From: Geomonas subterranea
GTDB lineage: Bacteria > Desulfobacterota > Desulfuromonadia > Geobacterales > Geobacteraceae
Length of the DNA stretch: 64,000 nt
Assembly (NCBI RefSeq): GCF_019063845.1
Contig: NZ_CP077683.1
Location: 4,590,001-4,654,000, forward strand
Direction of reading: 5' to 3'
Position 1 is the stretch's first letter. Each line of letters starts with the position of its first letter. Both the position numbers and the translations under genes were made by a program. Below are positions 1 through 64,000 of the stretch, piece by piece. The notes beneath the pieces were generated by a model. It was not told the DNA's origin, did no database searches, and was given only the letters and a program-made list of their open reading frames with translations.

Positions 1-2367
<2,367 letters not shown>

Positions 2368-2464
2368 TAAAAAATTCTTAGAGAGGGGGTGGTCCTCCAC
2401 CCCGATCATAAACTGCCGATGCTGCAACCTACATTCATGATGATGCAATTGAAGAGAAATAGAC

Positions 2465-2492
2465 TGTAGGGGTGAATAATCATTCGCCCTTA
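2465..2492. repeat. REP-like palindrome in the 23S-5S spacer
   Basis: The sequence tgtaggggtgaataatcatt followed by cgccctta forms a hairpin with arms ggg(c/t)gaat and attcgccc around aatc. The same palindrome occurs near 29836, in the 46535-46915 array, and at 63716 just before a RAYT transposase. This copy lies between 23S and 5S rRNA and would be transcribed in the rRNA precursor. It differs from the consensus at one arm position (t for c), which still allows a G-T pair. Confidence 0.75.
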
Positions 2493-2501
2493 CCACGAGT
2501 T

Positions 2502-2619
<118 letters not shown>

Positions 2620-2628
2620 ATTTAATAG

Positions 2629-2666
2629 AAAAAGCCCCGCCAGGTTCGTCCAGGCGGGGCTTTTTC
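2629..2666 (+). terminator. Rho-independent terminator of the rRNA operon
   Basis: A GC-rich stem (gccccgcc at 2634-2641 with ggcggggc at 2653-2660) is followed by a run of five T. It sits ten bases after the 5S end. The A-run before the stem means it could also act on the convergent radical SAM gene. Confidence 0.9.
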
Positions 2667-2752
2667 GCGTTCTGACCCTTCAACTTCTGCTTCCTGGACC
2701 GGCTGTAAGCCCAGCACCCTTCTTCGATACCTCGCACGGTGTTGGCGTCCAG

Positions 2753-4282
2753 TCAGACCGTGCTTTCGCCCTGTAGCATGGGGCATTGGGCCGGCGGGAC
2801 CAATACGGTCCCGGAGTTGAAGTAAGCATCCCGGAAACAATATCCAGCCTTACTCTGACACTTTGCCAAGTTCTGACAGTCGTAACACGCTGCCCCTTTG
2901 AACTGTTCGGTCTTCGGGAACGGATAATTCAAGAGAGGTTCGCTGTTCCATACATCCTGAATAGAGTTGTCGGTTACATCCCCGACGAACAGGGCTTCGT
3001 CCTCGGGTACGGTGTCATAGAGCATGACCTTTCCATCCGGTGTGATCGTCATGCTGCTTCGTGCGCCAAAGGAATGGTCCTCAGTCTTCCACCGCCTGAT
3101 CTTATCGTGAATTTCAGCTTCCTCATCCGGGAGCGCTTCCAATGGTTCTGCGGTCGTCCGTCTCTGTACGCCAATCCTGTCTTCGCCAGGTTCGCATCCT
3201 ATAGTCCGCAGGTCGATCTCGGGAAAATCGGCCCTGGCGCGGCGGCACTGGTCGATGATTGATTTTCTGTCTTCCTTGCCCAGGCTCAGCCTGTCGTTGC
3301 TGCCGTAGAGGCCTCTGTTGTACGCCGCCACCGAGATCTGGCGCACGCCCATGTCCTGCAGTTCATCGACCCAATCGTAGATGTGGGGAGCGGTGAGAGC
3401 CGTTGCCACAGCCTTTACCCTCACGTTAAAGCCTCTTTTAAGAAGGTTCCTGATGCTGTGTACGGCCCTGTGATAGTAACCCGGGCTGCCAGCCAGATTG
3501 TCCGCTGTCGGTTCGTCGGGATCAAGGTTCAGTTGGATCTCGCGCACGAACTGGTTAACGGGTTGCGTCATACCAATTGAGACCAGCTTGTCTGCTATGT
3601 CCTCGGTTATATAGCATTTAGTGGACAGTGCGAAGAGTATGTCGAGGTCGATCAATTCCTCGATCAGTTTCAGAGCATCCTTCCTGAAAAGCGGATCCCC
3701 GCCCGAGAGCGAGACTTGGTCAATTCCCAATGCTTTCGCCTCCCGCAGCAGCTCTTTCCAGCGCTCCGTTGACAACAGTTTGCTTTCCGGAACGCAATGC
3801 CCTTTGGCAAAGCAGTACGAGCATTTTGTGTGGCAGTCGTTGGAGAACATGAGGTTCAGCGAGATCGGGACCGCCGGTCTTTCTTGAGTCTTCCATTTCG
3901 AGGCCTTCACGGCGAAGTCGAAAGGGTCGATACGCTTGACATAAGGTTCCAGTTCAGAGGTCATGTTGACAACGGCGTCTTCCTCCCTGTTGGCTGCCAT
4001 GATCACCCGCGTGACGAACTCCTCGGCCTTTTCCTGTGACTCCAGATCGAATGCGTAGTGTGTGATCATGGATAGGTGTCTGAAGGTCAACCTGCCGTCC
4101 ATCAGTGCGAGTGTCGCGCCCATCTTGGGGGACAGCATGGCGTAGCGCACCTGCTCGTGCTCGTAGCGGCAAAGCAGGGCCCAGTGACCATTTCTTTTCA
4201 ACCGCCAGTAAGGAGAAATTACGGGGACAGTGGTTTCTGTGATAGGTATGTCCTTGCCTAAAACAGCACATTCTAATGGCAT
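2753..4282 (-). CDS. Radical SAM/SPASM protein with RiPP-recognition-like N-terminus
   Basis: This is a 509-residue radical SAM enzyme. The [4Fe-4S]-binding motif CxxxCxxC is at about C150, C154 and C157 (CHTKCSYC), followed by the SGGDPL segment. The C-terminus carries a SPASM-type cysteine cluster (CYDCQNLAKCQSKAGYC) for auxiliary Fe-S clusters. Residues 20-105 resemble a small winged-helix PqqD/RRE-type domain that binds precursor peptides; this is a pattern judgement only. The family includes peptide maturases and anaerobic sulfatase-type activators. ATG 4282 was chosen because a strong Shine-Dalgarno (ggaggag) precedes it and the promoter at 4325-4352 would start transcription near 4318, ruling out the upstream ATG at 4321. 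No precursor peptide or transporter gene adjoins it. The substrate is unknown. Confidence 0.8.
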   Translation of the reverse strand: MPLECAVLGKDIPITETTVPVISPYWRLKRNGHWALLCRYEHEQVRYAMLSPKMGATLALMDGRLTFRHLSMITHYAFDLESQEKAEEFVTRVIMAANREEDAVVNMTSELEPYVKRIDPFDFAVKASKWKTQERPAVPISLNLMFSNDCHTKCSYCFAKGHCVPESKLLSTERWKELLREAKALGIDQVSLSGGDPLFRKDALKLIEELIDLDILFALSTKCYITEDIADKLVSIGMTQPVNQFVREIQLNLDPDEPTADNLAGSPGYYHRAVHSIRNLLKRGFNVRVKAVATALTAPHIYDWVDELQDMGVRQISVAAYNRGLYGSNDRLSLGKEDRKSIIDQCRRARADFPEIDLRTIGCEPGEDRIGVQRRTTAEPLEALPDEEAEIHDKIRRWKTEDHSFGARSSMTITPDGKVMLYDTVPEDEALFVGDVTDNSIQDVWNSEPLLNYPFPKTEQFKGAACYDCQNLAKCQSKAGYCFRDAYFNSGTVLVPPAQCPMLQGESTV

Positions 4283-4324
4283 GGTCTCCTCCCTCGAGTT
4301 ACACCTCGGTTTTTCAACCACACC

Positions 4325-4352
4325 AGTCTACTTCAGCATTAAAAACTGTCAA
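4325..4352 (-). promoter_or_regulatory. Sigma-70-type promoter of the radical SAM gene
   Basis: Reading the minus strand, TTGACA (4352-4347), a 16-base spacer and TAGACT (4330-4325) form a good -35/-10 pair. Transcription would begin about 36 bases before the ATG at 4282. Confidence 0.6.
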
Positions 4353-4533
4353 TGTGCGTTGCGGCGCTTGCCTTTCCTGCAACAAATGTTGCACGACGGA
4401 CAGTTGATGATGACCTGGACTGGGAGGCAGTGATTGTGTGGCGGGGTTCGGAGGCATAGATTCGGCTTGGCTCACAGGTGGAGGATATGCTAACTTCTTC
4501 CGTATTCCATGGATAGTATGCGGAGCTGGTACG

Positions 4534-5226
4534 ATGTCGACAGAAGCACAGATACGATTGGAGCCGGGGTGGAAATCCCGCTTGGAAGGCGAGTTCGAGA
4601 AACCTTACATGCGGGACCTCAAAGAGTTCCTGCGCCAGGAGATGTCGCTGCGGAAAGTCATCTATCCGAAGGGGAGTGAATACTTCAGCGCATTCAACAC
4701 AACGGCTTTCGACCAGGTGAGGGTCGTCATCCTCGGTCAGGACCCGTATCACGGCCCCGACCAGGCTCATGGGCTCTGCTTCTCCGTACAGCACGGAATA
4801 GAGATTCCTCCATCCCTGGTCAATATCTTCAAGGAGATTCAGAGCGACCTGGGACTGGCACCGGCTGACTTCAAGCACGGCCACCTCCGGGCGTGGGCCG
4901 ATCAGGGAGTGTTGCTGCTCAACAGCGTGCTGACCGTGGAAGCGGGCAGGGCGGCGTCACACCAGGGGAGAGGATGGGAGACCTTCACTGATCGGGTGAT
5001 CGCGGTTTTGAACGAGACGAAGGAGCACGTAGTCTTCATGCTGTGGGGTGCTTACGCTCAGAAGAAAGGCGCAGTCATCGACGAAGCGCGCCATCTGGTG
5101 CTGCGCGCTCCGCATCCCTCACCGCTTTCGGCGCACCGGGGCTTCCTCGGGTGCCGGCATTTCTCCAAGGCCAACGCCTACCTGGTTCAGCACGGCCTGG
5201 ACCCGGTTGACTGGCGTCTCCCCTGA
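4534..5226 (+). CDS. ung: Uracil-DNA glycosylase
   Basis: This family 1 uracil-DNA glycosylase removes uracil from DNA as the first step of base excision repair. The 230-residue protein carries the water-activating motif GQDPYHG (Asp about residue 70), the uracil-binding stretch [25 protein letters not shown], and the DNA-intercalation motif [11 protein letters not shown] near the C-terminus. Its length matches the family. The open frame extends upstream to 4438, but homology begins after ATG 4534, which has ggag nine bases before it. It is a single-gene unit ending in a bidirectional terminator shared with the chemoreceptor gene. Confidence 0.95.
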
Positions 5227-5235
5227 CCCAAAAAT

Positions 5236-5269
5236 ACGAACGGCCCGCGCATGATGCCGGGCCGTTCGT
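5236..5269. terminator. Bidirectional terminator between ung and the chemoreceptor gene
   Basis: A perfect 12-base-pair stem (acgaacggcccg at 5236-5247 and its complement at 5258-5269) lies between two convergent genes. There is an A-run before it but only a short T-rich tail after it on the + strand, so it probably works best for the minus-strand gene. Confidence 0.7.
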
Positions 5270-5290
5270 GTATCCGCCTGTGGAAATATT

Positions 5291-6889
5291 CTAGTAGCTG
5301 AAGCGGCTGATCTGGCCTTTCAGGTTTGCCGAGAGTGAGTTCAGCTTGTCTGCTGTGGCCATGGACTCGCGGTTGGCCCTCGCCGTCCCCTGGATGATCC
5401 CCGTTATCTGGTGCACGTTGTTGCTGATCTCACGGCTGGTCGCGCTTTGCTCTTCGGCTGCGGTCGCTATCTGTCCTATCTGCTGGGTGACCTCGCTGAT
5501 CTGCTTCAGGATCCCTTCAAGGCTCTGCCCCGACTTCACAGAATCCTCGGCCCCCTTGGCAGCTTCCCTGGCGCTTTCCTGCATCACTTGAACGGCCCGC
5601 GTGGTCTCGTCCTGAATGGAGCGGATGTTCCCCTCTATTTCCTTGGTGGCGTGGGTGGTCCGCTCGGCCAGGCTGCGTACCTCATCGGCCACGACGGCAA
5701 AGCCGCGCCCCTGCTCACCGGCCCGGGCTGCCTCGATGGCTGCGTTGAGGGCCAGCAGGTTGGTCTGGTCCGCGATGTCCTGGATGGTGTTGATTATCTC
5801 CCCGATCTGCTGGGACATGGCACCCAGGCTGCTGACGCTTTCAGACGTGAGGCGCACCTTTTCGTTGATGAGTTGCATCCCGCGGATGCTCCGCTCCACG
5901 TCGGCCGAACCGATGGTGGCCATGTCGCAGGCGCGCTCCGCGCTTTCGACCGCCTGAAGGCAGTTTCTGGAAATATCGGCAGAGGTCACGGCCATTTCTT
6001 CCCCGGCGGTAGAGACGGTTTCGGTTTGTCCCGCGACTTCTTCTGTGGTGCGCGCCAACTGTTCGGTGCTGCGGTGCAGTTCGGAACTCGCCTCGGTGAC
6101 GGAGTTGGCGTTGTCGGCAACGGTCTGGACGATGGCGTGCACCCGCTCAATGAAGAGGTTGAAGTACCGGCTCGCCGTCCCGATCTCGTCGTCGGACTCA
6201 GCCAGACGCCGGGTGAGATCGCCGTCCCCCTCGGCGACGTGTTTCAGGGTTGCGATCAGTGCCCGCATGGGCTCGAGCGCCCTGCGCATGACTAGGAATG
6301 CGACCAGCGCCAGAAGCCCCGCCAGCAACACGGAAATGCCGAGGCTCAGGTACTTCAGATCGTCAAAGACAGCGAGGAATTGCGATTTTTTCTCACCGAC
6401 GAACAGTGCGCCGATGACTTTCCCCTGGTTGTCCAATAGCGGCAGGTACGAGGCGAAGTGGGGCGTGCCCAGTATCTTGGCCTCACCGACGTAGGCGGAC
6501 GCCCGCTCGATAACCGCCTCCCTCGCGCCCCCCTGCAGGGAGGTCCCTACGGCCCGGCTGCCGTCATCCTTCTTGATCGTGGTGGCTACCCTGAGGTCGC
6601 CCCGGAAGATGGTGGCCTCACCTCCGAATATCTCCTTCATTTTATCGGTCAAATCATTGCGGCCGTCGAGGACCGCGCCGTTTGCCTGCAGCTTGCCGTC
6701 CACGACTGCGAACCCGGAGCCGTTCGGCGCGACCAGCTCGCGAAACGCCTTCGTGCGCGAGGTGAGTCCGACGGTGACCTGGCGGGTGATCTCTTTCCTG
6801 ATCACATAAAGCGTGACCGCTGACGTCGTGATGGTGGCGATCAGGACGATAGCCACGTTGGCGATGAAAATCTTTTTGCTGATGTTCAT
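5291..6889 (-). CDS. Methyl-accepting chemotaxis protein with Cache-type sensor
   Basis: This 532-residue inner-membrane chemoreceptor signals to CheA/CheW. The order is a transmembrane helix at about 9-30, a periplasmic single-Cache-like sensor at about 35-180 (with the [17 protein letters not shown] strand typical of such domains), a second membrane helix at about 183-203, HAMP at about 204-258, and a long coiled-coil signalling domain. The hairpin tip [19 protein letters not shown] is conserved. The ligand cannot be read from sequence. The ATG at 6889 has agagg nine bases upstream. A sigma-28-like promoter at 6947-6973 suggests co-expression with flagellar genes. No che genes adjoin it, so it is an orphan receptor. 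Confidence 0.93.
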
Positions 6890-6946
6890 TAATGCACACC
6901 TCTTGGCGCTGATGGTGGACGTAATAGTTCCGTCGGTTTGTATTAC

Positions 6947-6973
6947 ATTTCGGCTTAGCCGCTAGAATGTTTA
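6947..6973 (-). promoter_or_regulatory. Candidate sigma-28 (FliA) promoter of the chemoreceptor gene
   Basis: On the minus strand, TAAA (6973-6970), 15 bases, then GCCGAAAT (6954-6947) match the FliA pattern TAAA-N15-GCCGATAA. It lies about 58 bases before the chemoreceptor start. The rest of the 6890-7120 interval shows no gene. Confidence 0.6.
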
Positions 6974-7123
6974 GGTAATTTGACGCTATTTTTGTATACA
7001 GTATGCCGGATGTCATTGAAGGGGCGGGTTGTAGCTCGCAACTGGCATAGGTTCCATCGGAATCTGTATCAGGGGGGCTCCGCAGGTCCTATTCAATAGG
7101 CTGTGGATGATATGGAAAATCAC

Positions 7124-7153
7124 TTGCAAAGTCAGAGGCGGTGCACTTATACT
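7124..7153 (+). promoter_or_regulatory. Sigma-70-type promoter of the 7192 gene
   Basis: TTGCAA (7124-7129), an 18-base spacer and TATACT (7148-7153) lie 38 bases before the GTG start at 7192. Confidence 0.5.
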
Positions 7154-7191
7154 CATAATATGCTGAAATATAGTGTAAAAGGAGGTTCGTC

Positions 7192-7497
7192 GTGAAAGGC
7201 ATTATCAGTAAGTTAAGTGTCCTTGCCGCGGTCACTCTCATATCCGCCCTTCCTGTAGTGGCCTCAGATACAGGCATGGGGATGAACGCGGGTGAAAGTT
7301 TTCAGAAAGACCAGTGCCTGCTGGTGGCACAGAGCTGCCGGGACAGCGTTGATTCTCTGCAGCAAAGAATCGACAGGCTTCACCGCGAGATAGCCAAAGG
7401 GACCGGCGTGTACACCCGGGACGAGCTGAGACAACTGGAGTTCCAGCTGAAAGACGCCATTCAAACCATGGAGGTCCTGACCAGGGGAGGCGGGTAA
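7192..7497 (+). CDS. Small secreted protein of unknown function
   Basis: This 101-residue protein has an N-terminal signal peptide (basic start, hydrophobic core at about 8-22, likely cleavage after VVAS at about 25). The mature part has two cysteines (QCLLVAQSC) followed by an amphipathic, probably helical or coiled-coil stretch (SLQQRIDRLHREIAKG). The start is GTG with a strong ggagg six bases upstream. It stands alone between its own promoter and a terminator. I do not recognise the family. A periplasmic helical protein is the most that can be inferred. Confidence 0.75.
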   Translation: MKGIISKLSVLAAVTLISALPVVASDTGMGMNAGESFQKDQCLLVAQSCRDSVDSLQQRIDRLHREIAKGTGVYTRDELRQLEFQLKDAIQTMEVLTRGGG

Positions 7498-7532
7498 ACG
7501 CGCGTTCGCTTAAAAAGAGGGATTATACGAAG

Positions 7533-7562
7533 ATGGAGGCTGCAGTCAGGCCTCCATTTTTG
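7533..7562 (+). terminator. Terminator after the small secreted protein gene
   Basis: The stem atggaggc (7533-7540) / gcctccat (7550-7557) is followed by TTTTTG. It separates this gene from the convergent kinase gene, which ends at 7567. Confidence 0.75.
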
Positions 7563-7566
7563 TTGC

Positions 7567-9735
7567 TCATGATTCTTTGTGGACGGCGGTTACCGCCACA
7601 AACGCCGCGAAAGCTTCCTGCAATTGTTGTAACTGTGCGGGCAAAAGGTCGACCTCTTTGTTCTTGGCGGCCTGTTCCATCTGTGCAGCTATCTTGCGCA
7701 CGCGTGCTGCGCCCATGTTGGCCGCTGTGCCGGCGATGGTGTGGGCCTTGAAGTAGCACTCTTCATGGTCCCCCCGCTGGAGCGCTTCTTGTAACTGGTG
7801 CAGGTGGCCGGTCGCTGCTTCAATGAACTTCGTGACGAACAGGCCGACCAGCTCCTCGTCGCCATCCAGCCGCTCCAGGAGATCCCCCAGGTCGAAGTCG
7901 GGTTCGTCGGGAGGCGCCTGAGCAACCTGTACCGGGGCGGCGGGTGCATCCGGAGAGGACGAGGGACGCTCCACCTCGTTGCAGATCTTTCTGATCACCG
8001 CGTTCAGTTCCTTCTCCCTTACCGGCTTCGAGATGTGGCTGTCCATACCGGCCTGGCGGCAAACCTCCACATCCTCCTTCATGGCGTTGGCGGTCATGGC
8101 GCAGATATGCACCCTTTGCCCGGTTCCTTTTTCACGGCAGCGGATGATCCTGGTCGCCTCAAGCCCGTCCATGACCGGCATCTGCACGTCCATGAAGATC
8201 AGATCGTAAGGGGACTGTCCCCACTTCTCCAGCGCTTCCTCACCGTTCGCGGCGCAGTCGACCTGGTGGTTGCCGGTCTTGGCGATGAGCTTCAAGGAGA
8301 TGAGCTGGTTGATGGGCACGTCGTCAACCAGCAGAATGCTCAATGGCGTGATGGCTTCGCCTGCGGTTTCCTCCGCGTCTTCGGTCGGTATCTCTCCCGG
8401 AAGCGGTAGCCGCGCCTGCAAGGTGAAGCTGAAGACGCTCCCCTCACCAAGCCGGCTCTCGACGCCGAGTGTGCCTCCCATGAGTTCGACGAGGCTTCTG
8501 CTGATGGAGAGCCCGAGCCCGGTGCCTCCGTAGAGTCGCGTGGTGGAACTGTCCGCCTGGGAGAATTTCTCGAAGATCACGTCCAGTGCCTGCGGGGCGA
8601 TACCGATCCCGGTGTCGGCGACGGCGAATTTCAGCAGCACCCCTCCCGCTGTGTGTTCCAGCAGACGGCAGCTCACCGTGATGGTTCCCTTGTGGGTGAA
8701 CTTGAGCGCGTTTCCGACGAGGTTTCCCAGCACCTGGCCGATGCGCACCGAGTCCCCGACGATCAGTTGAGGCAGCCCCTGGCCCGCCTCCAGGCGGACC
8801 TGCACCCCTTTTTCCTGGCCGCGCAGTATGAAGGGCTGCAGGGAGCGCAGCAGGAACCGTTGCAGGTCGAAGACGATCTTCTCCAGCGTGATCATGCCTG
8901 CTTCCACCTTCGATATATCGAGTATCTCGTTGATGATGGTCAGCAGGCTTTCGGCGCAATCGGACAGCGACCCGAGGTAGTCCCGCTGCACCTCGTCCAG
9001 GGGAGTTTCCATGAGCAGCCTGGCAAGGCCGATCACGCCGTTCATGGGGGTGCGGATCTCGTGGCTCATGTTGGCGAGGAAGATGCTCTTTGCGGCGGTG
9101 GCGGCCTCAGCCTGCACCAGTGCGTGCTCCAGTTCCGTGGTCCGCTGTTGCACCTTGAGCTCCAGGTTCTGCATGTGCTCCTGGAGCATGTCGTAGAGCT
9201 CGGAGTTCTCCACGGCGTAGGCCGTGTTGATCAGGATGCTGCTCAGCGCGTTCAGCGTCGAGACCTCGGTGTTCACGTGGTTGCCGGGCATGATGCCGGC
9301 GAACATCCCCCTGATGCGGCTGTTGGTAGCGAGAACGTGCAAAACCAGCGTCTCCGCCCCGGAGATGGTGGGCACCACGACCGGGTGGTTCTGGTTGAGT
9401 GCCCAGGCGAAAGTGCCGTCCTGCACCTTTGCCTCGACCTCTTTCCTGACGCTCGCCTTGGCTCGCTCGGGCTCGCAGACAGTGAGGTCGAAGGAGGAGT
9501 CCTCGTCGATGCCGAACATGGAGAGGGTGATGAAAGGGATCAGCCTCCTCAACTGCCCGAAGACGGCCTTGATGACGAAGGAGGATTCCTTCAGTCTGTA
9601 GATGTCCGACTGGAAGTCGCTGCAGGCGGTGAGGACGTCGAGGGTCTTCAGGTAGTTGAGATTGGTCTCCTCGAGGAAGTTGACCCTCTCCTGGAGCCTT
9701 CGTATCTGGATGTCCCTTGGGTCACCGGGTGGCAT
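7567..9735 (-). CDS. Hybrid sensor histidine kinase (GAF-like, HisKA, HATPase, REC, Hpt)
   Basis: This soluble multi-step phosphorelay kinase has about 722 residues. It has an N-terminal coiled coil, a GAF/DUF484-like region at about 40-180, and a coiled linker. The H-box SHEIRTP has its His near 225. The N/G boxes include ADTGIGI and GTGLGLSI, the receiver has phospho-acceptor Asp in [11 protein letters not shown] near 535, and the C-terminal Hpt has His in [13 protein letters not shown] near 675. No membrane segment is seen, so it senses a cytoplasmic signal or partner. The output regulator is unknown. It overlaps the HDOD gene upstream and is third in a three-gene operon. The start could be ATG 9735 or GTG 9741. 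Confidence 0.92.
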
Positions 9736-10597
9736 CTTCACCCCCGAAGAGAGCGGACACGGTCTGCTCGTATGTGGCGTCCACCTGCTTCACCAGAGTC
9801 GGGAGGTAGAAGCTGGATATCTGCAGCCGTTCCCATACGCCGTGGTCCAGTTCCGGCACGAAGATTTCGCCGCTGTTTCCTATCTGCAGCGCGTGGGCGA
9901 TCAGGTCGGCGAAGTGCAGGATCGCCCCCTCCCTGGGGTACTGGTCCCCCTTGCCGCAGTCGTGGTGGGTGCCTACCGGCTCGGCCACCCTGGGGGGAAT
10001 CTTCCACCGCTTGAGGAGGGCGCTGCCGACCTCGGCATGGTCGAAGCCCAGTCTCTCGCGTTCGGCACGGTGCAACAGGGTCCCGGTGGCGCGACAATGC
10101 TCAAGCAGTTCCAGGCAGATCTCCGGCACCTTTACATACATCACCAGTCGCCCCACGTCGTGCAGTATGCCGGCCACGAAGAACCGTTCGAGGTTTGACT
10201 CCCGCTGGCTGGTCGCCAGCAGCCTCGCGGCGAGTCCGGTGGCGATGCTGTGCTTCCAGAACTGCTCCATGTTCACCAGGTCCTCGGGGATCCCCTTGAA
10301 GACGTCCATGACCGAGAGGGCCAGGGCCAGGTCGCGCACCTGGAGGACGCCGATGATGGTCACTGCCTGGGTGATGGTATCGATCTTGGAGAAGTAGCCG
10401 AAAAGCGGGCTGTTGGCGAGCTTGAGGATCCTGGCCGTGAGCCCCTGGTCTTCCGCGATGATCTTGGCGATGTCGCCGATGGAACTGCGGGGATGATCGA
10501 TCGCCTCCGACAGCTGGGAATAGAAAAGGGGAAGAGAATGGATGGTGGAGACGTCGTCCACCATGTGCTCCACCGAAAGTTGGGGCTTACGCAGCAC
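9722..10597 (-). CDS. HDOD domain signalling protein
   Basis: This 291-residue HDOD protein is a noncatalytic relative of HD phosphohydrolases, common as a signalling scaffold in Geobacter and other environmental bacteria. The fold is recognised from [43 protein letters not shown], and the degenerate HD segment [12 protein letters not shown]. Translation starts at GTG 10597 inside the end of the previous gene, with gagg nearby. It overlaps the kinase gene by about 14-20 bases. This tight coupling to a TTG-initiated small gene and a hybrid kinase suggests the three proteins act together. Confidence 0.9.
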
Positions 10598-10928
10598 GGG
10601 TGGCCCTCCTCTCGGTGCAGATGCGCATCAGTTCCTTGATGGCGGGATGCTCCGGGTCGTTGTAGATGAACAGACGCTCCATCTCCGCCCGCGCTTGGGC
10701 GAGGAGCGCCGGGTCGATCTCCTGGCTCAGGGGGGGCGGCGTCTCGGTCTCCTCGACGATGGCGTCCCCGGCCACCTCGACCTCCAGGACGCCCCACATG
10801 CGGAAGATGGAGAAATGCTTCTCGGTGAGCTCGGCTCCCGCGGGAAGGAGCATACGGCCGCTGCGGTCGCAGACGTTGCGGCTTAGGACCATGCCGGGGG
10901 TGAGGTTGTCGATGTGGACCACTGCCAA
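10587..10928 (-). CDS. Small DUF3391-like protein in the HDOD/kinase operon
   Basis: This 113-residue protein is first in the operon. The segment IDNLTPGMVLSRNVCDRSGR followed by LLPAGAELTEKH resembles the short N-terminal domain found before many HD-GYP phosphodiesterases. Here it is free-standing. The second half is acidic and helical (LAQARAEMERLFIYNDPEHP). The start is TTG 10928 with ggagg seven bases upstream; GTG 10922 is an alternative. It overlaps the HDOD gene by 11 bases. A possible role is a partner domain for the HDOD protein, but this is inference. Confidence 0.75.
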   Translation of the reverse strand: MAVVHIDNLTPGMVLSRNVCDRSGRMLLPAGAELTEKHFSIFRMWGVLEVEVAGDAIVEETETPPPLSQEIDPALLAQARAEMERLFIYNDPEHPAIKELMRICTERRATRAA

Positions 10929-10979
10929 GGCGAAGCCTCCTCTTCTTGGGCGCTGGCTGCAACAGAGCCAGTCTTGATA

Positions 10980-11007
10980 GTATCGGCCGGTGCCAGGTTC
11001 AACTTTA
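10980..11007 (-). promoter_or_regulatory. Candidate sigma-28-like promoter of the HDOD/kinase operon
   Basis: On the minus strand, TAAAGTTG (from 11007), then 12 bases, then GCCGATAC (ending at 10980) resemble the FliA consensus TAAAGTTT-N11-GCCGATAA with a spacer one base too long. A sigma-70 reading (TTGAAC, 17 bases, TATCAA) overlaps it, so the assignment is uncertain. Confidence 0.4.
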
Positions 11008-11106
11008 GTGAAGATGAAGGCCCCTCTGAACTCTGAGAAGATTGAGCCCAGCTCTCAGACGACGTTTAGAAAACTCTAAGCCATCTCCGCCCCCGCGTCA
11101 CAACTG

Positions 11107-11136
11107 TTGACATCCGCGGTCACCCCTGTCTTTAAT
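11107..11136 (+). promoter_or_regulatory. Promoter of the EamA transporter gene
   Basis: TTGACA (11107-11112), an 18-base spacer and TTTAAT (11131-11136). Initiation would fall near 11143, which is the ATG I assign to the gene, so the message may be leaderless. The TTG in the -35 box also opens the reading frame but would then lie upstream of transcription. Confidence 0.45.
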
Positions 11137-11142
11137 ATGCGG

Positions 11143-12069
11143 ATGCAAAAATCACATCACGACGATTACCGCTCATCCAAAGCGACCTTCTGGCTGATAC
11201 TGACCACCGTCTTCTGGGGCGGCAGTTTCATCTTCAACAAGATCGGCTTTCGCGAAATCCCACCGGTCACCTTCCTGTTCTACCGCTTCGCCCTGGCGAC
11301 GCTGCTCATGGGGATACTGTGCCTGCCGCGGCTTAAGCGCTTTAACAAGCGCACCTTGAGGACCGGGCTCATAGTCGGTCTCGCCCTCGCCGCCACGAAC
11401 CTTTCCTTCGTCCTCGGGGTGAGCGGGACCAGCGTTTCCCGGGCCGGGTTCCTGAACAACCTCTTCGTGCTCCTGATCCCGCTGCTGTGCTTCGCCTTCT
11501 GGCGCGAGCGGCTGGACCGTTTGAGCGCGGCCGGGCTGATGCTGGCCCTGGCAGGCCTGTGGCTTTTGGCCCGCGGCGGCGTGGACGGCTTCAACAAGGG
11601 GGATCTTCTGTCGACCCTCTGCGCGCTGTTCATCGCGCTGCACATCATCTCCGTGTCGAAGCTTTTGCGTGACGAGGACATCTACCTGCTGAGTTTCGTC
11701 CAGTTCGCCACGGTGACCGTGGTGGGGGGGGGCCTGGACCTGCTCTTTCCCTCGCCCCCCCTCTCCGTCACCTGGGTTTCGCTTGGTTCGCTCGTCTACT
11801 GCGCCATCTTCCCGACGGTGATCTGTTTCACCCTGCAGAACACCTACCAGCGCTACACCACCCCGACCAAGGCGGGGCTCATCTACACGATGGACCCGGT
11901 CTGGAGCATGCTGGGGGGGACGCTGCTTTTGGGCGAGCGGCTTACCGCCGAGGAGTGGACCGGCTGCGCCCTTATCTTCGCGGCCGTCGTGCTCCCCTTG
12001 TCGGTGAAGCGCCTGCGCGAGCGGCAGCTTGGTATCGACTACCGCGCCGAGGGTGCCGCCGCCGACTGA
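11143..12069 (+). CDS. DMT-superfamily (EamA) transporter
   Basis: This inner-membrane transporter has about 308 residues and ten predicted helices in two EamA repeats. The first starts at about 13 (WLILTTVFWGGSFIFNKIGF) and the second at about 155. The helix-end motifs ALLLGERLTAEEW-type and GLIYTMDPVWSMLGG are family hallmarks. Members export metabolites or amino acids, but the substrate cannot be told from sequence. The start is uncertain: ATG 11143 fits the promoter geometry, ATG 11137 lies six bases earlier, and no Shine-Dalgarno is visible for either. It is monocistronic, with the glycosylase promoter just downstream. Confidence 0.88.
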   Translation: MQKSHHDDYRSSKATFWLILTTVFWGGSFIFNKIGFREIPPVTFLFYRFALATLLMGILCLPRLKRFNKRTLRTGLIVGLALAATNLSFVLGVSGTSVSRAGFLNNLFVLLIPLLCFAFWRERLDRLSAAGLMLALAGLWLLARGGVDGFNKGDLLSTLCALFIALHIISVSKLLRDEDIYLLSFVQFATVTVVGGGLDLLFPSPPLSVTWVSLGSLVYCAIFPTVICFTLQNTYQRYTTPTKAGLIYTMDPVWSMLGGTLLLGERLTAEEWTGCALIFAAVVLPLSVKRLRERQLGIDYRAEGAAAD

Positions 12070-12085
12070 CCCCGCTGCCCCGGCG

Positions 12086-12113
12086 TTGACATCGCGCCGC
12101 TACGGGCTACGCT
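12086..12113 (+). promoter_or_regulatory. Promoter of the Fpg/Nei gene
   Basis: TTGACA (12086-12091), a 16-base spacer and TACGCT (12108-12113) lie about 35 bases upstream of the ATG at 12148. The ATG has its own aaggagg-type ribosome site (ggaggaacgt). Confidence 0.5.
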
Positions 12114-12147
12114 CACCCAGTGATCTCGTGCCGTCAAGGAGGAACGT

Positions 12148-12933
12148 ATGCCGGAGCTCCCGGACCTCACCGTGTACGCTGAAAATCTCGCCAAGGCCCT
12201 GACCGGAAAGAGGGTCCACAAGGCGGCGTACCACCAGAGGGGAAAACTGAACGTCGCCGAGACGGAACTCTGTGACGCCGTGGCGGGAGCCGAGTTGACC
12301 GGCGTGGAGAGAGCGGGCAAGCAGGTCGCTTTCCGTTTCGGCAACGGCAACATCGTGCGGGTGCACCTGATGCTGACCGGAGGCTTCGTCCTGACCGATG
12401 CCGGCCGCCTGGACCGCCTGCGCTACCCGGTGCTCACCGTGACCTTCGACGACGGTTCCGTCCTTGGCGTCGCAGACGAAAAGGGGTGGGCCAGCGTGGC
12501 GCTCAATCCGGGCGAGGAAAAGGACGCACCCGACGCCCTCGCCGTTACCGCGGAACAGTTGGAGCAGCTGTGCCGGAAGAAACCGAAGACTCTCATCAAG
12601 GCGCTGCTGCTCGACCAGGCCCAGATCGGAGGTATCGGCAATGCCTACGCCGACGAGATACTCTGGACCGCGCGCATCTCCCCCAAGTCCCCCGCCGGAA
12701 AGCTTCCCCCCGAGGCGGTCCGGGCCCTGGCGGATGCCATCCCGCAGGTGCTCGAAGATGCCATAGCCGAACTGAGGAAGCGGCACCCGGACATGGTGTC
12801 CGGCGAGTACCGGGAGTTTTTGAAGGTGCACCGTCCCGAGCTGAAGAGCTCGCCCACCGGCGCAAGGATCATCAAGGAGAACGTGCAGTCCAAGCGTACC
12901 TACTACACGGAGGAGCAACAGCTGTTCCAGTAA
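12148..12933 (+). CDS. Fpg/Nei-family DNA glycosylase lacking the zinc finger
   Basis: This 261-residue protein belongs to the bifunctional glycosylase/AP-lyase family that removes oxidised bases. The N-terminus MPELPDL supplies catalytic Pro2 and Glu3. A lysine at about residue 58 (ERAGKQVAFRF) and the helix-two-turn-helix segment (LLLDQAQIGGIGNAYADEIL) are present. The C-terminal hairpin, normally a four-cysteine zinc finger, here reads TGARIIKENVQSKRTYYTEE with no cysteines, though the DNA-contacting Arg-like position is kept. This matches the zincless-finger subgroup known from NEIL1-type enzymes. Substrate preference (8-oxoG versus oxidised pyrimidines) cannot be decided, so no gene symbol is given. 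Confidence 0.88.
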   Translation: MPELPDLTVYAENLAKALTGKRVHKAAYHQRGKLNVAETELCDAVAGAELTGVERAGKQVAFRFGNGNIVRVHLMLTGGFVLTDAGRLDRLRYPVLTVTFDDGSVLGVADEKGWASVALNPGEEKDAPDALAVTAEQLEQLCRKKPKTLIKALLLDQAQIGGIGNAYADEILWTARISPKSPAGKLPPEAVRALADAIPQVLEDAIAELRKRHPDMVSGEYREFLKVHRPELKSSPTGARIIKENVQSKRTYYTEEQQLFQ

Positions 12934-12983
12934 CGGCCCGCCTTCGCACAGTCCCCCTCCCCGTTTTCGTTTGGCCCGCCTCA

Positions 12984-13008
12984 AGCGCCCGCAAGGGCGC
13001 TTTTTCGT
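12984..13008 (+). terminator. Terminator after the Fpg/Nei gene
   Basis: The stem agcgccc / gggcgct (12984-13001) is followed by TTTTTCGTTT, about 50 bases after the stop codon. Confidence 0.8.
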
Positions 13009-13049
13009 TTCCTGCACCTGTCGCCTTCCGGCTGCCGGCTCCCCGCCGG

Positions 13050-13077
13050 TTGACAAGAGACCGATCGCCGCTACTTT
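13050..13077 (+). promoter_or_regulatory. Promoter of the DUF4142 gene
   Basis: TTGACA (13050-13055), a 16-base spacer and TACTTT (13072-13077) lie about 64 bases before the ATG at 13141. Confidence 0.5.
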
Positions 13078-13140
13078 TAGATGGTTAGATTTTGCTAATC
13101 TGACACATCGTCGGCTTCGGCCACAAGAAAAGGAGGCAAC

Positions 13141-13668
13141 ATGAAGAGAAAACTGGTGTGGATGGCGGTGGTTTCCCTGTTTGCGGTCTGCAGCCTGGTG
13201 CTCCCGGCGCTGGCGGTCGAGAAGCTGACCATGGGCGAGAAATCGTTCGTGAAGGGAGCGGCCAGCGGTGGGATGATGGAGGTCGAACTGGGGCAGATGG
13301 CCAAGGAGAAGGGCAAATCTCAGGAGGTGAAGGATTTCGCCCAGCGCATGGTCACCGACCATGGCAAGGCCAACGAAGAGCTCAAAAGCGTGGTGGGCAA
13401 CAGGATGAAGATGCCGACCAAGCTGGAACTGAAGCACAAGGCTACCGTCGACAAGCTTAACAAGGCTTCCGTCGACGAGTTCGACAAGAAGTACGCCGAG
13501 GCCATGCTGAAGGACCACAAGAAGGACGTGGAGAAATTCACCAAGGAAAGCAAGAAGGCGAAGGACCCGGAGCTGAAGGGATGGATCGACAAGACCCTCC
13601 CGGTGCTGGAGCAGCACCTGCAACATGCCAGGGACATGGCCCACAAACTGGGCGTGACCGAGAAATAG
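13141..13668 (+). CDS. DUF4142 (ferritin-like helical) exported protein
   Basis: This 175-residue protein has a clear signal peptide (MKRKLVWMAVVSLFAVC..., cleavage near ALA-V at about 25). The mature region matches DUF4142: FVKGAASGGMMEVELGQMA, VKDFAQRMVTDHGKANEEL, and YAEAMLKDHKKDVEKF. The His and acidic residues are spaced as in a four-helix bundle. The family is periplasmic, often stress-related, and has no established reaction. The ribosome site aaaggaggcaac precedes the ATG. It is a single-gene unit with its own promoter and a very strong terminator. Confidence 0.9.
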   Translation: MKRKLVWMAVVSLFAVCSLVLPALAVEKLTMGEKSFVKGAASGGMMEVELGQMAKEKGKSQEVKDFAQRMVTDHGKANEELKSVVGNRMKMPTKLELKHKATVDKLNKASVDEFDKKYAEAMLKDHKKDVEKFTKESKKAKDPELKGWIDKTLPVLEQHLQHARDMAHKLGVTEK

Positions 13669-13707
13669 GAAATAAGGCGGCGGCGAGCCGCACGGGGTGC
13701 CAACAGG

Positions 13708-13745
13708 GAGGGGCTTCGTCCCGGGACGAAGCCCCTCTTTTTTTT
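13708..13745. terminator. Strong terminator after the DUF4142 gene
   Basis: The 13-bp stem gaggggcttcgtc (13708-13720) / gacgaagcccctc (13725-13737) is followed by eight or nine T. It abuts the stop codon of the malQ remnant on the other strand. Confidence 0.92.
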
Positions 13746-14019
13746 CAGCGCGCCCTGCCGTACCTGACTGTCATGTCGGCCAGGCGAGCCGCAACACCCG
13801 CGAGGTCGCACGAGTGGGGCAACCGCCATTGCCAGTTCCCCTCGGTCATCCCGGGGGGGGCATCCTCGACTCCTCCCCCCCTTCCAGCAGGTCCTGCATC
13901 TGGGTGACCGCCGTCCGCGCCACCGACATCAGGGCGAGCGTGATCACCTCCCAGTTGGCGCCCTCCGGCGCCCGTCCCAGGTAGCGGGTCAGCCGCTCCC
14001 GCTCCTCGAAAGCCGCAGC
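13745..14019 (-). pseudogene. Remnant of malQ (4-alpha-glucanotransferase), C-terminus only
   Basis: On the minus strand this stretch encodes about 90 residues matching the end of amylomaltase: FEERERLTRYLGR, WEVITLALMSVARTAVTQMQ-DLL, then MTEGNWQWRLP and LADMTVRYGRAR before a TGA at 13745-13747. Family members end with a similar A-x-V-A-x-T-x-x-x-x-QDLL and (P)G-x-x-x-GNW-x-WR sequence. The two halves are in different frames. The break lies at the G-run 13853-13860 (+ strand) and one extra base would restore frame. The N-terminal ~400 residues are absent, because the cytochrome gene's terminator lies just upstream. It is a deletion relic. The only other glycogen gene in the window, glgX, is 5 kb away. 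Confidence 0.75.
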
Positions 14020-14036
14020 ATCATGTCTCCTCCGTG

Positions 14037-14068
14037 AAAAAGCCCCACCTCGTGGGAGTGGGGCTTTG
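14037..14068 (-). terminator. Terminator of the di-heme cytochrome gene
   Basis: On the minus strand, the stem agccccac/gtggggct (14041-14065) is followed by TTTTTC. It lies about 35 bases after the stop codon at 14100. Confidence 0.8.
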
Positions 14069-14099
14069 GCTGCAAAATGATGTTGTCGCCGTGATGATG

Positions 14100-15638
14100 C
14101 TAGAGCACCCGCAGGAACGCGACCAGGTTGTTCTGCTCCTCCTGGCTGAGGCGCAACCCAAGAACCAGGTCGAAGAACTTCACCGTGTCCTCGAGCGTCA
14201 GGCAGCGGCCGTCGTGCAGGTACGGGGGGCTTTCCTTGATGCCGCGCAGCGTGAAGGTCTTGATGGGTCCGTCCCCCGGTTCCCTGGTGAAGCGGTCAAG
14301 CTGCAGATCGTGCATCTGCTGGTCCAGGTAGAACGGGGCCGGGTGGCACACACCGCATCTCCCTTTGCCGAAAAACACCTTCTGTCCGGCAAGCTCCGCC
14401 TGGGTCGCCCGCTCGGGCGCAAGATAACCGGCCGGGTCGAGCTTGGGAGCAGGCGGCACGTCGAACATGTTCTGCATCTGGGCCATGTGGGCCATCTGGA
14501 CGCGGCTGATCACATTCATCCCCTTCTTGGCGGCGTGGATCTCGTCGCCGTTGAAGTAGGCGGTGCGCTGCTCGAACTCGGAGAAGTCCTCCACCGAGCG
14601 GAGGCTCCGCTTGGAGGCGTGGATCTGCTGGTTGAAAAGCCCCCTGAGGCTCACCGTGTCGAGCCGGAAGCGCCGCTCCTGGGGACGGATGTCGGGGCTT
14701 AGGTGAAACTGCGCTGTGGTGTGGCCGTTGACATGGCAATCAAGGCAGGCGACGCCAAGGCTCGGGTTTTCGCTTTTCCTGTCGTCGGTGGGGTTGAACT
14801 CCTCCTGCGGGAACGGGGTCACCAGCATGCGCAGACCGTCGAGCTGGACCGGGGTGAGCAGGTCCTTGAACAGGCGGTAGTAATTGCTGATGGAAACCAC
14901 CTCGCCGCGCGAGACGTCGCCCAGTTCCGGCCTGTTCTGCAGGAAGATGGCCGGGGGGAATTCGGGGAGGAAGGCGTCGGGAAGGTCGAAATCGACGTCG
15001 AAGCGCTGCAGCCTCGGGAACATGTCGATCTGCATCTGGGGGAAGACCTGGCCGCCGTTCACCTGTTTCGGGTGGGGAAGCGGCGGGTAGGGGAACAGGT
15101 TCTTCGACCTGATCTCGCCGGGGGGCGTCGCCGCCAGTCTCTCCCACGAGGTTCCCTGGGAAAGCCGCGCCGTCGGGCCGACCGCGATGGGCTTGCCGCG
15201 TGACATCTTCACGTCCGGTGACAGCCTGGGGCGCAGATCGTAGCGCGATTCCAGGAGGCGCCGCTGGGTCTCCATCACCTTGGGCTTTTCCGCCACGTCC
15301 TTCTGGTATACCTCCTGGAAGGTCGTCATCGGCTTCTTGGCGTCCAGCGGGTCGCGGTAGAAGTCGAAGCCGAGGGTCTTCCCTTCGTCGGGCTGGTTCT
15401 TGAAAGCGGTCGACGACGGTTCGGCTTTGGTCGCGCTGAAGAGGTCGGAGTTGTCATGGTTTCCCTTTTGCTGCTCGGGCCGGTTTTGCGGTACCTCCCT
15501 CGGCGTCTGGGCTTCCATGACGGCGTCCGGTGGCGCCTTTCGGGGAGCGTGCCCCTCGGCGGTCCAGGAGTTGACGGCGGGGAGAATCAGGGCTGCTGCA
15601 AGAAAGAGTGACGATACCAGCGTTGCATCTTTTCTCAT
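14100..15638 (-). CDS. Secreted di-heme cytochrome, cytochrome c peroxidase-like
   Basis: This 512-residue protein has a signal peptide (MRKDATLVSSLFLAAALILP). Two c-type heme motifs are visible: CLDCH in the middle and CGVCH in the last quarter. The C-terminal segment TFTLRGIKESPPYLHDGRCLTLEDTV-type is diagnostic of the di-heme peroxidase/MauG superfamily (R-x-x-PYLHDGR...L-x-x-x-V-x-x-[FH]). The N-terminal 200 residues are an unusual low-complexity extension, making it longer than standard CcpA (about 330). The likely location is periplasmic or outer-membrane associated. Peroxidase activity is not proven by the motifs. ATG 15638 has gggagct upstream; the longer frame from 15773 has no support. 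Confidence 0.85.
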   Translation of the reverse strand: MRKDATLVSSLFLAAALILPAVNSWTAEGHAPRKAPPDAVMEAQTPREVPQNRPEQQKGNHDNSDLFSATKAEPSSTAFKNQPDEGKTLGFDFYRDPLDAKKPMTTFQEVYQKDVAEKPKVMETQRRLLESRYDLRPRLSPDVKMSRGKPIAVGPTARLSQGTSWERLAATPPGEIRSKNLFPYPPLPHPKQVNGGQVFPQMQIDMFPRLQRFDVDFDLPDAFLPEFPPAIFLQNRPELGDVSRGEVVSISNYYRLFKDLLTPVQLDGLRMLVTPFPQEEFNPTDDRKSENPSLGVACLDCHVNGHTTAQFHLSPDIRPQERRFRLDTVSLRGLFNQQIHASKRSLRSVEDFSEFEQRTAYFNGDEIHAAKKGMNVISRVQMAHMAQMQNMFDVPPAPKLDPAGYLAPERATQAELAGQKVFFGKGRCGVCHPAPFYLDQQMHDLQLDRFTREPGDGPIKTFTLRGIKESPPYLHDGRCLTLEDTVKFFDLVLGLRLSQEEQNNLVAFLRVL

Positions 15639-15772
15639 ACGTGAGCTCCCTTTGTGTCTGGAATGTTGGAACCCGCTAATTTTTACATAGCCGCCAGTGA
15701 AGTCAAACGATCTGTGGGGAGGGGGCGGTGGCCGGTCTGTATCTATGTCGTTGTCGCGCTGCCAGCTTCGCA

Positions 15773-15801
15773 TTGACAGGGTTCACGCCTGCGGGTATGT
15801 T
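15773..15801 (+). promoter_or_regulatory. Upstream promoter P1 of the 15884 operon
   Basis: TTGACA (15773-15778), a 17-base spacer and TATGTT (15796-15801). It would give a leader of about 75 bases. Confidence 0.5.
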
Positions 15802-15816
15802 CTCTCAGGTTAGTTT

Positions 15817-15845
15817 TTGCAGATATTTGAGGCCAGTAGTATACT
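15817..15845 (+). promoter_or_regulatory. Downstream promoter P2 of the 15884 operon
   Basis: TTGCAG (15817-15822), a 17-base spacer and TATACT (15840-15845) are correctly spaced about 32 bases before the start codon. It lies in tandem with P1. Confidence 0.55.
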
Positions 15846-15883
15846 GAAATCGTTGAAAACGCCCCTTAAAGGAGGGCTCGGCA

Positions 15884-16429
15884 ATGAAGAAGATCCGGAC
15901 TGGTATCCTTTTGATTCCCTTGTTCCTGATCGCTGTGTCAGTGACGGGTGTCCCCACCATGAGCCGCGCCGATTCGGGCGCGCGCGGTGAAGCTTTGACC
16001 CGCGTCACTAGTCGAGGCGGCGGTGAAGTTCAAGCCCGGGCTGGCGGGCGCGGCGGGACCAGCTATTCCCGGGGCTACAGTCGCGGCGGCTATGGCTACG
16101 GCGGCCACAGTCACAGCGGCGGGTACTTCTCCGGGAGCGTCTATATCGGCCCGGGGTGGGGCTACTGGGATCCTTTCTTCTATCCCTACTACTACACCTA
16201 CCCCGCGTACCCCTACTACTATACGCCCCCTGCGGTCGTGGCGCCGCAGGAGCCGCAGGAGTACATCTCCCCCGACACGACGACTGGCGACGAGCAAACC
16301 GGGTACTGGTACTACTGCCGCAAGCCTGAGGGTTACTACCCGTACGTGGATCGTTGCCCCAGTGGCTGGATGAAGGTGGTGCCCAATACGACGCCCCCCG
16401 CTCAGTCAGAGGAAGATAAGGAGGATTGA
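15884..16429 (+). CDS. Secreted Gly/Tyr-rich envelope protein
   Basis: This 181-residue protein has a signal peptide (hydrophobic core IPLFLIAVSVTGV, likely cleavage near SRA-D at about 31). A Gly/Ser/Arg/Tyr-rich low-complexity middle (GYSRGGYGYGGHSHSGGY) and a Tyr/Pro-rich stretch (YPYYYTYPAYPYYY) follow. The short conserved C-terminal module YWYYCRKPEGYYPYVDRCP has two cysteines and recurs in many proteobacterial exported proteins of unknown role. The ribosome site aaaggagg precedes the ATG. The next gene begins three bases after the stop, so they form an operon with a lipoprotein. The location is probably periplasm or outer membrane. Confidence 0.85.
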   Translation: MKKIRTGILLIPLFLIAVSVTGVPTMSRADSGARGEALTRVTSRGGGEVQARAGGRGGTSYSRGYSRGGYGYGGHSHSGGYFSGSVYIGPGWGYWDPFFYPYYYTYPAYPYYYTPPAVVAPQEPQEYISPDTTTGDEQTGYWYYCRKPEGYYPYVDRCPSGWMKVVPNTTPPAQSEEDKED

Positions 16430-16432
16430 CAG

Positions 16433-16960
16433 ATGATGAAGACCAGGACGACAGTTTGGTCGTTGCTCGCCTTGCTGGTGCTTGGTGGCTGCGCCACCAT
16501 GCCCACGGGGCCTAGCGTCAGGGTGTTGCCGACCCCGGGGAAATCCTTCGAGCAGTTCATGGCTGAGGACGCCCTCTGCCGCAGGTATGCCGAACAGCAG
16601 CTCGGCATGAGCCCGCAGGACACGGCGAATCAGAACACCGCCACCAGCGCCGTGGTCGGCGGGGCGATCGGCGCCGGCGTGGGCGCCATGCTGGGCGCGG
16701 CCAGCGGCAACGCGGGCGCGGGGGCCGCGATCGGCGGCGGCACCGGCCTTCTCTTCGGCGCGGCGAGCGGCTCCGAATCCGGCCGGGTCTACGGCTACGA
16801 GGCCCAGCGGCGCTACGACAACACCTACGTGCAGTGCATGTACGCCAAGGGGAACCAGATCCCGGGATCGGTGCGCAAGGTGCGCCGGGCACGGCCGTAC
16901 ACCCCGCCTCCTCCCCCAGATATGTACTCGGTTCCGCCGGATTACTATCCGGAACGTTGA
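16433..16960 (+). CDS. Glycine-zipper lipoprotein
   Basis: This 175-residue lipoprotein has the lipobox LLVLGGC (Cys at about 20). Residues 70-115 form a glycine-zipper segment (VVGGAIGAGVGAMLGAASG and GAGAAIGGGTGLLFGAASG), typical of outer-membrane-embedded SlyB/Pcp-like or YMGG-type proteins. A cysteine motif (YVQCMYAKGNQIPG) and a proline-rich tail ending PPDYYPER follow. It starts three bases after its neighbour's stop codon and uses the aaggagg at the end of that gene. A structural outer-membrane role is likely. The exact function is unknown. Confidence 0.88.
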   Translation: MMKTRTTVWSLLALLVLGGCATMPTGPSVRVLPTPGKSFEQFMAEDALCRRYAEQQLGMSPQDTANQNTATSAVVGGAIGAGVGAMLGAASGNAGAGAAIGGGTGLLFGAASGSESGRVYGYEAQRRYDNTYVQCMYAKGNQIPGSVRKVRRARPYTPPPPPDMYSVPPDYYPER

Positions 16961-16969
16961 AAGAAGTGG

Positions 16970-16993
16970 GGGCGCCTTCCCGGGCGCCCTTTC
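16970..16993 (+). terminator. Terminator after the glycine-zipper lipoprotein gene
   Basis: The stem gggcgcc (16970-16976) / ggcgccc (16983-16989) is followed by a short T-rich stretch (TTTCATTT). It is of moderate strength. Confidence 0.6.
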
Positions 16994-17035
16994 ATTTGGG
17001 CGACGGTTACGCCCGTCCCGTGCGTTCCAGTCAGT

Positions 17036-17064
17036 TTGTGATTATTAACCGGTTGTGCTATCGT
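17036..17064 (+). promoter_or_regulatory. Promoter of lnt
   Basis: TTGTGA (17036-17041), a 17-base spacer and TATCGT (17059-17064) predict initiation near 17071. This supports the TTG at 17101 as the lnt start rather than any codon upstream. Confidence 0.45.
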
Positions 17065-17100
17065 GCCACCCTGCAGTTATCCAGAACCAGAGGTTCATCC

Positions 17101-18651
17101 TTGACCGATTCCAAAGACTTCAAGTTCCTGTTGCCGTGGGGGGGCGCCATTGCGAGCGGAATCCTCATGTTCGTGGGCTATGCCGGCTTCGACCAGTTCT
17201 ACCTGGAGTGGTTCTTCCTGCTCCCCCTGCTTTGGGCGCTGCGGGGGCAGCGTCCAAAGCGCGCCTTTATCCTTGGATGGCTGGCCGGAATCGTCGGACA
17301 CGGTGGCGGCTTCTACTGGATCATCCAGATGTTCCAGCAGTTCGCCGGCGCCCCCTGGATCGCCGGCGTCTTCGGCCTGTTGCTGCTTGCCGCCGCCAAC
17401 GGCATCGTGCTGGCGGTCTGGGCCTGGGGGACCACGCTTGTGACGCGCGACCGGCAGTGGCAGGTGCTCTGGGCCGCGCCGGTGATCTGGACCGCCATGG
17501 AGAAGCTCTGGCCCGAGGTCTTCCCCAACTACCTGGGGGCGAGCCAGTACCGCATCTCGCACCTCACCCAGATCGCCGACTTCGCCGGCATCCTCGGAGT
17601 GTCGTTCCTGGTGATCTACATCAACGCCACCCTCTACTGGGCGACGGTTTGCTGGCGCGAGCAAAGGACCATGGCATGGCGCGCAATCGCCGCGCTCGCT
17701 GTGACGCTTCTGCTGGTAACAGGGTACGGGGAACTGCGCATCAGGGAGGTGGAACGCAAGGTCGCTTCGGCGCAAAGGCTCACGGTCGGCCTGGTTCAGA
17801 CCAACAGGGGCGCGGCGGACAACCACCTGGCCGTGGATCTCATGCAGAAGGAACACCGCGACCTGTCCCGGGAGCTGGTGGCGGTGCAAAAGCCGGACCT
17901 GGTGGTCTGGCCCGAGGGGGTGTTGAGCGTGAGCCTCGCCTCCCGCGAGGGGAGCCTCCCCACCTGGGCGCTGGGTGATCTGCAAACTCCGCTGCTCTTT
18001 GGAGCCTGCCTGCAGATCAAGGAGGAGGGGGAAACCCGCTTTTGCAACAGCGCCCTTTTGGCCGACGGCTCGGGACGCATCCTGGGGAACTACGACAAGA
18101 CGGTGCTGGTTCCCTTCGGGGAGTACATCCCCTTCGGGGACATCTTCCCGCAGCTCTACGCGTGGTCACCGTACAGCGCCAAGTTCTTTTCCGGCAGAAG
18201 CACGCAGCCCCTCAAACTGGGGAGCCACCTGTTGTCGGTGAGCATCTGTTACGAGGACATTTTCCCCACCCACATCAGGAAGCTGATGCGCGGCGGGGGC
18301 GAAGGGCGCAAAGCCGATGTCATGTTCAACCTGACCAACGACTCCTGGTACGGCAATTCGGTCGAGCCGGTGGAGCACCTGGCTCTGGCCAGCTTTCGTT
18401 CCATCGAGAACCGTCGCTCCCTGGTGCGGGTCACCAACACCGGCATCTCTGCCTTCGTCGATCCCGTGGGGCGCATCGTGAGCCGCACCGGGGTGTGGAC
18501 CCGGGAGGTCCTGGTGGACCGGGTGCCGCTTCTGGATGGGGGGACGCTGTACGGGGCGGCTGGCGACTGGATCGGCTGGCTCTGCGCTGCCATCTCGCTC
18601 TTCGTGATCGCCCGTTCGACTCTGTCTAAAAAAGCACGCGCTTCAGTTTGA
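17101..18651 (+). CDS. lnt: Apolipoprotein N-acyltransferase
   Basis: This inner-membrane enzyme adds the third acyl chain to the N-terminal cysteine of lipoproteins, as needed before Lol-dependent sorting. The protein has about 516 residues. Several transmembrane helices fill the first ~200 residues (for example FDQFYLEWFFLLPLLWAL and WLAGIVGHGGGFYWI). A periplasmic nitrilase domain follows with the Glu in VVWPEGVLS, the Lys in NYDKTVLVPFGEYIPF, and the nucleophilic Cys in SICYEDIFP. A C-terminal helix closes the protein. The start is TTG 17101 with gagg seven bases upstream. The open frame reaches back to 16834, through the terminator and promoter, and that part is not coding. Confidence 0.94.
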   Translation: MTDSKDFKFLLPWGGAIASGILMFVGYAGFDQFYLEWFFLLPLLWALRGQRPKRAFILGWLAGIVGHGGGFYWIIQMFQQFAGAPWIAGVFGLLLLAAANGIVLAVWAWGTTLVTRDRQWQVLWAAPVIWTAMEKLWPEVFPNYLGASQYRISHLTQIADFAGILGVSFLVIYINATLYWATVCWREQRTMAWRAIAALAVTLLLVTGYGELRIREVERKVASAQRLTVGLVQTNRGAADNHLAVDLMQKEHRDLSRELVAVQKPDLVVWPEGVLSVSLASREGSLPTWALGDLQTPLLFGACLQIKEEGETRFCNSALLADGSGRILGNYDKTVLVPFGEYIPFGDIFPQLYAWSPYSAKFFSGRSTQPLKLGSHLLSVSICYEDIFPTHIRKLMRGGGEGRKADVMFNLTNDSWYGNSVEPVEHLALASFRSIENRRSLVRVTNTGISAFVDPVGRIVSRTGVWTREVLVDRVPLLDGGTLYGAAGDWIGWLCAAISLFVIARSTLSKKARASV

Positions 18652-18755
18652 CTGAAAAACCTGATGGTTTATAGTCTCACAGGGTAAAAAGCGAACTGAC
18701 AGCATCACCCTCACAGAGTGCGCCCTCAGGCTGTGTGATCGGTCCTAAGGAAACG

Positions 18756-20888
<2,133 letters not shown>

Positions 20889-20904
20889 GGGGAAGGAGCT
20901 GAAT

Positions 20905-21987
20905 ATGTCCTCCGTGTTTGGGACCCTCTTCAGAGTTTCCACCTTCGGCGAGAGCCACTGCCCCGCGGTCGGCGCCATCGTGGACGGAGCGCCGGCGGGG
21001 ATGCGCCTCTCCGAGTCCGACATCCAGCCGCAACTGGACCGCCGCCGTCCCGGCCAGAGCGAATTGAGCACCCCGCGCGAGGAGGAGGACCTCGTCACCA
21101 TCCTCTCCGGCGTGGAGGGGGACGTAACCCTTGGCACTCCCATCGGGCTCATGGTGCATAACCGCGACCAGCGCCCCGGCGACTACCAGGAGATGTCCCA
21201 GGTCCCCCGCCCTTCGCACGCGGACTACACCTACCAAGTGAAATACGGGGTGCGGGCGTCCAGCGGGGGCGGGCGATCCTCCGCCCGGGAGACCATCGCC
21301 CGGGTGGCGGCCGGCGCCATCGCGGAAAAATTCCTGGCGCAGCGCTATGGCATCGAGATCGTGGCCTGGGTGGATGGCGTGGGGGCGCTTGAGGCGGGTG
21401 CCGTCGACCTGGAACGGGTCTCCCGTCAGCAGGTGGACCGGCACCCGGTCCGCTGCGGCAATCCGGCCATGAGCCAGGCCATGGCCGACCTGATCGCGCA
21501 GGTGAGGAGCCGGGACGATTCCGTCGGAGGGACGGTCTGCTGCGTCTGCCGCAACCTCCCCGCCGGGCTGGGAGAACCGGTCTTCGACAAACTCGAGGCC
21601 CTGTTGGCCCATGCCATGCTCTCCATTCCCGCGAGCAAGGGGTTCGAGATAGGCTCCGGCTTCAGCGGCAGCCGCATGCTCGGAAGCGCCCACAACGATC
21701 CGTTCGTGGCCAAGGGGGGGCGGCTGGGGACGGCGACCAATTACTCGGGAGGCGTCCAGGGTGGGATTTCCAACGGGGAGCCGGTCTACTTCCGCGTCGC
21801 CTTCAAGCCGCCGGCGACGGTTGCCCTGCCGCAGAAAACGGCGCGCTTCGACGGCAGCGATGCGGTCCTGGAGGCGAAGGGGCGCCACGACCCGTGCATC
21901 GTGCCCCGGGCGGTGCCGGTGGTCGAGTCGATGGCGGCGCTGGTATTGATGGATCTATTGCTGCGGCAGGAGTACCGCACGCGGTAG
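20905..21987 (+). CDS. aroC: Chorismate synthase
   Basis: This FMN-dependent enzyme converts EPSP to chorismate, the last step of the shikimate pathway. The 360-residue protein shows the three signatures: [19 protein letters not shown] near the N-terminus, the FMN site [20 protein letters not shown] at about 115-135, and the C-terminal [19 protein letters not shown] preceding P-x-x-E-S. It is typical of the long bacterial form. ggaaggagctgaat precedes the ATG. It lies 16 bases after glgX and converges with the gene on the other strand, whose stop is only 2 bases away. Confidence 0.96.
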
Positions 21988-21988
21988 G

Positions 21989-22423
21989 CTAGTGCGGGCA
22001 GGCCTGCTGCAGGACCAGCCCCATGCGCGTGTCCGGCGGCAGGTATTCCCACTGTGTCGCTGCATCAAGGTCGCTGGACTTCAGCAGCCCGCCCCCTTTG
22101 TCGAAGTGGCTGGCCGCCAGGAGGTGCCCCTCCCGTTCCACGCAGTTGATCTCATAGCTGTAAAGCGTTTCGTACAGGGCAGCAGGCGACTGCAGTCCCT
22201 TCAGGATCTTGGCCGCCTCCTTCTTCCCCTGGTCACTGTAGACCACCCTCGTTCTTACCTGAATTACCCCTTCACGCACCCGGTTGATGCCGCTTCTGTC
22301 CACAAAGAAGCTGGAATCCCGGTTCTCATCGAGGAGATACCAGTCGGCGGGTGCGCAGCAGGCTTGCGCTGTCCAGAGCAGGCTGATCGCGCACAGCGTC
22401 AGGTGGAACGTGTTCCAGCGCAT
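21989..22423 (-). CDS. Secreted protein resembling surface-adhesin protein E domain
   Basis: This exported protein has about 144 residues. Its signal peptide (MRWNTFHLTLCAISLLWTAQACCA) contains a cysteine pair. The mature part (DWYLLDENRDSSFFVDRSGI, VRTRVVYSDQGKK, LYSYEINCVERE) follows the pattern of the PF16747 adhesin-E-like domain, where a Trp-x-x-x-x start and YEINC segment are usual. The function in Geobacterales is unknown. It starts four bases inside the end of its upstream neighbour. ATG 22423 is favoured over GTG 22429 because gagggg lies at proper distance. The two genes form an operon. Confidence 0.7.
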   Translation of the reverse strand: MRWNTFHLTLCAISLLWTAQACCAPADWYLLDENRDSSFFVDRSGINRVREGVIQVRTRVVYSDQGKKEAAKILKGLQSPAALYETLYSYEINCVEREGHLLAASHFDKGGGLLKSSDLDAATQWEYLPPDTRMGLVLQQACPH

Positions 22424-22425
22424 AC

Positions 22426-22875
22426 TCACCCCCTCGAATCCACTTCTTCAGCCCGCAGCTTCACCTTCTGCATCTCCGTCTCCAGGTCCGTGAGGATCTC
22501 CTCTTCCCCCCTCACCACGCCCTGCACCTTCAGCGATTTGCGCAGCAGGTCGAGGTCGTACTCCAGGTAGAGCGGGGCTACCGGGCTCTGTCGCGCCGAT
22601 TTGACGATCTTTCTCACGATGAAGCCTGTGAACTGTGGGTGCTCAAGCAGCTCATGGCGAAGTTCGCCGTCGTAGGGACGCGCCACCACCCTCTCCCTGA
22701 CCGTCTCGCCGTGCAGGGTCATCTCGGAGATGAATACGTCCCGGGATTCCTCGGTGACGCGCGCGTCCGCGACCCCCAGCATGTACCGGTCGGGGTGCTG
22801 CATCCTGTCCATGAGCATGTCCCAGAGCGTCTTGTGCTCGCAATGTACCACCACTTGCAGGGTGCGGACCAGCAT
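22426..22875 (-). CDS. AtaL-like (DUF1857, SRPBCC-fold) protein
   Basis: This is a 149-residue cytoplasmic protein with the pattern of START/Bet v1-like small proteins: LVRTLQVVVHCEHKTLWDML, the VFISEMTLHGETVRERVV beta strands, and LYLEYDLDLLRKSL. I read this as related to the AtaL/DUF1857 group, which has no firmly assigned reaction. ATG 22875 has ggagg at the right distance. The much longer open frame to 23316 lacks a ribosome site and homology. It overlaps the adhesin-E-like gene by a few bases. Confidence 0.7.
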   Translation of the reverse strand: MLVRTLQVVVHCEHKTLWDMLMDRMQHPDRYMLGVADARVTEESRDVFISEMTLHGETVRERVVARPYDGELRHELLEHPQFTGFIVRKIVKSARQSPVAPLYLEYDLDLLRKSLKVQGVVRGEEEILTDLETEMQKVKLRAEEVDSRG

Positions 22876-22996
22876 GGGAGCCTCCTGATTTCGTTGCGCT
22901 GCTGTCTGGAAAGGCAGACCAATTATAAAACGCTCTGTTACGCGGTCAAGCTGCCGGGGCTCGCTGGCGGCCGCTATTTCCGGGGAGCCGGGCGAA

Positions 22997-23024
22997 TTGA
23001 CAGCAGAACCGCGGGGACTACAAT
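22997..23024 (+). promoter_or_regulatory. Sigma-70-type promoter in the 22.9-23.3 kb gap
   Basis: TTGACA (22997-23002), a 16-base spacer and TACAAT (23019-23024) form one of the best promoter matches in the window. It points toward the YagU-like fragment and the sterol desaturase-like gene at 23315. Confidence 0.55.
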
Positions 23025-23259
23025 GTGGGAATTGTCCGGGCCGGCAGTAAAAATCAAACAAGCCCTTACCCGTTGGGGCGGGCTTCCCTTCGCACTCCCC
23101 TTTTTCTGCGCCTGTGACGGTTTCATTGCGCCCCTCTTCGGGGTCTCGCCCGGCCTGCGTCGCATTCCGTGGCAGCCGAGCGCGAAGGAGCTTGGGAACC
23201 ACGCCGTCTGGACCGCCGCCGCCGAGCTGGTGCACCGGGCGGCCGGTGGGAGGGGTTGA
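23023..23259 (+). pseudogene. YagU/DUF1440-like C-terminal fragment
   Basis: The open frame encodes FCACDGFIAPLFGVSPGL, IPWQPSAKELGNHAVW and AAELVHRAA. This resembles the end of YagU (DUF1440) membrane proteins, which finish with a PxxG(L/V)xPxxxxLPW...SEIxGHxVWxW...RR pattern. The usual ~150 N-terminal residues are absent, and upstream sequence is antisense to the AtaL-like gene. It is either a decayed relic or a short expressed protein. A promoter overlaps its first codon, which argues against translation from 23023. Confidence 0.4.
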
Positions 23260-23314
23260 ACGTTGACGGCTGGATTCCTGCAGAGGGGAGACGGCGTGAA
23301 AGGGGAGTGAAACC

Positions 23315-24184
23315 ATGTACCGTCGAAGAGATCACATGAGGGGGGAACTCCCCACCTGGCTGAACGCGACGCTCATCGTCGGCACCTTCGCCGTCGTCGC
23401 GGTCATGGAACTCAGACGCCCGCTTAGAACGGACAAGGACGACAAGCTGAGACGCAACGCGCGCAATGCCGCTTTCTCCGCCTTGGCCGCCGCGACCGTC
23501 GCCGTCGCCGAGAAGCCGGTGGTGGGGCCGCTCGCCCTGCGGGTGCAGTCAAAACAGCTGGGACTTCTCAAGCTTTTCGGTCTCCCCCCCTGGGCGGAGC
23601 TGGCGCTCTCCTTGCTGCTCCTCGACTATACGCTCTTCATCTGGCACGTCCTGACCCACAAGATCCCGCTACTGTGGCGCTTCCACAAGCCGCACCACGC
23701 CGACCTCGACCTCGACGCCAGTACCGCGCTCCGCTTCCACTTCGGCGAACTGCTCCTTTCGGTCCCATGGCGGGCGGCCCAGGTTCGGCTGATCGGGGTG
23801 TCCCCCCTCGGGCTTGCCCTTTGGCAGACACTCAGCCTGGTGGCGATCATGTTTCACCACAGTAACATGAGGCTGCCTCACCGCATCGAGCGCCGCCTCT
23901 GCCGTTTGGTCGTCACGCCGCGCATGCACGGCATCCACCATTCGGTCGTGCGGGAGGAAACCGACTCCAACTGGTCCACCATCTTTTCCTGGCCCGACTA
24001 CCTGCATGGCACCATCCGGCTCAACGTCCTGCAGGATGGGGTCACCATCGGCGTTCCCGGGTTCCAGGATCCGCAGCAGGTGACCATCGGCAAGGCGCTT
24101 CTGATGCCTTTCGGGCCGCAGGTCGAGGTGGAAGGGCCCACGCGCGAGCGGCTGCCGGTACCGCGAACCGTCCTTGCCGTCTAG
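23315..24184 (+). CDS. Sterol desaturase/fatty acid hydroxylase family membrane protein
   Basis: This 289-residue integral membrane di-iron protein carries the histidine clusters of the fatty-acid hydroxylase superfamily: HVLTH, FHKPHH, FHHSNM and MHGIHHS. Three or four transmembrane helices are visible (for example ATLIVGTFAVVAVMEL and ELALSLLLLDYTLFIWH). Substrates in bacteria are lipids, hopanoids or alkyl chains; nothing nearby identifies it. gggag lies seven bases before ATG 23315. The gene ends about 20 bases before a terminator. Confidence 0.88.
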   Translation: MYRRRDHMRGELPTWLNATLIVGTFAVVAVMELRRPLRTDKDDKLRRNARNAAFSALAAATVAVAEKPVVGPLALRVQSKQLGLLKLFGLPPWAELALSLLLLDYTLFIWHVLTHKIPLLWRFHKPHHADLDLDASTALRFHFGELLLSVPWRAAQVRLIGVSPLGLALWQTLSLVAIMFHHSNMRLPHRIERRLCRLVVTPRMHGIHHSVVREETDSNWSTIFSWPDYLHGTIRLNVLQDGVTIGVPGFQDPQQVTIGKALLMPFGPQVEVEGPTRERLPVPRTVLAV

Positions 24185-24204
24185 ACTGCCTTTTTTCGAA
24201 GCTA

Positions 24205-24238
24205 AAGAGGCCCGCCGGGATTTCCTGGCGGGCCTCTT
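24205..24238 (+). terminator. Terminator after the desaturase-like gene
   Basis: The stem aagaggcccgcc (24205-24216) / ggcgggcctctt (24227-24238) is perfect over 12 pairs. Only a weak T tract (CATTTC) follows, while an A/T-rich run precedes it. It may also end transcription of the convergent small gene. Confidence 0.75.
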
Positions 24239-24261
24239 CATTTCAGAGATGTGGTGTGGAT

Positions 24262-24447
24262 TTACGCGAGCGGCCCCCGGGGCGGGTCCTTCGGGCGGGT
24301 ATGGACCACCCCGGTCAGGATGCCGATCCCCAGCAGGATGATGCAGGCGATCGCAATCTTGAACATGGCCACCCCAGCGCTGACCAGGGCCCAGGCGATA
24401 CCGGCGATGACCAAAATGAACCCAATGATGTAGAGCGCGAATGACAT
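24262..24447 (-). CDS. Small two-helix membrane protein
   Basis: This 61-residue protein has two transmembrane helices (FALYIIGFILVIAGIAWALV at about 3-22 and MFKIAIACIILLGIGILTGV at about 28-47) and a short polar tail rich in Pro/Arg. ATG 24447 has ggagg a few bases upstream. The longer frame to 24549 has no such signal. Similar short proteins are widespread, unnamed and often stress-related. No function is inferred. Confidence 0.75.
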   Translation of the reverse strand: MSFALYIIGFILVIAGIAWALVSAGVAMFKIAIACIILLGIGILTGVVHTRPKDPPRGPLA

Positions 24448-24693
24448 GGACTCCTCCTTGGGTCGTGGCGGTGGGAGGGGGACGACCTGGTTGGTGTGCT
24501 TTAATTTTTTCGGCAGAGTAAATGCTAGCGGGAGCCTTTGAGTTGTCAATGGCGGGGGGAGAGCCGATTGATCGGCGGAGCAGCGAGGCGGAGGAGGATC
24601 AGAACCTGGTTGCGCCCGCTACGCGGGGCGTGCGCCGGTTGGGGAGGAGCGCCCGCCCGTTCCAGGCGCAGCGGATCGAAAGTTGGGGAGGGA

Positions 24694-25206
24694 TCAACCT
24701 TCCTGGTAGAGCGGACCGGAAGTTTCGAGGTGGGTCAGGTACAGCCTGGCGTCGAACTCGAGCTGGTGATAGGAGGGCTCCATGTATTCACAGAGCTGGT
24801 AGAACGCCTTGTTGTGCTCCTTCTCCTTGAGGTGGGCCAGCTCGTGCACCACGATCATGCGCAGGAACTCGACCGGGGCGGTCCTGAACACGGTGGCGAT
24901 CCTGATTTCGTGCTTCGCGGTGAGCTTGGCCCCCTGCACGCGCGATACGAAGGAGTGCAGGCCGAGGGCGTGGTTGATGACGCTGATCTTCGGGTCGTAG
25001 CTCACCTTGCTGAGCGGCTGGGATTTGCGCAGGTATTCGTTCTTGAGAGCGATGGTGAAATCGTAGAGCGCCCGGTCTGTTCTGACCTGGTGCGGGGTAG
25101 GGTACTTGGCCAGCAACACGCCCCCCAGTTCGTTGTTCGCCAGGAGACGCTCCACCTTCGAGGTGACTTGTTCGGAATATCCTGCCAGGTATTTCAATCC
25201 GCGCAT
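24694..25206 (-). CDS. YgjP-like (DUF45) metal-dependent hydrolase
   Basis: This 170-residue protein has the zinc-peptidase motif HELAHLKEKEHNKAFY, the HExxH-x(5-6)-H arrangement of the YgjP/SprT-like metallopeptidase group. The preceding strand-helix region ISVINHALGLHSFVSRVQG and KHEIRIATVFRTAPVEFLRMIVV also fits. Its role is unknown, perhaps a cytoplasmic protease. ATG 25206 has gggaag upstream. The track extending to 25257 lacks a ribosome site. The 24550-24693 gap downstream shows nothing recognisable. Confidence 0.85.
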   Translation of the reverse strand: MRGLKYLAGYSEQVTSKVERLLANNELGGVLLAKYPTPHQVRTDRALYDFTIALKNEYLRKSQPLSKVSYDPKISVINHALGLHSFVSRVQGAKLTAKHEIRIATVFRTAPVEFLRMIVVHELAHLKEKEHNKAFYQLCEYMEPSYHQLEFDARLYLTHLETSGPLYQEG

Positions 25207-25295
25207 TGCTTTTTCTTCCCGGGATGGTGTGTGCGACCGGGCATGAAGGTAGCACATCGTCCCGGGAAGTGCAAACGGTGCCGCAGCGAGATCGG

Positions 25296-26603
25296 TCAGA
25301 GCCGCAACGGCATCCTGCTGGCGCGCTCGGCCAGCCGCTGCATGAGAGCGCCGAGATAGCGGGATCCCAGTTCACTCGCCGCCAGCTTCTGCTTCACCGC
25401 CGGAAGCCTGAGGATCGCCCCCACGATGGCGGCCATGGCACGGTGGTTGAACATGGCGCGGTTGTCCCAGATCAGGTGCTGCAGCTTGCCGCGTTCCAGC
25501 GCCATCAGCACCAGCCGGTGCACGTTGTCGACGGGGGTCACCACCCGCTCCGCCTTGGGGACAAGGGAGAGGGCACTGGTGCGGCAGACCCTCACGCAGA
25601 CGCCGCAGCCAAGGCAGCGTTCGCGGTCCTGCACGCACCTGCGCTGCCAGGGATGCTGCGGGTCGTTTGCCGACACCAGCCGCATCGCTTCTGCGGGACA
25701 GGCATCGATGCAGCGGCCGCAACCGATGCACCGTTCCGGCCTGAGCTCCGCGATGTAGTTGGTGCTGCTCACCGGCTGAAGGTTGCAGAACTTGCGGGCC
25801 CGAACCAGCGTCTCGCAGCAGCAGCTGCAGCAGTTACAGATGGAGGTGACGCCAGACTGCGCGTTGTCCGCCACCTGGATCAGGTTCTGCTCCCGGCTTT
25901 GCTGCAGGAGCTCGAGGCATCGCTGGGTGTCCGTCTCCCGGGCATGGCCGTGCCGGATCAGGGAGTCGGCCAGGTCGTCGAAGACCATGCAGGTTTCCAA
26001 GGGGGCGGAGCAGCCCCTGCCGACGTGACGCATCTTTTGGCGGCAGCTGCAGGTGCCGACGCCAATGCGCCTGGCCCCCCGCACCACCTCGGTGGCACGC
26101 TCGTAGTTGAACAGCCGTGCCAGGTTGGAGGAGGGCACCTGGTCCTCGTCGACCATGATTCTGGTGCTGGGGGTGCTGGTACCGGTGTAAAGGTCGCGGA
26201 TGTACTCCTCTTCCTGGTTCAGGTACTGGTCGAGCAGCCGGCTCAGGGCGGGCTGGTCCACGTCCTTTCTGACCCGCATCAGCACGAAGTCGAGAAACCC
26301 CGCCATGGGGGGGGGCAGGACGTAAAGCTTCTCCCCTTCCTGCTCGGTGTCCAGCAGCAAGCCCCGCTCCGCCAGCCCTTCCAGGGTGCGGTACGCCTCG
26401 ACCTCCCTCACCCCCCAGGCGTGGGCCGCCCGTGCCGCAGAGAACGGGTGCATGGGAAGCTGTCCCACGAGTTTTGCCTCCTGTTCGGTGAAGAGCAGGG
26501 CGAGGATCTTGGCGAACAGTTCGGAGGGAGGAGCTCCCTGGGGGAACCTTTCCAGGCGCTCCATCAACGAGCTGTATCCGTTGCGGTTTTGGAGATGCGA
26601 CAT
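25296..26603 (-). CDS. Ferredoxin-type 4Fe-4S protein with winged-helix-like N-terminus
   Basis: This is a cytoplasmic protein of about 435 residues. Residues 1-95 are helical and look like a winged-helix region (AARAAHAWGVREVEAYRTLEGLAERGLL). A cysteine-rich middle follows (GTCSCRQKMRHVGRGC, then ICNCCSCCCETLV). Two tandem 4Fe-4S ferredoxin motifs come next (CIGCGRCIDACP and CLGCGVCVRVCR), then a 100-residue helical tail. This architecture is common in Geobacter and other anaerobes and suggests electron transfer, but the partner is unknown. ATG 26603 follows ggaga. A promoter lies at 26673-26700. Confidence 0.85.
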   Translation of the reverse strand: MSHLQNRNGYSSLMERLERFPQGAPPSELFAKILALLFTEQEAKLVGQLPMHPFSAARAAHAWGVREVEAYRTLEGLAERGLLLDTEQEGEKLYVLPPPMAGFLDFVLMRVRKDVDQPALSRLLDQYLNQEEEYIRDLYTGTSTPSTRIMVDEDQVPSSNLARLFNYERATEVVRGARRIGVGTCSCRQKMRHVGRGCSAPLETCMVFDDLADSLIRHGHARETDTQRCLELLQQSREQNLIQVADNAQSGVTSICNCCSCCCETLVRARKFCNLQPVSSTNYIAELRPERCIGCGRCIDACPAEAMRLVSANDPQHPWQRRCVQDRERCLGCGVCVRVCRTSALSLVPKAERVVTPVDNVHRLVLMALERGKLQHLIWDNRAMFNHRAMAAIVGAILRLPAVKQKLAASELGSRYLGALMQRLAERASRMPLRL

Positions 26604-26672
26604 GAGGGCTCTCCTGATGGTCGTGTGCGGCACGCGTATCGGCTACGAGGATTTACGTTAAAAAACTTTAAG

Positions 26673-26700
26673 AGTATATCCCTGTTCGAGGGGGGCGCAA
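26673..26700 (-). promoter_or_regulatory. Promoter of the 4Fe-4S protein gene
   Basis: On the minus strand, TTGCGC (26700-26695), a 16-base spacer and TATACT (26678-26673) lie about 70 bases before ATG 26603. It is divergent from the biotin promoter. Confidence 0.45.
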
Positions 26701-26782
26701 TTCCGGCCCAGGGGACTGCTTAGGGAGTGCCGGCCTCAAATTTACTTTGCAGATCAATTGTATGCGCAAATGGCTATATAAA

Positions 26783-26812
26783 TGTCAACCGCAGATGGTT
26801 GCCAGGTTGACG
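26783..26812. promoter_or_regulatory. BirA-type biotin operator
   Basis: TGTCAACC (26783-26790), 14 bases, then GGTTGACG (26805-26812) match the known bacterial BirA pattern TGTnAACC-N14/15-GGTTnACA with one mismatch. The right half contains the -35 box of the bioF promoter, so bound BirA would block RNA polymerase. The downstream genes are biotin genes, which strengthens the call. Confidence 0.7.
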
Positions 26813-26835
26813 AATGGGGGCGCCTGTGCTAATAA
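26807..26835 (+). promoter_or_regulatory. Promoter of the biotin operon
   Basis: TTGACG (26807-26812), a 17-base spacer and TAATAA (26830-26835). Initiation near 26842 gives a short leader before GTG 26875, which has aaaggag eight bases upstream. Confidence 0.65.
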
Positions 26836-26874
26836 CAAGGCTCCATTGTTTAGCTGGCATGGAAAGGAGAAACT

Positions 26875-28044
26875 GTGCAGACATTCGCGGAAGAACTGGA
26901 TCAGTTGCGCTCCGAAGGGCTGTACCGCAGCATGAGGGTTATCAAGGGGGCGCAGGGAAGTCACGTCGACCTGGACGGTAAGAGAGTGCTCCTGCTGTGC
27001 TCCAACAACTACCTCGGGCTGGCGGATCATGCCGCGCTGCGCAGGGCCGCGGTCATGGGGGTCGCCTTCGGGGTCGGAAGCGGCGCATCACGCCTCGTTT
27101 CGGGCACCATGGACCTGCACGAGGAGCTGGAGCGTCGCATCGCCCGGTTCAAGGGGACCGAAAGGGCGCTGGTCTTCAACTCCGGTTACGCCGCCAATAC
27201 CGGGATCATTTCCGCACTGGTCGGGCGCGGCGATACCATCTTCTCCGACAAGCTGAACCACGCGAGCATCGTGGACGGCGCCCTGCTGTCGCGGGCGAAT
27301 GTCCACCGTTACCCGCATCGCGACATGGCGGCCCTGGAGCGGCTGCTGCGCGAAAAGCCAGGCACCGGGCGGCGCCTCATCGTCACGGACGGGGTGTTCA
27401 GTATGGACGGCGACCTCGCTCCGTTAAGGAAGATGGTGCAATTAGCCAGGGAGTACGATGCCCTGCTCATGGTCGACGATGCCCACGGCACCGGCGTCCT
27501 GGGGGCGACCGGACGCGGCACCGCAGAACTTTTAGGGGTTATGGACGGCGTGGACATCCATATGGGGACGCTGGGGAAGGGGCTGGGGAGTTTCGGCGCC
27601 TACGCGGCGGCCTCGGAAACCATCTGCGACTACCTGGTGAACAGGGCGCGCAGCTTCATCTTTTCCACTTCGCTCCCCCCGGCAGTTTTGGCCCCCTCGA
27701 TAGCGGCTCTGGACCTGGTGGATTCCCGCGAGGGGAAGGAGCTGAGGGACAGGCTGGCGGCGAATGTCGCGCTCTTCAAGAAGAGCCTGGCGGGTGCCGG
27801 CTTCGACACCATGGGGAGCGAAACGCAGATCGTCCCGATCTTCGTGGGGCCGGCCGAGACCACCATGCAGTTCAGCAAGGAGCTGTTGGAGCAGGGGATC
27901 TTCGTGCAGGGGATCAGGCCCCCGACCGTCCCTGCCGGGAGCTGCCGTCTGCGTTGCACCATCATGGCGACCCACGACCCCGCCGATCTTGAAGCCGCCG
28001 CCCACACCATCGCCCGGATGGGGAAAAAACTCGGGGTAATTTAA
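26875..28044 (+). CDS. bioF: 8-amino-7-oxononanoate synthase
   Basis: This PLP-dependent alpha-oxoamine synthase condenses pimeloyl-ACP (or -CoA) with L-alanine in biotin synthesis. The 389-residue protein has [10 protein letters not shown], the substrate-pocket [31 protein letters not shown], the aspartate in [11 protein letters not shown], and the PLP-binding lysine in [12 protein letters not shown] (about residue 235). Glycine C-acetyltransferase (Kbl) is similar, but a BirA-type operator upstream and the bioH-like and bioC neighbours support BioF. The start is GTG with aaaggagaaact upstream. Confidence 0.9.
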
Positions 28045-28087
28045 ACCGGAAGCCCGAACAGAGAGGGCACAGGGAAAAGCCGGAGCG

Positions 28088-28130
28088 GAACACAGAGGAA
28101 AAACCTTTTTGTGATTTTTTCTCTGTGTTC
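28088..28130. repeat. Intergenic inverted repeat between bioF and the bioH-like gene
   Basis: gaacacagagaaaaa-type arms (gaacacagagg from 28088 and tctctgtgttc ending 28130) flank an A/T-rich loop. Such cacagag-rich stretches look like dispersed intergenic DNA. It could fold as a hairpin in the biotin mRNA, but no terminator T-run follows the whole stem. Confidence 0.45.
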
Positions 28131-28178
28131 TCTATGGACCTCTGAGATCTCTGCGTAGAGCTTTTGATTGGGACTCTT

Positions 28179-28958
28179 ATGACGCTGCATTTTCAGGAAA
28201 CAGGTGCGGGCAGGCCGGTGGTTTTCGTTCACGGCTGGGCCATGTCCGGGAGGGCCTGGCGTTTCCAGCAGGAACTCGGTGACGCGGGGCGCCTCATCTT
28301 TTTGGACCTGCGCGGGCACGGTCACTCGCCCCCCGCCGGTTCCTACACCATAGAGGATTACGCCTCCGACCTCGCCGGCTTCTTCGAAGAACTGGCGTTG
28401 CGGGACGCGGTCCTCGTGGGGTGGTCAATGGGGGTGCAGGTGGCGCTTCAGGCCTTCCCGGCGCTGCGGACGCGTCTGGCCGGGATGGTGCTGGTGGGCG
28501 GCAACGCCAGGTACTCGAGCTGTGACGATTACCCGCACGGTAAGGCGCCGGTCGAGGTGAAGGGAATGGGGCTGCGCCTTCGGCGCGACCACCAGAAAAC
28601 CATGGGCGATTTCTTCAAGGGAATGTTCGCTGAAGGGGAGTTGGACCACACGCTCTACCAGCGCATCGTGCACGAGATCGTGATGGGGGGGCGCTCTGCC
28701 GACCGCGAGGCCGTCATGCAGTCGCTGAACATCCTTTCCACGGCGGACCTGCGGGAGCAACTGCCGCAGGTGGACCGGCCGGTGCTGGTCATCCACGGCG
28801 AACAGGATACCGTTTGCACCGCCGCAGCCTCGACATACTTGGCGCAGCACCTCCCGATGGCGCGGCTGGAGATTTTTGAGGGATGTGGCCACGCGCCTTT
28901 CATGAGCAGGCCGGAGCGCTTCAACGAGGTGGTCCGCGAGTTCATCGCAGGGCTTTAA
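28179..28958 (+). CDS. bioH: Pimeloyl-ACP methyl ester esterase-like alpha/beta hydrolase (BioH-like)
   Basis: This 259-residue alpha/beta hydrolase has the oxyanion-hole sequence VHGWAMSG, the nucleophile elbow GWSMGVQVA (Ser), the Asp region HGEQDTVC, and the His in GCGHAPFMSRPERF. The stretch STADLREQLPQVDRPVLVIHG parallels E. coli BioH. In this position it would release pimeloyl-ACP from its methyl ester made by the BioC-initiated pathway. ATG 28179 is preferred over the TTG at 28164. Assignment as BioH rests on operon context plus motif resemblance, since many esterases look alike. Confidence 0.75.
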   Translation: MTLHFQETGAGRPVVFVHGWAMSGRAWRFQQELGDAGRLIFLDLRGHGHSPPAGSYTIEDYASDLAGFFEELALRDAVLVGWSMGVQVALQAFPALRTRLAGMVLVGGNARYSSCDDYPHGKAPVEVKGMGLRLRRDHQKTMGDFFKGMFAEGELDHTLYQRIVHEIVMGGRSADREAVMQSLNILSTADLREQLPQVDRPVLVIHGEQDTVCTAAASTYLAQHLPMARLEIFEGCGHAPFMSRPERFNEVVREFIAGL

Positions 28959-29000
28959 CTTTAGTACTCGGGGCAAGGGCATCCTTTCCCCCTCCCTAGC

Positions 29001-29020
29001 CTCCCCCTCCGGGGGAGGGG
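29001..29020. repeat. GC-rich palindrome upstream of bioC
   Basis: ctccccctcc (29001-29010) followed by gggggagggg (29011-29020) is an almost perfect hairpin. It resembles the ccctctccc/gggagaggg intergenic elements at 45400, 49312 and 62600. It may also sequester or separate the bioC ribosome site. Confidence 0.5.
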
Positions 29021-29035
29021 ATTCAGAAGGTATCG

Positions 29036-29845
29036 ATGGCGGCAGAGATAGACAGAGACAAGGTGCGGGCGTCGTTCCACCGGCAGGCGACGGATTACGA
29101 CCGGCACGCGGTGGTCCAGGGGCGGGTGGTGGAGAAGCTGCTCGTGTTGCTGCAGGCGGAAGGCGTGAGTCCGGCTCGTCTGCTGGACATCGGTGCGGGG
29201 ACCGGGAGGCTATTGGCGCGGCTAACCGAGCTGTACCCCGACGCGGATACCGTTGGCGTGGATCTTGCGCCTGGCATGTGCGAGACCGCAGCCAGAAATC
29301 TCGCGGGCAGGCGCGTTCGCATGTTGAACGCCGACGCCGAGTCGCTCCCCTTCGATGCGGAGAGCTTCGACGTGGTCGTTTCCACCTCGACCTATCAGTG
29401 GCTTGCTACGCTGGACCAGGCATTCGACGAGGCGCAACGCGTGCTGGCGCCCGGCGGGGTCTTCTGCTTCGCCCTTTTCGGTGAGCGCACCCTGTTCGAA
29501 TTGAGGGAGTCCTACCGCGCCGTGCTGGATGGCGGTGCCGACCGCACGCACAGCTTTTTTTCCTGTAATGAGGTGTCGGCCGCTTTGGAGCGCGCCGGGT
29601 TTGATAACGCCAGGGTCAGCTCGGAGCTGGAGGTGGAACTCCACCCGGACGTGCCGGAGTTGCTGCGCTCTTTGAAGCGGATAGGGGCCGGCAGCACGGC
29701 GCCCGCCAGCCGCAGGGGGCTTTCGGAGCGGCGGATGATGCTGGAGATGATGGAGAGCTACCGCAGGCGGTTCGGCCGCGAGGACGGCGTGCCGGCCACG
29801 TACGACGTGGTCTACGGCGTGGCGAGGAAGGCGGAGGGCGAATAA
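29036..29845 (+). CDS. bioC: Malonyl-ACP O-methyltransferase
   Basis: This SAM-dependent methyltransferase masks malonyl-ACP as its methyl ester to prime pimeloyl chain synthesis. The 269-residue protein has motif I LLDIGAGTGRLLARL, the acidic VGVDLAPGM, motif II-like SFDVVVSTSTYQWL and the BioC-type VLAPGGVFCFALFGERTLFELRESY. The N-terminal SFHRQATDYDRHAVVQ is characteristic of BioC. It closes the biotin operon. The last codons (GGC GAA TAA) are part of a REP palindrome at 29836-29855. Confidence 0.92.
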   Translation: MAAEIDRDKVRASFHRQATDYDRHAVVQGRVVEKLLVLLQAEGVSPARLLDIGAGTGRLLARLTELYPDADTVGVDLAPGMCETAARNLAGRRVRMLNADAESLPFDAESFDVVVSTSTYQWLATLDQAFDEAQRVLAPGGVFCFALFGERTLFELRESYRAVLDGGADRTHSFFSCNEVSAALERAGFDNARVSSELEVELHPDVPELLRSLKRIGAGSTAPASRRGLSERRMMLEMMESYRRRFGREDGVPATYDVVYGVARKAEGE

Positions 29846-29855
29846 TTATTCGCCC
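29836..29855. repeat. REP palindrome overlapping the bioC stop codon
   Basis: gggcgaataattattcgccc is a perfect 20-base palindrome followed by ctaca, belonging to the same family as the copies at 2465, 46535-46915 and 63716. It contains the last two sense codons and TAA stop of bioC. Confidence 0.8.
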
Positions 29856-29869
29856 CTACAGGTGCACAC

Positions 29870-29904
29870 AAAAAGGGGGAGCTGCCGTAATGGTCGCCCC
29901 CCTT
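29870..29904 (-). terminator. Terminator of ettA
   Basis: On the minus strand, aaggggg and cccccttttt flank a loop of about 18 bases and the stem ends in five T. It lies about 25 bases beyond the ettA stop and may also stop bioC transcripts. Confidence 0.6.
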
Positions 29905-29927
29905 GTCGTTGAACGCTCGTTTTTCGC

Positions 29928-31613
29928 CTACGCCCTGGTGAGCTGGCGGTACCGGATGCGGTGCGGCTGGTCCGCGGCGGTCCCCAGGCGGGCGTGGCGG
30001 TCTTCCTCGTACTCGGAGTAGTTCCCCTCGAACCAGACCACCTTGCTGTCACCCTCGAAGGCGAGGATGTGGGTGGCGATTCTGTCCAGGAACCAGCGGT
30101 CGTGGGAGATGACCACGGCGCAGCCTGCGAAGTTCTCCAGCGCTTCCTCAAGAGCACGCATGGTGTTGACGTCGAGATCGTTGGTCGGCTCGTCCAGCAG
30201 GATCACGTTGCCGCCTTCCTTGAGCATCTTGGCGAGATGCACGCGGTTGCGCTCACCGCCGGAAAGCATGCCGACCTTCTTCTGCTGGTCGGCGCCGGAG
30301 AAGTTGAAACGGGCCACGTAGGCGCGGGAGTTGACCAGCTGCTTGCCGAGCTGGAGCTGCTCCTGCCCCTCCGAGATCACTTCCCAGATCGTCTTGTCCG
30401 GATCGAGCGCGTCCCTGCTCTGGTCCACGTAGGCGAGCTTCACGGTCTCGCCGGTCTTGAAGCTGCCGGAATCCGGCTTCTCCTCGCCGGTGATCATGCG
30501 GAAGAGGGTGGTCTTGCCCGCGCCGTTGGGGCCGATCACGCCGACGATGCCGCCCGGCGGGAGCCTGAACTCCATCCCTTCGATGAGGAGCTTGTCGCCG
30601 TACCCCTTGCTGACGTTCTCCGCCTCGACCACCACTCCGCCCAGACGCGGCCCCGGCGGAATGAATATCTCGAGGTCCTTCGCGCGCTGCTCGCTCTCGG
30701 TGTTGAGAAGGTCCTCGTAGGAATTGATGCGCGCCTTACCCTTGGCGTGACGCCCCTTGGGGGACATCCTGATCCACTCCAGTTCGCGCTTCAAGGTCTT
30801 CTGGCGCTCGCTCTCGCTCTTCTCCTCCTGGGCGAGGCGCTTCTCCTTCTGCTCCAGCCAGGAGGAGTAGTTCCCCTGCCACGGGATCCCCTGGCCGCGG
30901 TCCAGCTCCAGTATCCAGCCGGCCACGTTGTCCAGGAAGTAGCGGTCGTGGGTCACTGCGATGACGGTGCCGGCGTAGCGCTGCAGGTGCTGCTCCAGCC
31001 AGGCGACGCTCTCGGCGTCAAGGTGGTTGGTCGGCTCGTCCAAAAGCAGGATGTCCGGCTTTTGCAGCAGCAGGCGGCACAGGGCCACGCGGCGCTTCTC
31101 GCCGCCGGAGAGGTTGGCGACGTTGGTATCGGCGGGGGGGCAGCGCAGCGCGTCCATGGCGAGCTCGAGGCGGCTGTCCAGGTCCCACGCGTCCAGGTGG
31201 TCCAGCTTCTCCTGCACCTTGGCCTGGCGGTCGCAGAGTTTCTCCATCTCGGCGTCGGTCATCTCCTCGCCGAACTTCATGTTTATCTCGTTGAACTCGT
31301 TGACCAGGTCGACCACTTCCTGCACGCCTTCCTCGACGCACTGGCGCACGGTCTTGCTGGGGTCGAGGGTCGGCTCCTGCTCCAGGAACCCGACCGTGTG
31401 CCCCGGGGTGAGGATGGTCTTGCCGTTGAACTCCTTGTCCACGCCGGCCAGTATCTTCAGAAGGGAGCTCTTGCCGGAGCCGTTCAGACCGAGCACGCCG
31501 ATCTTGGCGCCGTAGAAGTAGGAGAGGTAGATGTCCTTCAGCACCGGTTTCTTATCGTAAAACTTGCTCACACCGATCATCGAGTAGATGACCTTGTTCG
31601 GCTCGATCGCCAT
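29928..31613 (-). CDS. ettA: Energy-dependent translational throttle protein EttA (ABC-F ATPase)
   Basis: This soluble ABC-F ATPase binds the ribosomal E site and gates the first elongation steps according to ATP/ADP. The 561-residue protein has two nucleotide-binding domains. The first has Walker [13 protein letters not shown], signature [11 protein letters not shown] and Walker [14 protein letters not shown]. The second has [23 protein letters not shown] and [12 protein letters not shown]. The interdomain linker ([21 protein letters not shown]) and the short arm insertion of EttA are present. ATG 31613 has ggagg upstream; the frame to 31679 runs into the promoter region. Confidence 0.94.
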
Positions 31614-31666
31614 GCCTGCCTCCGTATTGTTTTTATTGAACTTTGTCCCGTTTTGTAAAGTCGCCA

Positions 31667-31696
31667 TTATTACATGCAACTACCGCGACGTGTCAA
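31667..31696 (-). promoter_or_regulatory. Promoter of ettA
   Basis: On the minus strand, TTGACA (31696-31691), an 18-base spacer and TAATAA (31672-31667) lie about 54 bases before ATG 31613. Confidence 0.55.
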
Positions 31697-31720
31697 CTGC
31701 CATAACCGGGGAGTCCGTCC

Positions 31721-31749
31721 TTGACATTCCCCTTTATGTATAGTTAAAT
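31721..31749 (+). promoter_or_regulatory. Promoter of the RCC1-repeat lipoprotein gene
   Basis: TTGACA (31721-31726), a 17-base spacer and TTAAAT (31744-31749) lie 37 bases before ATG 31786. It is divergent from the ettA promoter. Confidence 0.5.
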
Positions 31750-31785
31750 CCGCCGGATCGAATTAACGAGCAAGGGGTCTCTCAT

Positions 31786-33111
31786 ATGCAAACTCGCAGG
31801 CGTTGCAGGCTTTTTATCTGCGCCGGGCTTCTTACTGCCGCACTCTCCGGTTGCGGCGGTTCCTCCTCCAACGAACACATCCCCTCCACGGTCTCCATTT
31901 TCTACGAGCACAGCGTCCTGTTGAAGAACGGCTCCACCTACACCATGGGGTACAACGGTTTCGGCCAGTTGGGGGATGGGACCCTCACCCAGCGGGAGAT
32001 CGCGGTTCCGGTGCCGGGAATGGAGCAGATGCTGCAAGCCACCGCGGGCAATGCGCACACCATGGTTACCAACGGAAGCGACCTGTATTCGTGGGGCTAC
32101 AACCTCTACGGGCAGTTGGGCAACAAGGACGCCTCGACCACCTACCCCGATTCCTATAAAAGCTCCCCGGTCAAGGTGACCTTTGATCCTGCGGTTGCCG
32201 CGGTTACCGATATCGCCGCAGGCGGGTACCACTCCCTCGCCATCGCCGACGGCAAGCTCTATGCCTGGGGTTACAATTTCTACCGCCAGCTCGGCAACAG
32301 CCTGGGCACCAATTCCAAGGTTCCCCTCCAGATCACCACCGGCCACGAAGGCGAGGACCTCACCGCGCTGGCCCCCAAGAAGGTGGCTGCGGGCGGCCTG
32401 TTCTCCATGGCGCTTTTCGGCAACGGCGACGTTTACGTCTGGGGGAACAACAGGAATATCACCAAGTCGGACCGCATCAACGAGCTCGTTTCCTTCAGCA
32501 CCTACTCGTCCGTCTGCTCCAGCCCCAAGAAGGTGATCTTCCCAGGCACGGACAAGATAGAGCAGATAGCCGCCCTCGCCAGCGCCGGGCTCGCGCTCCA
32601 GGTACAGCGGGACGGATCAGGGAAAACCACTAAACAGATTCTGTGGGGGTGGGGACACAACGATCGGGGCGAGTTGGGCCCGAACATCGAAATAGGAAAG
32701 AGCAGCACAACGCCGGTGCAGGTATGGAGTGTCGATGTCGCCGATGACTTGTCCGTCGAGATCAAGAAGATAGTGACCGGGACCAACCACATCCTGCTGC
32801 TCATGGGGTCGCGTGGGAGCCTGCAGAACGACGGCAACTGGTATGTCAACGCCATCGGCCTCAACTCCGCCGGCCAGCTGGGCAACGGCACCACCACCAG
32901 CAGCTCGGAAATGATCCGCACCCTGAACTCCGTCGGCGCTCCGATGGCCGACGTTTCAGACATCGCCGCCTTCGGCAAGACCTCTTTCGCCTTGGTCGCC
33001 GGCGCCTGGTACGGCTGGGGCAACAACACCATGGGGCAGCTCGGCAACACGGTCGACACCAAGACGGGAATCCCCTTCTTCAAGACGCCGGTCACGGTCA
33101 AGTTCAAGTAG
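31786..33111 (+). CDS. RCC1-repeat beta-propeller lipoprotein
   Basis: This 441-residue exported protein has a lipobox-like GLLTAALSGCGGSSS (Cys at about 23), so it is probably lipid-anchored. The rest is made of RCC1/ATS1-type repeats with the recurrent core YxWGxNxxGQLG: TMGYNGFGQLGDGT, YSWGYNLYGQLGN, YAWGYNFYRQLGN, YVWGNNRN, WGWGHNDRGELG, IGLNSAGQLGNGT and YGWGNNTMGQLGN. That makes seven blades, the count for one propeller. The family mediates protein-protein contacts; the partner is unknown. It is single, with its own promoter and a strong terminator. Confidence 0.9.
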   Translation: MQTRRRCRLFICAGLLTAALSGCGGSSSNEHIPSTVSIFYEHSVLLKNGSTYTMGYNGFGQLGDGTLTQREIAVPVPGMEQMLQATAGNAHTMVTNGSDLYSWGYNLYGQLGNKDASTTYPDSYKSSPVKVTFDPAVAAVTDIAAGGYHSLAIADGKLYAWGYNFYRQLGNSLGTNSKVPLQITTGHEGEDLTALAPKKVAAGGLFSMALFGNGDVYVWGNNRNITKSDRINELVSFSTYSSVCSSPKKVIFPGTDKIEQIAALASAGLALQVQRDGSGKTTKQILWGWGHNDRGELGPNIEIGKSSTTPVQVWSVDVADDLSVEIKKIVTGTNHILLLMGSRGSLQNDGNWYVNAIGLNSAGQLGNGTTTSSSEMIRTLNSVGAPMADVSDIAAFGKTSFALVAGAWYGWGNNTMGQLGNTVDTKTGIPFFKTPVTVKFK

Positions 33112-33129
33112 CACAATTGTCAGAAGGGA

Positions 33130-33175
33130 TACGGCTTTAGCCTTGTGTCACAGGGCGAAGCCGTACCCCCTTTTC
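33130..33175 (+). terminator. Terminator after the RCC1 lipoprotein gene
   Basis: TACGGCTT (33130-33137) pairs with AAGCCGTA (33158-33165). An inner stem ccttgtg/cacaggg extends it, and CCCCCTTTTCCC follows. Confidence 0.7.
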
Positions 33176-33255
33176 CCTTGACTTGGCTGGCGCAAATAGT
33201 TTAGTTTGACGGATTGTTTCACAGCCCAACGCGGTAAAGAAAGGTTGCAGATAAC

Positions 33256-34734
33256 ATGGAAGAGTTGAGCGAACTGCTGTTGCAGAGAAGACGCAAGGTA
33301 GATGCATTGTGGGAGGCGGGGATCAACCCGTACCCGAACGATTATAAACCTCAGCATACCTCGGCCGACGTGCGCGACGCCTACGGCGACAAGGAAGTGA
33401 TCGAGGACGACCCGCAGACCTTCGTGGTCGCCGGCCGCATCATCATGCGCCGCTCTTTCGGCAAGGCGGCCTTCGTGCAGGTGCAGGACCGCAAGGGTCG
33501 CATGCAGCTTTACCTGAAGAAGGACACCCTGGGCGAGGAGCTCTTCGCCGAGTTCGAAAACTACGATATCGGCGACATCATCGGCGCCACCGGCACCCCG
33601 TTCCGCACCAAGACCGGCGAGCTTTCCCTGGCCGTTTCCACCGTCCGCCTGCTTACCAAGTCGCTTCTGCCGCTGCCCGAGAAGTTCCACGGCTTGACCG
33701 ACGTGGAGACACGTTACCGCCAGCGTTACGTTGACCTGATCGTATCCCCCGAGGTGCGCGAGGTCTTCTACAAGCGCTCCAGGGTCGTGCAGCTGATCCG
33801 CGAGTTCATGACCAACAAGGACTTCCTTGAGGTCGAGACCCCGATGATGCACCCGATCCCCGGCGGCGCCACCGCGAAGCCGTTTGTCACCCATCACAAC
33901 GCCCTGGACATGGAACTGTTCCTGCGCATCGCCCCGGAACTCTACCTGAAGCGCCTGGTGGTGGGCGGTTTCGAGCGCGTCTTCGAGATCAACCGCAACT
34001 TCCGTAACGAAGGGATCTCGGTGCGCCACAACCCCGAGTTCACCATGATGGAGTTCTACCAGGCCTACGCGACCTTCGAGGACCTGATGAACTTCACCGA
34101 GGAGCTTCTCTGCCACGTGACCCAGGAACTCCTGGGGACCCTGGACTTCACCTACGGCGACGAGGCGATCAGCTTCCAGCGCCCCTGGAAGAGGTTCACC
34201 GTGAAGGAAGCGATCCTCGAGTACGGCGACATCGACGCGAAGAGCCTCGAGGACCGCGACCTCGCCTACGCCTATGCCCAGAAGATCGGGCTGGAGCTCC
34301 CCGAAGACATCGGTTACGGGAAACTGATCACCGAGATCTTCGAGGAGGTCGCCGAGACCAAGCTGATCCAGCCGACCTTCATCACCAACTACCCGACCGA
34401 GGTCTCCCCCCTTTCCAGGAAGAACGACCACGACCCCGATTACGTGGACCGCTTCGAATTCTTCTGCGCCGGCCGCGAGATGGCCAACGCCTTTTCCGAG
34501 CTGAACGACCCGCGCGACCAGAAGGAGCGCTTCCTGGCCCAGGTGGCCGCCAAGGACAAGGGCGACGAAGAGGCACACTACATGGACGAGGACTACATCC
34601 GCGCCCTGGAGTATGGCCTGCCGCCGACCGCTGGCGAGGGGATCGGCATCGACCGTCTGGTCATGCTCCTCACCGACTCGCCGTCGATCCGCGACGTGAT
34701 CCTGTTCCCGCAGCTGCGCAAAGAGGGGAAATAA
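33256..34734 (+). CDS. lysS: Lysyl-tRNA synthetase, class II
   Basis: This enzyme charges tRNA-Lys. The 492-residue protein has an N-terminal OB-fold anticodon-binding domain (about 55-150, VVAGRIIMRRSFGKAAFVQV) and a class II catalytic core. Motif 1 is near FLEVETPMMHPIPGG, motif 2 is FEINRNFRNEGISVRHNPEFT, and motif 3 is GEGIGIDRLVMLLTD. The lysine-specific loop NYPTEVSPLSRKN is present. The ATG has aaaggttgcag upstream. Its stop codon overlaps the lolC start (TAATG), so it heads the envelope operon. Confidence 0.97.
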   Translation: MEELSELLLQRRRKVDALWEAGINPYPNDYKPQHTSADVRDAYGDKEVIEDDPQTFVVAGRIIMRRSFGKAAFVQVQDRKGRMQLYLKKDTLGEELFAEFENYDIGDIIGATGTPFRTKTGELSLAVSTVRLLTKSLLPLPEKFHGLTDVETRYRQRYVDLIVSPEVREVFYKRSRVVQLIREFMTNKDFLEVETPMMHPIPGGATAKPFVTHHNALDMELFLRIAPELYLKRLVVGGFERVFEINRNFRNEGISVRHNPEFTMMEFYQAYATFEDLMNFTEELLCHVTQELLGTLDFTYGDEAISFQRPWKRFTVKEAILEYGDIDAKSLEDRDLAYAYAQKIGLELPEDIGYGKLITEIFEEVAETKLIQPTFITNYPTEVSPLSRKNDHDPDYVDRFEFFCAGREMANAFSELNDPRDQKERFLAQVAAKDKGDEEAHYMDEDYIRALEYGLPPTAGEGIGIDRLVMLLTDSPSIRDVILFPQLRKEGK

Positions 34735-35976
34735 TGCCCTTTGAGCTCTTCATAGGGCTGCGCTACCTGAAGGCGAAGCGCAAATCGACCTTCATCTCGC
34801 TGATCACCCTCATCTCGGTGGCCGGCGTGGCACTCGGCGTCATGGCGCTGATCATCGTGCTGGCCGTCATGACCGGTTTCGAGGAGGACCTGAAGGAGAA
34901 GATCCTTGGGACCAACGCGCACATCGTGGTGTTAAACGGCCTGGGCGCGGTGCAGGACTACCCGCAGGTGATGAAGAAGCTTGAGGGGATGGACGGCGTG
35001 GTCGCCGCCACCCCGTTCATCTACAACCAGGTCATGCTCTCCACCGGCAAGAACGTCTCCGGTGTCGTCCTGCGCGGCATCGACGTCGCCACCGACGCGA
35101 AGGTGACCAACCTGCACAAGTCCATGGTCGAAGGTGACCTGAAGTCGCTGGAAGCCGAGGTGGGGAAAACGCCGGGGGTGGTGATCGGCAAGGAACTCGC
35201 CAAGAACCTGGGGCTGTTTCTGGGTGACACGGTGGACGTGATCTCCCCGATGGGGAACATCACGCCGCTTGGCATGATGCCCAAGCTGAACCGCTTCCGC
35301 ATCACCGGCATCTTCAACACCGGCATGTTCGAGTACGACTCGACGCTCGCCTACGTCTCCTTGAAGGAGGCGCAGCAGTTCCTGGGGCTGGGCGACGTGG
35401 TGACCGGGGTCCAGCTGAAGGTGCGCGACGTCTACAAGGCGGGCGAACTGGCGCGCCGGATCGACCGTGAACTGGGCCCCCCCTACCATGCCCGCGACTG
35501 GATGCAGATGAACAAGAACATCCTCTTCGCGCTCAAGACCGAGAAGAGCGTCATGTTCATCATCCTGACCCTGATCGTGCTGGTGGCCGCCTTCGGCATC
35601 GCCTCCACGCTGTTCATGGTGGTCATGGAGAAGACGCGCGACATCGCGATACTGAAGTCCATGGGGGCGACCAGCCGCAGCATCATGCGCATCTTCGTCT
35701 TCGAGGGGCTCATCATCGGCGTGCTGGGCACCATCCTCGGTGTCCTCGGCGGGCTTCTCGTCGCCCTCAACCTGGAGCCGATCGTCTCGGTGATCCAGAA
35801 GCTGACCGGCTTCGAGCTTTTCAGCAAGGACATCTACTATCTGGACCACTTCCCGTCCCAGGTGGTGGCCTCCGACGTGGTGCTGATCAGCGTCACCGCC
35901 GTGCTCATCTCCTTCGCCGCGACGCTGTACCCTTCCTGGGCCGCCTCGCGCATGGCCCCCGCCGAGGCGCTGCGCT

Positions 35977-35984
<8 letters not shown>
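34734..35984 (+). CDS. lolC: Lipoprotein-releasing ABC transporter permease
   Basis: This inner-membrane subunit of the Lol exporter extracts outer-membrane lipoproteins. The 416-residue protein has the family layout: helix 1 at about 20-50 ([22 protein letters not shown]), a periplasmic MacB-like domain at about 50-260, and three helices in the C-terminal FtsX domain ([36 protein letters not shown] and [21 protein letters not shown]). One permease accompanies one ATPase here. It could be a LolC/E or a single LolF-type permease. It overlaps lysS by one base and lolD by 8. Confidence 0.92.
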
Positions 35985-36657
<673 letters not shown>

Positions 36658-36715
36658 ACCAAGCCGCCCCTTTTTCATTGATTGATTATTTTCTTTGGCT
36701 TTTTCGGGGGACCCT

Positions 36716-39112
36716 TTGCTGCGTAAATCGTTATCTACCCTGCTTGCCGCTCAGCTGATCTGTTTGACGGTTGCCTCCGCCCAGGCCGAGCAAGCCGCTG
36801 CCGGGAAGGCCGCCGATACCGCCTCCGCGGACAAGGGCGCTGCCGACAAGGGTGCCGGCGAACTGGCTGCGGGCGACAAGATCGTGGCGGTGAAGATCGG
36901 CGGCAACCACCGCATCGAGACCGCGGCCATCCTCCAGGCGGTCCGCCTCAAGGCCGGCGATGTCGTCACCCCCGACAAGGTCGACGCCGACATCCGCGCC
37001 ATCTACAAGCTCGGGCACTTTACCGACGTGAAGGCGCAGAGCGAGCCCAAGGACGGCGGCGTAGCCGTCGAGTACGTGGTTACCGAAAAGCCGATCGTGC
37101 GCGAGGTGAAGATCGAGGGGGCCAAGGAACTCTCCGCCGACAAGGTCCGCGAGGCGATCGAGATCAAGCCCAACAGCGTCTTCTCCGCCAAGGACCTGCA
37201 AAAGAGCGTCAAGAAGGTGAAGAAGCTGTACTCCGACGAGGGGTACTACCTCGCCGAGGTTTCCGGCGACCTGAGCATCCGCTCCGATACCGAGGTTCAC
37301 GTCATCTTCCGCATCAAGGAAGGGGACAAGGTCCTGATCCAGCAGATCGAGTTCGAGGGGAACCACGCCTTTTCGGACAAGAAGCTGAAGAAGACCATGG
37401 AAACCGGCGAGAAGTGGTTCCTTTCCTGGTTGACCGGCGCGGGGACCTACAAGGAAGAGGTGATGAAGAACGACGTCAACCTCCTCACCGAACACTACAT
37501 GAACAACGGCTACGTCAACGTGAAGATCGGCGAGCCGAAGCTGGAGCTGCTCCCGGACCGCAAGGGGCTCAAGGTGACCATCGGCATCACCGAAGGTGAG
37601 CAGTACCGCGTCGGCAAGCTCGGCTTCAAGGGAGAGCTCCTCGAGAGCGAGACCGTGCTGAACGCCAAGCTCAAGGAGAAGGGGGGGCAGCTTTTCAGCC
37701 GCGCCGACCTGCGCGCCGACGTCTTCGCCCTGACCGACCTCTACGCCGACAAGGGGTACGCATTCGCCAATGCCTCTCCGCTCACCAAGCTGAACCCGGA
37801 GAGCCACACCATCGACATCACCTTCGACATGGAGAAGGGGCAAAAGGTCACCATCGACCGGATCAACATCACCGGCAACGTGAAAAGCCGCGACAAGGTG
37901 GTGCGCCGCGAACTGAGGCTCGACGAGGGGGACCTGTACAGCTCCACCGCGCTTAAAAGGAGCAAGCAGAACCTGATGAACACCGGCTTCTTCGAGGAGG
38001 CTAACCTGGCCACGGCCAAGGGGAGCGCCGCCGACAAGCTCGACCTCAACGTCGAGGTCAAGGAGAAGCCGACCGGGACCTTCAGCATCGGGGCGGGCTA
38101 CAGCTCGCTGGACGGGATCATCGGCCAGGGCTCCGTACAGCAGGCGAACTTCCTGGGGCTGGGGCTCAAGATGACGGCGGCCGCATCGCTTGGGAGCAAG
38201 TCGCAGACCTACAACCTCGGCCTCACCGACCCCTACTTCATGGACACCAAGTGGACCCTGGGCGCCGACATCTACCGCAACGAGCGGCAGTATCTCGACT
38301 ACACCCGCAGGGCCACCGGCGGCGACATCAAGGCGGGCTACCCCCTCTCCGACACCGTCAGCACCTTCTGGCTCTACAAGTACGAGGTGAAGGAGATCTT
38401 CGACGAGTCGGCCGACCTGTTGAAGAACATCAGCAACGGGACGGTGCTGGCCCCGGAGACCAACTCCACCACCAGCGCCATCGTCGCCAGCATCTCCAGG
38501 AACACCACCGATTACCGGCTGGACCCTTCCACGGGTATGCTGAACTCCCTCTCCCTCGAGTTCGCAGGCGTTGGGGGGAGCAACCGGTACATCAAATACC
38601 TCACCGAGCACACCCTGTTCCATCCGCTGTTCTACGGCGTGGGCTCGGTGCGCGGCACGGTGGGGTATGTCCAGTCCTACGGCGGCAAAGAGATCCCCAT
38701 CGACGAGAAGTTCTACCTGGGTGGCATCAGCTCTCTGCGCGGTTATGCCTCCAGGACGGTGAGCCCCTTCAAGACCACGCCCGCCGACAACGACGGCATC
38801 ACCGGCGCCAACGGCACCACGGACAACCGCGTCTACCTGGGGGGTGCCGTCGAGGCCGTCGCCAACGTGGAATGGTCCTTCCCGCTGTTGAAGGAAGCGG
38901 GGGTGAAAGGGGTGCTCTTCTTCGATGCCGGCAACTGCGACAACTCCTTCAGCAAGACCTTCGGCAACGTGCTGACCAGTTACGGCGGCGGTATCCGGTG
39001 GTACTCCCCGATCGGCCCGCTGCGGCTCGAGTACGGGGTTCCCCTCAACCCCAGAGAGGGAATCGACAGCAAAAGCGGCAAACTGGAGTTCTCAATCGGC
39101 AGCATTTTCTAA
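36716..39112 (+). CDS. bamA: Outer membrane protein assembly factor BamA
   Basis: This central outer-membrane insertase folds beta-barrel proteins. The protein has about 798 residues. After a signal peptide (LRKSLSTLLAAQLICL, cleavage near AQA), five POTRA domains occupy about 50-400 (first begins VAVKIGGNHRIETAAI). A 16-strand barrel follows from about 430, containing the lid-lock motif region GGISSLRGY and ending with an aromatic C-terminal residue (FSIGSIF) as required for Bam recognition. TTG 36716 is the chosen start, with gggggacc upstream. An upstream TTG at 36695 would disrupt the signal peptide. Confidence 0.95.
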   Translation: MLRKSLSTLLAAQLICLTVASAQAEQAAAGKAADTASADKGAADKGAGELAAGDKIVAVKIGGNHRIETAAILQAVRLKAGDVVTPDKVDADIRAIYKLGHFTDVKAQSEPKDGGVAVEYVVTEKPIVREVKIEGAKELSADKVREAIEIKPNSVFSAKDLQKSVKKVKKLYSDEGYYLAEVSGDLSIRSDTEVHVIFRIKEGDKVLIQQIEFEGNHAFSDKKLKKTMETGEKWFLSWLTGAGTYKEEVMKNDVNLLTEHYMNNGYVNVKIGEPKLELLPDRKGLKVTIGITEGEQYRVGKLGFKGELLESETVLNAKLKEKGGQLFSRADLRADVFALTDLYADKGYAFANASPLTKLNPESHTIDITFDMEKGQKVTIDRINITGNVKSRDKVVRRELRLDEGDLYSSTALKRSKQNLMNTGFFEEANLATAKGSAADKLDLNVEVKEKPTGTFSIGAGYSSLDGIIGQGSVQQANFLGLGLKMTAAASLGSKSQTYNLGLTDPYFMDTKWTLGADIYRNERQYLDYTRRATGGDIKAGYPLSDTVSTFWLYKYEVKEIFDESADLLKNISNGTVLAPETNSTTSAIVASISRNTTDYRLDPSTGMLNSLSLEFAGVGGSNRYIKYLTEHTLFHPLFYGVGSVRGTVGYVQSYGGKEIPIDEKFYLGGISSLRGYASRTVSPFKTTPADNDGITGANGTTDNRVYLGGAVEAVANVEWSFPLLKEAGVKGVLFFDAGNCDNSFSKTFGNVLTSYGGGIRWYSPIGPLRLEYGVPLNPREGIDSKSGKLEFSIGSIF

Positions 39113-39138
39113 AATCCATGTACTGCAAGGAGCAAGTC

Positions 39139-39651
39139 ATGAAACGTTTGATCATCGCAATTTCGCTGGTTCTGGCACTTCCGTTGTCGGTAATGGCTGC
39201 CGACTCCAAGGTTGGTTCCGTGGACATCCAGAAGGTGCTCTCGCAGTCCGACGCCGGCAAGGAGGCGAAGGACCAGCTGATGCAGAAGGCTTCCAAGTAC
39301 GAGGCCGAGAAGGCGGCCAAGGAGGCCGAACTGCTCAAGCTGAAGGGTGAGCTGGAGAGCCAGGGTACCGCGCTTCTCAACGAGACCGCCCGTGGCGCCA
39401 AGGATCGTGACTACCAGAAGGGGATGAAGGATTACCAGCGTTTCCTGAAGGACGCCCAGGACGACCTGCAGCTGAAGAACGCCGAGTACACCAACAAGAT
39501 CCTCGACGAGATCGGCAAGGTGGTCCAGGAGTTCGGCCGCAAGAGCGGCTACACCGCGATCTTCAGCAGGGAGACCATGGTGTACGTCGATCCGGCCGCC
39601 GATGTCACCGATGCCGTCCTGAAGGCATTCAACGAGAGCAGAAAGAAATAA
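39139..39651 (+). CDS. skp: Periplasmic chaperone Skp/OmpH family
   Basis: This 170-residue periplasmic protein has a signal peptide (MKRLIIAISLVLALPLSVMAA) and the OmpH pattern: VGSVDIQKVLSQSDAGKEAK, a long charged coiled coil at about 45-115, and the C-terminal strand region YTAIFSRETMVYVDPAADVT. It binds unfolded outer-membrane proteins on the way to BamA. ATG 39139 has aaggag upstream; the longer in-frame ORF comes from the bamA region and is not coding. The bamA-skp-lpxD order is conserved in many Gram-negative bacteria. Confidence 0.93.
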   Translation: MKRLIIAISLVLALPLSVMAADSKVGSVDIQKVLSQSDAGKEAKDQLMQKASKYEAEKAAKEAELLKLKGELESQGTALLNETARGAKDRDYQKGMKDYQRFLKDAQDDLQLKNAEYTNKILDEIGKVVQEFGRKSGYTAIFSRETMVYVDPAADVTDAVLKAFNESRKK

Positions 39652-39662
39652 GACCCTAACTG

Positions 39663-39817
39663 CCGTTCCACGTTATACGTTCTACGTTAGGAAGCACGTC
39701 TGAAGGTGCGGATAACTCCTTCCTTAACAGCTGCCGGATCATTTCGATAAGCCCCCTTTGCACGAAGGGGGACTTGTCGTTTTTAACGTAGAACTTAGAA
39801 CTTAGAACGTAGAACGG
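39663..39817. repeat. MITE-like element with ~30-bp terminal inverted repeats
   Basis: The left end ccgttccacgttatacgttc and following tacgtt (39663-39688) is the approximate inverse of the right end aacgtagaacttagaacgtagaacgg-type sequence (39785-39817). The 155-base element lies entirely between skp and lpxD, has no coding capacity, and has lower GC than its surroundings. The tandem tagaact units at the right end look like slippage. Confidence 0.55.
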
Positions 39818-39833
39818 TTTCAAGGACGTTTCC

Positions 39834-40874
39834 ATGAAAAAGACACTTCGTGAGATTGCAGAGTACCTGGGAGGCACCGTAGCCGGTGACGGCGAAACCC
39901 TGATCGGCGGGTTGGCCACGCTGGACGACGCAGGGGGGGGGCAGCTCACCTTCCTCGCCAACCCCAAGTACGCCGGCAAGGTGGCCACCACCAACGCTTC
40001 GGCGGTACTGATGGGCATGGGGGGGAACACCCACGGCAAGAACGCCATCTTCCACGCCAACCCCTACCTCGCCTTCGCCAAGCTTTTGACCCTGTTCTAC
40101 ACGGCGCCGCCGCCGCGCCTGGGCGTGCTCCCCGGCTCCTTCGTGGCTCCGGGCGCGCAGATCGGCAAAGACGTCACCATCTATCCCGGCGCCAGCGTGG
40201 GCCCCGGCGTCACCGTCGGCGACCGCGTCACCCTTTATCCCGGCGTGGTGCTCTACCCGGGGGCGAGCGTGGGCGACGACGTGACCCTCTATGCCAACGT
40301 CAGCATCCGCGAACGCTGCCGCATCGGCAACCGGGTCACCATCCACGACGGCACCGTGGTCGGGTCCGACGGCTTCGGCTACGCGCCCGACGGCAGCGCC
40401 TGGTACAAGATCCCGCAAATCGGCATCGTGGTCATAGAGGACGACGTCGAGATCGGTTCCAACGCGGTGATCGACCGGGCGGCGCTGGAAGTCACCCGTA
40501 TCAAGCGCGGCACCAAGATCGACAACCTGGTCCAGATCGCTCACAACTGCGTGATCGGCGAGGACTGCATGATCGTGTCGCAGGTCGGGATCTCCGGCAG
40601 TACCCAGCTTGGCAACCACGTCATTCTCGGCGGCCAGGTCGGGGTCGCCGGCCATCTGAAGATCGGCGACAACGTGATGATCGGCGCCCAGTCCGGTGTG
40701 CCGGGGAACGTGGAACCGAACCAGGTCCTCTCGGGGACCCCGGTTATGCCGCACCGCGAGTGGCTGAAGAGCTCCACCCTGGTCCCCAAGCTGCCGGAGT
40801 TCAGAAAGACCCTCTCCGCGCTCGAGAAGCGGATAGCCGAACTGGAAGAGAAGCTGGCGCAGAAAGGCGCGTAG
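39834..40874 (+). CDS. lpxD: UDP-3-O-(3-hydroxyacyl)glucosamine N-acyltransferase
   Basis: This enzyme adds the second hydroxyacyl chain in lipid A synthesis from acyl-ACP. The 346-residue protein has an N-terminal uridine-binding domain ([23 protein letters not shown], then [13 protein letters not shown]). A left-handed beta-helix of hexapeptide repeats follows at about 100-300, with the catalytic His in [15 protein letters not shown]-terminal helix ([21 protein letters not shown]) closes it. It follows the MITE-like element by 17 bases and is in operon with fabZ and lpxA. Confidence 0.96.
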
Positions 40875-40880
40875 CCGCGA

Positions 40881-40996
40881 AGAACCTCTCCCCCTCCCTT
40901 GACGGGAGGGGGCAGGGGGGTGGGTGAAGCCGCTATCGGCATCCGAAGTGGCACCTATCCCCACCCCCTAACCCCCTCCCGCAAGGGGAGGGGGGA
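40881..40996. repeat. Intergenic repeat copy 1, between lpxD and fabZ
   Basis: This is about 115 bases of C-rich then G-rich sequence: ccctcccttgacgggagggg hairpin, gtgggtgaagccgctatcgg, gtggcacctatccccacccc, then ccctcccgcaaggggagggg hairpin. The same arrangement recurs at 41516-41627 with about 85 percent identity by eye. It does not encode a protein. Confidence 0.8.
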
Positions 40997-41080
40997 CTCC
41001 CATTGTGGGAGGAGTACTGAAATGCAATTACTTCGGCTCAAGCCTGACCGGCACATGCCGATGCAAGGAGAGAAATCAGC

Positions 41081-41515
41081 ATGCTCGACATAGTCCAGAT
41101 TATGGAAATCCTGCCCCACCGCTACCCGTTCCTGTTGATCGACAAGGTGCTCGAACTCGAGCCGGGCAAGCGGGTGGTGGCGATCAAGAACGTCACCATG
41201 AACGAGCCCTTCTTCCAGGGTCACTTCCCGGGCTTCCCGGTCATGCCGGGGGTCCTGATCATCGAGGCCATGGCCCAGTCCGCCGCCATCCTCGCCTACA
41301 CCGCCATGGGCGATGACGCGAAGGAGAAGGTGAGCTACTTCATGGCCATCGACAACGCACGTTTCAGAAAGCCGGTGAAGCCGGGCGACACCCTGAGGAT
41401 CGAGGTGGAGACCCTGTTCAGCAAACGCGGCATCTGGAGCTGCGCCGCCAAGGCCTACGTCGGCGACACCCTGATGACCGAGGCGGAACTGAAGGCAACG
41501 CTGGGCGACAAATAA
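41081..41515 (+). CDS. fabZ: 3-hydroxyacyl-ACP dehydratase
   Basis: This hot-dog-fold dehydratase of fatty acid elongation competes with LpxA for 3-hydroxyacyl-ACP. The 144-residue protein has the catalytic His in [17 protein letters not shown] and in [20 protein letters not shown] (the GHFPGxPVMPGVL signature with Glu after it). The ATG follows gagagaaatcagc. It is flanked on both sides by copies of the same intergenic repeat, while still in line with lpxD and lpxA. Confidence 0.97.
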
Positions 41516-41627
41516 AGAACCCTCCCCCTCCTTGACCGGAGGGGGGCCGGGGGTGGGTGAGGCTGCCATCGGGCAGAGTGTGGCACCTACCCCCACCCCC
41601 TAACCCCCTCCCGCAAGGGGAGGGGGA
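41516..41627. repeat. Intergenic repeat copy 2, between fabZ and lpxA
   Basis: This is the second copy of the 40881-40996 element in the same orientation, so the two are direct repeats around fabZ. Its final ggggaggggg may serve as the Shine-Dalgarno for an lpxA start at 41631. Confidence 0.8.
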
Positions 41628-41642
41628 ACAATGGAGAGCAAA

Positions 41643-42419
41643 ATGATCCACAGCACCGCAATAATCCACCCCGGCGCCAAGATCGCCGAGGGGGTCGAGA
41701 TCGGTCCGTACGCCGTGATCGGCGAGAACGTGAGCATCGGCAAGGGGACCAAGATCGGTCCGCACGCGGTCGTCGACGGCTGGACCGAGATCGGCGAGGC
41801 GAACACCATCTTCCACATGGCTTCGGTGGGGGCCGTTCCGCAGGATCTCAAGTACCGGGGCGAGAAGACCTGGCTCAGGATCGGCAACGGCAACACCATC
41901 CGCGAGTTCGCCAGCCTGCACCTGGGCACCGTCACCGGCGACGGCGAGACCACCGTGGGAGACGGCAACCTCTTCATGGCCTACTCCCACGTGGCGCACG
42001 ACTGCCACATCGGCAACAACGTGATCATGGCCAACTCCGCGACGCTTGCCGGCCATGTCACCGTCGAGGATTACGCCATCCTGGGGGGGCTCTGCGCCGT
42101 GCTCCAGTTCATGCGCATCGGGGCTCACGTCATGGTGGGTGGGATGACCTCCGTCCCGATGGACGTCCCCCCCTACACGATCATCACCGGCGACCGTTCC
42201 GAGAGCCGCCTGCGCGGCCTGAACCTGATCGGCCTGAAGCGCCGCGGCTTCTCCGACGAGACCATCTCCAGCCTGAAGAAGGCGTACAAGCTTCTCTCCA
42301 TGTCCGGGCTGAAGCTTGCAGAGGCGGTCGAGAAGATGAAGAGCGACGTTCCCAGCTGCCCCGAAGTGGACCACTTCATCGAGTTCATCGAGAGCTCGAA
42401 GCGTGGCGTCGCCAGGTAG
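41643..42419 (+). CDS. lpxA: UDP-N-acetylglucosamine O-acyltransferase
   Basis: This enzyme performs the first step of lipid A synthesis, transferring a 3-hydroxyacyl chain to UDP-GlcNAc. The 258-residue trimer-forming protein has left-handed beta-helix hexapeptide repeats at about 1-190 and a helical C-terminus (LKKAYKLLSMSGLKLAEAVEKM). The catalytic His lies in the YSHVAHDCHIGNNV segment. ATG 41643 (MIHSTAIIHPG) matches the family start and has ggag six bases upstream. ATG 41631 is also possible because the repeat gives it a purine-rich site. Confidence 0.95.
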   Translation: MIHSTAIIHPGAKIAEGVEIGPYAVIGENVSIGKGTKIGPHAVVDGWTEIGEANTIFHMASVGAVPQDLKYRGEKTWLRIGNGNTIREFASLHLGTVTGDGETTVGDGNLFMAYSHVAHDCHIGNNVIMANSATLAGHVTVEDYAILGGLCAVLQFMRIGAHVMVGGMTSVPMDVPPYTIITGDRSESRLRGLNLIGLKRRGFSDETISSLKKAYKLLSMSGLKLAEAVEKMKSDVPSCPEVDHFIEFIESSKRGVAR

Positions 42420-42502
42420 AAAAGCAGGCCACGTCGAGGTTGGGGTTGCGAGAGGCTTCTTCTCTCCCCGGCCTCAACCTTGACCTGTTGTTAGAGGTTC
42501 TT

Positions 42503-43645
42503 TTGCAAGAAAAGAAACAGTCAGTGATGATCGTCGCCGGGGAGGCTTCCGGCGAGATGTACGGCGCGCAGATAGCGACCGCCATTGGCGCGCTCGCCCC
42601 CCGGACCCGCTTCTTCGGTATGGGGGGCAACTGCATGCGCGAGGCCGGGGTCGAAACGCTGGTCGACGCCAACGTGATGGCCGTGATGGGGCTGGTCGAG
42701 GTGGTGGCGCACCTGCCGACCATCGTCCGCGGCTTCACCACCCTGAAAAGAAAACTCCTCACCGATCCCCCTGATCTGCTGATCCTGATCGATTACCCCG
42801 ACTTCAACCTGCGGCTGGCCAAGATCGCGAAGAAGGCCGGCATCAAGGTGCTCTACTTCATCTCGCCCCAGGTCTGGGCCTGGAGGAGCCACCGCGTGCA
42901 CGGTATCGGACGCGTGGTGGACATGATGGCGGTGCTCTTCCCGTTCGAGGTCCCCTTCTACCAGAAGGCAGGGGTCCCGGTCACCTTCGTGGGGCATCCC
43001 CTTTTGGACCTGGTCAAGCCGACCATGAAGCGGGACGAGGCGCTCGCCTCGCTCGGGCTCGACCCGCAGCGTCGCTGCGTCGGGCTCTTCCCGGGAAGCC
43101 GTCGTTCGGAGATCAAGAAGCTGCTTCCCATCATCCTGGAGTCGGCCCGCATCCTGAAAGAGCGGATGCCGGACCTGCAGTTCGTGCTGCCGCGCGCCAC
43201 CTCGCTCAAAGACGAGGATCTGGCGCCGTACCTGTCGGGGTGCGGGATGGAGGTGAAGGTGGTCGCCGGGAGAAACCACGACGTCATGAGCGGCTGCGAC
43301 GCGGTCATCGCCGCCTCGGGTACCGTGGTCATGGAGCTCGCCCTGGTGGGGGTCCCCCACGTGATCATCTACAAGATGTCCACCCTCACCTACGAGGTGG
43401 GCAAGAGGGTGATCAACGTGCCGCACATCGGCATCAGCAATATCGTCGCGGAAAAGCGGATGGTCCAGGAACTGATCCAGCACGAGGCGGAGCCGGTTCC
43501 GATCGCCGACGAGGTAGACGCCCTTTTGAACCGGCCGGGGTACGCGGCGCAGATGCGCGAGGATTTCGCGGCGATGAGAGTGAAGCTTGGTAACGGCGGG
43601 GCCCTGGGTCGTGTGGCCCGACTCGCCTTGGAGATGATTCGATGA
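42503..43645 (+). CDS. lpxB: Lipid-A-disaccharide synthase
   Basis: This GT19 peripheral membrane enzyme joins UDP-diacylglucosamine and lipid X. The protein has about 380 residues with MIVAGEASGEMYGAQIA at the N-terminus, FFGMGGNCMREAG, the conserved ISPQVWAWRSHRVHGIGR, the nucleotide site LLFPGSRRSEIKKLLP-type and ASGTVVMELALVGVPHVI. TTG 42503 with gagg upstream is preferred. The frame opens at 42440, and 42420-42500 contains a hairpin (gaggttggg.../...cctcaacctt). LpxH or LpxI, needed to make lipid X, is not in the window. It overlaps msbA by 4 bases. Confidence 0.94.
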   Translation: MQEKKQSVMIVAGEASGEMYGAQIATAIGALAPRTRFFGMGGNCMREAGVETLVDANVMAVMGLVEVVAHLPTIVRGFTTLKRKLLTDPPDLLILIDYPDFNLRLAKIAKKAGIKVLYFISPQVWAWRSHRVHGIGRVVDMMAVLFPFEVPFYQKAGVPVTFVGHPLLDLVKPTMKRDEALASLGLDPQRRCVGLFPGSRRSEIKKLLPIILESARILKERMPDLQFVLPRATSLKDEDLAPYLSGCGMEVKVVAGRNHDVMSGCDAVIAASGTVVMELALVGVPHVIIYKMSTLTYEVGKRVINVPHIGISNIVAEKRMVQELIQHEAEPVPIADEVDALLNRPGYAAQMREDFAAMRVKLGNGGALGRVARLALEMIR

Positions 43646-45387
43646 GCAGTGCAGTACCCCCGCAGAAAACTAGTGTGTTCAATCGCCTACTTGGCTACAG
43701 CCGTCCCTACGGGTGGCGCATCGCGCTGGCCGCGCTCGGCTCGGTCGGCGTCGGCGGCATGGACGGCGCCATGGCCTACCTGGTGGAACCGGTCCTGAGA
43801 AGGATCTTCTCGGGCAAGGAGACGGCGATCTTCGTCCTGCTCCCGCTGGGGATCGTCCTTCTCTATGCACTGCGCGGCATATGCCGCTACACCAACGACT
43901 ACTTCATCAGGAGTGCGGGGCAGCTCGCCGTCCAGGACGTGCGCAACGACCTGTACGCGAAGAACATGAGCTTGAGCATCGGCTACTTCCACCGTCACGA
44001 GACCGGAACCCTCATGTCGCGCGTCCTCTCGGACGTCAGCATGATGCAGGAAGGGGTGGGGCAGGTGATCACCGGCCTGTTCCGCGACGGCCTCTCCGCC
44101 GTGGCCCTTCTGGGGGTCATCTTTTACCGGGACTGGCAGCTGGCACTCATCTCCTTCGTGGTGATCCCGCTCACCGTGGTTCCCGCGCGGAAGATCGGCA
44201 AGAGGATCAAGCGGGTGGCGCGGCAGGGGCAGGAGAAGATGGGGGATCTCGCCAGCATCCTGCAGGAGACCTATTCCGGGATCAAGGTGGTCAAGGCCTT
44301 CGGCCTGGAGAACCGCGAGATCGAGCGCTTCCGGGCGCGCAACCGCGACTTCTACCACTTCACCCGCAAGAACATCAAGTACGAGGGGCTCTCCACTCCG
44401 ATCATGGAGTTCATCACCTCCTTCGGCATCGCGGCGGTGATCTGGGTCGGCGGCAGCAACGTCATGCACGGCACTCGCAGCGCCTCGGAGTTCTTCTCCT
44501 TCATCACCGCCATGGTGCTGGTGTTCAACCCGATCAAGCGGCTCTTGACCGCCTTCAACAACCTGCAGCGTTCCATGGGGGCCGCCGAGCGGGTCTTCGA
44601 GGTCATGGACGAAAAGCCGGAGATCGTGGACGCACCGAACGCCCGCGATCTGGGCAAGGCGCGCGGCGAGGTGGAGTTCCGCGAGGTCCGCTTCAAGTAC
44701 GAGGACGACTACGTGCTGCAGGGGGTGAACCTGACCGCGAAAAGGGGCGAGGTGATCGCCCTGGTAGGCCCATCGGGCGGCGGCAAGACCACGCTGGTCT
44801 CCCTGATCACCCGCTTCTACGACCCGACCGGCGGGCAGGTCCTCATGGACGGCGTCGATATCCGCGAGCGCACCATGAAGAGCCTTCTGGAGCAGATCGC
44901 GCTGGTCGACCAGGAAACCATCCTCTTCAACGACACCATCGCCAACAACATCCGCTACGGCAGGATGACCGCGACCGACGCCGAGGTCGAGGCGGCGGCG
45001 CGGGCGGCGTTCGCCCACGACTTCATCCAGGAGCTTCCCGAGGGATACCTGACCAACATCGGCGACCGCGGCGTGCGCCTTTCCGGCGGTCAGCGCCAGA
45101 GGCTTTGCATCGCCCGCGCGATACTAAAGGACGCGCCTATCCTGATCCTCGACGAGGCCACCAGCGCGCTCGACACCGAGAGCGAACAGATGGTCCAGCA
45201 GGCGCTTAACAACCTGATGAAGAACCGCACCACCTTCGTCATCGCCCACCGGCTCTCCACCATCACCCATGCCGACCGGATCGTGGTGCTGGAGAAGGGG
45301 GTGGTGGCCGAGATGGGAAGCCACGATGAACTGCTGCAGGCCGAAGGCATCTACAGCCGCCTGCACGGCATGCAGTTCAGGGCGTGA
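43642..45387 (+). CDS. msbA: Lipid A export ABC transporter, MsbA family
   Basis: This homodimeric half-transporter flips lipid A-core across the inner membrane. The 581-residue protein has six transmembrane helices in about 15-310 and a nucleotide-binding domain. The latter has Walker A GPSGGGKTTLVS, signature LSGGQRQRLCIARAI, Walker B PILILDEATSALD and the H-loop in IAHRLST. The ATGA overlap with lpxB indicates coupled translation. Its place between lpxB and a late acyltransferase is the usual one. Confidence 0.93.
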   Translation: MSSAVPPQKTSVFNRLLGYSRPYGWRIALAALGSVGVGGMDGAMAYLVEPVLRRIFSGKETAIFVLLPLGIVLLYALRGICRYTNDYFIRSAGQLAVQDVRNDLYAKNMSLSIGYFHRHETGTLMSRVLSDVSMMQEGVGQVITGLFRDGLSAVALLGVIFYRDWQLALISFVVIPLTVVPARKIGKRIKRVARQGQEKMGDLASILQETYSGIKVVKAFGLENREIERFRARNRDFYHFTRKNIKYEGLSTPIMEFITSFGIAAVIWVGGSNVMHGTRSASEFFSFITAMVLVFNPIKRLLTAFNNLQRSMGAAERVFEVMDEKPEIVDAPNARDLGKARGEVEFREVRFKYEDDYVLQGVNLTAKRGEVIALVGPSGGGKTTLVSLITRFYDPTGGQVLMDGVDIRERTMKSLLEQIALVDQETILFNDTIANNIRYGRMTATDAEVEAAARAAFAHDFIQELPEGYLTNIGDRGVRLSGGQRQRLCIARAILKDAPILILDEATSALDTESEQMVQQALNNLMKNRTTFVIAHRLSTITHADRIVVLEKGVVAEMGSHDELLQAEGIYSRLHGMQFRA

Positions 45388-45399
45388 GACAGGCAAAGC

Positions 45400-45550
45400 C
45401 CCTCACCCGGCCTTCGGCAACCCTCTCCCATAGGGCGAGGGGATGGACGCCTTCTCTCTGAGGGAAGGGGGGTGAGCTTTCTACGCGAGGGAAGAGTGAT
45501 GTGATCCCTTCTCCCTCCGGGAGAAGGTGCCCCGCAGGGGCGGATGAGGG
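45400..45550. repeat. Intergenic ccctctccc-type repeat
   Basis: The ccctcacccggccttcggca family of short inverted repeats (ccctctccc...gagggg) occurs here, at 49312-49556 and at 62600-62699. This copy fills the gap between msbA and the acyltransferase gene. Hairpins are present but no clear terminator. Confidence 0.65.
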
Positions 45551-45608
45551 CGTTGCCACGCAGACCAGGACGGGGACTTTATTGCCCCGTTTTCTTCTGA
45601 GGTTTTTT

Positions 45609-46520
45609 ATGTTTAAGCAGCTGCGCTGGTATCTCGAGATGGTGTTCTTCGTGGTGATCTCCTCCACCATTGCGCTGCTCCCCAACAGCGTCGCCCTCTC
45701 GGCTGGGAGGTTGCTCGGCAGGACGGCCTTCCTCTTTTTTGGGAGGAGGCGCCGCATCGCCATCGCCAACCTGGAAGCGAGCCTCCCCTTTCTGGAGCGC
45801 CAGCCGGGGTGGCGGGGGGGGACGGCCAGGGAGCTGGCCCGTGGGGTTTTCGAGAACCTGGGGTGCTGCATCGTCGAGGTCTGCAAGATCTACCGCGGGA
45901 GCGGGCAGGAGCTGATCGACAACGTCGAGTTCCGCGGGGTGGAACACTTCGATGCCGCCTTTGCCAAGGGGAAGGGGCTCATCTTCATCACGGCCCACAG
46001 CGGTAATTGGGAGCTCCTGGCGCTCGCCTTCGGGGTGCGCAGGCATGAGCTGTCCGTGGTTGCCAGGCGCCAGGACAATCCGCACCTGAACCGCATGGTC
46101 GAGCGGATCCGCAAAAGCTACGGCAACGGGCTCATCTACAAGGACGGGGCGCTCAGGGCCATGTTCTCCGCGCTTAGAAAGCGCGAGGTGGTCGGGCTCC
46201 TGATCGACCAGGCGGTGCAGTCGGAGTGGGGCATCCTGGCCAACTTCCTGGGGCGGCCGGCCTGGACCATGCGGATGCCCTCCCTCATCGCGAGAAAGAG
46301 CGGGGCTCCGCTGCTCCCCGCCTTCATCCACCGCGAGGGGAACAAAAGCGTCATCACCATTCATCCCGAGTACCAGCTCTCCGCCGCCGAGGACCCGGAG
46401 GTCGCCGCCGCCGAGGATGCCAACGGCCTGAACCGCTACATTGAGGAATACGTGGTGCAGCACCCCGGGCAGTGGTACTGGGTGCACAAGCGCTGGAAGA
46501 ACGCGCCGCCGGCGGCGTAA
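45609..46520 (+). CDS. LpxL/HtrB-type lipid A acyltransferase
   Basis: This inner-membrane late acyltransferase adds a secondary acyl chain to Kdo-lipid A. The 303-residue protein has an N-terminal anchor helix (MVFFVVISSTIALLPNSVAL), the catalytic HX4E motif in TAHSGNWELLAL, a positively charged VVARRQDNPHLNR segment, and the C-terminal YWVHKRWKN characteristic of the LpxL/LpxM family. LpxL versus LpxM specificity cannot be read. ATG 45609 follows gagg. The in-frame sequence back to 45501 is repeat-derived. Confidence 0.9.
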   Translation: MFKQLRWYLEMVFFVVISSTIALLPNSVALSAGRLLGRTAFLFFGRRRRIAIANLEASLPFLERQPGWRGGTARELARGVFENLGCCIVEVCKIYRGSGQELIDNVEFRGVEHFDAAFAKGKGLIFITAHSGNWELLALAFGVRRHELSVVARRQDNPHLNRMVERIRKSYGNGLIYKDGALRAMFSALRKREVVGLLIDQAVQSEWGILANFLGRPAWTMRMPSLIARKSGAPLLPAFIHREGNKSVITIHPEYQLSAAEDPEVAAAEDANGLNRYIEEYVVQHPGQWYWVHKRWKNAPPAA

Positions 46521-46534
46521 GTCGAATGGCCCGT

Positions 46535-46915
46535 CTCCTCCGGTGCCCGCTGTAGGGGCAAATAATCATTTGCCCAGCCGCCGGTGCCCTGATCGCCATC
46601 GCTGCAGGAGAGCAGGCGTGCCTAAAGGCGGGCGAATGATTATTCGCCCCTACAGGAGCTGTGTGCTGGTGCTTAAGTGGATTTGCCCAGCCTCCTCCGG
46701 TGCCCGCTGTAGGGGCAAATAACATTTGCCCAGCCGCCGGGGCCCTGATCGCCATCGCTTCAGGAGTGAGCAGGCGTGCCCAAAGGCGGGCGAATGATTA
46801 TTCGCCCCTACAGGTGTGTGCCGGTGCAAAGTGCATTTGCCCAGCCGCCGGTGCCCCGGCCGCCGTCATTGCGGGAGAGGTCGCGCGCACAAGGGGACGC
46901 ATGACGATCCGCCCC
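46535..46915. repeat. BIME-like array of REP palindromes (period about 157 bp)
   Basis: Two nearly identical units (from about 46541 and 46698) and a degenerate third contain alternating palindromes: tgtaggggcaaataatcatt (about 46551), gggcgaatgattattcgccc (about 46631), tgtaggggcaaataacattt (about 46708), gggcgaatgattattcgccc again (about 46788), a half copy near 46834, and gatccgcccctac near 46903. Opposite orientations alternate as in bacterial interspersed mosaic elements. No gene lies in this 412-base gap; the array forms the leader of waaA. Confidence 0.85.
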
Positions 46916-46932
46916 TACGAGGTCTTTGTATC

Positions 46933-48243
46933 ATGATCAACCTTATCTACAACCTTCTCCTGTGGCTCATCCTGCCGCTTTTGGTCCCCTATCACGCCTA
47001 CCGCTCGCTCTCCCGCGGGCGTCGCACCGCATTCCTGGAACGCTTCGGCCGCATCCCCGCTGAGGAACTCGACCTGATCGGCGGCGGGGGAGGGACCATC
47101 CTGGTCCATGCCGTCTCCGTTGGCGAGACCAACGCCGCGCTGCCGCTCTTGAAAGGGATTCGCACCCGCTTCCCCGGAAAGAAAATCGTCATCTCCAACG
47201 TCACCGAGACCGGCCGCAGCGTCGCGCAAAAGAGTAAGGCCGCTGACCTCTGCATCTACTTCCCCTTCGACTACCCCTTTGCCGTCCGCTCGGTGCTGGA
47301 GAGCCTCCGCCCGGACATGGTCGTCATCATGGAAACCGAGATCTGGCCCAATTTCATCGGTGTGGCCCGCGAGATGGGGATCCCGGTGCTCCTGGCCAAC
47401 GGCCGCATCTCCGACCGCTCCTTCGGCCGCTATCTGCGCCTGTCCTGGTTCTTCCGTCCGGTGCTTGAGCGCCTCTCCGCGCTCTGCATGCAGACGCCGG
47501 TGGACGCCGAACGCATCGCGGCGATCGGGGCTCCCTCCGCGGCGGTGCACGTCGGCGGCAACCTGAAGTACGACATCCCGGTTGTCAAGGCGCCGCCTGA
47601 GCAGGTGGCCGGGATCAAGTCGACGTACCGGATCCCGGCGGACTGCTTCGTCTTCGCCGCGGCGAGCACCCACGAGGGGGAGGAAGCACAGGTGCTGTCC
47701 GCCTACCGCGAGCTGCTGGCGCACGATCCGCAAAGTTTCCTGATCCTCGCTCCGCGCCACCCTGAGCGCGCTCCGGGGGTCGCGGAGCTGATCAAAAAAG
47801 AAGGGTTCCCCTTCCAGTCCCGCTCGACGCTCGATGGTTCCCCCCCGCTTCCCGCGGGTGGCATCATGCTGCTGGATACAGTGGGCGAGCTGGCGGGTCT
47901 TTACCGCGCCTCCGACCTCGTCTTCGTCGGGGGAACGCTGGTCGCGACCGGCGGCCACAACCCGCTGGAGCCGGCCGCCTGCCAGGTGCCGGTGCTGTTC
48001 GGGCCGCACATGGAGAACTTCCGCGAGATCGCCGCGCTGTTCGTTACGCATTGCGGCGCCGAGGTGCAGCCCGCCGACCTGGCCGCGCTCACGAGCGAGC
48101 TGCTGCGCCTTGCCGCCGATCCCGCACTTCGGGCAGAACTCGGCCGCCGCGGCGCCGGCATCCTCCTGGAGAGCGCCGGCGCCACCTCACGCCACCTCGA
48201 CGTGATGGATTCCCTGCTGGAAGGGAGAGCAAACCGTGGCTGA
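46933..48243 (+). CDS. waaA: 3-deoxy-D-manno-octulosonic acid transferase
   Basis: This enzyme transfers Kdo from CMP-Kdo to lipid IVA. The 436-residue protein has an N-terminal membrane anchor ([17 protein letters not shown]) and a GT-B fold of family GT30. Hallmarks are [17 protein letters not shown] (catalytic Glu in SVGE), [27 protein letters not shown] and the nucleotide-binding [20 protein letters not shown]. Whether it adds one or two Kdo residues cannot be decided. ATG 46933 follows gagg. The upstream in-frame part is REP array. It overlaps lpxK by 8 bases. Confidence 0.95.
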
Positions 48244-49309
48244 TCTGGAAACCTATTACCGCGACCTCATGGAGGGTAAGCGCAGCGGCCTGGGGGACAA
48301 GGCGCTGCTCGGCCTTTTGCGGCTCTCCTCCCGTCCCTACGCGGCGATCCTCCGGCTGAGGGCGCTCGGGTACCGGCTCGGGCTCATCCCGTCGCACCGG
48401 CTGCCGCGCCCGGTGATCTCGGTAGGGAACCTGGTCCTCGGCGGCACCGGCAAGACCCCGACGGTGGCCTGGCTCGCGGCGCACCTGATGAACAAGGGCA
48501 AGCGGGTCTGCGTGCTGTCCCGCGGCTACGGCGGGAGCGCCGAGGGGGAGATCCGGATAGTCTGCGACGGCGAAAAGCTGCTGCTCACTCCCGGGGAGGC
48601 TGGCGACGAGCCGTGCCAGCTGGCCGGGATGCTCCCGGGGCTCATGGTGGTTATCGGCTCCAACCGCTACCGCGCCGGCCTGCATGCCCTGGAAAAACTC
48701 GACCCGGACGTCTTCATCCTGGACGACGGCTACCAGCACCTCAAGCTGGAAAGGGACCTGAACCTCCTGCTGCTGGACGCGACCACGCCGTTCGACAACG
48801 GGCTGACCCTGCCGGGGGGCTTCCTGCGCGAGGCGCCTGCGGCGGCCGGCCGGGCGGACCTCGTCATCTGCACCCGGAGCCCGGAGGCAAAGGAGAGGAC
48901 CGCCCCTGTTGCCGGCAAGCCGACCTGCTGGACAAAGCACCGTCTTTCTGGCATGATCCCGCTCGGCGGCGGCCCGGCCGCCGGTTTCGAAGCGGCGCAG
49001 GGGCCCCGGGTCATGGCCTTTTCCGGGATAGCCAATCCCGGTGCCTTCTTCGACGGGCTGGAAGCGGTCGGGGTGAGGCCGGTGACGACGCTCTCCTTCC
49101 CCGACCACGTGAGCTACGGCGAGCCCGAGCTCGCCGCGATTCTCCGGCTGAAGACCGCTTCACGTTCCACGGTGCTCCTCACCACCCAAAAGGATGCCGT
49201 TAAACTGCTCCCCCATGCCGACCAGCTCTCCGGCTGCTTTGCCGTGGTGCTTGAAGTGGAGTTCGAGGACTCGCGGCCGTTAGAAGCCGCCCTGGCGAGG
49301 CTGCGCTGA
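48236..49309 (+). CDS. lpxK: Tetraacyldisaccharide 4'-kinase
   Basis: This P-loop kinase phosphorylates the 4' position of the lipid A precursor. The 357-residue protein begins with an amphipathic membrane-binding region and has Walker [29 protein letters not shown], the conserved IGSNRYRAG, the catalytic Asp in [20 protein letters not shown], and the C-terminal [10 protein letters not shown] and TTQKDAVKL. The start is GTG 48236, overlapping the end of waaA. It completes the lipid A block. Confidence 0.95.
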
Positions 49310-49311
49310 CC

Positions 49312-49556
49312 CTTTTCACCTCCCTCTCCCTGGACAAGGGGGAAAGAACGCCCCCACCTCCCTCTCCCTCAGGAAGAGGGACAAGAGGGAAAGCATTCAC
49401 CTCCCTCTCCCTTTGGGAGAGGGGCGGGGTGAGGGCGCTGCAACTGGCACGATCTTGCTCCTGCCATCGCCCTCACCCGGCCTCCGGCCACCCTCTCCCA
49501 AGGGGAGAGGGATAAAAGGCCCACCTCCATCTCCCAGGGGGGGAGAGGGATAAAAG
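49312..49556. repeat. Cluster of ccctctccc/gggagaggg intergenic repeats
   Basis: At least five cctccctctccc-type arms and complementary gagaggg arms fill the gap between lpxK and the heptosyltransferase. One includes the ccctcacccggcctccggcc core seen at 45400. No gene is seen. Confidence 0.65.
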
Positions 49557-49588
49557 GTAAAAAAACTTTGCAGCGAGTGAAAACTTAG

Positions 49589-50643
49589 ATGCGCGTACTG
49601 ATCATCAAACCATCCTCCCTGGGAGACGTGATCCAGGCCCTGCCGGTGCTCGACTACCTGCACCAGGCGGTGCCCGGCATCGAGGTCGACTGGGTGATCG
49701 AGGAAAGCCTCCAGGGCGTGCTGGCCGGGCATCCGCAGGTGAGCCAGGTGCACTCCGTCCCTGCGGCCCGGTGGCGCAAACAGCGCTTCTCCGCGAAGAC
49801 CTGGCGCGGCGTGTCGGCCCTGCGCAAGACCCTGTGTGAACGGGCCTACGACCTGGTTTTCGACCTGCAGGGCGACCTGATCAGCGGGGTGATCTCACGG
49901 TACTCCGGTTGCGCGGACCGGCTCGGGTTCGAGCGGGACGCCGTCGTGGAGCCGCTGAACACCTGGTGCAACACCCGCCTGATCCCGGTCCGCCGGCAGG
50001 AGTACCACAACACCGACCGCTGCCTGCGCCTGGTGAGCATCCCTTTCGCCAAGGATTTCCGCTCCATGGAGCTTGCCGCCCACCTGGCCAGCTCGCCCGG
50101 TGACGAGGCCAACGCCGAGGCGCTGCTCGCCACGCTGGCGGACGGACTGGTTTTTCTGTTCCACCACGGCACGGCGCAGCCGACCGGGGCCTGGAGCGAA
50201 AAGGGGTGGACCGAGTTGGGGAGAGAGGTGCTGGACCGCTTCCACGACGCCACCATCCTGCTCCCCTGGGAGAGCGAGACCGAGCGCCAGGCGGCCTTCT
50301 CCATCGCCGCCGCCATCGGCCCTGGGTGCCGGGTGCTGGACCGCCTGTCCCTGAAGGGGATGGCCGCTCTTTTGAAGAAGGTGGATCTGGTGGTCGGGGG
50401 GATGCCGGGGGGGTGCAGATGGCAGCGGCCCTCGGCACGCCGACGGTGTCGTTCTACCGCGGCACGCTCGCCAGGAGGAGTGCGCCGCGCGGTGACGCCC
50501 ACGTGGCCCTGCAGTCGCCCATGCACTGCGCGGGCTGCCAGAGGGCGTACTGCGACAAGGACGCCAAGTGCCGCGACAGCATCAAGGTGGAGGCGGTTCT
50601 GGCAGGAATCAACCGTCTCCTGCATCCTCACGAAGGGCGTTGA
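49589..50643 (+). pseudogene. Glycosyltransferase family 9 (heptosyltransferase) with a frameshift
   Basis: The first 270 residues are a clear GT9 LPS heptosyltransferase: MRVLIIKPSSLGDVIQALPV, DWVIEESLQGVLAGHP, YDLVFDLQGDLISG and DRLSLKGMAALLKKVDLVVGG. After a run of six G at 50396-50401, homology jumps to another frame, where GVQMAAALGTPTVSFYRGT and SPMHCAGCQRAYCDKDAKC continue to the stop at 50643. One more G would give an intact protein of about 351 residues ending RLLHPHEGR. Read without correction, the frame runs to 50746 with an unrelated tail. It is a true pseudogene, a phase-variable gene or a sequencing error. It would extend the LPS inner core. Confidence 0.85.
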
Positions 50644-50742
50644 GTCCGGACGCGAGGGAGCGTCTATTGCTGGCCTTTTTGCTGCAGTTCTGCTATTGTT
50701 GGCCGCATTTTGCGTGAGCATCTGTAGGGGAGGAGAGTCTCG

Positions 50743-52365
50743 TTGAACGTCATTAGTAACGAGCAGTACAACATCGGTCATATCTGTACGCGTCAACAGT
50801 GCGACTCGGGTTTCGGCGGCAAGACCGCTTTCCGCTGGATCTCCGCGCACCACGAGCGGACCGATTACAGCTTCGACGACCTCGACCGCGAATCGAACAA
50901 GTTTGCCAATGCCTTAAAAGGGCTGGGGTTCAACCAGGGCGACATACTGTTCACCTTTCTTCCCAAGGCCCCGGAGCAGTTCTTCAGCTTCCTGGGGGGC
51001 TTGAAGCTGCAGGTCATCTGCGGCACGCTCTTCTCGAGTTTCGGTGAGGATGCCATCCTGGACCGCTTGGGCGATGCCGGGGCCAAAGGCGTCGTCACCA
51101 AGAAGAGCCTGATGAAGAAGATCCTCCGGGTGCGCGACCAGCTCCCGAAGTTGCAGTACATCATCGTGACCGACCTTGATGAGCATCAATCGGCTGACAT
51201 CCTGAGTTACTGGCAGCTCGTACGCGAGGCTTCGGGTGATTTCGTCGCGCCGCAGACCGCGGCCGACACCCCCTCGGTGCTGCATTACACCTCCGGCTCG
51301 ACCGGAAAGCCGAAGGGGGTGCTGCATGTCCACGGCAGCATTCTGCATCAAAGCGGCACGGCAGCCCGGGTACTGACACTTACCGGCAGCGACATCTACT
51401 GGTGTACGGCAGATCAGGGGTGGGTGACGGGGACTTCCTACGGCATCATCGGCCCCTGGAGCCTCGGAGTAACGCAGGTACACTACGGCGGCGGCTATGA
51501 CGCCAAGACCTGGTTCGACTTGCTGGAGCAGGAAGGGGTAACCATCTGGTACTCCGCGCCTACCGCCCTGCGCATGCTGCTGCAGGAGGAGGACGACGTC
51601 TTCAGTGGACGCGACCTGTCGCGGCTGCGTCATATCTTCAGCGTCGGCGAACCGCTCAACCCCGAAGTCATCACCTGGGCGGAGCGGGTCCTGGGACGGC
51701 CGGTTTACGACACCTGGTTTCAGACCGAAACCGGCGGCATCATGATCAGCAACCGCCCCGGTGTCGCCGTTCGCCCCGGCTCGATGGGTATCCCCGTGGC
51801 GGGGATCGAGGCCGCCATTATAGCTGACGATGGTACGGTACTGGGGACCGGCGAACAGGGCAACCTGTGCCTGAAGCCGGGATGGCCGTCGATGTTCGTC
51901 ACCTATCTCAACAACGCTACCGCTTACGGCCAAAAGTTCCGCTCCGGATTTTATTTCACCGGTGACACTGCTTTGCGTGATGAGGAGGGGTATTACTGGT
52001 TCAAAGGGCGCAGTGACGATGTCATCAATACTGCCGGGCATCTCATCAGCCCGTTTGAAGTGGAAAGCGCCCTTCTCGAGATAGAAGAGGTCGCAGAATC
52101 CGGAGTCATCGGGGCACCCGACGACCTTCTGTACGAGAAGGTCGTTGCTTTTGTCTGCCTACACTCCCGCTTCGAGTACTCGAAGCAGCTGGAAGTCAAG
52201 ATAAGGCTGCACGTCAGCAACAAGGCGTCATCCATCGCCACGCCGCAAGAAATCATCATCGTAGAGAGCATCCCCAAAAACAAAAGCGGTAAGATAATGC
52301 GCCGCGTCCTGAAGGCCCGCTATCTCGGCGAGGACGAAGGTGATATTTCCACTCTGGAGACATGA
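50743..52365 (+). CDS. Acyl-activating (AMP-binding) enzyme, first gene of dlt-like module
   Basis: This is a 540-residue ANL-superfamily adenylating enzyme. It has the P-loop YTSGSTGKPKGVLHVH, TADQGWVTGTSYGI (resembling acetyl/propionyl-CoA synthetases), FQTETGG, YFTGDTALRDEEGYYWFKGRSDD-type motif, and the catalytic Lys in PKNKSGKIMRR. It most likely activates a short carboxylic acid and loads it on the ACP encoded 2 bases downstream, in analogy to DltA. The substrate is not known, and an acyl-CoA product is also possible. TTG 50743 is used with a strong ggggaggag upstream. It heads an operon with ACP, MBOAT and SGNH genes. Confidence 0.88.
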   Translation: MNVISNEQYNIGHICTRQQCDSGFGGKTAFRWISAHHERTDYSFDDLDRESNKFANALKGLGFNQGDILFTFLPKAPEQFFSFLGGLKLQVICGTLFSSFGEDAILDRLGDAGAKGVVTKKSLMKKILRVRDQLPKLQYIIVTDLDEHQSADILSYWQLVREASGDFVAPQTAADTPSVLHYTSGSTGKPKGVLHVHGSILHQSGTAARVLTLTGSDIYWCTADQGWVTGTSYGIIGPWSLGVTQVHYGGGYDAKTWFDLLEQEGVTIWYSAPTALRMLLQEEDDVFSGRDLSRLRHIFSVGEPLNPEVITWAERVLGRPVYDTWFQTETGGIMISNRPGVAVRPGSMGIPVAGIEAAIIADDGTVLGTGEQGNLCLKPGWPSMFVTYLNNATAYGQKFRSGFYFTGDTALRDEEGYYWFKGRSDDVINTAGHLISPFEVESALLEIEEVAESGVIGAPDDLLYEKVVAFVCLHSRFEYSKQLEVKIRLHVSNKASSIATPQEIIIVESIPKNKSGKIMRRVLKARYLGEDEGDISTLET

Positions 52366-52366
52366 A

Positions 52367-52600
52367 ATGGAATTACAAGAGCAATTGAACGAAGTTTTCT
52401 GCCAGGTTTTTGACGACGAAGACATCCGCATTACCCCGGCGACGACCGCTGATGACATCGACGGCTGGGATTCCCTGTCCCATGTGAACCTCATAGTCGC
52501 AGTCGAAAGCACCTTCGGTATCAGGTTTTCCCAGAAAGAGGTGCTGACCTTCAAGAACGTCGGCGACCTGCTGGCATGCATCGCGAGCAAGGTGCAGTAA
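52367..52600 (+). CDS. Acyl carrier protein
   Basis: This 77-residue four-helix ACP has the phosphopantetheine attachment serine in DGWDSLSHVNLIVAVE (DSL motif). Its acidic composition is typical. It starts two bases after the stop of the adenylating enzyme and ends 7 bases before the MBOAT gene, so it is a dedicated carrier equivalent to DltC rather than the housekeeping AcpP. Confidence 0.92.
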   Translation: MELQEQLNEVFCQVFDDEDIRITPATTADDIDGWDSLSHVNLIVAVESTFGIRFSQKEVLTFKNVGDLLACIASKVQ

Positions 52601-52607
52601 GGGTCCC

Positions 52608-54059
52608 ATGGTATTCAATTCTCTGCACTACCTGATTTTTTTGCCTGTCGTCTATCTGATGTTCTACCTGGCTGGCGACCGGGCACGCTGGGGTGTGTTG
52701 CTGGCCGCAAGTTTCGCGTTTTACTCGGCGCTGAAAGTCCCTTACCTGCTTGTGGTACTGGTGATGGTGGCTTTGAACACCTATTTTTTTGGCATGTGGC
52801 TGGACCGGGCGCAGGGCGCCCGGGCAAAGCGCCTGGTTCTTTACGGCGGCATCCTGACCAACGTCCTTGTGCTGGTCGTGTTGAAGTATCTGCCGTTTCT
52901 TTCGGAAAACCTGAGGCAACTCTCCGCTTTCCTGTCGCTGGATTACCAGGTGCCGGCGGTCAAGGCCTTTGTGGCCATCGGCGTTTCCTACTACGTCTTC
53001 CAGGCGATTTCCTACCTCTTCGACATCTACCTGGAAATCGAGCAGCCTGAGCGGCACTTCGGGTACTTTCTCCTTTACATGGCCTTTTTCCCCAAGCTCA
53101 TGCAGGGGCCCATCGAGCGCGCGGGGGACTTGCTGCCGCAGCTCAAGGAGAAATACACCTTCCATTACGACAACGTGCGCTACGGCTTGTTACTTTTTGC
53201 GTGGGGGCTTTTCAAGAAGGTGGTCATCGCCGACCGGTTCGGCATCTACGCCGACTCGGTGTACAATGACGTCCACGCCTACCACGGGGTGCAACTGTTA
53301 CTCGGCACCTACGCCTACGCCTTCCAGATCTACATGGATTTTTCAGGCTACACGGACATGGCGCTGGGATCTGCCCGGCTCTTCAACATAAGCCTCACGC
53401 AGAACTTCAACAGCCCCTACCTCGCCACGTCGGTCGCCGACTTCTGGCGCAGGTGGCATATCAGTTTCTCGCGCTGGATACTGGACTACATATTCAAGCC
53501 GCTTCAGATGCAGTGGCGCAACTGGAAAAACTGGGGCACGGCCTTAGCCCTGGTCGTTGCTTTCATCGTTTCCGGGATATGGCATGGCGCCAGCTGGGGG
53601 TTTGTCATCTGGGGCGGGCTGCATGGACTGTATATGGCCTGTTCCGTCTTTTACAAGCCGTATCAGAAAAAGCTGTACAAGGCGCTGGGGGTCCAGAAGA
53701 GCCCGTACCTCAAGGTCTGGCAAGCCCTGGTTACCTTTCACCTTGTCTGCTTCGCGTGGATCTTTTTCAGAGCGAACAGCCTGGGGGATGCCTTGTACAT
53801 CTGCAAGGCCGCGTTCACGGGTCCCCTGCCGGCCTTTCGTGCGTTGCTGGTCCCTGCCTTTGACAGGGCAAATGCCTACCTTCTCCTCGCTGCAGTCGTC
53901 GTGTACTGGGTGGGGGTGCGCTATTCCACAGAGGAAAAGGTGGTATCTCTGTGGAACCGGTCTTCGGCTCTCAGGTGGTGTTGCTACAATGCTTTGATAC
54001 TCGGGCTCATCTTCATGCGCGTCCGGGTCGATGCAGGTTTCATTTACTTCAACTTCTAA
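52608..54059 (+). CDS. MBOAT-family O-acyltransferase (DltB/AlgI-like)
   Basis: This 483-residue integral membrane acyltransferase transfers an acyl group across the membrane to an extracytoplasmic glycan. About 11 hydrophobic helices are visible. The signature LPVVYLMFYLAG at the start, YLFDIYLEIEQPERHFGYFL, KLMQGPIERAGDLLPQL, MDFSGYTDMALGSARL, FNSPYLATSVADFWRRWHIS, and the conserved catalytic His region VSGIWHGASWGFVIWGGLHG place it with DltB/AlgI/PatA. The ATG follows aaggg. It lies between the ACP and SGNH genes. Confidence 0.92.
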   Translation: MVFNSLHYLIFLPVVYLMFYLAGDRARWGVLLAASFAFYSALKVPYLLVVLVMVALNTYFFGMWLDRAQGARAKRLVLYGGILTNVLVLVVLKYLPFLSENLRQLSAFLSLDYQVPAVKAFVAIGVSYYVFQAISYLFDIYLEIEQPERHFGYFLLYMAFFPKLMQGPIERAGDLLPQLKEKYTFHYDNVRYGLLLFAWGLFKKVVIADRFGIYADSVYNDVHAYHGVQLLLGTYAYAFQIYMDFSGYTDMALGSARLFNISLTQNFNSPYLATSVADFWRRWHISFSRWILDYIFKPLQMQWRNWKNWGTALALVVAFIVSGIWHGASWGFVIWGGLHGLYMACSVFYKPYQKKLYKALGVQKSPYLKVWQALVTFHLVCFAWIFFRANSLGDALYICKAAFTGPLPAFRALLVPAFDRANAYLLLAAVVVYWVGVRYSTEEKVVSLWNRSSALRWCCYNALILGLIFMRVRVDAGFIYFNF

Positions 54060-54068
54060 AAGAGAAAA

Positions 54069-55253
54069 ATGGACAAGCTTTTTAAAAAGGTTCTGCTGCT
54101 TGCACTGCCGTATGTTCTTTATCTGTCTATCCCCGTCTGGCTGCTGGTAGGTACAAAGGAGCTTGGTGGCAACATCAACCAGATAATAGACAATGCCTCC
54201 AAAGGGAACCCGCAGCTGGTCGGCTTTGGCTTCAACGAGTCATGTTACAGATACATGAAGCTCAAGATACTTGCGGCTTTGCCCCGGCGCGATGTCGTTG
54301 CTTTGGGTTCTTCGCGCGTGCTGCAGTTCCGCGACAAGATGTTTGCTCCAAACCGGTTTTACAATGCCGGTTATACGATAAAAAGCATCCCGGAGTTCAT
54401 GACGTTCGTTTCGCTGCTGCCTGAGGACAAGCTGCCCCGTACCCTGATCATCGGTTTGGATCACTGGATGTTCAACGCACGGTACGATCACCTCAATGCC
54501 GCCCCTAACAAACAGGAGTGGCTAAAGTACGATGACATGGATGTCACCTCCGTGTTCAAAGCTTCCAAGAAGGTTTACAAGAGAACCTTCAGCGGCGTGG
54601 TCTCGCTTGACGACGTCCTGTTTCCGGACAAGGCCATGGCCCGTTCACAGAAAGACGCCGCCCTTGCCTCGGTGCCGAAGTTTGGCTTCAATGCCTGCGT
54701 GAACAAGACCGGTTTCAGAAATGATGGCAGCATGTACTATGGCATCCAGATAGAAAAGCTGATGGCAAATGCCTCTGACGCCAACGACTTCAAGTTCAAG
54801 GACACGCTGCACAAAGTTGCCAAAGGCCAGGACCGGTTCAAGCAGGGGGGGGAAATCAACGAGGAGGCAGTACGCCAGCTGAGGCTTTTCCTCGCATACT
54901 GCCAGAAGAAAAACATCCACGTGGTTGCTTTTCTTCCACCTTTTACCGATACCGTCTGGAACAAGATGGTTGCCTCAGGAAAGTTCCACTACCTGGATGG
55001 GCTGAATGCGCGGCTTCAACACGAGCTGGACGGTTACGGCTATGAATTTTACGATTTCAGCACCTTCAGTTCCGCCGGGGCCACGGACCTCGAAGCGATC
55101 GACGGATTTCATGGCGGGGAGTCGGTGTATCTCGGTATGCTGATCAGGATGCTCGACAGGGGCTCCAAGCTCAATGAATTCTGCAATGTCAACAAGCTGC
55201 GTGAAGACGCAGCGCGGAAGTTCAACAGGTACACGGTTTATCAGAGTTTTTAG
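54069..55253 (+). CDS. SGNH/DltD-like membrane-anchored protein
   Basis: This 394-residue protein has one N-terminal membrane anchor (LLLALPYVLYLSIPVWLLVG) and a predicted periplasmic domain. VVALGSSRVLQFRDKMF supplies a possible nucleophilic Ser (GSSR), and the C-terminal IDGFHGGESVYLGML supplies an Asp-x-x-His pair, as in DltD and AlgJ/AlgX-type proteins partnering MBOATs. I do not recognise a named family. Context indicates the acyl-accepting or final transfer partner of the upstream MBOAT. It starts 10 bases after the MBOAT stop. The base composition (more A/T) differs from the pse genes that follow. Confidence 0.75.
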   Translation: MDKLFKKVLLLALPYVLYLSIPVWLLVGTKELGGNINQIIDNASKGNPQLVGFGFNESCYRYMKLKILAALPRRDVVALGSSRVLQFRDKMFAPNRFYNAGYTIKSIPEFMTFVSLLPEDKLPRTLIIGLDHWMFNARYDHLNAAPNKQEWLKYDDMDVTSVFKASKKVYKRTFSGVVSLDDVLFPDKAMARSQKDAALASVPKFGFNACVNKTGFRNDGSMYYGIQIEKLMANASDANDFKFKDTLHKVAKGQDRFKQGGEINEEAVRQLRLFLAYCQKKNIHVVAFLPPFTDTVWNKMVASGKFHYLDGLNARLQHELDGYGYEFYDFSTFSSAGATDLEAIDGFHGGESVYLGMLIRMLDRGSKLNEFCNVNKLREDAARKFNRYTVYQSF

Positions 55254-55337
55254 CTTTCACCCTGTAAGCGGGACACGGGGCGGTAGCAACAACTTCCATC
55301 ATACAATAACTTACTAAGAGATAAGCGGGGGACGAAC

Positions 55338-56348
55338 GTGTTAAAAAATCGCAGCATTCTGGTCACCGGTGGCACCGGGTCGTTTGGCAAGAAATTCGTG
55401 GAAACCATTCTCACGGCATATCCGGAGATCGAGCGGGTGGTGGTCTATTCCCGCGACGAACTGAAGCAGTTCGAGATGTCGCAGCAGTTTTCCCACGACA
55501 AGTACAAGCAGATCCGCTACTTCATCGGCGACGTGCGTGACCGCGAGCGTCTCTCCAAGGCCATGGAAGGGATCGACATCGTCATCCACGCGGCGGCGCT
55601 CAAACAGGTTCCGGCCTGCGAGTACAACCCGTTCGAGGCGATCAAGACCAACATCCACGGCGCGCAGAACGTGGTCGAGGCGGCCATCGAGCGCGGCGTG
55701 AAGCAGGTCGTCGCCCTTTCCACCGACAAGGCCGCCGCCCCCATCAACCTCTACGGCGCCACCAAGCTCTGCTCCGACAAGCTCTTCGTCGCGGCCAACA
55801 ACTTCAAGGGGAAGCACGACATCAAGTTCTCCGTGGTGCGCTACGGCAACGTCATGGGTAGCCGCGGCTCGGTCATCCCCTTCTTCATGAACAAGAGGAG
55901 CTCCGGCGTCCTCCCCATCACCGACGAGCGCATGACCCGCTTCAACATCACCCTCGAGGACGGCGTCAAGCTCGTGCTCTTCGCGCTCGAGAACATGTGG
56001 GGTGGCGAGATCTTCGTCCCCAAGATCCCGAGCTACCGGATCAACGACATCGCCGAGGCGATCGGCCCCAACTGCAAGCGCGAAGTCGTCGGCATCCGCC
56101 CGGGGGAGAAGCTGCACGAAGAGATGATCACCATGACCGACGCCATCTCCACCGTCGAGTTCGAGAAGTACTTCGTCATCCTCCCCTCCATCCCGCTTTG
56201 GGACGTGGACAAGTTCGCCGCCGCCTTCAACGGCAAGCTCTGCCAGGACGGCTTCTGCTACAACTCCGGCACCAACAGCGAGTGGCTGAACGTCGAGGAG
56301 CTGCGCGAGCTGATCAAGGAACACGTCGATCCGAACTTCACCTACTAG
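55338..56348 (+). CDS. pseB: UDP-N-acetylglucosamine 4,6-dehydratase (inverting)
   Basis: This enzyme performs the first step of pseudaminic acid synthesis. The 336-residue extended SDR has the NAD(P) site VTGGTGSFGKKFVE, VVYSRDELKQFEMSQQF, VIHAAALKQVPACEYNPFEA (PseB/FlaA1 signature), LSTDKAAAPINLYGATKLCSDKLF (with the catalytic Lys replacing the usual Tyr-x-x-x-Lys Tyr), and RPGEKLHEEMI. The start is GTG 55338 after gggggacgaac. It sits at the head of the pse genes, 84 bases after the SGNH gene, and may have its own promoter (a TACAAT at about 55304). Confidence 0.94.
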   Translation: MLKNRSILVTGGTGSFGKKFVETILTAYPEIERVVVYSRDELKQFEMSQQFSHDKYKQIRYFIGDVRDRERLSKAMEGIDIVIHAAALKQVPACEYNPFEAIKTNIHGAQNVVEAAIERGVKQVVALSTDKAAAPINLYGATKLCSDKLFVAANNFKGKHDIKFSVVRYGNVMGSRGSVIPFFMNKRSSGVLPITDERMTRFNITLEDGVKLVLFALENMWGGEIFVPKIPSYRINDIAEAIGPNCKREVVGIRPGEKLHEEMITMTDAISTVEFEKYFVILPSIPLWDVDKFAAAFNGKLCQDGFCYNSGTNSEWLNVEELRELIKEHVDPNFTY

Positions 56349-56358
56349 GAGGCAGGGC

Positions 56359-57528
56359 GTGAAACAGGCACCGATTCCCTACGGCCGGCAGTCCATCTCC
56401 GAGGCCGACATCCAGGCGGTTGTCGACGTTCTTCGTTCCGACTGGCTGACGCAAGGGCCGTCCATCGAGCGCTTCGAGCAGGCCGTCGCTGAGTACTGCG
56501 GCGCGAAGTACGCCGTCGCGGTGAACAGCGCCACCTCGGCGCTGCACATCGCCTGCCTCGCCGCGGAGCTGGGGGAGGGGGACACCCTCTGGACCTCCCC
56601 CAACACCTTCGTCGCCTCGGCCAACTGCGGCCTGTACTGCGGCGCCGGTGTCGACTTCGTGGACATCGACCCGCGCACCTACAACCTGTCGGCGGCCGAG
56701 CTGGAAAAGAAGCTGGTCCAGGCCAAGGCGGAGGGGAAACTCCCCAAGGTGGTGATCCCGGTGCACTTCTCCGGGCAGCCCTGCGAGATGGAAAAGATCG
56801 CCGCGCTCTCCCGCGAGTACGGCTTCTCCGTCATCGAGGACGCCTCCCACGCCATCGGCGGCAGGTATAAGGGGGAGGCGATCGGCGGCTGCCGCTTCTC
56901 CGACATGACCGTGTTCAGCTTCCACCCGGTGAAGATCATCACCACGGCGGAAGGGGGGATGGTGCTCACCAACCGCAAGGAGCTCTACGACCGCCTGATC
57001 CGCCTGAGAAGTCACGGCATCACCCGCGACCCCGCCTTCATGCAGTGGGAGAGCGACGGCCCGTGGTACTACCAGCAGATCGAGCTCGGCTTCAACTACC
57101 GCATCACCGACCTCCAGGCCGCCCTGGGGCTCTCCCAGATGACCCGCCTGGACGAGTTCGTGGCCGCGAGGCACCGCCTGGCCGCGCGCTACGACGACCT
57201 GCTGGCGGAGCTCCCGGTGGTCACCCCGTACCAGCACCCGGACAGCTATTCCGGTCTGCACCTCTACGTGATCCGGCTCAAGCTGGACCAGATCTCGAAG
57301 AGCCACCGCGAGGTATTCGAGGCGCTCCGTGCGCAGGGGATCCTGGTCAACCTGCACTACATCCCGGTGCACACCCAGCCCTACTACCGGCGCCTGGGCT
57401 TCAAGCCGGGCGACTTCCCCGAATCGGAGCGCTACTACGCCGAGGCCATCAGCCTCCCGATGTTCTCCAGCCTCTCCGACGAGCAGCAGGACCGCGTGGC
57501 CGCGGCGCTCAAAGAGGCGCTGTCGTGA
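56359..57528 (+). CDS. pseC: UDP-4-amino-4,6-dideoxy-N-acetyl-L-altrosamine transaminase
   Basis: This PLP-dependent DegT/DnrJ/EryC1 aminotransferase performs the second step of the pseudaminate pathway. The 389-residue protein has IPYGRQSISEADIQAVVDVL at the start, the PLP Asp in VIEDASHAIGGRYKG, the Schiff-base Lys in FHPVKIITTAEGGMV, and HGITRDP. Its length and the FN/YRITDLQAALG segment are typical. The start is GTG 56359 with aggaggcagg upstream. It overlaps pseF by 4 bases. Confidence 0.94.
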   Translation: MKQAPIPYGRQSISEADIQAVVDVLRSDWLTQGPSIERFEQAVAEYCGAKYAVAVNSATSALHIACLAAELGEGDTLWTSPNTFVASANCGLYCGAGVDFVDIDPRTYNLSAAELEKKLVQAKAEGKLPKVVIPVHFSGQPCEMEKIAALSREYGFSVIEDASHAIGGRYKGEAIGGCRFSDMTVFSFHPVKIITTAEGGMVLTNRKELYDRLIRLRSHGITRDPAFMQWESDGPWYYQQIELGFNYRITDLQAALGLSQMTRLDEFVAARHRLAARYDDLLAELPVVTPYQHPDSYSGLHLYVIRLKLDQISKSHREVFEALRAQGILVNLHYIPVHTQPYYRRLGFKPGDFPESERYYAEAISLPMFSSLSDEQQDRVAAALKEALS

Positions 57529-58220
57529 ACGTAGCCATCATCCCGGCCCGCGGCGGCAGCAAGCGCATCCCCCGCAAGAACATCAAGGAGTTCTGCGGCA
57601 AGCCGATGATCGCCTGGTCGATCGAGGCGGCGCTTGAAAGCGGCTGCTTCAGCCGGGTGCTGGTTTCCACCGACGACGCGGGAATCGCCGAGGTGGCCCG
57701 CTCCTTCGGGGCGGAGGTCCCCTTCCTGCGTCCCGCGGAGCTTTCCGACGACCACACCGGCACCATCCCCGTGATCCGCCACGCCGTCGAGTTTGTGGCG
57801 GGGGAGGGAGAGCGCCCGGAGTATGCCTGCTGCATCTACGCCACCGCTCCGTTCGTGACGCCCGCCGACCTGAAGCGCGGCCTCGACCTGATCAGGGAGG
57901 CCGGCTGTTCCTACGCCTTCTCGGTGACCAGTTACCCGTTCCCGATCCAGCGCGCCATCAGGATCGACGGCAACGGCCGCGTCGGGATGTTCGATCCCGC
58001 CCAGTTCTCCACCCGCTCGCAGGACCTCGAGGAGGCGTTCCACGACGCCGGGCAGTTCTACTGGGGGCGCTCCGAGGCCTGGATCGCCGAAGAGAGGATC
58101 TTTTCCGATAAGGCGGTCCCCGTCCTTTTGCCGCGCCACCAGGTGCAGGACATCGACACCCTGGAGGACTGGCACCGGGCGGAACTGATGTTCAAGGCCT
58201 GGCGCGAACAGGCGGCATGA
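57525..58220 (+). CDS. pseF: Pseudaminic acid cytidylyltransferase
   Basis: This enzyme activates pseudaminic acid as the CMP-sugar. The 231-residue protein has the CMP-NeuAc synthetase-type motif IPARGGSKRIPRKNIKEFCGKPMI, VSTDDAGIAEVA, a middle CIYATAPFVTPADL, and the C-terminal VQDIDTLEDWHRAEL with the metal-binding Asp pair. The start is GTG 57525 overlapping the pseC stop (GTGA). Longer upstream reading in this frame is a pseC shadow. Confidence 0.92.
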   Translation: MNVAIIPARGGSKRIPRKNIKEFCGKPMIAWSIEAALESGCFSRVLVSTDDAGIAEVARSFGAEVPFLRPAELSDDHTGTIPVIRHAVEFVAGEGERPEYACCIYATAPFVTPADLKRGLDLIREAGCSYAFSVTSYPFPIQRAIRIDGNGRVGMFDPAQFSTRSQDLEEAFHDAGQFYWGRSEAWIAEERIFSDKAVPVLLPRHQVQDIDTLEDWHRAELMFKAWREQAA

Positions 58221-58239
58221 CAAACAGCACGAGGTAACG

Positions 58240-58797
58240 ATGCGCCCTGAAGAATTCAACCTGCGTCCCATCGAAGAGCGTGACCTCGACCTGGTCCTCT
58301 CCTGGCGCAATTCCGAGCGCGTGCGCTCCTACATGTACACCGACCACCTGATCGCCCCCGAGGAGCACCGGGCCTGGTTCGCCCGGACGCGCGACGCGGA
58401 ATTCCCCGCGACCCTCATCTTCGAGTACCAGGGGCGGCCGGTCGGGCTGAAGAGCTTCAACCAGATCGATCGTCACTCCAACCGCTGCCACTGGGGGTTC
58501 TACCTGGGCGACGTGGAGCTGCCGCGCGGCTGCGGCACGGTGATGGGATTTCTCGCGCAGGAGTACATCTTCGAGAAGCAGGGGTTCAGAAAGCTCTGCG
58601 CCGAGGCCTTCGCCTTCAACGAGGGGAGCATCAAGTACCACACCCGCCTGGGATTCGTGCAGGAGGGGCGCCTGGTGCAGCACGTCTTGAAGAACGGGCG
58701 CTACGAGGACGTGATCGTCTTCGGCGCTTTCAAAGAGAACTGGCTGGCCAACAAGGAAGCGTTGGCGGCAAAGATATTCCGGGAGGACGCAGCGTAA
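58240..58797 (+). CDS. pseH: UDP-4-amino-4,6-dideoxy-sugar N-acetyltransferase, PseH-type GNAT
   Basis: This is a 185-residue GNAT-fold protein: LRPIEERDLDLVLSWRNSERVR at the start, WGFYLGDVELPRGCGTVMG for acetyl-CoA binding, then AEAFAFNEGSIKYHTRLGF (the N-x-x-S-x-x-x-(Y/H)-x-x-x-GF motif). Context between pseF and pseI gives the PseH role, acetylation of the 4-amino sugar. gagg lies five bases before the ATG. It overlaps pseI by one base (TAATG). Confidence 0.88.
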   Translation: MRPEEFNLRPIEERDLDLVLSWRNSERVRSYMYTDHLIAPEEHRAWFARTRDAEFPATLIFEYQGRPVGLKSFNQIDRHSNRCHWGFYLGDVELPRGCGTVMGFLAQEYIFEKQGFRKLCAEAFAFNEGSIKYHTRLGFVQEGRLVQHVLKNGRYEDVIVFGAFKENWLANKEALAAKIFREDAA

Positions 58798-59855
58798 TGA
58801 GCTCTATCCAGATCGGCGGGAGGGCCATCGGCCCGGACCACGCGCCGTTCATCATCGCCGAGATGTCGGGCAACCACAACCAGTCCCTGGAGCGGGCCCT
58901 GGAGATCGTCGAGGCCGCGGCCGCTTCCGGCGCGCACGCCCTGAAGCTGCAGACCTACACCGCCGACACCATGACGCTCGACCTGAAGGAGGGGGAGTTC
59001 TTCATCGAGGACCCCAAGAGCCTCTGGAAGGGGCGCTCCCTGTACGACCTGTACCAGGAGGCGCACACCCCCTGGGAGTGGCACAAGCCGATCTTCGACC
59101 GCTGCCGCGAACTGGGCCTCATCTGCTTCAGCACTCCCTTCGACGCCACCAGCGTCGAGTTCCTGGAGGAGCTGGACGTGCCCTGCTACAAGATTGCCTC
59201 CTTCGAGAACACGGACCTGCCGCTGATCCGCAAGGTGGCGGCGACGGGAAAGCCGGTCATCATCTCCACCGGCATGGCGAGCCTCGCGGAACTGGACGAG
59301 ACCGTGCGCGCGGCGCGCGAGGCGGGGTGTCGCGACTTGGTGCTCCTGAAGTGCACCAGCACCTACCCGAGCACCCCCGAGAACACCAACGCGCGCACCA
59401 TCCCGCACCTGAAGGAGCTCTTTGGCTGCCAGATCGGGCTCTCCGACCATTCCATGGGGGTGGGGGTCTCGGTGGCGGCGGTGGCCCTCGGGGCCACGGT
59501 GATCGAGAAGCACTTCACCCTGTGCCGTGCCGACGGCGGGGTCGATTCCACCTTCTCTCTGGAGCCGGAAGAGTTGAAGAGCCTGGTGCTGGAGACCGAG
59601 CGCGCCTGGCAGTCGCTGGGAGGTATCAGCTACGGCCCGACCGAGAAGGAGAAGAAGTCTCTGGTGTTCCGGCGCTCGCTCTACGTGGTCGAGGACGTCA
59701 AGGCCGGCGAGCCGTTCACCGGCAAAAACGTCCGCGCCATCAGGCCCGGCAACGGCCTCCCCACCAAGTACCTGGAGACCTTCCTGGGCAAGCGGGCGGC
59801 GGTCGACATCCGCAGGGGGACGCCGCTCTCCTTCGATCTCTTGGGCGGGCTCTAG
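58797..59855 (+). CDS. pseI: Pseudaminic acid synthase
   Basis: This enzyme condenses 2,4-diacetamido-2,4,6-trideoxy-L-altrose with phosphoenolpyruvate. The 352-residue NeuB-family protein has the TIM-barrel segments IIAEMSGNHNQSLERALEIV, ALKLQTYTADTMTLD, FSTPFDATSVEFLEEL, IISTGMASLAELDE, LKCTSTYPSTPENTN and GLSDHSMGVGVSVAAVALG. A C-terminal SAF/antifreeze-like domain (FRRSLYVVEDVKAGE...VRAIRPGNGL) follows. The NTNARTIPHL and metal-binding His residues are as in PseI rather than NeuB. PseG, which supplies its substrate, is not in the window. Confidence 0.93.
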   Translation: MSSIQIGGRAIGPDHAPFIIAEMSGNHNQSLERALEIVEAAAASGAHALKLQTYTADTMTLDLKEGEFFIEDPKSLWKGRSLYDLYQEAHTPWEWHKPIFDRCRELGLICFSTPFDATSVEFLEELDVPCYKIASFENTDLPLIRKVAATGKPVIISTGMASLAELDETVRAAREAGCRDLVLLKCTSTYPSTPENTNARTIPHLKELFGCQIGLSDHSMGVGVSVAAVALGATVIEKHFTLCRADGGVDSTFSLEPEELKSLVLETERAWQSLGGISYGPTEKEKKSLVFRRSLYVVEDVKAGEPFTGKNVRAIRPGNGLPTKYLETFLGKRAAVDIRRGTPLSFDLLGGL

Positions 59856-59924
59856 CGCCGGTCGTTTTTTCCTCTGCGGCTTGGCGTCGCGGACGATGCA
59901 ACTTTCAGAAAGGGTTTTGTGACT

Positions 59925-61403
59925 ATGGCAATGAGGCTCCTGTGCGTCTCCACATCTAAGAACACCAGCGTGATCTTGCAGAAGATCATGGACCAGTACC
60001 GCGATGAGATCGAGTTCCTGCTGCACGTAGGGGACAAGGACTCGGACCTCAAGGCGTCGTCCATGACCAGGATGACGAGGACCCGGGCGGTCGGCAAGAC
60101 CCACATCATGGACGGGCAGAAGTTCAACGGTCTGCTACACTCGGTTATCACCCGGGACGACTTCGAGAAGGACATCTCGATTTTCATAGACCACCTGCAT
60201 CGCAGGGACGAAAAGTTCTGTTATAAATCTCATAACCTCGCCTGCATGCAGGACTACCTGGATTACTACTACATCCTGTTCGACGTGATGGCGGAGAAGG
60301 TGATTGAGAACAACATCACGCACATGCTGTTCTTCAACGTCCCGCACCTGGCCTACGACACCATCCTCTACCAGATCGGCAAGAGCCTCGGGCTGAAGAT
60401 CGTGATCGTGACCCAGTCGCTGTTCCCGAACAAGTACTTCTCCATGCCCTCCATGGACGCCTATGGCAGCTTCGAACCGAAGAAGCACCAGGCGCCGCCG
60501 GCGCACATCGAGAAGAACAAGGAAATCGACCTCTTCTACATGAAGAACGTGAAGCAGGAGCAGGGGGAGACCGGGAAGATCACGGCGAAGGCGATCGGCC
60601 ACATCCTCTCCTTCCTGGCCATCAAGAAGCCCTCGTACCTGGCGAACCCCGTCAAGCTGTACGACATCCTGAAGCGGACCAACGACATCTACCGGCGGCT
60701 CCCCAAGTGGCGCGACCCGTTTGCACGCTTTTTCCACGTGAACGAGCTGGAGTACTTCGAGCACATCATCCAGTACGAGAAGACGGAGTACGACCTGGAC
60801 GTTCCGTTCGTCTACTTCCCGCTGCAGCTGCAGCCGGAGATGACCACCTCCGCGCTGGGGGGGTACTTCAGGGACCAGGCGCTCGCCATCGAGTGTCTGG
60901 CCAGCATCCTGCCGGAGAACGTGAAGATCTACGTCAAGGAGAACCCGAAGCAGGGGGCCTACAACAGGGGGCCGCTCTTCTACCACCGCCTGCGGCGCAT
61001 CAAGAACGTGGTGATCCTCCCCTCGTTCGCCAACACCCACACCCTGACCGACCGCTCCCTCTTTGTCTGCACCATCACCGGGACCGTGGGGTGGGAGGCG
61101 CTCATCAAGGGGAAGAAGGCGCTCATCTTCGGCAACACCTGGTACCAGTCCTTCCCCGGCGTGTTCAAGTACGGGGACAGCACCAGCTACGACGAGATCA
61201 TGAACTACCAGGTCGACCACGCCGAACTGGAGCAGGCCTTCGGCGCGCTCCTCTCCAAGTGCCACGACGGCGTGGTGGACCGGCACTACACCAAGCTGGT
61301 CCCGGAGTACGACGCGGCAAAGAACGACGAAGGTGCCTGCGCGCTCCTGATGGACCTCCTGAGGGGGAAGGCGGAGTTCACCTTCACCCCCCGCCCCGCG
61401 TAG
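59925..61403 (+). CDS. Capsule-synthesis (KpsS/KpsC)-like putative glycosyltransferase
   Basis: This protein has about 492 residues and no signal peptide. The Rossmann-like N-terminal part has [20 protein letters not shown] and [15 protein letters not shown]. The second half carries the capsule_synth pattern: [61 protein letters not shown] and [12 protein letters not shown]. The T-G-x-x-x-x-E-A and FG-W-Y elements are shared with Kdo transferases of the KpsS/KpsC type. Its position after pseI suggests a nonulosonic-acid transferase, but this is inference. The start could be GTG 59919, ATG 59925 or ATG 59931; aaaggg is at 59909-59914. Confidence 0.7.
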
Positions 61404-61542
61404 GAGCGGAAACAGGCGCCGCCGATTGCAGGGCGGGGCGCATCGATGCCCAAAGCCGGCGCCGGAAGCCGGCCTCCTGTTGCAGCCAGTACATTTTTGC
61501 CGTTCCAGAAATCTGGCCGCCCCCCGCGGCATAGGAGGAATC

Positions 61543-62562
61543 ATGAGGAAGATGCTGGTTACCGGTGCCGCCGGTTTCATCGGCTTTCACCTGAGCAAGA
61601 GACTTTTGGCCGCCGGCGTCGAGGTGGTCGGTCTCGACAACCTGAACGACTACTACGACGTCAACCTGAAGTACGGCCGGCTGAAGCAGCTGGAAGAGAC
61701 GCCCGGCTTCCGCTTCGTCAAGATGGAGCTCGCAGACCGGGAGGGAATGGCGGCCCTGTTCGAGCGCGAGCGTTTCGACGTCGTGGTGAACCTCGCCGCC
61801 CAGGCGGGGGTACGCTACTCCCTGATCAACCCCTACGCCTACGTCGACAGTAACCTCTCCGGTTTCATGAACATCCTGGAAGGGTGCCGCCACCACGGGG
61901 TGAAGCACCTGGTCTACGCATCCTCCAGTTCCGTGTACGGCGCCAACACCTCGATGCCCTTCTCCGTGCACCACAACGTGGACCATCCCGTCTCGCTCTA
62001 CGCGGCCACCAAGAAAGCCAACGAGCTGATGGCCCACACCTACTCGAGCCTCTACGGCATACCCACCACGGGGCTGCGCTTCTTCACGGTGTACGGACCC
62101 TGGGGACGCCCGGACATGGCGCTCTTTTTGTTCACCAAGGCGATCATCGAGGGGCGTCCCATCGACGTCTTCAACTACGGCAAGATGCAGCGCGACTTCA
62201 CCTACATCGACGACATCGTCGAAGGGGTCACCCGCGTCATCGACCGCGTCCCGGAGAAGGATGGCTCCTGGAGCGGCGCCCATCCCGACCCGGGGACGAG
62301 CTACGCCCCGTACAAGATCTACAACATCGGCAACAACAATCCGGTTGAACTGCTGCGCTTCATCGAGGTGCTGGAGCAGGCCCTGGGGAAGGAAGCGCAG
62401 AAGAACCTGCTCCCGATCCAGGCCGGCGACGTTCCGGCCACCTATGCCGACGTCGACGACCTGATGCGGGACGTCGGGTTCCGCCCCGCCACCTCCATCG
62501 AGGACGGCGTCAACCGCTTCGTCGCCTGGTATCGCGAGTTCTACGGGGGACAAGGCCTGTAA
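61543..62562 (+). CDS. UDP-glucuronate 4-epimerase-like SDR
   Basis: This 339-residue extended SDR has [38 protein letters not shown] (the NDYYDxxLK signature of UDP-GlcA epimerases), [33 protein letters not shown] (Tyr-x-x-x-Lys), and [19 protein letters not shown]. It would supply UDP-galacturonate for the surface glycan. ATG 61543 has a perfect aggagga. The open frame back to 61426 is noncoding. The 61404-61542 interval shows only short GC palindromes. Confidence 0.9.
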
Positions 62563-62599
62563 CAGGCGCCCCCAATCGGCAAGCTCTCCAGTTTCCTCT

Positions 62600-62699
62600 C
62601 CAACACCCTCTCCCCCCGGGAGAGGGTGCCCGAAGGGTGGGTGGGGGGCTTTTGAAGCTGGAATGCCCTCACCCTGGCCCTCTCCCGGAGGGAGAGGGG
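62600..62699. repeat. Intergenic ccctctccc/gagaggg repeat
   Basis: There are two hairpins: accctctcccc/gggagagggt at 62604-62627 and ccctctccc/gggagaggg at about 62677-62698, separated by gtgggtggggggcttttgaa. It belongs to the family seen at 45400 and 49312. The second hairpin abuts an ATG at 62700 and could provide a false ribosome site. Confidence 0.65.
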
Positions 62700-62744
62700 A
62701 TGCTGGATATTTACACCACCAAACACGCTGCAGAAAGGATCGCT

Positions 62745-63701
62745 GTGAAATACCGGCCACTCGATTTTTCTGGTGTCAGCACCTACCCGATAGCATCCCG
62801 CAAGAACAAGATGAACGTGCAGGAGCACTTCGCCAAGCCGGTTAGGCCCGGCATGACCGTTGCCGAACTCCTCGCCGCCATGCCCGACCAACTCGGCTCG
62901 CAGGCCCTGAACGGCGTCATCGACGCCGTCGTCGCCGCCCGCGCCAAGGGAAAGCCTGTGGTCCTGGCCATGGGGGGGCACGTGATCAAGTGCGGGCTCC
63001 AGCCGGTGCTCAAAGCCCTGATCGACGCCGGCGTCGTTACCGCCGTGGCGCTCAACGGTTCCGGCTCCATCCACGATTTCGAGATCGCCCTGATCGGGGC
63101 CACCAGCGAGGATGTGGGGGCCGTCCTTCACGCCGGCAACTTCGGCATGGCCGAGGAGACCGGGGCCCAGATCAACGAAGCGCTGAAGCAGGGCGTCGCG
63201 AAGGGGCTCGGGCACGGCGAGGCGCTGGGGCGTATGATACTGGAGCGCGAGCTGCCGTATCGGGAGCAGAGCCTGATGGCGGCGTGCGTGCAGAAGGGGA
63301 TCCCGGTCACCGTGCATGTAGCCATCGGCACCGACATCACCCATCAGCATCCCTCCGCCGACGGCGCCGTCCTGGGAGCCGCGAGCTTCACCGATTTCCG
63401 GATCTTCACCTCCGTCGTGTCCGAGCTCGGTGACGGCGGCGTCTATCTCAACATCGGCAGCGCTGTGCTGCTGCCCGAAGTCTTTCTGAAGGCCCTTTCC
63501 ATCGCGCAGAACCTGGGGCATCACGTCGACCGTTTCACCACCGCCAATTTCGACATGCAGCAGCACTACCGGCCGCTCACCAACGTGGTCAAGCGTCCAA
63601 CCTCGGGCGACAGCCGCGGCTACACCGTCACCGGGCACCATGAAATCATGATCCCGCTCTTGGCGGCGGGGATCATGGATCGGATGGGCACCGCCACTTG
63701 A
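62745..63701 (+). CDS. Deoxyhypusine synthase-like protein of unknown function
   Basis: This protein has about 318 residues. The core AMGGHVIKCGLQPVLKALID, ALNGSGSIHDFEIALIGATS, and IPVTVHVAIGTDITHQHPSADG resembles the deoxyhypusine synthase fold (G-G-x-x-K-x-G...GANxxHD...). The canonical GGGVxKH active-site lysine loop is replaced by GGVYLNIGSAVLLPEVFLKA. Bacteria lack eIF5A, so hypusination is unlikely; some bacterial relatives act on polyamines (homospermidine synthase-like). The role here is unknown. GTG 62745 with aagga is preferred, and ATG 62700 supplied by the repeat is an alternative. It is not obviously part of the glycan pathway. Confidence 0.6.
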   Translation: MKYRPLDFSGVSTYPIASRKNKMNVQEHFAKPVRPGMTVAELLAAMPDQLGSQALNGVIDAVVAARAKGKPVVLAMGGHVIKCGLQPVLKALIDAGVVTAVALNGSGSIHDFEIALIGATSEDVGAVLHAGNFGMAEETGAQINEALKQGVAKGLGHGEALGRMILERELPYREQSLMAACVQKGIPVTVHVAIGTDITHQHPSADGAVLGAASFTDFRIFTSVVSELGDGGVYLNIGSAVLLPEVFLKALSIAQNLGHHVDRFTTANFDMQQHYRPLTNVVKRPTSGDSRGYTVTGHHEIMIPLLAAGIMDRMGTAT

Positions 63702-63715
63702 TTCTGTCGTCCGAC

Positions 63716-63742
63716 CTGTAGGGGCGAATAATCATTCGCCCC
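63716..63742. repeat. REP palindrome beside the RAYT gene
   Basis: ctgta followed by ggggcgaat-aatc-attcgcccc, with 9-base perfect arms, lies 33 bases before the transposase start. It is the closest to the consensus of the copies seen in the window. Confidence 0.85.
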
Positions 63743-63774
63743 CGCCGCAGGCTATTCCACATTTGGAGGTGGCG

Positions 63775-64000
63775 ATGCCCTACGACCCGCACCTGCACCA
63801 TCGCCGCTCGGTTCGCCTGGAGGGCTTCGACTATTCTCAAAATGGCGCGTACTTCGTCACCGTTTGTGCCCATGAAAGACAAACTTTATTCGGTAGATTA
63901 GTGGCGGGCGATGCCGGAGTAACGGTGGAGCTGAGCGAGGCCGGTGCGGCGGCGCAGAGCTGCTGGCTGGAGATACCGCGACATTTCCCACTGGTCACCC
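63775..64000 (+). CDS. REP-associated tyrosine transposase (RAYT), N-terminal part
   Basis: From ATG 63775, which follows ggaggtggcg, the frame is open to the window end. It reads MPYDPHLHHRRSVRLEGFDY, then SQNGAYFVTVCAHERQTLFG, later SCWLEIPRHFPLV. HHRRSxRLxGxDYxxxGAYFVTxCxxxRxxLFG is the N-terminal signature of IS200-like RAYT proteins. The catalytic HUH (usually PNHxHG) and Tyr lie beyond the edge, so integrity cannot be judged. The family processes REP palindromes, and one sits immediately upstream. Confidence 0.88.
   Translation, partial: MPYDPHLHHRRSVRLEGFDYSQNGAYFVTVCAHERQTLFGRLVAGDAGVTVELSEAGAAAQSCWLEIPRHFPLVT

Follow-up and report, generated by a model that had tools for sequence, protein, structure and literature searches.

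A candidate carrier-fed MBOAT-SGNH acylation module in the lipopolysaccharide locus of Geomonas subterranea

Four adjacent genes in a 64,000-nucleotide stretch of the Geomonas subterranea genome (the whole of which we call the window) probably encode a carrier-fed acylation module, in which an acyl ligase and a stand-alone acyl carrier protein (ACP) would supply an MBOAT protein and its SGNH partner. This interpretation, which we favor on the basis of sequence comparisons and predicted structures, describes a module whose front half is Dlt-like and whose back half is PatA/PatB-like.

Layout of the locus and distribution of its genes

The ligase gene (50743-52365, + strand; 540 aa) starts with TTG, preceded by GGGGAGGAG, and is followed on the same strand by genes for the ACP (52367-52600; 77 aa), the MBOAT (52608-54059; 483 aa) and an SGNH acyltransferase-like protein (54069-55253; 394 aa). 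All four had been proposed in a sequence-only reading of this DNA and could be assigned to a family or fold, namely Pfam AMP-binding (E 1.2e-71), PP-binding (E 5.7e-07) and MBOAT (E 5.6e-22) for the first three and an SGNH fold for the last. Of the intergenic gaps given in that reading, those of 7 and 9 bases are correct, whereas the first spans 1 base and not 2. Upstream lies an apparently frame-shifted, waaC-like gene for heptosyltransferase I (49589-50643, + strand; Pfam Glyco_transf_9; NCBIfam heptosyltransferase I model, 173 bits, cut-off 185.3), which is a single open frame in four relatives. Genes for pseudaminate synthesis, pseB, pseC, pseF, pseH and pseI (55338-59855, + strand), do adjoin the module downstream, each product scoring above its own NCBIfam cut-off, though the start of pseB at 55338 is 84 bases past the SGNH gene and not 85 as claimed. 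The module genes stand next to waaC as well as lpxK (Pfam, NCBIfam), and the surface-glycan setting originally suggested is supported. Scans for promoters and terminators gave nothing that exceeded shuffled sequences.

The order ACP-MBOAT-SGNH between waaC and pseB recurs in 4 of the 18 other genomes of the genus that were searched, and the four-gene module is therefore not a chance arrangement; the SGNH gene is 54-59% identical in these four relatives. One of the four, like the window, has the ligase gene in cis; the remaining three encode it at another place in their genomes, while their ACP and MBOAT stay together at the LPS locus. In a set of 58 related genomes, the ligase, the ACP and the MBOAT show nearly the same distribution even when they are encoded apart, and the ligase goes together with an MBOAT in 24 of 25. 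On the other side, one genome has an MBOAT and no ligase or ACP match (G031), and one has ligase and ACP and no MBOAT (G041). Such near co-distribution despite separate encoding suggests an acyl-ACP pool that is shared genome-wide, filled by ligase and ACP and drawn on by the MBOAT. The sequence-only reading had named frequent separation of the homologues as evidence against the four-gene set, and here the result is divided, with an exact run that is not fixed but genes that travel together at the level of whole genomes.

An acetate-CoA-ligase-like enzyme and its carrier

Among NCBIfam models, those for acetate-CoA ligases fit the ligase best, with 675 and 448 bits (the former for PRK04319 and below its cut-off of 729), and no DltA model is found among the best 25 of 104 NCBIfam matches. 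In our tree, the window's ligase groups with Acs-like enzymes, and the ligases of the module group form a single clade (n = 38, support 100/100) in which 35 adjoin an ACP; the two genes are usually adjacent, with 15 bases as the commonest gap between profile matches. The enzyme retains the Acs pocket residues Val, Thr and Val, while Phe326 stands at the position of Trp414, which restricts acetate-CoA ligases to acetate. Phe replaces Trp in 26 of 26 same-class ligases and 24 of 27 wider ones (Trp being kept in the remaining 3), two sets that overlap, like the two shuttle-motif sets, because several L-labelled loci (L065, L077, L084, L104 and L112) repeat G-labelled loci; all 27 Acs-like references used have Trp at this position. 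The loss of CoA-contact arginines is not peculiar to module ligases (9 of 27 references lack Arg584 too), and position 191, read by eye, is variable among short Acs-like references too. One of 25 sequences (a copy with an in-frame stop) was dropped from the ligase alignment, 11 of 46 Acs-like reference loci were left out by an ORF filter (length and SGSTG/SGTTG motif), and the tree and the pocket tally exclude another 6 sequences, namely a fragment and repeats of module ligases.

At the level of sequence, the ligase family supports the earlier proposal of an acyl group other than D-alanine, and the substrate is probably a short carboxylic acid (C2-C4) that is not strictly acetate. A ligase of plain acetate metabolism was rejected because the genome holds no second close ligase gene at E 1e-10 (besides a C-terminal fragment, the next best is 27% identical) and because the distribution of the enzyme follows that of the ACP across the 58 genomes.

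The ACP carries the motif GWDSLSHVN with Ser36 as the presumed phosphopantetheine site, and W-D-S-L-x-H-x-N is invariant in the 26 aligned ACPs, the window's included, after 7 of 33 had been dropped as near copies or outliers (L024, L027). Its best PDB match is 2lml (E 9.9e-18), which we take to be GmACP3 of Geobacter metallireducens, and its WDSLSHVN agrees with the WDSLxH/N motif by which GmACP3-type ACPs are defined. Acyl transfer to lipid A had reportedly been proposed for this related protein. However, when a piece of 2lml was compared with 48 family genomes (best match 72%), three of the four nearest ACPs, those of G007, G029 and G020, lay within ligase-ACP-MBOAT runs, which points to acylation of a glycan and not of lipid A.

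The same ACP family is found beside MBOAT genes in several phyla, with either a ligase or FkbH as the loader. FkbH belongs to the HAD-IIIC family and loads glyceryl from 1,3-bisphosphoglycerate. Among the 80 best-scoring of 543 ACP loci, which do not estimate natural frequencies because they were picked by score with a search profile rich in ligase-linked ACPs, an FkbH-like gene (family assignment confirmed on two of them) precedes the ACP in 41, with an MBOAT nearby in 26 of these, and in 20 of the 80 the MBOAT is absent from the stretch, some of the contigs being short. Of 134 neighbor proteins, 2 were left out of the analysis.

The transfer half and a proposed mechanism

The best mechanistic evidence is an acyl-shuttle motif at the C-terminus of the MBOAT that the sequence-only reading had overlooked. 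By translation, the hexapeptide FIYFNF (codons at 54039-54056, + strand) fits the motif FXYXXF as defined in PMC12148441, and its Tyr480 (codon at 54045-54047) is the presumed acyl acceptor. The MBOAT model has a DltB-like fold with further C-terminal helices, its score against the DltB model TIGR04091 is 165 bits (cut-off 375), and His284, His326 and Tyr480 are invariant in 26 aligned sequences. Whereas DltX is a separate microprotein, the MBOAT here carries the shuttle motif in its own chain, and the short gaps within the four-gene run could not accommodate a DltX gene. In a tree that used 16 of the 80 wide loci and only matches of at least 1,000 bases, MBOATs with an adjacent ACP are mixed among those without one (16 label changes versus 21.4 in shuffles), so the cis linkage of ACP and MBOAT is loose.

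As in pairs of the PatAB or Alg type, the MBOAT is adjoined by a putative anchored SGNH protein. The latter matches neither a Pfam nor an NCBIfam model at E 0.001 and no sequence in the PDB, but shows GSSR and DGFH motifs and an SGNH fold in a weak predicted model (mean pLDDT 63), for which Foldseek by itself found nothing below E 0.001 and whose top matches (sialate O-acetylesterases, DltD and other SGNH enzymes) are tied. The putative anchor is its hydrophobic N terminus, where model confidence is low.

Judging by homology and the near-perfect co-distribution, the ligase would use ATP to activate a short acid and load it onto the phosphopantetheine arm of the ACP. The MBOAT, which has the motif, the fold and the conserved histidines for such a step, would collect the ACP-bound acyl group on the cytoplasmic side and place it on Tyr480 of its own FIYFNF, and the anchored SGNH protein, with its fold and motifs, would accept it on a serine and esterify a periplasmic glycan. 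An LPS-linked sugar is the most likely target, since the genes sit in an LPS locus. Ligase and ACP may act as a genome-wide supply that could also feed MBOAT-SGNH pairs encoded elsewhere. More tentatively, and with somewhat more doubt than belief, we propose that in many bacteria a single ACP of the WDSLSH type, which receives short acids from an Acs-like ligase or else glyceryl/lactyl from FkbH, supplies several unlinked MBOAT-SGNH pairs per cell, with the loader setting the acyl group and the SGNH protein the site; nearly every MBOAT of Geomonas and its order would then be carrier-fed and not CoA-fed.

Alternative readings and relation to known systems

The kinship with acetate-CoA ligases would also fit a ligase that is an acyl-CoA synthetase and an MBOAT that uses acyl-CoA like PatA, with the ACP serving another path such as acyl transfer to lipid A; the neighboring lpxK and waaC genes agree with this, and the tested pair PatAB uses acetyl-CoA according to PMC12148441. 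Yet a plain acetyl-CoA user needs no ligase, whereas the three genes occur in nearly the same genomes, ligase and ACP usually adjoin, and ACP and MBOAT are kept together in three relatives whose LPS locus lacks the ligase. Nor do the family assignments place any of the four genes with the lipid A acyltransferases, and we regard this route as improbable. Still less credible, to the point of being nearly negligible, is a genuine Dlt system for the D-alanylation of a glycan: it shares the set of activities, the DltB fold with its 165 bits and DltD among the tied SGNH matches, but the DltB score stays below its cut-off, and we rejected it on the ligase family, whose Acs pocket is retained, and on the fused shuttle in a run without space for DltX.

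The sequence-only reading had further named a pseudaminate-containing glycan as the target, for which the evidence proved to be one of position. Specific action on pseudaminic acid (e.g., O-acyl-Pse) in a Geomonas surface glycan would suit the distance to pseB, the gene order that the window shares with 4 further Geomonas loci and the sialate O-acetylesterases among the SGNH matches, though other SGNH enzymes tie with these. It is rather unlikely, however, given that waaC is followed by pseBCFHI without the module in two genomes of the genus (L194, L195) and that G003, one of the two module-free pse genomes, gives no match to ligase, ACP or MBOAT in any part of its genome. At the thresholds used, the full pse set was present in 5 of 130 stretches checked, all of them Geomonas LPS loci, and missing from 125, and the ligase-ACP-MBOAT run of G008 lies megabases from pseC. 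The pseudaminate link is positional; the module is found without pse genes, and pse genes are found without the module.

For the carrier-fed module, literature searches (titles and beginnings of abstracts, open-licence) found no ligase-ACP-MBOAT-SGNH system, in line with the earlier statement that no named system has this exact set. The Dlt-like logic first proposed is supported, in that the module shares with Dlt (DltA-DltC-DltB-DltX-DltD) an adenylating enzyme, a dedicated carrier beside it, a DltB-fold MBOAT with conserved His and a predicted SGNH partner. It differs by its Acs-type ligase in place of DltA, its WDSLSH-type ACP, its fused shuttle peptide and its place in an LPS locus, in a bacterium that has genes for lipid A. 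With systems of the PatA/PatB and AlgI/AlgJ-X type it has in common the C-terminal FXYXXF on additional helices and the SGNH partner, but PatA uses acetyl-CoA, while the present pair comes with a ligase and an ACP. Its carrier links it to GmACP3, the best PDB match, and to FkbH-ACP loading, where the same ACP family follows FkbH with different chemistry and a different acyl group; the window has a ligase instead. AlmEFG of Vibrio cholerae likewise employs a ligase and a carrier protein to modify LPS, but puts glycine on lipid A with a final transferase that is LpxL-like and not an MBOAT-SGNH pair. If our reading is true, LPS and other glycans of gram-negative bacteria would bear ester-linked acyl groups other than acetate, and a kind of ACP known by structure would gain a role. 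According to PMC12148441, MBOAT/SGNH pathways other than Dlt have no carrier protein, and systems are split into Dlt (carrier protein and DltX) versus all others (acyl-CoA and fused shuttle); by uniting a carrier with a fused shuttle, the module would cut across this two-way division.

The module and its setting in Geomonas

In the single-contig, 4.99 Mb genome of Geomonas subterranea, the genes for the acetate-CoA-ligase-like enzyme (window positions 50743-52365), the acyl carrier protein (ACP; 52367-52600), the MBOAT (52608-54059) and the anchored SGNH-type protein (54069-55253) all lie on the + strand. On this strand they are preceded by lpxB, genes for an msbA-like protein, an LpxL-like acyltransferase and a waaA-like Kdo transferase, lpxK and a waaC-like heptosyltransferase gene, and followed by pseB, pseC, pseF, pseH and pseI and then by genes for a Capsule_synth-domain protein and a sugar epimerase-like protein. 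The waaC-like gene (49589-50746) has an apparent frame change after about residue 274 that seems to be an assembly error or a real break, and is a single open frame in four relatives (351-379 aa). The window also encodes an RCC1-like repeat protein (31786-33111; Pfam RCC1, E 1e-46).

Four further Geomonas genomes (loci L008-L011) have the order waaC / acp-mboat-sgnh / pseB; the ligase is inside this LPS-locus run only in L010 (89% identity) and is encoded elsewhere in the genome in the other three (73%). At loci L013 and L015 the ligase is accompanied by a second ACP and MBOAT, and at L016 it stands alone beside glycosyltransferase-like genes (judged by eye). At L194 and L195, pseB comes after waaC and the module is absent; the genome containing L194 (G003) has all five pse genes yet is without any match to the ligase, the ACP or the MBOAT.

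G. subterranea itself has kept two MBOATs and two ACPs, the second MBOAT (locus L012) being without ligase and ACP at places where relatives have both. A 42-residue stretch resembling the ligase N terminus (L012:11108-11230) precedes this lone MBOAT, and a 102-residue stretch resembling the C-terminal part (L055:7885-8190) precedes the second ACP; with only these two remnants, the window ligase is therefore the sole whole one in the genome. The large neighbour of the L012 MBOAT is assigned to the ALGX type by likeness to that of L013. A protein of about 900 residues follows the second-type MBOAT at L013:12938-15628 (ALGX domain) and L012:6530-9271, and very long proteins (about 1,120 residues) are its neighbours. 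Genome G051 has a second ligase copy with an in-frame TAG (L041:6920-8371) and another copy about 5 kb away. Close ACP relatives at 76-79% identity (L050:8183-8419, L051:8991-9227, L052 and L053) have neither a ligase nor an MBOAT match within the stretch, and their genomes have the ligase at another place; in L051, a radical SAM/B12-binding protein is encoded upstream.

Co-distribution and the ligase clade

Across 58 genomes (G. subterranea, its genus, family and order), ligase (E <= 1e-120), ACP (E <= 1e-10) and any Pfam MBOAT (E <= 1e-5) were each present in 25. Ligase and ACP coincided in 24 genomes, ligase and MBOAT in 24 (Fisher p = 4.7e-14 for each) and ACP and MBOAT in 23 (p = 9.1e-12), p-values that are overstated due to shared ancestry. 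Within the genus, 11/19 genomes have all three genes and 8/19 have none. Four genomes deviate: G022 has ligase and MBOAT with an ACP-like match only below threshold, G039 just a weak ACP, G031 an MBOAT alone, and G041 both ligase and ACP but no MBOAT. Ligase-bearing genomes hold 46/47 MBOAT matches, many of them away from the ligase, and in an MBOAT tree of 63 rows (31 ACP-adjacent, 24 not adjacent, 8 of the FkbH type) adjacent and non-adjacent rows are intermixed, with 16 ACP-label changes versus 21.4 in shuffles. The module genes are thus loosely linked physically and tightly linked genomically, which fits a shared acyl-ACP pool. Co-occurrence of the four genes, which the sequence-only reading had put forward as a check, therefore holds as genome-wide co-distribution of ligase, ACP and MBOAT, but not as constant proximity, given the separate ligase in three of four Geomonas relatives.

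A tree of 65 ligase rows groups the 38 of the module kind into a single clade on a long stem (support 100/100). An ACP adjoins all but three of them (35/38), namely the ligases of L016 and L027 and one of the L041 copies. Trp414 of acetate-CoA ligase (Acs) determines acyl range according to PMC10455477 and PMC8383264. This position is Trp in 27/27 references and Phe in 26/26 same-class and 24/27 wider rows (two overlapping sets), the three deviating rows coming from Sumerlaeota and Chloroflexota. Equivalents of Val310, Thr311 and Val386 are retained, with Ile at 310 in some rows, and we infer a C2-C4 acid as the probable substrate. Arg584, the contact to the CoA 3'-phosphate, is replaced by Ser, Ala or Thr in 53/53 module-type rows and is also absent from 9/27 references, while the Arg191 position is mostly Lys (read by eye); judging from these residues, the module ligase would grip CoA more weakly.

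Putative FkbH-like loaders of the same ACP family

Scanning a species-genome collection with an ACP profile matched at least 595 stretches, at least 543 of them confirmed, and the best 80 of these were kept. Counting as putative loader a same-strand gene ending at most 800 bases upstream of the ACP, these best 80 of at least 543 comprise 27 with an Acs-like ligase, 41 with an FkbH-like gene and 12 with neither. Of the 80, 51 have a same-strand MBOAT no more than about 5 kb away and 9 have one elsewhere in the stretch; 20 have none in the stretch, several of them on short contigs. Among these 80, FkbH-like loci occur in Bacillota, Bacteroidota and others, often with an MBOAT. TIGR01686 and PF21211 confirmed the FkbH family on two loci (L113 and L133), and the remaining 39 calls depend on a profile made from these two. 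At L113:1186-7005, genes for a dehydratase of the MaoC type and a reductase of the SDR family separate ACP and MBOAT, so acyl groups may be altered here while bound to the carrier. Through FkbH, this ACP family may be charged by a second chemistry, perhaps yielding glyceryl or modified acyl esters.

Putative mechanism, glycan target and known systems

Gene families and motifs, the ligase clade, the co-distribution and the natural presence or absence of parts are the observations from which a mechanism can be proposed: The ligase would load the ACP, which would serve as acyl donor to the MBOAT, with Tyr480 of its C-terminal FIYFNF motif as presumed acyl acceptor and the SGNH-type protein as putative final transferase. 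By computation, the MBOAT fold is well supported and the SGNH fold moderately so. The identity of the acyl group and the target are likewise putative.

Around 24 ligase-type loci, 132 ORFs were chosen by simple rules and counted by Pfam family without a control set; the commonest families were glycosyltransferases (GT2 12, GT1 11 and GT9 5) and ALGX (10), and Wzy_C was found 3 times. The window module sits in an LPS locus and other modules sit among other glycan genes, while the full pse set accompanies only the five Geomonas loci among 130 stretches checked; beyond these, L021 has a weak PseF-like match, and at L200, outside the 130, the ligase and a PseI-like gene lie about 6 kb apart. On these grounds, a periplasmic glycan, whether linked to LPS or not, is our preferred target. 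The sequence-only reading had suggested a pseudaminate-containing glycan, and the glycan setting is borne out, but the restriction of full pse sets to 5/130 stretches makes it rather unlikely that the module acts specifically on pseudaminate.

We found no description of the ligase-ACP-MBOAT-SGNH combination in the open-licence literature searched. MBOAT/SGNH pathways other than Dlt are described in PMC12148441 as working without a carrier protein, whereas the module studied here has an ACP.
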